This document shows, one piece after another, positions 1 to 24,358 of a stretch of DNA of 24,358 nucleotides. The first letter of the stretch is position 1; every line of letters starts with the position of its first letter. Source of the stretch: Prevotella sp. Lineage in GTDB: Bacteria > Bacteroidota > Bacteroidia > Bacteroidales > Bacteroidaceae. Where the stretch lies: positions 1 to 24,358 of the forward strand of contig JAGAPI010000130.1 of NCBI GenBank assembly GCA_017623335.1, written 5' to 3'. Both the position numbers and the translations under genes were made by a program. The notes below the pieces were generated by a model. It saw nothing but the letters and a program-made list of their open reading frames with translations, was not told where the DNA came from and did not search any database.

Positions 1-801
1 AAGAAGCTCACCCACAAGTGGAACGGAGTGCTCACAGGCAAGGGACTGGAGTGGGGCGGCAGCCGCATCCGTCCTGAGGCTACAGGATTTGGTGCATTGT
101 ATTTTGTGAACGAGATGCTTCAGACCCATGGCATTGATATCAAGGGCAAGACCGTGGCTATAAGCGGATTCGGAAACGTTGCCTGGGGTGCCGCCAAGAA
201 GGCTACCGAACTGGGGGCAAAGGTGATAACAATATCAGGTCCTGACGGATATATCTACGACCCTGAGGGAATCAGCGGCGAGAAGATAGACTATATGCTT
301 GAGCTGCGTGCCAGCGGCAACGATGTCTGTGCTCCGTATGCTGAGGAGTTCCCCGAGGCAACCTTCTATCCGGGCAAGAAGCCGTGGGAGGTGAAGTGTG
401 ACATAGCACTGCCTTGTGCCACCCAGAATGAGGTGAGCGGCGAAGATGCCGACATGCTGTTGGCAAACAAGCCCTTGTGTGTGGCTGAGGTGAGCAACAT
501 GGGATGCACAGCCGAGGCTGTCGACAAGTTTATCGAGGCAGAGATGCTGTTTGCGCCCGGTAAGGCTGTGAATGCCGGAGGTGTGGCTACATCGGGACTT
601 GAGATGACTCAGAACTCAATGCGTCTGACATGGAGCGAGGCAGAAGTAGACGAGAAACTGCATCACATCATGCACTCAATACATGAGCAGTGCGTGAAAT
701 ACGGCAAGCAGCCTAACGGTTATATCGACTACGTGAAGGGGGCAAACATTGCAGGATTCATGAAGGTTGCCAACGCTATGATGGCACAGGGAGTGGTGTG
801 A
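1..801 (+). CDS. gdhA: NADP-type glutamate dehydrogenase, 3' part (5' end outside window)
   Basis: The open frame enters from the left edge (frame 1, beginning KKLTHKWNGVLTGKG) and runs to TGA at 799-801, giving 266 residues; the GTG at codon 10 is internal, not a start. The family interconverts glutamate with 2-oxoglutarate plus ammonia in the cytoplasm. What is seen: the GLEWGGSRIRPEATGFG segment typical of hexameric GDH, then a Rossmann nucleotide-binding motif ISGFGNVAWGAA (GxGxxA type), then a C-terminal dehydrogenase lobe with the conserved segments EVSNMGCTAEA, NAGGVATSGLEMTQNS and GYIDYVKGANIAGF. The N-terminal glutamate-binding domain with the catalytic lysine is missing because the window starts late; bacterial GDH is about 445 residues, so roughly 180 are outside. 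NADP rather than NAD use is inferred from overall similarity to the bacterial biosynthetic GdhA type. A long inverted repeat begins 6 nt after the stop. Confidence 0.95.
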   Translation, partial: KKLTHKWNGVLTGKGLEWGGSRIRPEATGFGALYFVNEMLQTHGIDIKGKTVAISGFGNVAWGAAKKATELGAKVITISGPDGYIYDPEGISGEKIDYMLELRASGNDVCAPYAEEFPEATFYPGKKPWEVKCDIALPCATQNEVSGEDADMLLANKPLCVAEVSNMGCTAEAVDKFIEAEMLFAPGKAVNAGGVATSGLEMTQNSMRLTWSEAEVDEKLHHIMHSIHEQCVKYGKQPNGYIDYVKGANIAGFMKVANAMMAQGVV

Positions 802-806
802 TTTTT

Positions 807-1004
807 AAATGAAGAATGAAGAAACGTAAGTTCGACGAAGTCAATGAAGAATGAAGAATCAACGAGCGGCGACCGAAGAGGAAACCGATTTTATAAATTT
901 GGATTGAGGATTAAGGATTCAGTATCAAGGATTCTTCATTCTTCATTCTATACCAAAGATTCTTCATTGACTTCGTCGAACTTATGTTTCTTCATTCTTC
1001 ATTC
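807..1004. repeat. Long inverted repeat, GAAGAATGAAGAA family (copy 1)
   Basis: The arm at 807-852 is complementary to the arm at 959-1004 at 44 of 46 positions by direct comparison, with a 106-nt spacer. The arms contain GAAGAATGAAGAA and the 15-mer TTCGACGAAGTCAAT (831-845, inverted at 966-980). The 15-mer recurs at 6628-6642 and, with one change, at 6698-6712. A related inverted repeat with the same GAAGAATGAAGAA ends lies at 19595-19705. It encodes no recognisable protein and looks like a MITE-like or palindromic dispersed repeat. The mismatch C/T between arms falls at position 985, the T of the ATG used by the next gene. Confidence 0.85.
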
Positions 1005-1493
1005 TTCATTTCCCATTCGTATGCGCAGCAGCAGAGAGGCAAGGCGTCTTATTATTCAAAACGAGCTAATGGTGCACGCACAAGTAGCGGCGAGCGATTG
1101 AATAACGATAGTCTTGTGTGTGCCCACCGCACTTATCCTTTCGGCACAATGCTGAAAGTCACTAATCTTGTGAACAACAAGTGGACTATTGTAAGGGTTA
1201 TAGACCGCGGTCCGTTTGGACGCGGGCGAGTTATCGATTTGTCATACGCCGCTGCCAAGGAACTTGGAATGCTGTCACAGGGCGTTGCCTCTGTGCTGGT
1301 GGAGCCGGCAAGCAACGTGGTTATTCCGTTCCGTCCGGAGAAAGCGAAGCTGCTGCCTGAGATTGATTTTGAAGTTAACGAGGGAGGTAACGACAGTGTG
1401 CCCATTTGGCATGATTATGAAAGACTGAAGGAAATGCATTCTGTCAAACCTAAAAAAATGGCTCCGAAACGCAAGGTTACAGAGCCGAAATAG
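984..1493 (+). CDS. RlpA-like double-psi beta-barrel protein (septal ring lytic transglycosylase family)
   Basis: 169 residues. The DPBB core is clear: GKASYYSKRANGARTSSGE (about 19-37), AHRTYPFGTMLKVTN (47-61) and VRVIDRGPFGRGRVIDLS (70-87). H48 and D74 occupy the positions of the His and Asp important in Pseudomonas RlpA, which cleaves peptidoglycan strands lacking stem peptides at the septum. There is no SPOR domain, so this is a short stand-alone DPBB protein. The start is problematic: ATG 984 is the only ATG after an in-frame stop at 912-914, and it lies within the right arm of the inverted repeat. The resulting N-terminus (MFLHSSFFISHSYA then QQQ) is short and lacks the usual positive n-region, though the SYA-Q end resembles a cleavage site. 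Either the repeat supplied a new start and signal peptide, or it cut off the original 5' end and the gene is now poorly exported. No lipobox is visible. It converges on the next gene with a 25-nt gap. Confidence 0.8.
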   Translation: MFLHSSFFISHSYAQQQRGKASYYSKRANGARTSSGERLNNDSLVCAHRTYPFGTMLKVTNLVNNKWTIVRVIDRGPFGRGRVIDLSYAAAKELGMLSQGVASVLVEPASNVVIPFRPEKAKLLPEIDFEVNEGGNDSVPIWHDYERLKEMHSVKPKKMAPKRKVTEPK

Positions 1494-1518
1494 ATATAGA
1501 AGTAAATTTCTTAATTTC

Positions 1519-2370
1519 TCATCGGATTTTAGTAGTTTTTATTCTAAGCGTATGCTCGGCAAGAACAGTGTTGCTGTTTTTTGCAGACAGCTTCAGTACA
1601 ATTGTGCCGTCCTTTATCCTGTTGTCGGAAACCACAGATGCTGTATATCTCACACCGTTGCCTGCACCAATGCTTTCCACCGTTATACCCTGTGAAATGA
1701 AAATGTGACTGTTGTTGCTCATTTCCACAATGTCGGGAGTAATGTTGTGTATTGTGTGCCGTCCCTTGTTCATAATCTCGAACGACACCCGGCAAACCTC
1801 TTTTCTGCCAAGCATTCCGTCGCCGTTTTGATCGGTAACGGTTACGTTTCGTATCTCAACGCAGTTGTGCTTTGTGTCTTGTCGGTGAGACAGGTTATCG
1901 ATGCTGACCTCTCTGCCGTTATTGGTTGACATACGCACTGTGTTGTTTTCAGGTGTGTGCGTGGTATTGTTGTTTTCAGGTGTCTCGTCCTCAAACACAA
2001 TGCGGTCATCGCCACTGTTTGTGGGGTCAACATATACTTCATTGCTGGAATATCCGGAAACAGAATAGTCTCTGCCGCGGTCAGCGTCTCGTCGCTCAAG
2101 AGTGCGCCGCTTGTGGTCTTCATATTCCCTTTGGTCAGCCTTGTCGGCTGCCGAGCCGATTGCTGCACCCACAATGGCTCCGCCTGCCATGCCAACAATT
2201 GTACCAATGTCGCTTCCGCGGTAACCGCCGTTAATTCCTCCTATTGCCGAGCCAAGTATTGACCCGAGATATGCTCCCGTGACCGCACCGTTGCCAGTGT
2301 GGTACTGCGATGACGCACAGCTGCTGACAAGTATTGCTGCGGAAATTATTGCTGTTAAGTTCTTCTTCAT
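1519..2370 (-). CDS. Glycine-zipper lipoprotein, function unknown
   Basis: 283 residues. The N-terminus MKKNLTAIISAAILVSSC is a lipoprotein signal with Cys18 as the lipidated residue. Residues about 26-75 form a glycine-zipper segment (GAVTGAYLGSILGSAIGG, then GGAIVGAAIGSAAD), which in other proteins packs into or against membranes. A charged, Asn-rich linker (about 78-160) follows. The last ~110 residues contain VEIRNVTVTDQNGDGML and look like a beta-sandwich of the kind found in Bacteroidetes periplasmic proteins; I do not recognise a named family for that part. NGDG resembles a short Ca-binding loop, unproven. The start ATG (2368-2370) overlaps the TGA of the upstream nuclease gene (2367-2369) as ATGA, which suggests translational coupling. 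Its location is probably the periplasmic face of a membrane; since Bacteroidetes can also surface-export lipoproteins, the final side is open. Confidence 0.8.
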   Translation of the reverse strand: MKKNLTAIISAAILVSSCASSQYHTGNGAVTGAYLGSILGSAIGGINGGYRGSDIGTIVGMAGGAIVGAAIGSAADKADQREYEDHKRRTLERRDADRGRDYSVSGYSSNEVYVDPTNSGDDRIVFEDETPENNNTTHTPENNTVRMSTNNGREVSIDNLSHRQDTKHNCVEIRNVTVTDQNGDGMLGRKEVCRVSFEIMNKGRHTIHNITPDIVEMSNNSHIFISQGITVESIGAGNGVRYTASVVSDNRIKDGTIVLKLSAKNSNTVLAEHTLRIKTTKIR

Positions 2371-3290
2371 AGAGGTATATTTTTTATTTCTTCTAATGGC
2401 AGGCTTGTCATGTCTGCAATCTGCTGTGGTGACATCCCTGCTTTCTTCATTGTCTGAGCGATTGAAAGACGCGCTGTTTTATCTCCTTCTTCTCTGCCTT
2501 TTTTAAGACCTTCTTCTCTGCCTTTTTTTAGTCCTTCTTCAAGCCCTTCATCTATTCCCGTCTCAATCACGCTGCGTTGATACATAACAGACTCCAAATG
2601 CCTGTCGTATGCACGCTTTTCCTCATCTGTAAGCGAGTCGTAGCGCATACACTCACGCACTTTTGCCAGTCCCGGCGCCTTTGCTGATGATTTCACCTCG
2701 TCGGTTTTCAAAAATTCAATCCATTCGTCGAGCGGAGTAGTTGCAACCTTGTCGAAATTGTTCACTTGGAACAGATAGTAAATCGGGAAAATGTCGCTTA
2801 CAGCCTTGCCAGCCTTTCTGTTGCCGAAGAATTTCTCGTTCTGGCGCGGCGACAGCTTCAGCACGTCGTTGTCATCGTGCAAGCCCCTGAACTCCGTGCT
2901 TCCCCTGTACACATAGTCCTTGCCCTGCCACAGGTCGAAGTACACGATGTTGATGGAGTATATCTTTTTGACATTGCTGTAGTCCTGGCCGAGCTGCATG
3001 TATTGTGTAATGACCTTTGACGTGCCGTAGAGTATGCGGTGGAAATAGGAGAGTTCACGGTCGTTCTGGATTTCAAAAATAAACAGTTGCCCTTTTGTGT
3101 CTTTGGCAAGTATGTCTACGCGGTTGAACTTGTCGGTTTCTGAGTCCATGTTGCTCTCCGACTCAAGAAACTCCTCAATCGTGAACTTTTCACCCAGGAG
3201 CGACTCCAATAACCCCTCAATCACCTCATGGTTAGCCTTGTTGCGCAACAGGCGCTTTATAGCCCAGTCAAATCGAATTAATTTTTCCAT
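2367..3290 (-). CDS. Rpn family PD-(D/E)XK nuclease ('putative transposase/invertase' family)
   Basis: 307 residues from the ATG at 3288-3290. The N-terminus MEKLIRFDWAIKRLLRNKAN is the classic opening of the Rpn/PD-(D/E)XK transposase-like family. The nuclease core is visible as RVDILAKDTKGQLFIFEIQ with D59, E73 and Q75 (D...ExQ form of the PD-(D/E)XK site). A longer frame with TTG at 3335 exists, but the likely -7 element at 3306-3313 lies between that TTG and the ATG, so the ATG is chosen. The C-terminal third is helical and charged, with the 8-residue unit LKKGREEG repeated twice (24-bp DNA repeat at 2485-2532, containing T6 and T7 runs), then a tail (MSPQQIADMTSLPLEEI) typical of the family. 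E. coli Rpn members are DNA endonucleases; some protect against phage and are restrained by small proteins made from an internal start. It follows comEC by 80 bp on the same strand and overlaps the downstream lipoprotein gene by 4 nt. Confidence 0.88.
   Translation of the reverse strand: MEKLIRFDWAIKRLLRNKANHEVIEGLLESLLGEKFTIEEFLESESNMDSETDKFNRVDILAKDTKGQLFIFEIQNDRELSYFHRILYGTSKVITQYMQLGQDYSNVKKIYSINIVYFDLWQGKDYVYRGSTEFRGLHDDNDVLKLSPRQNEKFFGNRKAGKAVSDIFPIYYLFQVNNFDKVATTPLDEWIEFLKTDEVKSSAKAPGLAKVRECMRYDSLTDEEKRAYDRHLESVMYQRSVIETGIDEGLEEGLKKGREEGLKKGREEGDKTARLSIAQTMKKAGMSPQQIADMTSLPLEEIKNIPL
2485..2532 (-). repeat. 24-bp tandem repeat inside the Rpn gene
   Basis: Two consecutive 24-bp units (2485-2508 and 2509-2532) begin CCTTCTTCTCTGCC on the plus strand and differ at only a few bases after the T run; a degraded third unit starts at 2533. 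Read on the minus strand each unit encodes LKKGREEG. The length is a multiple of three, so copy-number change keeps frame, whereas slippage in the T6/T7 runs would shift it. Confidence 0.8.
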
Positions 3291-3305
3291 ATTCTCAATT
3301 TTTTG

Positions 3306-3337
3306 CAAAAATACCCTTTTTTCTCTGTATTGCAAAA
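3306..3337 (-). promoter_or_regulatory. Probable promoter for the Rpn-lipoprotein pair
   Basis: On the minus strand TATTTTTG (plus 3306-3313) matches the Bacteroidetes -7 element TAnnTTTG. A TTTTG (plus 3333-3337) lies about 23 bp upstream, near the usual -33 position. It would start transcription a few bases before ATG 3290. The region is AT-rich, so a chance match is possible. Confidence 0.45.
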
Positions 3338-3370
3338 TATTATGACATCTTTTAATCTTTTTTATGCGAG

Positions 3371-4900
3371 TTACGTTATCTTTCGTTCATGTTTGTTTCC
3401 TGCGATTATCGTAGCTGCCCACAGCAGTGAAATTATTGCTATATAGAGAATGACAGCCTGCATGGCGGAAATATGGATGGATATTGAGGAACAGGGCAGT
3501 GAGGCTATGGCAGTCATCGATAAGTTGAGTGCTTTGGCGGTGATGTTGAGTATGGCTGTGGCTGGAGTCAGCAGTATTGCAGGAGAGCCTGCTGCCATGA
3601 TGAACATTGATATGGCAAACATCCATAGGAGGACGGTGATGAGAGGAATCGCCACAAGATTTGTTGCTATAATATATATAGGTATGCGTGAGAAGTGGAG
3701 CGCAACTAATGGCAGAGTGCCGAGGTTTGCAACGGATGAAACTGTTATCATGCTTACAAGCCGGGTTACCCATGGGTGTGCAATGCGCCACTGTAACGGC
3801 AGGAAATTCATGACAGGATTAGTAAACACTACGATGAATGCCACTGCCGTGAATGACAGCTGGAAGCCGAGGTCATAGATGCTTGACGGTGAAAACAGCA
3901 GTATTGCTATGGCTGCAAAGGCAAGAGTGTTGAGCGATGCCCCCTGCCTGCCGGTGAGTGTTGCCACTGACATGAGAGTAAGCATTATGGCAGCCCTTAC
4001 TGCCGATGGGGGCATGGCGGCAAAGAGCACGTATGCCCATATTGTGGAAATCATAAGCATTGTGAACGGTGTGCGCCAACGTCCTATGCAGAACACTCCA
4101 AGCACTGCCCAGATGATGCCGAGGTGCAGTCCCGATAGAGCCAGCACGTGGGCTGCGCCAGCCTGTGAATAAGCATTGCGCAGGGTGGGGGATATGCTGC
4201 TTTTCTGTCCCATCGCCACGCCTGCAATGAGCGACTCTGTGTCTGCATCCATTCCCCAACCGCCTATTTGTTTTATCAACATCAGCCGTATCAGTCTTAG
4301 CTTTGCCGTCACGGCGGTGGTCACCGGCAATTCTTCGGTACCGAAACCGTTGAGTCTGCATTTCCATGGTGGTATAAACGTTGTTGCCGATGTTCCGTGA
4401 CGCAGGAGATATTTGCCGTAGTCGAAGGGCTCGCCTGGCTTGCGCTGCGGCATGGTCATTGTAGATGCTGCGTGCAGGCGTAATGTCGGCAGTGGTGGGC
4501 TCGTATTTTTTTTCAAGAAAAATGCCTTTACTATTTTGCCTTTCATAATTCCAGACGTAATCATGATGTCGGCGCTCCATGTCTTTGCATGCTCCTTTGC
4601 CTCCGATGTCACCACAGCATCGTATGTAATTGCTTTCTCCGGCAGCATTACCGCCACATTTCTCTCCTGCCATACTGCAAGGAATGCTCCTAATGACATA
4701 AAGCCTAAAAGAACGGCTGTAGACTGACATTTAGGATGTCTGCCTGTGAGTGCTGCTATAGCCGTAGTCGCCAGCGTAAGTGCCATCCATGCCATTTCAC
4801 TGTGAATTTGTCCGCCAGCCATTATGCCGATGATTATGCTCACCGCCACAGGCAGGGCTGGGTAATGCTGGAATATGGTTTGCTTGATGTTCATTGACAT
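3371..4900 (-). CDS. comEC: ComEC/Rec2 family membrane protein
   Basis: 509 residues, strongly hydrophobic with many predicted membrane segments. Family signatures: MGQKSSISPTLRNAYSQAGA, HVLALSGLHLGIIWAVLG (about 255-270), PPSAVRAAIMLTLMS and YDLGFQLSFTAVAFIVVF. In competent bacteria ComEC forms the inner-membrane channel that takes in single-stranded DNA. The N-terminal soluble part (about 75-190) with VTSEAKEHAKTWSADIMI corresponds to the OB-like DUF4131 region; the core competence domain follows to the C-terminus. There is no C-terminal metallo-beta-lactamase domain, and at 509 residues it is short for the family. MSMN at the start offers two ATGs (4898-4900, 4892-4894); the first is taken. 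A TAnnTTTG promoter lies just upstream. The gene diverges from uxuA. No other competence gene is in the window, so a DNA-uptake role is inferred from family only. Confidence 0.92.
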   Translation of the reverse strand: MSMNIKQTIFQHYPALPVAVSIIIGIMAGGQIHSEMAWMALTLATTAIAALTGRHPKCQSTAVLLGFMSLGAFLAVWQERNVAVMLPEKAITYDAVVTSEAKEHAKTWSADIMITSGIMKGKIVKAFFLKKNTSPPLPTLRLHAASTMTMPQRKPGEPFDYGKYLLRHGTSATTFIPPWKCRLNGFGTEELPVTTAVTAKLRLIRLMLIKQIGGWGMDADTESLIAGVAMGQKSSISPTLRNAYSQAGAAHVLALSGLHLGIIWAVLGVFCIGRWRTPFTMLMISTIWAYVLFAAMPPSAVRAAIMLTLMSVATLTGRQGASLNTLAFAAIAILLFSPSSIYDLGFQLSFTAVAFIVVFTNPVMNFLPLQWRIAHPWVTRLVSMITVSSVANLGTLPLVALHFSRIPIYIIATNLVAIPLITVLLWMFAISMFIMAAGSPAILLTPATAILNITAKALNLSMTAIASLPCSSISIHISAMQAVILYIAIISLLWAATIIAGNKHERKIT

Positions 4901-4926
4901 TCAGGAGGTTAGTGCTGATTTGAGGA

Positions 4927-4958
4927 CAAAGGTACGAATAAGTGAGCACAAAACAAAA
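4927..4958 (-). promoter_or_regulatory. Probable comEC promoter
   Basis: On the minus strand TACCTTTG (plus 4927-4934) fits TAnnTTTG, preceded by TTTTG motifs (plus 4949-4953 and 4954-4958) 18-23 bp upstream by start-to-start distance. The -7 element is about 27 nt before the comEC ATG. Confidence 0.6.
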
Positions 4959-5029
4959 TATAAAATGAAATTTTAATATTTTTTGTTGAGCGAGAGTTAC
5001 TAGTAACTTATATTCGTGTTCAGCAGTTT

Positions 5030-5126
5030 ACGATTCTATTTCCTACATTTACGATTCTATTTCCTACATTTACGATTTTATTTCCTATATTTACAATTCT
5101 ATTTCCTACATTTATGATTCTGTTTC
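5030..5126. repeat. 21-bp tandem repeat (minisatellite), about 4.6 units
   Basis: Units start at 5030, 5051, 5072, 5093 and 5114 (last partial) with core ACGATTCTATTTCCTACATT; units 1 and 2 are identical, and units 3 and 4 differ by two bases and one base. On the minus strand the repeat is open and would read as (NRIVNVG)n within an 84-codon frame, but that frame has no other gene-like property and is not called. Confidence 0.9.
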
Positions 5127-5234
5127 GATGTGTTCTGCGATAAAATGTGTAGTGTGGTTCTTTATATATTTTAACAGTGCAGGGCACATCCTTTATGTTA
5201 AATAATATGATAATGTGTGCAAAAAATGCGGCAT

Positions 5235-5258
5235 TTTGGAAAAAATAGTGTAACTTTG
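5235..5258 (+). promoter_or_regulatory. uxuA promoter
   Basis: TAACTTTG at 5251-5258 is an exact TAnnTTTG -7 element, with TTTG at 5235-5238 as a -33-like element at slightly short spacing (16 bp start to start against about 19-21). The leader to ATG 5316 would be about 50 nt. Its position inside a longer GTG-started frame (5217) argues that the true start is downstream. Confidence 0.7.
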
Positions 5259-5315
5259 CGGTTGAATAAGGCAATATATGGTAAAACTAAATTAAAACAT
5301 AATCTTTTTAGAAAT

Positions 5316-6569
5316 ATGGAAAGAACATGGAGATGGTTTGGCAAGAACGACAAGATAACTCTTGCCATGCTGCGTGAGATAGGTGTGGAGGGCATTGTCA
5401 CTGCTCTGCACGATGTGCCATTGGGCGAGGTGTGGACACGTGAGAAGATCCGTGACCTGCGTGAGTATATCGAGAGTTACGGAATGCGCTGGAGCGTGGT
5501 TGAGTCGCTGCCGGTGGTGGAGACAATCAAATATGGCGGTCCCGACCGTGACCGTCAGATTGAGGTATATAAGGAGAGCCTGCGCAATCTGTCGGCTGAG
5601 GGCATACATACCATTTGCTACAACTTTATGCCAGTGCTCGACTGGGCACGCACCGACTTGATGCACGCCAATCCCAACGGTTCTACAAACCTCTATTTCA
5701 ACTATGCCGAGTTTGCATACTTCGACATATATATATTGAAGCGCGAGGGAGCACGTGAGGAGTGGGCTGCATTCCGTTTCCCTGACGGGGTGGGCGAGGA
5801 CCGTGACGTTTTGGCTGAATGCGACGAGCTGGCAAAGACCATGACCCCGGAGAAAGACCACCAACTGGTGGAGAACATAGTAATCAAGACTCAGGGTTTT
5901 GTGAGCGGCAATTTCAGTGAGAACGACGAGGCACCGGTTCAGAAATTCCGCGAGTTCCTTGATTTATATAAAGGTATAGACAAAAAACAGCTGCGTGAGA
6001 ATATGAAGTACTTCCTTGAGGCAATCATGCCTGTTTGCGAGGAGTGTGACATGAACATGTGTGTGCATCCCGATGACCCGCCAATTGAGATTCTCGGACT
6101 GCCGCGCATTGTGCGTACAGAGGAAGACATACAGTGGTTCCTTGATGCTGTGCCCAACAAGCACAACGGCTTGACATTCTGCGCAGGGTCGCTGTCGGCA
6201 GGTGCCTATAACGATGTGGTGGAGATGGCACGCAAGTTTGCCCCGCGTACTCATTTCGTTCATCTGCGCTCTTGCCATATCTTCCCCAACGGCGACTTTA
6301 CGGAGGCAAGCCATCTTGGCGGACGTGCCGACCTGGTGGAACTGGCGAGAATATTCGAGAAAGAGAATCCGCAGCTGCCGATGCGTGTTGACCATGGCAT
6401 GACTTTCACCGACCAGCCGGGAGGCATCATGGATGAGTCGAGTCATGGACATAATGCAGGATATACTTTCCTTGGAAGAATGTTCGCAATGGGACAGGTG
6501 CAGGGAATACTTGCCACTGTGGACAAGGAGCTTGGCATTGAGTATAAGCAGCCGGGATTCTTTGAGTAA
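5316..6569 (+). CDS. uxuA: Mannonate dehydratase
   Basis: 417 residues from ATG 5316 (MERTWRWFGKNDKITLAMLREIG is the standard UxuA opening after the first Met). The enzyme dehydrates D-mannonate to 2-keto-3-deoxygluconate in the cytosolic glucuronate pathway. It is a TIM-barrel metalloenzyme. Visible conserved blocks: GVEGIVTALHDVPLGEVW near the N-terminus, MCVHPDDPP with C249 and H251, FVHLRSCHIFPNGDF with H316, and MRVDHGMTF with D359-H360, together the likely divalent-metal site. GRMFAMGQVQGIL close to the C-terminus is also typical. Length is close to the E. coli enzyme (394) with a modest insertion. The next gene on the strand is an SDR oxidoreductase that fits the preceding step, so the pair probably forms the hexuronate branch, though a 165-bp repeat-rich spacer lies between. 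An exact TAnnTTTG promoter lies ahead. A frame extending to GTG 5217 crosses the promoter and is rejected. Confidence 0.96.
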   Translation: MERTWRWFGKNDKITLAMLREIGVEGIVTALHDVPLGEVWTREKIRDLREYIESYGMRWSVVESLPVVETIKYGGPDRDRQIEVYKESLRNLSAEGIHTICYNFMPVLDWARTDLMHANPNGSTNLYFNYAEFAYFDIYILKREGAREEWAAFRFPDGVGEDRDVLAECDELAKTMTPEKDHQLVENIVIKTQGFVSGNFSENDEAPVQKFREFLDLYKGIDKKQLRENMKYFLEAIMPVCEECDMNMCVHPDDPPIEILGLPRIVRTEEDIQWFLDAVPNKHNGLTFCAGSLSAGAYNDVVEMARKFAPRTHFVHLRSCHIFPNGDFTEASHLGGRADLVELARIFEKENPQLPMRVDHGMTFTDQPGGIMDESSHGHNAGYTFLGRMFAMGQVQGILATVDKELGIEYKQPGFFE

Positions 6570-6734
6570 TTACGAATTTTGAATTACGAATTACGAATTG
6601 TCGGTTAAAGTCGATTAAGAAACAACGTTCGACGAAGTCAATTAATGAATTACGAATTTCGGCGCAGTAATTATGAATTATGCATTATGAAACGAAGTTC
6701 GATGAAGTCAATTTTGAATTATAAATATAGGATT
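6570..6734. repeat. Composite repeat-rich spacer between uxuA and the SDR gene
   Basis: The 165-bp spacer contains several copies of TTACGAATT-like words (around 6571, 6585, 6593 and 6650) and two copies of the 15-mer found in the 807-1004 inverted repeat: TTCGACGAAGTCAAT at 6628-6642 and TTCGATGAAGTCAAT at 6698-6712. It looks like fragments or a divergent member of the same dispersed family. In-frame ATGs within it (6645 and later) would add about 30 non-conserved residues to the SDR protein and are not used. Confidence 0.7.
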
Positions 6735-7547
6735 ATGAATAAATTGTTTGACATACGTGATTACGTGGTTGTAATCACAGGCGGAACAGGCGTTTTGGGC
6801 CGTTCCATAGCAAAGTATCTGGCGCTTGAGGGTGCCAATGTTGTGATTCTTGGCCGCAAGGCAGAAGTAGGCGAGAAGATAGCCGCCGACATCTGTGCTG
6901 AGGGCGGTGTCTGTGAGTTTATGCAGACTGACGTGATGAATCAGGAGGTGGTGCAGAAGAACTGCGATGACATCATAGCCAAGTACGGCAAGGTGGACAC
7001 CCTGCTCAATGCTGCCGGCGGCAACATGGCAGGTGCAGTCATCTCTCCCGACCAGACATTCTTCGACCTGAGGACAGAGGAGTTCCAGAAGGTGCTTAAC
7101 CTCAACCTCACCGGTACGGTGATTCCTACTCAGGTGTTTCTAAAGCCAATGGTTGAGGCAGGCAAGGGCTCAATCATCAACTTCTCGTCGATGGCTGCCT
7201 TCCGTCCCATGACCCGTGTGTGCGGATATGCCGCCGCAAAGGCAGGTATCAGCAACTTCACTGCATTTATGGCTACTGAGTGTGCCAAGAAGTTTGGCGA
7301 GGGCATCCGTGTGAACGCCATTGCACCAGGTTTCTTCATCACCGAGCAGAACCGTGCGCTGCTCACTAATCCAGACGGCACATATACCCAGCGTGGACAG
7401 GACGTGATACGTCAGACACCTTTCGGCCGTATGGGCGATCCCGATGAGCTGTGTGGCACTATCCACTATCTCATGAGCGATGCCGCCAAGTTTGTCACCG
7501 GCACAGTGGCAGTTGTCGACGGCGGTTTCAACGCCTTTGCAATGTAA
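6735..7547 (+). CDS. uxuB: SDR family oxidoreductase, probable D-mannonate oxidoreductase (fructuronate reductase)
   Basis: 270 residues from ATG 6735, chosen because the conserved SDR start MNKLFDIRDYVVVITGGTG begins there and the upstream part is repeat-encoded. Short-chain dehydrogenase features: NAD(P)-binding TGGTGVLG (15-22), LLNAAGGN (the NAAG motif), catalytic S152 in NFSSMAAF, and Y165-x3-K169 in GYAAAKAG; RVNAIAPGFF and VTGTVAVVDGGF complete the fold. An SDR of this length next to uxuA matches the YjmF/UxuB type of B. subtilis and Bacteroidetes rather than the long-chain E. coli UxuB. It would interconvert D-fructuronate and D-mannonate, feeding UxuA. The specific substrate is inferred from the neighbour. 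The DQTFFDLRTEEFQKVLNLNL stretch is also common in gluconate 5-dehydrogenase-type SDRs, the main alternative. A strong terminator follows. Confidence 0.85.
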   Translation: MNKLFDIRDYVVVITGGTGVLGRSIAKYLALEGANVVILGRKAEVGEKIAADICAEGGVCEFMQTDVMNQEVVQKNCDDIIAKYGKVDTLLNAAGGNMAGAVISPDQTFFDLRTEEFQKVLNLNLTGTVIPTQVFLKPMVEAGKGSIINFSSMAAFRPMTRVCGYAAAKAGISNFTAFMATECAKKFGEGIRVNAIAPGFFITEQNRALLTNPDGTYTQRGQDVIRQTPFGRMGDPDELCGTIHYLMSDAAKFVTGTVAVVDGGFNAFAM

Positions 7548-7569
7548 TAAATGATATTGTATTATATGG

Positions 7570-7607
7570 CAGCGGCATGGCGTAAAATGGTCATGCCGCT
7601 GTATTTT
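7570..7607 (+). terminator. Rho-independent terminator after the SDR gene
   Basis: Perfect 10-bp stem CAGCGGCATG (7570-7579) with CATGCCGCTG (7592-7601), 12-nt loop, followed by TATTTTG. It ends the uxuA-SDR unit and lies 14 nt before the next ATG. Confidence 0.8.
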
Positions 7608-7621
7608 GTCACATTTTCGCA

Positions 7622-8890
7622 ATGAACAAAACAATACTTTCGCTGATATTATCAATGCTTCCACTGTTTGTCTTTGCCCAGGTTGTGGACGAGGACGAGC
7701 CGCTTGCCGTTTACACCGTCAATGAGGATTCGGTGTCTGTAGACTCACTTATGGGCGACACCATTGTAGGCAGTGCGGAGATGGCGTGGCCGGAGAATGT
7801 GGTGGCGAGGATAGACAAGCTGTTGGAACACAGGATGTTTGAGACATCACAAGTGGGAATGATGGTCTACGACCTTACTGCCGACAGTGTGATATACCGC
7901 AAGAATGAGCGGCAGCTGATGCGCCCAGCCAGCACAATGAAGAACATCACTGCGATAGCGGCGATAGAGAAACTTGGCGGTTCTTATCAGTTTAACACCT
8001 CTTTATATTATAGGGGCGGCATAATCGGCAATGTGTTTGATGGCGACCTTTACTGTGTGGGCGGCATGGACCCGAGTTTCGGCAGCGACGACATGCGTGC
8101 CTTTGTGGAGAGCGTGGTACAGTTGGGTGCTGACACCATAAGGGGGAGGATTGTTGCCGACTTGAGCTTTAAGGATGCCGACCGTCTGGGCGAAGGCTGG
8201 TGCTGGGACGATGACAACCCGGTGCTCACTCCGCTGCTTGTGTCGAGGAAGGATGTGTTTGTTGAGCGTTTTGTTGAGCTGCTGCGCAACAGCGGCGTGG
8301 TGGTTGAGGCAGAGGTGACTGAAGGCAGTCTGCCCAATGGCGCAAGCATTATCTGCACCCGTTCGCACAGTCTTGACCAGATACTTATGAAGATGATGAA
8401 AGACAGCAACAACCTGTATGCCGAGGCAATGTTTTATCAGTTGGCGGCGTTTGGCGGCAATCGTCCAGCCACAGCCAGCTATGCACGTCAGCACATAGCG
8501 AGACTAATAAAAAAAATAGGACTTATCCCTTCGCGCTATAAGGTTGCCGACGGTTCGGGACTATCATTATATAATTATGTATCGCCTGAGCTGCAGGTGG
8601 CGCTGTTGCGCTATGCCTACAACAACAGCACCATTTTCAACCATCTGTATGAGGCTATGCCGATAGCCGGTGAGGACGGCACTCTTAAGAAGCGTATGCG
8701 CGGTACTTTTGCAGCCGGCAATGTGAGGGCGAAGACAGGAACACTTACTGGTATCTCATCGCTTGCCGGATATTGTATAGCTGCCAACGGACACCTGCTG
8801 TGCTTCTGCATCATCAATCAGGGAGTGATGCATAACAACAATGGCCGTAACTTTCAGGACAGAGTGTGTGTGGCGCTGTGCAAACCGTAA
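7622..8890 (+). CDS. dacB: D-alanyl-D-alanine carboxypeptidase/endopeptidase, PBP4 (peptidase S13) family
   Basis: 422 residues with signal peptide MNKTILSLILSMLPLFVFAQ (cleavage near AQ). All three penicillin-binding active-site motifs are present in order: S104-T-M-K107 (PASTMKN), S262-N-N (KDSNNLYAE) and K371-T-G (VRAKTGTLTG). The FDGDLYCVGGMDPSF segment and the large spacing between the first two motifs fit the S13/PBP4 family with its insert domain. The enzyme trims pentapeptides and cuts cross-links in periplasmic peptidoglycan. An acidic stretch (about 21-50) precedes the catalytic domain. Flanked by terminators on both sides, it is probably a single-gene unit; no clean TAnnTTTG promoter is visible in the short upstream gap (a TATTTTG-like stretch overlaps the preceding terminator tail). 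Confidence 0.93.
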   Translation: MNKTILSLILSMLPLFVFAQVVDEDEPLAVYTVNEDSVSVDSLMGDTIVGSAEMAWPENVVARIDKLLEHRMFETSQVGMMVYDLTADSVIYRKNERQLMRPASTMKNITAIAAIEKLGGSYQFNTSLYYRGGIIGNVFDGDLYCVGGMDPSFGSDDMRAFVESVVQLGADTIRGRIVADLSFKDADRLGEGWCWDDDNPVLTPLLVSRKDVFVERFVELLRNSGVVVEAEVTEGSLPNGASIICTRSHSLDQILMKMMKDSNNLYAEAMFYQLAAFGGNRPATASYARQHIARLIKKIGLIPSRYKVADGSGLSLYNYVSPELQVALLRYAYNNSTIFNHLYEAMPIAGEDGTLKKRMRGTFAAGNVRAKTGTLTGISSLAGYCIAANGHLLCFCIINQGVMHNNNGRNFQDRVCVALCKP

Positions 8891-8930
8891 TTCAAAACTC
8901 AAAAAACTGTTAATACCTGATAAAATGCTA

Positions 8931-8962
8931 AAAAAACAGCAGAATAAAAGCTGTTTTTTTTA
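8931..8962 (+). terminator. Terminator after dacB
   Basis: AAAAAACAGC (8931-8940) pairs with GCTGTTTTTT (8950-8959) around a 9-nt loop, followed by more T. The A/U-rich stem could act in both directions. Confidence 0.7.
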
Positions 8963-9055
8963 TTGCAATATTAAACAAATAATATAAAAATGTGTCATAA
9001 AGGATAGTTTGATTTTTGAAATTAGAAAATAAAAAAACAGATAAACAACAAGTAA

Positions 9056-12034
9056 ATGAAACGTATTGTACTTGCAATGATTATGGTTATGGTGGCAATG
9101 GGCATCAGTGCGCAGCGCACCATAAGCGGAAAAATCACGGATGACAACAGTGGCGAGGAAATGATAGGAGCCACAGTGAAGCTGCTGAAGAAAGACAGCA
9201 CACAGGTAAAGGGAGTGACCACCGACATGAACGGTAACTTTAAGCTTACCGCTCCTGCCAACGGACAGTATGTGCTGAAGGTGAGCAGTGTGGGATATAA
9301 GACGCTGACGAAAAGCGTGACAGTGAAAAACGGTGCCAACGTTACGCTTGGCTCAATGGGACTTACGCCTGACGCCATCATGCTGAAAGGCGTGGTGGCA
9401 ACGGGGCAGGCAAAGAAGGTGACAGTGAAGGAAGACACCTTTATGTATAATGCCTCGGCCTATAGGACTCCCGAGGGCAGTGTGGTGGAGGAACTTGTGA
9501 AGCGTCTGCCGGGAGCTCAGGTGAGCGATGACGGAACCATAACCATGAACGGCAAGACGGTGAAGAAGATACTTGTTGAAGGCAAGGAGTTTATGGTGGG
9601 CGACACAAAGACCGCGCTGAAAAACCTGCCTACATCAATCATTGAGAAGGTGAAAAGTTACGACCAGAAGAGTGACCTTGCACGAGTGAGCGGCATTGAT
9701 GACGGTGAGGAAGAGACTGTGCTCGACTTCGGTATAAAGAAGGGAATGAACAAGGGCTTTTTCGGAAATGCCGACCTCGCAGCCGGAACAAGCGACCGAT
9801 ACGCATCGAGAGCCATGGCTGCAACTTTCAACGATAAGCTGAAGGTGATGGGCTTCGGCAGTGCAAACAATGTGAATGACATGGGCTTCCCTGGTGGCGG
9901 CGGACGTTGGGGCGGCCGCAGCAACGGACTCAATGCCAGCAAGATGCTTGGAGTGAACGTGAACTATGAGAAGAAGGACAAGTTGATTCTCAATGGTAGC
10001 GTGCGCTGGAATCACAGCGACGGCGATGTGTTCTCAAGAACATCCACCGAGAACTTTATCAGCACCACCGGCTCGTTCTCTAACAGAACAGGACAGAACT
10101 TCAGTCGCAGCAACTCGTGGAACGGACAGATGCGCCTGGAGTGGATGCCAGACACAATGACGAACATCCTGTTCCGTCCGTCATTCAGCATTTCCACTTC
10201 CGACGGGCTGAACACCAGCCGCAGTGCCACATTTAATGACGACCCGTATAAATATGTGTCGGACCCGCTTAACGACATTGATGACATTGACAAGGAAAAC
10301 AAGGTGAACCTCACCAACAACCGCAGTCTGTCGTACAGCGACTCCAAGAACTTTGGCGCAATGCTTCAGTTCAACCGACGTTTGAACAACATGGGGCGTA
10401 ACCTTACTCTGAGAGTTAACGCACAATATACGGAGAAAGGCTCCAACAGTCTGACTAACAATGATGCCACGCTTTTCCAGAAGGTCATGCTCGACCCGAT
10501 TACGGGGCAGCCAATTCTTGACCCCGTCACAGGTCTGCCCATGGACTCAACCTATCAGACCAACCGCTATAACGTGACTCCGAGTAAGAATTACAACTAC
10601 CGTGCAAGAGTGACCTACAGCGAGCCGATAATGAAAGCCACTTTCCTGCAGTTCTCGTATCAGTTCCAGTATAAGTACACCAAGAGCGACCGCTCAACCT
10701 ACGACTTCAGCAATGAGATGCTCTTTGATGGCATGACACCGAGATACCGCGGTTGGGATGACTATCTCAACAAACTGCCTAACCCGATAGAGAGCTATCT
10801 TGACGAGAACCTCAGCAAGTTCTCGCAGTATAAGAACTATATACACGATATGGAGGTTCAGTTGCGTATTATCCGCAAGGCATACAACTTTAATGTTGGT
10901 GTGAAGTTCCAGCCGCAGGCTACCGACTTCAAATATAAGTATCAGGGAGTGGACACCGTGGTGAAGCGCAATGTGTTCAACGTTACGCCTACCGCCGACT
11001 TCCGCTGGAAGTTCAGCAAGGTGAGCCAGCTGCGTTTCAACTATAACGGCACCACCTCACAGCCGTCGATGACCGACCTGCTTGAGGTTTACGATGACAG
11101 CAACCCTCTGGATATAACTACTGGTAACAGCGGACTGAAACCATCGTTCACACAGAATTTCCGCCTGTTCTACAACAACTATTTCCAGAAGCGCCAGCAG
11201 GCTGTCATGGCACACGTCAATTTCTCGACAACGCGAAACAGTATAAGCAACTGCGTGACCTATGACCCAGTGACAGGTGGAAGTTTCTCGCGCCCCGAGA
11301 ACATCAACGGCAACTGGAGAGTTAGCGGTGCGTTTATGTTCAACACATCAATCGACACAACGGGGTATTTCAATGTTAACACGTTCACAAACCTGCGCTA
11401 CAGCCACGATGTTGGTTTCATAAATCTGAACAAGAGCGCTGTGGCAGACAAGAACGTTACAAAGTCGTCGACGATAGGCGAGCGCCTGGCTGCAAGCTAC
11501 CGCAACAGTTGGCTGGAGTTTGAATTTAACGGTTCGCTCAACTACACACATTCCACCAATGAGCTGAAGGCGCAGAGCAATCTCGACACATGGGAATTCT
11601 CTTACGGAGCCTCAGCCAACGTGCAGATGCCGTGGGACATGATGCTCGCCACGAATATCGACATGAACTCACGCCGAGGATATTCAGACGCCTCGATGAA
11701 CACCAACGAGCTGATATGGAATGCACAGCTGAGCCAGTCGCTGCTCAAAGGCAATGCGCTCACACTCAGTCTGCAGTTCTACGACATATTGAAGCAGAAG
11801 AGCAACTTCAGCCGCATGATTGACGCATACCGTCGTACCGATACCGAATACAACTCGGTGAACTCTTACGCCATGCTGCATGTCATCTATCGTCTGAACC
11901 TCTTCGGAGGCAAGCAGGCACGTATGGACAGCCGCGGCGGACGCGGTCGCGGTGAGCGCATGGGACCTCCGGGAGGCTTCGGAGGCAGAAGAGGCATGGG
12001 CGGCGGAGGCTTCGGCCGTCCGGGACGATTCTAA
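9056..12034 (+). CDS. Outer-membrane beta-barrel protein with carboxypeptidase-regulatory-like domain (TonB-receptor-like, OMP_b-brl_3 type)
   Basis: 992 residues. The signal peptide ends at GISAQ (about residue 20). Residues about 21-105 form the CarboxypepD_reg-like beta-sandwich (RTISGKITDDNSGEEMIGAT ... SSVGYKTLTKSVTV). About 113-215 resemble a plug region (EELVKRLPGAQVSDDGTI, KKILVEGKEFMVGD, LPTSIIEKVKSYD). The remainder is a long barrel of alternating aromatic strands (for example LRFNYNGTTSQPSMTDLLEV, LKPSFTQNFRLFYNNYF). The last ~48 residues are a Gly/Arg/Met/Pro-rich tail (DSRGGRGRGERMGPPGG) ending in Phe. This architecture is widespread in Bacteroidetes and is usually annotated as TonB-dependent receptor or outer-membrane beta-barrel protein. 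No SusD partner or transport gene is adjacent, so the ligand cannot be inferred. It is preceded by an AT-rich leader with only a degenerate promoter match and followed by a terminator, so it is probably monocistronic. Confidence 0.9.
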   Translation: MKRIVLAMIMVMVAMGISAQRTISGKITDDNSGEEMIGATVKLLKKDSTQVKGVTTDMNGNFKLTAPANGQYVLKVSSVGYKTLTKSVTVKNGANVTLGSMGLTPDAIMLKGVVATGQAKKVTVKEDTFMYNASAYRTPEGSVVEELVKRLPGAQVSDDGTITMNGKTVKKILVEGKEFMVGDTKTALKNLPTSIIEKVKSYDQKSDLARVSGIDDGEEETVLDFGIKKGMNKGFFGNADLAAGTSDRYASRAMAATFNDKLKVMGFGSANNVNDMGFPGGGGRWGGRSNGLNASKMLGVNVNYEKKDKLILNGSVRWNHSDGDVFSRTSTENFISTTGSFSNRTGQNFSRSNSWNGQMRLEWMPDTMTNILFRPSFSISTSDGLNTSRSATFNDDPYKYVSDPLNDIDDIDKENKVNLTNNRSLSYSDSKNFGAMLQFNRRLNNMGRNLTLRVNAQYTEKGSNSLTNNDATLFQKVMLDPITGQPILDPVTGLPMDSTYQTNRYNVTPSKNYNYRARVTYSEPIMKATFLQFSYQFQYKYTKSDRSTYDFSNEMLFDGMTPRYRGWDDYLNKLPNPIESYLDENLSKFSQYKNYIHDMEVQLRIIRKAYNFNVGVKFQPQATDFKYKYQGVDTVVKRNVFNVTPTADFRWKFSKVSQLRFNYNGTTSQPSMTDLLEVYDDSNPLDITTGNSGLKPSFTQNFRLFYNNYFQKRQQAVMAHVNFSTTRNSISNCVTYDPVTGGSFSRPENINGNWRVSGAFMFNTSIDTTGYFNVNTFTNLRYSHDVGFINLNKSAVADKNVTKSSTIGERLAASYRNSWLEFEFNGSLNYTHSTNELKAQSNLDTWEFSYGASANVQMPWDMMLATNIDMNSRRGYSDASMNTNELIWNAQLSQSLLKGNALTLSLQFYDILKQKSNFSRMIDAYRRTDTEYNSVNSYAMLHVIYRLNLFGGKQARMDSRGGRGRGERMGPPGGFGGRRGMGGGGFGRPGRF

Positions 12035-12064
12035 TTCCGCATATTACCCAAAATAAATTATGAA

Positions 12065-12120
12065 AAAGTATGTTAGGATGCTATGCTGAAGCAAGTATCT
12101 TAACATACTTTATTTTTTAT
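12065..12120 (+). terminator. Terminator after the outer-membrane protein gene
   Basis: A 15-bp stem: AAAGTATGTTAGGAT (12065-12079) with ATCTTAACATACTTT (12097-12111), one G-U pair, 17-nt loop, then TATTTTTTAT. A strong candidate. Confidence 0.85.
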
Positions 12121-12182
12121 CCTAAAATATATTTCTGTCATGGCATAAAGATAAAAAAATATAAAAAATGTTCTTTATATAT

Positions 12183-12211
12183 TGTTCTGCTCTCACTTAT
12201 TCGTAACTTTG
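12183..12211 (+). promoter_or_regulatory. Promoter of the divIC-like gene
   Basis: TAACTTTG (12204-12211) is an exact -7 element with TTG at 12183-12185 about 21 bp upstream. The leader to ATG 12222 is very short. The surrounding word TCGTAACTTTGC recurs before the M13 peptidase gene and dnaA. Confidence 0.7.
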
Positions 12212-12221
12212 CATTTCAAAA

Positions 12222-12581
12222 ATGAATAATATAGTTATGAACAGAGCCAAAAATATTCTTTTTGCATTTGTCAGGGTCAAGTGGCTGAAATATGTGACTG
12301 TGACCGTGCTTGCTGGTTTCTACGTGGGATATGCGGGTGAGAACAGTTTCTATAATCATCTGAGAAACCGTGCAGAGATAAAAGCCCTTGAGGCGGAGAT
12401 AGCAGAACAGGTGGCACGGTATGAGCACGATGCCAACATACTGAAGCAGATGGACTGTGACCCTCGTGCCGTAGAGAAAATAGCCCGCGAGCGTTACTTC
12501 ATGAAGCATGAAGATGAGGATATTTTTGTACTCAATACTGATTTGGAAAGCGCACAGAACAAAAATGAGACAGCTGAATAA
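12222..12581 (+). CDS. Septum formation initiator family protein (DivIC/FtsB-like)
   Basis: 119 residues. Short cytoplasmic N-terminus, one membrane helix (about 20-38, YVTVTVLAGFYVGYAG), then a coiled coil (LRNRAEIKALEAEIAEQVAR, about 48-75) and the characteristic end RAVEKIARERYFMKHEDEDIFVL. The family forms a divisome subcomplex with FtsL and FtsQ, linking early division proteins to septal peptidoglycan synthesis at the inner membrane. Two ATGs are possible (12222 and 12237); the first is used, both within a few codons. Its 3' end overlaps the next gene by 17 nt. Confidence 0.88.
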   Translation: MNNIVMNRAKNILFAFVRVKWLKYVTVTVLAGFYVGYAGENSFYNHLRNRAEIKALEAEIAEQVARYEHDANILKQMDCDPRAVEKIARERYFMKHEDEDIFVLNTDLESAQNKNETAE

Positions 12582-12969
12582 ATTTGAGAACGCAATGTTT
12601 ATTGCCGGTGCAGTGATGATGGTGGCAGGCAGTGCCATGAATATAGTGAGGCTTGGGGCTGCACCTTATATATATAGTATAGGTGCGGTGGCATACGCAG
12701 CCATGCAGATGCGTCAGAGCTACGACGGTCCGAACATCACCGTGCGCCGTCTGCGCCGTATCGTGATTATGAGCGATGTTTTGCTGCTGTTTACCGGAGT
12801 AATGATGTTTGCCGACCGCAGTTATGACTTCATGGGACTGGACCTGCTGGTTTGGCTTCAGTATGTCCACAACAACTGGGTTGTGACGCTGCTTATAGCT
12901 GCCCTCATACAGCTGTATACAATCTACAGAATAAGTGCAGAAATGGAACAGGAAACAAAAAAAATGTAA
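12565..12969 (+). CDS. Small membrane protein of unknown function, downstream of divIC
   Basis: 134 residues from ATG 12565 (MRQLNKFENAMFIAGAVMMV). An upstream ATG at 12508 in the same frame lies deep within divIC and gives an unconserved-looking prefix. Three or four membrane helices are apparent: about 10-30 (MFIAGAVMMVAGSAMNIVRL), 33-50 (APYIYSIGAVAYAAM), 66-87 (RIVIMSDVLLLFTGVMMFA) and 107-127 (WVVTLLIAALIQLYTIYRI). A basic segment RRLRR sits before the third helix. No named family is recognised. The 17-nt overlap with divIC implies co-expression. Confidence 0.75.
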   Translation: MRQLNKFENAMFIAGAVMMVAGSAMNIVRLGAAPYIYSIGAVAYAAMQMRQSYDGPNITVRRLRRIVIMSDVLLLFTGVMMFADRSYDFMGLDLLVWLQYVHNNWVVTLLIAALIQLYTIYRISAEMEQETKKM

Positions 12970-13005
12970 AATATCACTCTTTTTTGCTAAATTGCATGAA
13001 TTTAT

Positions 13006-13036
13006 TTTCGTACTTCAAGATAACGTTGTAAATTTG
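13006..13036 (+). promoter_or_regulatory. Possible promoter of the DUF4369 gene
   Basis: TAAATTTG (13029-13036) fits TAnnTTTG, 20 nt before ATG 13056. The -33 element is weak (TTTCG around 13006-13010). Confidence 0.5.
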
Positions 13037-13055
13037 TGAAAAATTTCTGAATCAA

Positions 13056-13883
13056 ATGAATAAAATACTATACTCAATAGCTGTTGTGGCACTGTTTGCA
13101 TCGTGTGCAAAATCATATAAAATAGAGGGCGCGTCGTCGGTGTCGTCGCTCGACGGCTCAAAGCTGTTCCTTGCTGCTGTAAAGGACGGCGAGGCAAAGC
13201 ACATCGATTCCTGCGAGGTTGTGCACGGAGAATTTCAGTTCAACGGTGTGCTTGACACCGTGAAGATGGCGATGCTTGTGATGGACGGGCTGCAAATGCC
13301 GCTGGTGCTTGAGGAAGGTCCTATCAAGATAAGCATCGACAATGCTTCGCAGCGTGTCAGCGGTACGCCGCTCAACGAGACACTCTATGGATTCATCGAC
13401 AAGCAGAAGCAGCTGCAGAGTCAGGTCAACGAGCTGAGCCACAAGCACAGCCAGATGCTGCTTGACGGCATTGATGAGCAGACCATCATGCAGCAGCTGA
13501 ACATCGAGGCTGACAAGATTTCCAAGGAAGAGGATAAGCTCATCACCGATTTTATCACCGAAAACTTCGACAATGCCCTCGGTCCTGGTGTGTTTATGAT
13601 GGTGACAAGCGGTTTCCGCTATCCTGTGCTCACTCCTCAGCTGGAGTTTATCCTCAGCAAGGCAACGGATGCTTTCAAGAACGATCCGTATGTGAGTGAA
13701 TATTGCAAGGCGGCTCGTGAGATTGAGGCGCAGCAGCAGGGACTGCTTGACGTTCCTCAGGCTCCAACGGCTCCAGCTAAGACAACACCTGCCGATACTG
13801 CTGCTGTGGCTGCTCCAGCCCAGACGCCGTCGCCAATGATTGGAGTGCCTCAGGGGCAGGCGGACAATTCTGAGAAAAAATAA
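13056..13883 (+). CDS. DUF4369 domain lipoprotein
   Basis: 275 residues. MNKILYSIAVVALFASC is a lipoprotein signal with Cys17. Residues about 22-110 show the DUF4369 pattern common in Bacteroidetes (beta-strands with a polar product-like segment, KLFLAAVKDGEAKHIDSCEV, EFQFNGVLDTVKMAMLV). A helical, Gln-rich region follows (about 110-165, KQKQLQSQVNELSHKHSQML), then a tail rich in Pro, Ala and Thr (about 228-265, PQAPTAPAKTTPADTAAVAA). In related proteins DUF4369 often precedes a thioredoxin-like AhpC/TSA domain; none is visible here, so this is a DUF4369-only form. The stop TAA abuts the dihydroorotase ATG (13881-13883 / 13884), implying co-translation. The molecular role is unknown. Confidence 0.82.
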   Translation: MNKILYSIAVVALFASCAKSYKIEGASSVSSLDGSKLFLAAVKDGEAKHIDSCEVVHGEFQFNGVLDTVKMAMLVMDGLQMPLVLEEGPIKISIDNASQRVSGTPLNETLYGFIDKQKQLQSQVNELSHKHSQMLLDGIDEQTIMQQLNIEADKISKEEDKLITDFITENFDNALGPGVFMMVTSGFRYPVLTPQLEFILSKATDAFKNDPYVSEYCKAAREIEAQQQGLLDVPQAPTAPAKTTPADTAAVAAPAQTPSPMIGVPQGQADNSEKK

Positions 13884-15260
13884 ATGAGAACATTAATACA
13901 GAATGCCTTCATAGTGAATGAAGGCAGAGTGATGAAGGGCTCCATCCTTGTGGATGGCGACTGCATCATGGAAGTTTCTTTTGACAGCGATTTGTCGGCG
14001 GCTTGCCGCCGCAACGATGAGATACCCGTAGAGTTGATTGACGCTACGGGTTGTTTCGTATTGCCTGGCGTCATCGACGACCACGTGCATTTCCGCGAGC
14101 CCGGGCTTACCGCCAAGGCAGATATCGGCAGCGAGAGCGCCGCGTCGGCTGCAGGCGGAGTGACGAGCTATTTCGACATGCCCAACTGTGTGCCGCAGAC
14201 CACATCGCCCGAGGCTTTGGATGAGAAGTTTGCTCTGGCACGCCGGAAGAGCCATGTGAATTATTCGTTCTTCTTTGGCGCCACCAATGACAACGCGGAG
14301 CTGTTCGGCAGGCTCGACACCAGCCGCATTCCGGGCATAAAACTGTTTATGGGCTCCAGCACGGGCAACATGCTGGTGGACAAGGAGCAGTCGCTCAACA
14401 CGATATTCAAGACGGTGGCTGAGATGGGCGTGCCCGTGATGGCGCACTGCGAGGACACGGCAATAATCAATGCCAACATGGCGAGGGCAAAAGCCTGCTG
14501 TGGCGACGACCCCGATGTGTCGATGCACTGCAAGATACGCAGCGCTGAGGCTTGCATTGAGAGTACGCGCCTTGCCGTGAGCCTTGCCCAGAGGCACAAT
14601 GCCCGTCTGCATGTGGCACATCTGTCAACCGCTGAGGAAGTGGAGCTGATACGGCAGGCAAATGCCGGAGTGACAAATCTGAAAGACAAGAAGATAACCG
14701 CCGAGGCGGTGTCGGGACATCTGCTGTTTACTGCCGGTGACCATGCCGCGCTCGGGGCAAGAATAAAGATAAACCCAGCCATCAAGACCGCTGCCGACCG
14801 CGATGCCCTGCGCCGCGCCGTTGCCGACGGAACTGTGGACATAATCGCCACCGACCACGCGCCGCATCTGCTGAGCGAGAAGCAGGGAGGCTGCTGCCGC
14901 GCCGCGTCGGGGATGCCCATGGTGCAGTTCTCGCTTGTGGCAATGCTCGGACTTGTCGACGAGGGCGTGCTTACGCTGGAGCGTCTTGTGCAGCTGATGT
15001 GCCACAATCCGGCTGTGCTGTTCGGCGTGCGCGACCGCGGATTCATTCGCCCGGGCTATAAGGCTGACCTCGTGATTGTGCGCCCAGAGTCGCCATGGAC
15101 TGTCGATGCTGCCTGCATAAAGAGCAAGTGCGGATGGAGTCCCGTTGAAGGAAAAACGTTCTCGTGGCGTGTGGAGCGCACCATCTGCAACGGACACACG
15201 GTGTTTGCCGACGGAGTGGTGGACATGGAGTATGTCGGCGAGGAATTAGAGTTCAGGTAA
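13884..15260 (+). CDS. pyrC: Dihydroorotase
   Basis: 458 residues. The amidohydrolase metal motif IDDHVHFREPG (H67, H69) near residue 65 and DMPNCVPQT, then VMAHCEDTAI, LHVAHLSTAEEV, and the late TDHAPH motif, fit a zinc dihydroorotase, which interconverts N-carbamoyl-L-aspartate and dihydroorotate in pyrimidine synthesis. The length and the HFREPG opening indicate the longer class I type as in Bacteroidetes, rather than E. coli PyrC. The other cyclic amidohydrolases (allantoinase, hydantoinase) are alternatives; the REPG and NCVP segments favour dihydroorotase. It starts directly after the stop of the DUF4369 gene. A further protein-coding gene lies 121 bp downstream on the same strand. Confidence 0.92.
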   Translation: MRTLIQNAFIVNEGRVMKGSILVDGDCIMEVSFDSDLSAACRRNDEIPVELIDATGCFVLPGVIDDHVHFREPGLTAKADIGSESAASAAGGVTSYFDMPNCVPQTTSPEALDEKFALARRKSHVNYSFFFGATNDNAELFGRLDTSRIPGIKLFMGSSTGNMLVDKEQSLNTIFKTVAEMGVPVMAHCEDTAIINANMARAKACCGDDPDVSMHCKIRSAEACIESTRLAVSLAQRHNARLHVAHLSTAEEVELIRQANAGVTNLKDKKITAEAVSGHLLFTAGDHAALGARIKINPAIKTAADRDALRRAVADGTVDIIATDHAPHLLSEKQGGCCRAASGMPMVQFSLVAMLGLVDEGVLTLERLVQLMCHNPAVLFGVRDRGFIRPGYKADLVIVRPESPWTVDAACIKSKCGWSPVEGKTFSWRVERTICNGHTVFADGVVDMEYVGEELEFR

Positions 15261-15381
15261 AACGCTTCCGGATTATACCAGACTACATTAAAAACAAACT
15301 GTCCTATATATAATAAGGTGTAGCCAAAATATAATAAGATATACCTTATATATATAATTAAGGTGTAAAGCAAAAAAAGAC

Positions 15382-16482
15382 ATGCTGATAAGAGTAGTTA
15401 TATTCTCACTGATAATTCTTGTGCTGGTGGGCATGGTGTTCTTTGTCTGCTGGCTGATAGGGTGGTGTGCCATGCACTTGTTTCACACCCAGCGCAACTA
15501 CGGCATTTGGGCTGGCGGTGCGGTGGTGCTGTTTGCCGTTTACATTATAATCTACGGCTGCACCATAGGATTCGGCAAGCTTGACATCCGCCGTATCACC
15601 TTTTCCTCAGTCGAATTGCCGAAGGAGTTCGACGGATACAGGATTGTGCATTTCTCGGATGCGCATTTGGGCACCTACGGAATGTCGCGCCAGCATCTTC
15701 TTGCCCGCAATGTAGACTCTATCAACGCGCTTCGTCCCGACCTCATCGTGTTTACGGGCGATATTCAGAACCTGGAGCCCTCGGAGATACTGCCGCAGAT
15801 GCAGATTCTCAGCCGTCTGAAGGCTAAGGACGGAGTTATTTCCTGTCTCGGCAACCACGACTATCCCATCTACGTGCGCGATGCCTCGCCCCGGCAGAAG
15901 GCAGCCAACCTGCGCGAGACCATCGGTCTGCAGAGGCAGATGGGGTGGACGGTGCTGCTCAACGAAAATGTCAGGATAACGCGCGATGCCAGCCATTCCG
16001 GCGATTCTGCGTCGGCTGCGGCATTTTCTGCCAGCCATTCCGGCGGTTCTGCGTCGGCTGCGGCATTTCCTGTCAGCCATTCCGGCGATTCTGCGGCCGC
16101 AAAGCCTTCGATAGTCGTTGCCGGCATGGAGAACGACGGCGACGGCAGGCGTTTCCCCAGAATGGGCGACATTGCCAAGACGCTCCGTGGGGTAAGCGAC
16201 GCAGACTTTGTGGTGATGCTCCAGCACGACCCTACACATTGGCGCGACAAGATACTGAAAGAAAGCCACGTGCAGCTGACTCTCAGCGGGCATACCCATG
16301 CCTCGCAGTTTATGCTGCTGGGCTGGTCGCCTGTGCAGTACTTCTACGACGACTGGGCGGGAGTGACCAACATCGGCGGGCGCGCCATCAACGTGAGCAC
16401 GGGCATGGGCGGTTTCATCCCGTTCCGCTTCGGAGTTCCCGGCGAGATTTGCCTTATAACGCTTAAAAGTGAAACTAAATAA
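15382..16482 (+). CDS. Membrane-anchored metallophosphoesterase (YkuE-like) with repeat insertion
   Basis: 366 residues. Two N-terminal membrane helices (about 4-29 and 43-63) are followed by a calcineurin-like phosphoesterase domain with all metal motifs: D93-x-H95 (HFSDAHLG), G126-D127 (FTGDIQN), G157-N-H-D160 (LGNHDYP), H282-D283 (LQHDPTHW) and G303-H-T-H306 (LSGHTHASQF). The substrate is not predictable. Residues about 203-240 are a low-complexity insertion made of a 14-residue unit (SHSGDSASAAAF plus two) repeated 2.6 times, lying between the strand NENVRI and SIVVAGMEND where relatives usually have a short turn. The reading frame survives because the DNA unit is 42 bp. An acyltransferase gene follows after 8 nt, suggesting an operon; a link to membrane lipid metabolism is only an inference from that neighbour. 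Confidence 0.9.
   Translation: MLIRVVIFSLIILVLVGMVFFVCWLIGWCAMHLFHTQRNYGIWAGGAVVLFAVYIIIYGCTIGFGKLDIRRITFSSVELPKEFDGYRIVHFSDAHLGTYGMSRQHLLARNVDSINALRPDLIVFTGDIQNLEPSEILPQMQILSRLKAKDGVISCLGNHDYPIYVRDASPRQKAANLRETIGLQRQMGWTVLLNENVRITRDASHSGDSASAAAFSASHSGGSASAAAFPVSHSGDSAAAKPSIVVAGMENDGDGRRFPRMGDIAKTLRGVSDADFVVMLQHDPTHWRDKILKESHVQLTLSGHTHASQFMLLGWSPVQYFYDDWAGVTNIGGRAINVSTGMGGFIPFRFGVPGEICLITLKSETK
15991..16100 (+). repeat. 42-bp tandem repeat inside the phosphoesterase gene, 2.6 units
   Basis: Units start at 15991, 16033 and 16075 (last partial, to about 16100), each opening AGCCATTCCGGCGRTTCTGC. Units 1 and 2 differ at only a few bases. It is in frame with the host gene and adds Ser/Ala-rich sequence. 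Confidence 0.9.
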
Positions 16483-16490
16483 AGACTATT

Positions 16491-17252
16491 ATGAAATATT
16501 TGTATCGTATATATCAGTTGCTGATAGCCCTTCCGGTGCTTATCCTGGTCACCATCGTCACAGCCATTGAGGTAGGCGTGGGAATGACCTTGGGCAACGG
16601 GCATTTCTGGAGTTATTACCCCGGCCGCTGGTGGGCGAAGATTATCACCCGCGCCTTCCTGCTGCCCGTGACCGTGGAGGGGCGCGAGAATCTTGAGCGG
16701 AACACGCCCTACGTGTTTGTGGCAAACCATCAGGGAGCCTTCGACATCTTCCTCATCTACGGTTTTCTCGGGCGCAACTTCAAGTGGATGATGAAGTGGC
16801 AGTTGGGCAAGGTGCCCTTCGTGGGCTATGCCTGCCGCAAGAGCCACCAGATATTCGTGGACAAGCGCGGTCCGAGCCGCGTGCGCGCCACCTACGACGC
16901 TGCGCGGCGCGTGCTTTCTGAGGGCGGCTACAGCGTGGTGGTGTTTCCCGAGGGAGCGCGCACGTTTACGGGTCACATGGGCAAGTTCAACAAGGGCGCG
17001 TTTGCCCTTGCCGACGAATTGCAGCTGCCGGTGGTGCCGCTGACCATCAACGGCTCGTTTGACATCATGCCGCGTACGCGCGACTGGCATTTCGCCAACT
17101 GGCATCCGCTGCGGCTCACCATCCACCAGCCCATCTACCCCGTGGGCGAGGGCCCGCAGAACGTTCATGCCACCATGCGCCAGGCTTACGACTCGGTGAT
17201 GAGCTCGCTGGACGACAAGTATCAGGGATATGTTGAGAATCCCGACCAGTAG
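16491..17252 (+). CDS. plsC: 1-acyl-sn-glycerol-3-phosphate acyltransferase (PlsC family)
   Basis: 253 residues. An N-terminal membrane helix (about 8-30, LLIALPVLILVTIVTAIEVG) precedes the acyltransferase domain. The catalytic HX4D motif is NHQGAFDIF (H80, D85); block III is VVFPEGART (F152-P-E-G155), and PVVPLTINGSFDIMP corresponds to block IV. The family transfers an acyl group to lysophosphatidic acid to make phosphatidic acid at the inner membrane. Some bacterial homologues act on other lipids such as ornithine or glycine lipids, common in Bacteroidetes, so the substrate is likely but not certain. It follows the phosphoesterase by 8 nt. Confidence 0.92.
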   Translation: MKYLYRIYQLLIALPVLILVTIVTAIEVGVGMTLGNGHFWSYYPGRWWAKIITRAFLLPVTVEGRENLERNTPYVFVANHQGAFDIFLIYGFLGRNFKWMMKWQLGKVPFVGYACRKSHQIFVDKRGPSRVRATYDAARRVLSEGGYSVVVFPEGARTFTGHMGKFNKGAFALADELQLPVVPLTINGSFDIMPRTRDWHFANWHPLRLTIHQPIYPVGEGPQNVHATMRQAYDSVMSSLDDKYQGYVENPDQ

Positions 17253-17369
17253 TTTCTCGTGAACTTTTGTAGTTTTTCCCCATGCTCTTGCGTCATGTGT
17301 GGGCAGGGCTTGAAAAAACATTAACGTAAAGATAACGTGGCAAAGTGCCGGGAGCTGAAAAAATCTTCG

Positions 17370-17377
17370 TAACTTTG
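17370..17377 (+). promoter_or_regulatory. Promoter -7 element of the M13 peptidase gene
   Basis: TAACTTTG within TCGTAACTTTGCA, an exact TAnnTTTG match; no convincing -33 element was identified. The distance to ATG 17563 implies a long leader containing the 17413-17480 hairpin. Confidence 0.65.
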
Positions 17378-17412
17378 CACCCGGTAAGAGAAATATGGGG
17401 GAGAGTAAGTTA

Positions 17413-17480
17413 GGCACGGATTACACGGATATCACGGATAAGATAAATAAGAACACAGCGGAATCCGTGTAATCCGTGCC
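17413..17480. repeat. Palindromic dispersed repeat, GGCACGGATTACACGGAT family (copy A)
   Basis: GGCACGGATTACACGGAT (17413-17430) and its exact reverse complement (17463-17480) give a perfect 18-bp stem with a 32-nt loop. A second copy is at 21224-21297. It lies within the predicted leader of the M13 peptidase mRNA. Confidence 0.9.
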
Positions 17481-17562
17481 AAAAATAAAGTGCGACAGAC
17501 GTTCTCCGACGATCTGGAGGAGAATTAAGAGAAAACAGTGTAATTAATAAAATAAGTAGAAA

Positions 17563-19590
17563 ATGAAAAGAAACATTATCATGGCATCATTGCTTTTATG
17601 TGCGAGTGCCACATTTGCCCAGACTCAGAAGTCGGGCATCGACAAGACCAACATGGACACCAGCGTTAAGCCTGGCGACAACTTCTGGCGCTACTCCGTG
17701 GGAGGCTGGCTCGACACCCATCCTCTCGACGCTGAGCATCCGCGCAACGGTGCGTTCATCGACCTGAGCGAGCAGAATGAAAAGCGCATCCAGGAGCTTA
17801 TCCTCAACTATGCTGACAGCAAGCAGGAGCAGGGTTCGCTGGGGCAGAAAATCGGTTCGCTCTACAATCTGGTGATGGACAGCGTGCGCCTCAACCGCGA
17901 GGGAGCCGCCCCGCTGAAGCCTTATCTCGACAAGATTGCAGCCGTCAGCAGCCGCGCCGGCTATCAGCTGCTTATGGCGCAGTTTGACTATTGCGGCATC
18001 AACGGGCTGATGTTCAGCTACGGCTGCGGCGCCGACATACGTAACGCCGGCTACAACGTGGTGTCGGTGGGGCAGGGCGGACTCGGCATGGGCAGCCGCG
18101 ACTACTACTTCAACGACGACGAGCAGAGCACCAAGGTGCGCAACGCCTACAAGGAGTACATGAAGAAGCTCTTCAAGCTCGTGGGCAACAGCGATGCCGA
18201 CGCTCAGAAGAAGATGGAGGCGGTGATGGCGATAGAGACGAGAATAGCAAAGGTGAGCAAGGCTCCCGTGGAGCTGCGCGACATCAACGCCAACTACCAC
18301 AAGATGACTTACGGCGAGTTTATTGCCGAATATCCTGGCATAGACTGGGGCAACGTGTTCCTGCAGAACGGTTTCCCGCCGTTTGCCGACATCGTGGTGG
18401 AGCAGTCGGAGCCGCTTCACGAGGTGGAGAAGATTCTTGCCGAGGAGTCGCTCGACAACCTTAAGGCATACGCCGAGAAGAACGTGCTCGCCGGGGCGGC
18501 AAGCGCGCTGAGCGACGACTTCCGCGCCGTGGCTTTCGAGTTCAGCCAGACCACATCGGGAGCGCAGCAGGACCGTCCGCGCTGGAAGCGCGCCGTGGGC
18601 ACGGTGAGCGGCGTGCTGGGCGAGGCCATCGGCAAGCTGTATGTTAAGAAGTACTTCCCCGAGAGCAGCAAGAACCGCATGCTCGCCCTGGTGCACAACC
18701 TGCAGGAGGCGCTGAAGCAGCGCATCGCCGAGTCTACCTGGATGACACCCGCCACCAAGGAGCAGGCAATCGACAAGCTGTCGAACTTTATCGTCAAGAT
18801 AGGATATCCCGACAAGTGGCGCGACTACTCGATGCTGGAGGTCGACGACTCGCTGTCGCTCTACGAGAACATGCGCCGCATATCCGTCTGCAACACAAAA
18901 TATTATGTTGAGACAACTGTAAACAAGCCTGTGGACAAGGAAAAGTGGCACATGACTCCGCAGACCATCAACGCCTACTATAACCCGACCACCAACGAAA
19001 TCTGCTTCCCCGCAGCAATCCTGCAGCCGCCGTTCTTCGACGTTGACGCCGACGAGGCTGCCAACTACGGAGCCATCGGCGTGGTGATAGGTCACGAGAT
19101 GAGCCACGGATTCGACGACCAGGGCTCGCAGTTCGACAAGACCGGCCAGCAGCGCAACTGGTGGACCGCCGAGGACCGCAGCAATTTCGAGAAGCGCACC
19201 AAGGTGCTTGAGGACTATTTCGGCAAGTACGAGATTCTGCCCGGCAAGTTCCTCAACGGCAAGCTCACCCTGGGCGAGAACATCGGCGACAACGGCGGTC
19301 TGAACGTAGCTTTCCGCGCCATGCAGAACGCTATCAAGAAAGGCGGCATAGCTCCCAAGCTCGACGGCTTCACCCCCGACCAGCGATTCTTCCTTTCCTA
19401 CGGCCGTATCTGGGCTTCAAACGCCACTCCCGAGCTTAAGGAGTATTTCCGCCAGATCGACCCTCATTCTGCCGCCGAGGCGCGCGTGAACGCCGCGCTG
19501 CCCCACATCAACGCATGGTATGACGCCTTCGGAGTGAAGAAGGGCAACAAGCTCTTCCTGCCCAAGAACAAGCGTGCGCAGGTTTGGTAA
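17563..19590 (+). CDS. pepO: M13 family metallopeptidase (neprilysin/PepO-like)
   Basis: 675 residues with signal peptide MKRNIIMASLLLCASATFAQ (cleavage near residue 20), so it is periplasmic or exported. It has the full M13 layout: an N-terminal domain starting DTSVKPGDNFWRYSVGGWL, the NAYYNPTTNEICFPAAIL segment, the zinc motif H511-E-M-S-H515 (VIGHEMSHGFDDQGSQFD), and E572-N-I-G-D576 (GENIGDNGGL) supplying the third ligand. The C-terminus ends with Trp, as in many M13 enzymes, where a conserved CxxW motif is found in others. M13 enzymes cleave oligopeptides. No obvious operon partner: the promoter is upstream and an inverted repeat follows. Confidence 0.94.
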   Translation: MKRNIIMASLLLCASATFAQTQKSGIDKTNMDTSVKPGDNFWRYSVGGWLDTHPLDAEHPRNGAFIDLSEQNEKRIQELILNYADSKQEQGSLGQKIGSLYNLVMDSVRLNREGAAPLKPYLDKIAAVSSRAGYQLLMAQFDYCGINGLMFSYGCGADIRNAGYNVVSVGQGGLGMGSRDYYFNDDEQSTKVRNAYKEYMKKLFKLVGNSDADAQKKMEAVMAIETRIAKVSKAPVELRDINANYHKMTYGEFIAEYPGIDWGNVFLQNGFPPFADIVVEQSEPLHEVEKILAEESLDNLKAYAEKNVLAGAASALSDDFRAVAFEFSQTTSGAQQDRPRWKRAVGTVSGVLGEAIGKLYVKKYFPESSKNRMLALVHNLQEALKQRIAESTWMTPATKEQAIDKLSNFIVKIGYPDKWRDYSMLEVDDSLSLYENMRRISVCNTKYYVETTVNKPVDKEKWHMTPQTINAYYNPTTNEICFPAAILQPPFFDVDADEAANYGAIGVVIGHEMSHGFDDQGSQFDKTGQQRNWWTAEDRSNFEKRTKVLEDYFGKYEILPGKFLNGKLTLGENIGDNGGLNVAFRAMQNAIKKGGIAPKLDGFTPDQRFFLSYGRIWASNATPELKEYFRQIDPHSAAEARVNAALPHINAWYDAFGVKKGNKLFLPKNKRAQVW

Positions 19591-19594
19591 GAGA

Positions 19595-19705
19595 GAAATG
19601 AAGAATGAATAATGAAGAATGAAGAATTGGCTGCGCAGCAAAACTTATAAGCAATCTCTGCGCCAAAGGAAAATTCTTCATTCTCCATTCTTCATTCTTC
19701 ATTTC
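19595..19705. repeat. Inverted repeat, GAAGAATGAAGAA family (copy 3)
   Basis: Arms 19595-19628 and 19672-19705 are complementary at 32 of 34 positions, with outer ends GAAATGAAGAATGAA. The 43-nt centre contains a further short GC-rich pairing (GCGCAG with CTGCGC). It starts 5 nt after the peptidase stop and may serve as its terminator-like structure. It shares the GAAGAATGAAGAA arms with the 807-1004 repeat but not the TTCGACGAAGTCAAT word. Confidence 0.85.
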
Positions 19706-19742
19706 CATTTTGTTCTAATTTCGGAAATATGTGTTTTCCCTC

Positions 19743-19773
19743 TTGCATAATAGAAAAAAATATCGTAACTTTG
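19743..19773 (+). promoter_or_regulatory. dnaA promoter
   Basis: TAACTTTG at 19766-19773 (in TCGTAACTTTGCA) with TTG at 19743-19745 about 23 bp upstream. It lies 35 nt before ATG 19808. No DnaA-box-like sequence was noticed between this promoter and the gene. Confidence 0.7.
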
Positions 19774-19807
19774 CAACCCGAATCTAAACGCATCGCTCGA
19801 TAATTTT

Positions 19808-21202
19808 ATGCAAGACAAATATAAAGAGTTGTGGGACAGTTGCCTGCGGCTTATCCGTGAGAGTGTCAGCGAGCAGCAGTACCGGACGTGGTTCAGCCAC
19901 ATCGGATACGGCAGCTACTCTGAGGACAGCAAGACTCTGCTGTTGCAGCTTCCAAGTATGTACGTCTACGAATACTTGGAGGAGCACTACGTCGCGCTCT
20001 TGTCGAAAGTCATCGGCACATGCTTCGGAAAGGACGTGAGGCTCAACTATAAGCTCATGGCCGACAAGGCTCACAACATCACGCAGGAGGTGGAGAGCGA
20101 CACTGTGTCGGCAGAGACCGGCAGTCCTGCCGCCGCGCAGCGGGAAACCGGCGTGCAGAACATCGACCCGCAGCTCAACCGCCAGCAGTCGTTCAACAAC
20201 TATATCGAGGGAGCGAGCAACAAGCTCTCGCGCACGGTGGGCATCTCAATAGCCGAGCATCCGGGAAAGTCTACCTTCAATCCGTTCTTCATCTACGGGC
20301 CTTCGGGCTGCGGAAAGACTCACCTCATCAACGCCATCGGGCTGCGCTGCAGGGAGCTCTATCCTGCCAAGCGCATACTCTACGTCAGCGCCCGGCTCTT
20401 CCAGGTGCAGTATACCGACGCCGTGCGCCGCAACCTGCTCAACGACTTCATCAACTTCTATCAGTCGCTCGACCTGCTCATCGTTGACGACATCCAGGAG
20501 TGGGCGACGGAGAAGACCGTCGACACCTTCTTCCACATCTTCAACCACCTGTTCCGCCTCGGCAAGCAGATAATCCTCGCCTCCGACCGCCCGCCCGTGG
20601 AGCTGCAGGGCATGAAGGACCGTCTGCTCACGCGCTTTAAGTGCGGACTGATAGCCGAGCTGGAGAAACCCAACGTGGAGCTGTGCGTGGACATCCTCAA
20701 CAGCAAGTGCCGCCACGACGGGCTGACAATTCCCGCCGAGGTGATACAGTTTATTGCCGGAAGCGCCAACGGCAGCGTGCGCGACCTGCAGGGAGTAATC
20801 AACTCGCTGCTTGCCTACTCGGTGGTTTACAACAGCAAGATTGACCTGCGGCTGGCAGAGCGCGTGATTAAGCGCGCCGTGAAGATGGACGACCACCCCC
20901 TGACCGTGGACGACATTCTGGAAAAGGCGTGCCAGCACTACGGAGTGACCCAGCAGAACGTAATGTCGCGCAGCCGCAAGCGCGACTACGTCATAGTGCG
21001 CCAGGTATCAATGTTTCTCGCTCAGAAGCACACCAAGATGCCGGCCTCGCGCATAGGACAGCTAATAGGCAACCGCGACCACTCCACCGTAATCCACAGC
21101 TGCAGCATAATAGAAAACAGAATAAAAGTCGACAAGGCGTTTGCCGACGAGCTGGCAAGCATAGAGACTTCGCTGAAGCTCAAGGATGGTGTGTCGAAAT
21201 GA
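19808..21202 (+). CDS. dnaA: Chromosomal replication initiator protein DnaA
   Basis: 464 residues with all DnaA domains. Domain I (about 1-85) begins LWDSCLRLIRESVSEQQYRTW. A variable linker (about 90-125) follows. The AAA+ domain has FNNYIEGASNKLSRTVG, Walker A GPSGCGKTH (164-172) and Walker B LLIVDDIQ (D227, D228). Domain IV carries the DnaA signature RIGQLIGNRDHSTVIHS (R422 to T426 in RDHST), which contacts DnaA boxes, and the helix MSRSRKRDYVIVRQVSMFLA. It unwinds oriC to start replication. Walker A has Cys before GKT where many homologues have Val. A promoter and an inverted repeat lie upstream, and a terminator and iteron-like array downstream. Confidence 0.96.
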   Translation: MQDKYKELWDSCLRLIRESVSEQQYRTWFSHIGYGSYSEDSKTLLLQLPSMYVYEYLEEHYVALLSKVIGTCFGKDVRLNYKLMADKAHNITQEVESDTVSAETGSPAAAQRETGVQNIDPQLNRQQSFNNYIEGASNKLSRTVGISIAEHPGKSTFNPFFIYGPSGCGKTHLINAIGLRCRELYPAKRILYVSARLFQVQYTDAVRRNLLNDFINFYQSLDLLIVDDIQEWATEKTVDTFFHIFNHLFRLGKQIILASDRPPVELQGMKDRLLTRFKCGLIAELEKPNVELCVDILNSKCRHDGLTIPAEVIQFIAGSANGSVRDLQGVINSLLAYSVVYNSKIDLRLAERVIKRAVKMDDHPLTVDDILEKACQHYGVTQQNVMSRSRKRDYVIVRQVSMFLAQKHTKMPASRIGQLIGNRDHSTVIHSCSIIENRIKVDKAFADELASIETSLKLKDGVSK

Positions 21203-21223
21203 AGTAATCACGATGATATAAAT

Positions 21224-21297
21224 CAGGCACGGATTACACGGAATACACAGATTTTTTTTCTTTCACTAATCTGTGACATCCGTGTAATCCGTGCCTG
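21224..21297. repeat. Palindromic dispersed repeat, GGCACGGATTACACGGAT family (copy B)
   Basis: CAGGCACGGATTACACGGA (21224-21242) pairs perfectly with 21279-21297 (19 bp). An inner stem CACAGATT (21246-21253) / AATCTGTG (21268-21275) extends it. It shares the 17 bp GGCACGGATTACACGGA with copy A at 17413; the loops differ. Confidence 0.9.
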
Positions 21298-21306
21298 AAA
21301 ATAAGT

Positions 21307-21338
21307 AGGAGGTTGGTTTTGACACACCTCCTTTTTTG
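21307..21338 (+). terminator. Terminator downstream of dnaA
   Basis: AGGAGGT (21307-21313) with ACCTCCT (21326-21332), 12-nt loop, followed by a T run (21332-21337). Confidence 0.75.
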
Positions 21339-21420
21339 TGTGACGGCACGGCTTTCCTGCCGCAAATCCGTGATTCCTGCCGCCCGCGCCAGCCCTTAAA
21401 AACTTATTCCGGGGACTATC

Positions 21421-21614
21421 AAAAAAATTATAGTTATAATCTGAAAAAATTATAGTTATAATTTTTTTGAATCATGCGCATAAAAATCTTCTGTGCCGGA
21501 CTTGAAAAAAATTATGTACAGGATTTGAAAAAATTATGTACAGGATTTGAGAAAATTATGTACAGGATTTGAGAAAATTATGTACAAGATTTTTTTGAAT
21601 TATGCGCATAAAAA
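21421..21614. repeat. 22-bp-phased iteron-like array with flanking palindromes
   Basis: Two ATTATAGTTATAAT units (21427-21440, 21449-21462) and four TTATGTACA units (21512-21520, 21534-21542, 21556-21564, 21578-21586), each series at exactly 22-bp spacing, share an A-rich lead (TGARAAAATTAT). A 25-mer with core GAATYATGCGCATAAAAA occurs at 21462-21486 and 21590-21614 with one change; the second copy contains the perfect palindrome TTATGCGCATAA (21600-21611). TTATGTACA and TTATGCGCA each differ by one base from the DnaA-box consensus TTATNCACA. Possible origin-like element, protein-binding array or minisatellite. Confidence 0.85.
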
Positions 21615-21652
21615 ATTCCGCACGCCGGACACAGGGTCGCGGACGTGCGGAA
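21611..21652 (-). terminator. Terminator for the beta-helix protein gene
   Basis: On the minus strand TTCCGCACG (plus 21644-21652) pairs with CGTGCGGAA (plus 21616-21624), followed by a T run (the A run at plus 21611-21615). Perfect 9-bp stem, located about 65 nt after the stop. Confidence 0.75.
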
Positions 21653-21718
21653 ACCACGGTAACAAAAGTATGATTTTATTTTCTGATAAGCACGGCTTTT
21701 ATTGCATAAGCGCGGACT

Positions 21719-23479
21719 TTATTTGAGATACACGATTCCGGCGCGGCTCTTGATGCTGTCGCTCACCTCGGGACCGTTGTTTTCCCAGGTATTCCCAGGT
21801 CCGTTGGCGTTCTTGAGGAACTTCTCGCTTGGTGTCCAGTTGTTCTTCACCGTTATGCCCGACGAGCCCTCGTCGGTGTACAGGTAAAACCAGTGGTTCG
21901 GGTCGTGGGCGTAGCCGGGCGTGTAGATATCCCTCACCACGTTGCCCTCGATGAGCGAATGCGGCTGAGCTCCGAGCGTGTATATGCCTGCCGTGTCGTA
22001 CATGTGGCGCGCGTAGTGGTGGATGAGGTTGTTGAGCACCTTGTTGTTCGCCATGGCGCACGGCTGCTGGTTCCATCCCCATCCCATGGATATTCCCGTG
22101 TAGGAAACCTCGCTTATCTCGTTGTGGCTTATGAGGATGTCGCGCACGTATCCCGCGGCGATGCCCACGCAGCCCCAGTCCTCGTTGGTCACGTCGGTTA
22201 TGGCGTTGTTGCTGATGGTCAGCCCGCGGCAAATCTCGCGCCCGTCGGCAGGGTCGTAGGGCAGGTGAGCCTCGTGGGCGTAGTCGCCGAAGGTGCCTGC
22301 CACGATGCCGTTGCCGCCAACGTCCTGTATGCGGCAATACTCAATCCTGCCGCCCTTTATGTACTTGTTGTAGTCGATGGCGGTGGAGGCTATGTGCTCG
22401 AAGGTGCAGTTTAGGAAGCTCACGTCCTCGGCGCAGCTCACGCTGACGGCTGCGGCGGGGCGGCCCGTCCATCCCTGATTGTCCAGCTTGTGGTCGCCGT
22501 TGGGGCGCGCCAGTTTGGGGCGCAGCTTAAACGCCTCGGTCATGAACATTCCGGCTTGCAGCGGCGCGTGACCCTCTATCGAGGGGCGCAGCCACGTAGA
22601 GTGACTGAAGGTGATGCCGCGGAAGGTTATTCCAGTCGCCATGCGCTCGGGCGTGCCCTCCACGCGGAGCAGCGTCTCCACCGCCGGCACCTCCACCTCG
22701 GCTGTAGCCATCTGCTCGCCCTGTCTCGGGATGTAATACACCTTTTCCGCCTTGCGGTCCAGCCACCACTCGCCCCCGTTGTCCAGCAGCGCGCGGCTGC
22801 CAGTGAGGTAGAATGCCGAGTTGTGCTCTCCCCCGGGCGTAACCATTGGCGACGGCCACGGGTGCATGAAGTGTATGTGGCTCTCGGGCTGGTGGAACGT
22901 CACGGCGGCGCTGTCGCCTCCCATCATCCTGACCTCTTTTATGCGGAGGTTGGCAACGCACCACATCTCGTGGAGCACCATCTCGGCGTCGTCAGCTCCC
23001 TGAATCTTCCTCACCGCCGCGGCTGGCACGTAGAGCACCTCCTTCGCTTTGTCGATGCTCATGATGCGGTGCATCTGCTCGAAGTCGGCAACGTCGCGGG
23101 CTCTCACGGCTTTTTTGCCGTTCACCCACATCTGGCGGAACTCCAGTGGGCGCCCGTTGTGGCGCGGCACGTCGGCAACCCACAGCTTGCCCTGGCGCTT
23201 CCAGCCGCTTATCCTCACGCCGCCGCTTATCACCACCTTGCCTTCGCCGACGATGCGTGTGCCGCTGTCCTCGGGGCGCACGTAGATGGGCTGGTTAAGC
23301 CGGTAGGTGCCCTCGGTGAGTTTAATGGTTATGTCTTTTTCGCCGTCGAGCAGCCTCGCCCGCCGCGCCTCCTGAAGCGCCTGCTCAATGGCGTAGCCGC
23401 CAGGCCTGACAACGATGTCTCTCGCTTCTGCCACGGCGAATGCCGCCAGCGACAGGGCTGTAAAAAATAATCTCTTCAT
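21719..23479 (-). CDS. Secreted right-handed parallel beta-helix protein, GH141-like glycoside hydrolase candidate
   Basis: 586 residues. The signal peptide MKRLFFTALSLAAFAVAEA is followed by IVVRPGGYAIEQALQEARRA, the usual opening of pectate-lyase-fold enzymes. About residues 300-560 show parallel-beta-helix repeats (RGLTISNNAITDVTNEDWG, RDILISHNEISEVSYTGI, NNKVLNNLIHHYA, HSLIEGNVVRDIY). The beta-sandwich-like insertion (about 90-280) with VVISGGVRISGW and FRQMWVNGKKAVRARD is typical of GH141/GH120-like enzymes. Two Asp, D495 (HMYDTAGIY) and D536 (YTDEGSSG), are 41 residues apart, like the Asp pair I recall for the Bacteroides GH141 fucosidase BT1002; this is recollection, not a search. GH141 members act on fucosides or xylan. 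No other polysaccharide-utilisation gene is adjacent. A terminator follows. Family assignment is tentative; the fold is secure. Confidence 0.75.
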   Translation of the reverse strand: MKRLFFTALSLAAFAVAEARDIVVRPGGYAIEQALQEARRARLLDGEKDITIKLTEGTYRLNQPIYVRPEDSGTRIVGEGKVVISGGVRISGWKRQGKLWVADVPRHNGRPLEFRQMWVNGKKAVRARDVADFEQMHRIMSIDKAKEVLYVPAAAVRKIQGADDAEMVLHEMWCVANLRIKEVRMMGGDSAAVTFHQPESHIHFMHPWPSPMVTPGGEHNSAFYLTGSRALLDNGGEWWLDRKAEKVYYIPRQGEQMATAEVEVPAVETLLRVEGTPERMATGITFRGITFSHSTWLRPSIEGHAPLQAGMFMTEAFKLRPKLARPNGDHKLDNQGWTGRPAAAVSVSCAEDVSFLNCTFEHIASTAIDYNKYIKGGRIEYCRIQDVGGNGIVAGTFGDYAHEAHLPYDPADGREICRGLTISNNAITDVTNEDWGCVGIAAGYVRDILISHNEISEVSYTGISMGWGWNQQPCAMANNKVLNNLIHHYARHMYDTAGIYTLGAQPHSLIEGNVVRDIYTPGYAHDPNHWFYLYTDEGSSGITVKNNWTPSEKFLKNANGPGNTWENNGPEVSDSIKSRAGIVYLK

Positions 23480-23504
23480 TTTGTTTTAGTAGTTTGTTGT
23501 TGGT

Positions 23505-23598
23505 TTTTATATGACTTATATAATTTATATATTTTATATGACTTATATAAATCATAAATGTAATAGGGCTTATAAGGCAAATCAGCCCTATAAGCCCT
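23505..23598. repeat. Direct repeats and hairpin between alaS and the beta-helix gene
   Basis: A 19-bp direct repeat TTTTATATGACTTATATAA at 23505-23523 and 23532-23550 (27-bp period) is followed by an inverted repeat: AGGGCTTATAAGGC (23565-23578) with GCCCTATAAGCCCT (23585-23598), 13 of 14 pairs, 6-nt loop. The hairpin is just downstream of the alaS stop but lacks a T run, so its role as an alaS terminator is doubtful. Confidence 0.75.
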
Positions 23599-23613
23599 AT
23601 AAAGGTATAGTCA

Positions 23614-24358
23614 TTACAGCTTCGCCAGCTCCACCACCTTGTCGATGGCTGCCGACAGTCCGTCGGGGTTCTTGCCTCCTGCTGTGGCGTAGTGTGGCTG
23701 TCCGCCGCCGCCTCCCTGCATCAGCTTGGCTGCCTCGCGCACCATCTGTCCGGCGTTCAGTCCGTGGTCCTTCACCATGTCGTCGCTTATCATCACGCTG
23801 AGCATTGGCTTGCCTGCCTCCACCGAACCGATGACGCAGAGCAGCGAGCCATCCACGGCTTCGCGAATCTTGAAGCACAGGTCCTTTGCCATTGCGGCGG
23901 TCATTGGCAGACGGGCGGTGATGAGCCTGACTCCGCCCACCTCGCGCGCCTTGGCTATGAGGTCGTCCTTGGTCTTCTCAACGGCTTGCGCCTGGAACTG
24001 CTCAATGGATTTCTTCATGGCGTCGTGCTCCTCGATGTATTTCTCGATTACGCCCTTCAGGTCCTTGGCGTTGTTGAACAGCGAGCCGATTGCCTTGAGC
24101 GCGTCCTCGCAGTGGTAGAGCAGTTTCTCGCATTCCTCGCCCGTCTTCACCTCTATGCGGCGTATTCCGGCGGCTACGCTGCTCTCGCTCACGATTTTCA
24201 CCATTCCTATGCGGCCCGTGCTGGTGGTGTGAATACCGCCGCAGAACTCGCACGACGGACCGAAGCGCACCACGCGCACCTTGTCGCCGTATTTCTCGCC
24301 GAAGAGGGCGATGGCTCCCAGCTCCTTTGCCTGCTCAATGGGGATGTCGCGGTGCTCG
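23614..24358 (-). CDS. alaS: Alanyl-tRNA synthetase, C-terminal part (5' end outside window)
   Basis: The minus-strand frame enters from the right edge (EHRDIPIEQAKELGAIALFG...) and ends at TAA (plus 23614-23616), giving 247 residues; any internal Met/Val start is not real. Seen: the editing-domain zinc motif SCEFCGGIHTTSTGRIG (Cys...CxxxH form), IRRIEVKTGEECEKLL, a coiled-coil segment (about residues 75-120 of this fragment), and the DHHA1 C-terminal domain with GGGGGQPHYATAGG. AlaS charges tRNA-Ala and hydrolyses mis-charged Ser/Gly. Full-length enzymes are near 870 residues, so about 620 are outside the window, including the catalytic core. The beta-helix gene follows 134 bp downstream on the same strand. 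Confidence 0.95.
   Translation of the reverse strand, partial: EHRDIPIEQAKELGAIALFGEKYGDKVRVVRFGPSCEFCGGIHTTSTGRIGMVKIVSESSVAAGIRRIEVKTGEECEKLLYHCEDALKAIGSLFNNAKDLKGVIEKYIEEHDAMKKSIEQFQAQAVEKTKDDLIAKAREVGGVRLITARLPMTAAMAKDLCFKIREAVDGSLLCVIGSVEAGKPMLSVMISDDMVKDHGLNAGQMVREAAKLMQGGGGGQPHYATAGGKNPDGLSAAIDKVVELAKL

What the first reader, a model, noticed from the sequence alone, without database searches (positions are those of the whole stretch)
21421..21614. 22-bp-phased iteron-like array, insulated by terminators, beside dnaA
Six A-rich units in exact 22-bp phase fall into two subtypes (ATTATAGTTATAAT twice, TTATGTACA four times) and are bracketed by two copies of a palindromic GAATYATGCGCATAAAAA element. 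The array sits between convergent genes, with a terminator on each side, so it is unlikely to be a promoter. TTATGTACA and TTATGCGCA are each one base off the DnaA-box consensus, the region is very AT-rich, and dnaA is the neighbour. An origin, a DnaA-titration site or another protein-binding array are possible. Against oriC: flanking genes point toward it, and no perfect DnaA box is present.
Basis: partly seen in the sequence, partly recalled or inferred. Interest (0 to 1): 0.75.

Follow-up and report, generated by a model that had tools for sequence, protein, structure and literature searches.

The report
Prevotella array of 22-bp-phased palindromes
Beside dnaA in an uncultured Prevotella relative lies a short array of small palindromes set 22 bp apart; it does not look like a replication origin, but like one case of a spacing rule seen in non-coding DNA of Prevotella, possibly the footprint of an unidentified DNA-binding protein.

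Summary
The array is real: two blocks of imperfect palindromes, A-A-B and D-D-D-D-B', with dyad centres exactly 22 bp apart inside each block and a 40-bp step between blocks. Each B closes a block; the Bs do not bracket the whole.

Origin and DnaA-titration readings are not supported: no perfect DnaA box is near, GC skew does not reverse at dnaA in four relatives, and a paper reports oriC far from dnaA in Bacteroidetes.

Unexpectedly, 22 bp is a sharp period of Prevotella intergenic DNA: 55 of 1013 intergenic regions against 1 of 350 in other Bacteroidia. Some genomes carry their own dyad motif at many loci. In one, 82 of 85 close spacings are exactly 22 bp although the 5-bp spacers are near random and orientation is mixed, so spacing appears constrained while sequence drifts.

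I read the window array as a probably young member of this class, likely a lattice for a dimeric DNA-binding protein. Class membership is moderately supported; the protein is inferred. Slippage minisatellite and bidirectional hairpin/terminator remain live rivals. The window's own genome is not held, so recurrence of its units could not be tested.

The parts
19808..21202 (+). dnaA, upstream convergent neighbour
   Evidence: Pfam Bac_DnaA, Bac_DnaA_C, DnaA_N
21223..21298 (.). long inverted repeat just after dnaA (31-nt arms, 90% complementary), related to an element at 17410-17483
21307..21337 (+). candidate dnaA terminator: 7-bp stem, 12-nt loop, T-run 21332-21337
   Evidence: sequence; fold of 21300-21345 -12.6 kcal/mol, z -1.6; not listed by the consensus scan
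21419..21470 (.). block 1 body: two A dyads (ATTATAGTTATAAT, centres 21433.5 and 21455.5) between TCA7 and T7GA ends
   Evidence: on + folds as one 22-bp stem, z -6.9
21469..21486 (+). element B (GAATCATGCGCATAAAAA), dyad centre 21477.5, 22 bp after the last A dyad
21487..21501 (.). inter-block spacer containing CCGG (centre 21497.5), where the 22-bp phase breaks
   Evidence: sequence
21502..21596 (.). block 2 body: four D dyads (AAATTATGTACAGGATTT, one mismatch in the fourth; centres 21517.5, 21539.5, 21561.5, 21583.5) between TTGA7 and GAT7 ends
   Evidence: 21500-21616 folds with z -5.1 on +
21597..21614 (+). element B' (GAATTATGCGCATAAAAA), dyad centre 21605.5, 22 bp after the last D dyad
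21616..21652 (-). candidate terminator of the convergent gene; its T-run on the - strand is the A-run 21610-21615, mostly the tail of B'
   Evidence: sequence; fold of 21605-21655 on - is -23.9 kcal/mol, z -2.0; not listed by the scan
21719..23479 (-). GH141_M / right-handed beta-helix protein, convergent neighbour
   Evidence: Pfam PF21231, PF13229

Best explanation
The array is one instance of a Prevotella-lineage class of intergenic arrays in which short imperfect palindromes sit on a 22-bp lattice (about two helical turns). The palindrome sequence differs between genomes and partly within a genome; the spacing mostly does not. The mechanism I think most likely: each palindrome is a site for a dimer of a sequence-specific DNA-binding protein, and the fixed 22-bp step lets neighbouring dimers sit on nearly the same face of the helix and bind cooperatively. 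It would act as a chromosomal or regulatory binding element rather than an origin. Shown: the 22-bp dyad spacing here, the 22-bp peak in Prevotella samples and not in the other Bacteroidia sampled, the conservation of spacing over sequence in one genome (G118). Inferred: that the window array belongs to the same class, that a protein binds, and what the binding does.
For: Window: eight dyads, and all six adjacent steps inside the blocks are exactly 22 bp, including two between unrelated palindromes (A to B, D to B'). Class: after removing lags explained by shorter periods, lag 22 is found in 18 of 394 intergenic regions of 80 Prevotella dnaA loci (lag 21: 10, lag 23: 4) and in 38 of 636 of four 400-kb stretches (21: 9; 23: 8), against 1 of 350 in 40 other Bacteroidia loci (the window is in none of these sets). 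Three of the 80 loci lie inside the stretches; without them 17 of 377, pooled 55 of 1013, Fisher P 1.2e-6, or 1.4e-4 for the 77 loci alone; without G118 the stretches still give 21 of 454 (21: 8; 23: 7). G118: motif CGGAAAAGcCTCTTCCG, 159 intergenic sites; positions above threshold 2.36 per kb intergenic, 0.36 per kb coding. Neighbouring sites 20-24 bp apart: 82 at 22, 2 at 20, 1 at 21. Identity of units 22 bp apart is 0.63 in the motif and 0.36 in the 5-bp spacer, orientation the same in 46 of 85; intergenic alignments between Prevotella loci show about 0.1 gap openings per mismatch in most identity bins, so by my arithmetic about 26 indels would be expected in the spacers alone against 3 irregular spacings. 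Spacers within an array are no more alike than between arrays (0.35 adjacent, 0.33 between) and not complementary (0.28); in G118 sub-threshold sites continue at exactly 22 and 44 bp beyond array ends on both sides. Genus scan: of 76 distinct listed places (hand count) in 18 of 249 genomes where a GAAANGNCNNTTY pair lies 20-28 bp apart, 63 are at exactly 22; several share an array, and not every place of three genomes was listed. No arm covariation in G118, ne3005 or Tc2-24.
Against: Three of the four D units are 21-22 of 22 identical, spacers included, which fits recent tandem duplication. The own genome is not held, so recurrence at other loci is untested. The window has another tandem array with period 21 (5027-5126), and 21-bp arrays occur in other Prevotella. 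The phase breaks between the two blocks. A general test for unrelated palindromes at 22 bp gave a weak signal in the four stretches (22 bp: 19 against 11 shuffled; 44 bp: 28 against 10; other distances also reach 22-23) and none in the 80 loci (22 bp: 8 against 5; peaks at 33 and 36 bp instead). In Tc2-24 spacing is looser (8 at 22, 5 at 23), and G118 has three spacings of 65 against one of 66. In ne3005 the register beyond array ends is seen on the left only. MA2016 shows only five lag-22 regions. The indel estimate assumes that adjacent units descend from one another. Motifs were chosen because they formed arrays. No protein has been identified.
Confidence: 0.45

Rival explanations
1. An ordinary minisatellite: slipped-strand duplication produced 22-bp repeats in an unconstrained convergent spacer, with no function.
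For: D1-D3 are 21-22 of 22 identical and D4 18 of 22. Other tandem repeats lie in the same window (periods 7, 21, 42 among others). The array sequence was not found in 20 relative genomes and array presence downstream of dnaA is sporadic.
Against: It does not explain why 22 bp stands out in the Prevotella samples and not in 40 other Bacteroidia loci, nor exact spacing with near-random spacers and mixed orientation in G118, nor exact 22-bp steps between unrelated palindromes here.
Confidence: 0.3
2. A bidirectional hairpin element (terminator or mRNA 3' end stabiliser): each block is bounded by A7 and T7, and its palindromes in register let the whole block fold back as one stem on either strand.
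For: Blocks fold far below shuffles (z -6.9 and -5.1 on +, -5.7 and -3.3 on -). Block ends are inverted copies. Three of four arrays in 60 kb of G263 carry A5/T5 ends; of these three, two fold on + as one long stem and one is branched. The flanking genes are convergent.
Against: The window stems are mostly A-U. Candidate terminators already flank the array. In G118 T5 follows 0 of 30 arrays and spacers are not complementary, arms do not covary, and 12 of its 29 multi-site spacers are divergent. One G263 array also appears to lie between divergent ORFs, by a mechanical ORF list.
Confidence: 0.15
3. A small dispersed mobile element (MITE-like) with conserved ends and a variable internal array, present twice side by side here.
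For: The two blocks share the right end ATTTTTTTGAATYATGCGCATAAAAA and similar A7 left ends, with different interiors (for the end repeats). Three of four G263 arrays are cassettes of four units with constant ends. BrickBuilt of P. gingivalis is a minisatellite in a MITE (PMC4596501, abstract read).
Against: No target duplication is evident by eye at the G263 cassettes. B at up to one mismatch is found in 3 of 150 genus genomes, once in each. Copy number in the window's genome is unknown.
Confidence: 0.08
4. Replication origin or DnaA-titration site.
For: Next to dnaA, A+T-rich; 9 of the window's 56 sites within one mismatch of TTWTNCACA lie in the array.
Against: No perfect site within 8 kb to the left or up to the window's end on the right; no skew reversal at dnaA in four relatives; oriC reported far from dnaA in Bacteroidetes (PMC4755523, passages); convergent genes; the motif strings are absent from 80 relative dnaA loci.
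Confidence: 0.02

Closest known systems
BrickBuilt minisatellite-containing MITE of Porphyromonas gingivalis (PMC4596501; abstract and passages read)
   Same: Bacteroidales, intergenic, tandem units of about two helical turns, flanking leader/tail with small inverted ends
   Different: Unit is 23 nt and one family within one species; here the unit is 22 bp, palindromic, and differs between genomes
PINSR, the 188-bp Prevotella intermedia/nigrescens repeat (PMC4755523; passages read)
   Same: Prevotella, intergenic, many loci
   Different: A 188-bp dispersed repeat restricted to a few species; the passages read do not describe a phased array
Chromosome-wide dyad sites of organising proteins (parS/ParB, NBS/Noc, SBS/SlmA; recalled, not looked up)
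   Same: Degenerate short dyads at many chromosomal loci
   Different: Recalled as mostly single sites; here dyads form 22-bp lattices, and no protein is known
REP/BIME palindromes (recalled)
   Same: Intergenic imperfect palindromes in clusters
   Different: No fixed 22-bp step that I recall; RAYT association not tested here
Plasmid iterons of about 22 bp (recalled)
   Same: Period near 22 bp, A+T-rich, near an initiator gene
   Different: Iterons lie with plasmid rep genes; blastn of the array against 72,556 plasmid records gave one record, Ligilactobacillus, 30% covered at 79%

Membership tests
Bacterial oriC | cluster of DnaA boxes (TTWTNCACA; recalled consensus) | tested here: not met
   four perfect sites in the window, the nearest 8 kb from the array; nine sites with one mismatch inside it
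Bacterial oriC | GC-skew turning point at the locus | tested here: inconclusive
   not met at dnaA in four relatives; the window's own genome is not held
Plasmid iteron origin | replication initiator gene of plasmid type beside the repeats | tested here: not met
   the three genes scanned are dnaA, a GH141/beta-helix protein and an ORF with tRNA_SAD and DHHA1 domains
Prevotella 22-bp dyad arrays (class described here) | adjacent dyad centres exactly 22 bp apart | tested here: met
   six of six adjacent steps inside the blocks; one 40-bp step between blocks
Prevotella 22-bp dyad arrays (class described here) | units are imperfect palindromes in intergenic DNA | tested here: met
Prevotella 22-bp dyad arrays (class described here) | same dyad recurring at many loci of the genome | not testable with these tools
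   own genome not held; not elsewhere in the 24-kb window beyond one 3-mismatch B site
Prevotella 22-bp dyad arrays (class described here) | spacers diverged while spacing is kept | tested here: inconclusive
   met between A and B and between D and B'; not met among D1-D3
BrickBuilt MITE | 23-nt tandem unit | tested here: not met
   period 22
Intrinsic terminator | G+C-containing stem followed by a T-run | tested here: not met
   no terminator-like site listed in 21150-21800; block stems are mostly A-U
REP elements with RAYT | cognate RAYT transposase in the genome | not tested
   own genome not held; not searched in relatives

The most novel reading that the evidence does not exclude
Prevotella chromosomes carry a lineage-specific DNA-binding protein that assembles cooperatively on a 22-bp lattice of dyads at many intergenic loci. 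Its recognition sequence turns over rapidly between species while the lattice spacing, set by protein geometry, is kept: a spacing-first chromosomal element for which I found no description, and of which the window array is a young example.
Probability: 0.25. Interest if true: 0.8.

Novelty: new variant of a known kind. Interest (0 to 1): 0.55.

Why it matters
If the 22-bp lattice reflects a protein, Prevotella (recalled as major gut, rumen and oral bacteria) have a chromosome-wide binding system whose spacing is conserved while its sequence drifts; ordinary motif-conservation searches across species would miss it. If it is instead a slippage product, one lineage has a strongly preferred minisatellite unit length, which is also unexplained. 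Nine literature searches on such repeats returned no paper that by its listing describes it; only PMC4755523 and PMC4596501 were opened, and most subscription papers are not in that library.

Tried and rejected
Origin and DnaA titration: rejected on boxes, skew in relatives and literature. The skew test has limits: dnaA lies about 200 kb from both ends of the stretch in two genomes, but only 72 kb (Tc2-24) and 16 kb (MA2016) from one end in the others, and ne3005 has a small local rise about 60-90 kb before dnaA. Plasmid or phage relationship: one partial Ligilactobacillus plasmid hit, phages none. Viral contigs: no exact D string; one exact B match with no array seen in the 701 bases read around it. 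Rfam: no match at gathering thresholds in the window. No tRNA in the window. Conservation of the array downstream of dnaA: exact motif strings in 0 of 80 loci, 0 of 20 genomes by blastn (the tool warns that an empty answer without a positive control shows nothing). A dnaA-specific role: 6 of 53 dnaA-3' spacers including the window against 15 of 359 others; among convergent spacers 4 of 23 against 7 of 27. Convergent preference: clear in the dnaA loci (9 of 48 convergent, 0 of 93 divergent, 9 of 253 tandem) but not in the four stretches (6 of 83, 12 of 142, 20 of 411), so not general. Hairpin selection inside units: no covariation, though choosing sites by a position matrix weakens that test. 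Unrelated-palindrome phasing as a general rule: weak or absent. The first period spectrum used crude gene calls and was superseded; gene calls are my own simple caller throughout. One 22-bp hit (L068) lies in a masked run of N and is an artefact; it is the single divergent hit and one of its 15 non-dnaA hits; N was excluded. Genus-scan control (pattern reversed): 17 matches in 13 of 249 genomes, spacings not listed, against 104 forward matches in 18.

Full report
What is there. The spacer between dnaA (19808-21202 +) and a convergent GH141/beta-helix gene (21719-23479 -) holds, from left to right: a long inverted repeat (21223-21298), a hairpin with a T-run (21307-21337), then the array, then a hairpin that is followed by a T-run when read on the minus strand (21616-21652). 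The consensus scan listed neither hairpin as a terminator. The array has two blocks. Block 1 is two copies of ATTATAGTTATAAT followed by element B; block 2 is four copies of AAATTATGTACAGGATTT (one mismatch in the fourth) followed by B'. The units are imperfect palindromes. Measured between dyad centres, all six adjacent steps inside blocks are exactly 22 bp, including the steps from A to B and from D to B', which join unrelated sequences. Between B and the first D the step is 40 bp. Each block is bounded by an A7 run on the left and a T7 run on the right, and the right ends, with B, are shared. Tandem Repeats Finder reports period 22. Apart from one 3-mismatch B site the motifs do not recur in the window.

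Where it comes from. DnaA is 75% identical to the nearest locus kept from the genome collection (Prevotella sp. HAN019) and 97-99% identical to six proteins for which no source gave a name. The whole genome is not held, so genome-wide questions were asked of relatives.

Not an origin. The nearest perfect TTWTNCACA box is 8 kb to the left, with none to the right up to the window's end. Sites with at most one mismatch are more frequent in the window than in shuffles (56 against 39; 1 of 100 shuffles reached it) and nine lie in the array, through repetition of D and the palindromy of B. PMC4755523 states that in Bacteroidetes oriC is commonly far from dnaA (passages read). The skew of the window's own chromosome was not measured.

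A 22-bp rule in Prevotella. Comparing intergenic DNA with itself at each offset gave a sharp peak at 22 and 44 bp in the four stretches. With lags explained by shorter periods removed, lag 22 is found in 18 of 394 intergenic regions from 80 Prevotella dnaA loci (21: 10; 23: 4) and 38 of 636 in the stretches (21: 9; 23: 8), but in 0 of 180 regions of 20 class-level and 1 of 170 of 20 order-level Bacteroidia loci. Three of the 80 loci lie inside the stretches; without them the first count is 17 of 377 and the pool 55 of 1013 (P 1.2e-6; 1.4e-4 for the 77 loci alone). G118 gives 17 of the 38, ne3005 8, Tc2-24 8, MA2016 5; without G118 it is 21 of 454 against 8 at lag 21 and 7 at lag 23. The loci of both groups lie around dnaA, so both are sampled at the same place in the genome.

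Spacing conserved over sequence. In G118 a 17-bp imperfect palindrome has 159 sites in 69 kb of intergenic DNA. Of 85 neighbouring pairs 20-24 bp apart, 82 are at 22, two at 20 and one at 21. The 5-bp spacers are close to random, within arrays as between arrays, and orientation is mixed. Intergenic alignments between Prevotella loci show about one gap opening per ten mismatches in most identity bins, so freely drifting arrays should show many more irregular spacings. In G118 sub-threshold sites continue in register at 22 and 44 bp beyond both ends; in ne3005 this is seen on the left only. A genus-wide scan allowing 20 to 28 bp found 63 of 76 distinct listed places at exactly 22 (hand count, places matched on both strands counted once; several share an array; further places of G118, G073 and G263 were not listed). 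Exceptions are real: G049 has 23 bp in all three places, Tc2-24 has 8 at 22 and 5 at 23, and G118 has three spacings of 65 against one of 66. In G263, three of four arrays found in 60 kb are cassettes of four units bounded by A5 and T5 runs; those stretches were picked because the scan had shown hits there.

Reading. Strict spacing with drifting spacers, dyad symmetry, mixed orientation and no arm covariation are what a cooperatively bound dimeric protein would leave. They are less like slippage, which predicts similar spacers, or hairpin selection, which predicts complementary arms and spacers. For the window array itself the case is weaker: D1-D3 are near-identical, so recent duplication contributed, and the A7/T7 ends and stable folds keep the hairpin rival alive. 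The strongest point for class membership is that unrelated palindromes in it obey the same 22-bp step. Mixed unit types in register are visible in other arrays such as L032 and L053, but the general test for this was weak in one sample and absent in the other.

Known or new. BrickBuilt (23-nt, P. gingivalis; abstract and passages read) and PINSR (188 bp, P. intermedia; passages read) are the nearest described repeats I found; neither is a 22-bp dyad lattice. Nine literature searches on such repeats returned no paper that by its listing describes one; a tenth concerned origins.

Verdict. Observation mostly right, origin reading not supported, binding-array reading plausible and broadened to a lineage-wide pattern. 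The protein, its function and the recurrence of the window's own units remain open.

Noticed in passing
window 5027-5126: A second tandem array, 4.8 copies of a 21-bp unit (TTTACGATTCTATTTCCTACA), upstream of the ORF at 5217-6569.
   Followed up: no
window 17410-17483 and 21223-21298: Two related CACGGATTACACGGAT-type inverted-repeat elements, one just downstream of dnaA; the latter folds into a very stable hairpin.
   Followed up: no
window 808-1003 and 19595-19705: Inverted pairs of heptanucleotide AATGAAG repeats; 7-bp repeats (lags 7, 14, 21, 28) are a second periodicity in Prevotella intergenic DNA.
   Followed up: partly
window 15987-16112: Three 42-bp repeats inside the ORF 15382-16482.
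   Followed up: no
G118 C17, about 332795-334674: An 88-bp repeat, four times 22, in a 1.9-kb spacer; probably the main source of the strong same-word distance signal at multiples of 22 up to 264 bp in that genome.
   Followed up: no
L206 9335-9462, L207 12904-13031, L208 14118-14245: Cassettes of four 22-bp dyads with AAAAACAAATG / CATTTGTTTTT-type ends (CACTTGTTTTT at one end of L207) in genome G263; some internal spacers are themselves palindromic.
   Followed up: partly
L047 5348-5407 and 5446-5543: A 21-bp palindromic array and, 38 bp further, a 22-bp array in the same spacer upstream of dnaA.
   Followed up: no
Prevotella intergenic DNA, four 400-kb stretches: Lags 16 and 24 are also raised (21 and 16 of 636 regions), in part from 8-bp units (6 and 10 after sub-periods are removed).
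   Followed up: no
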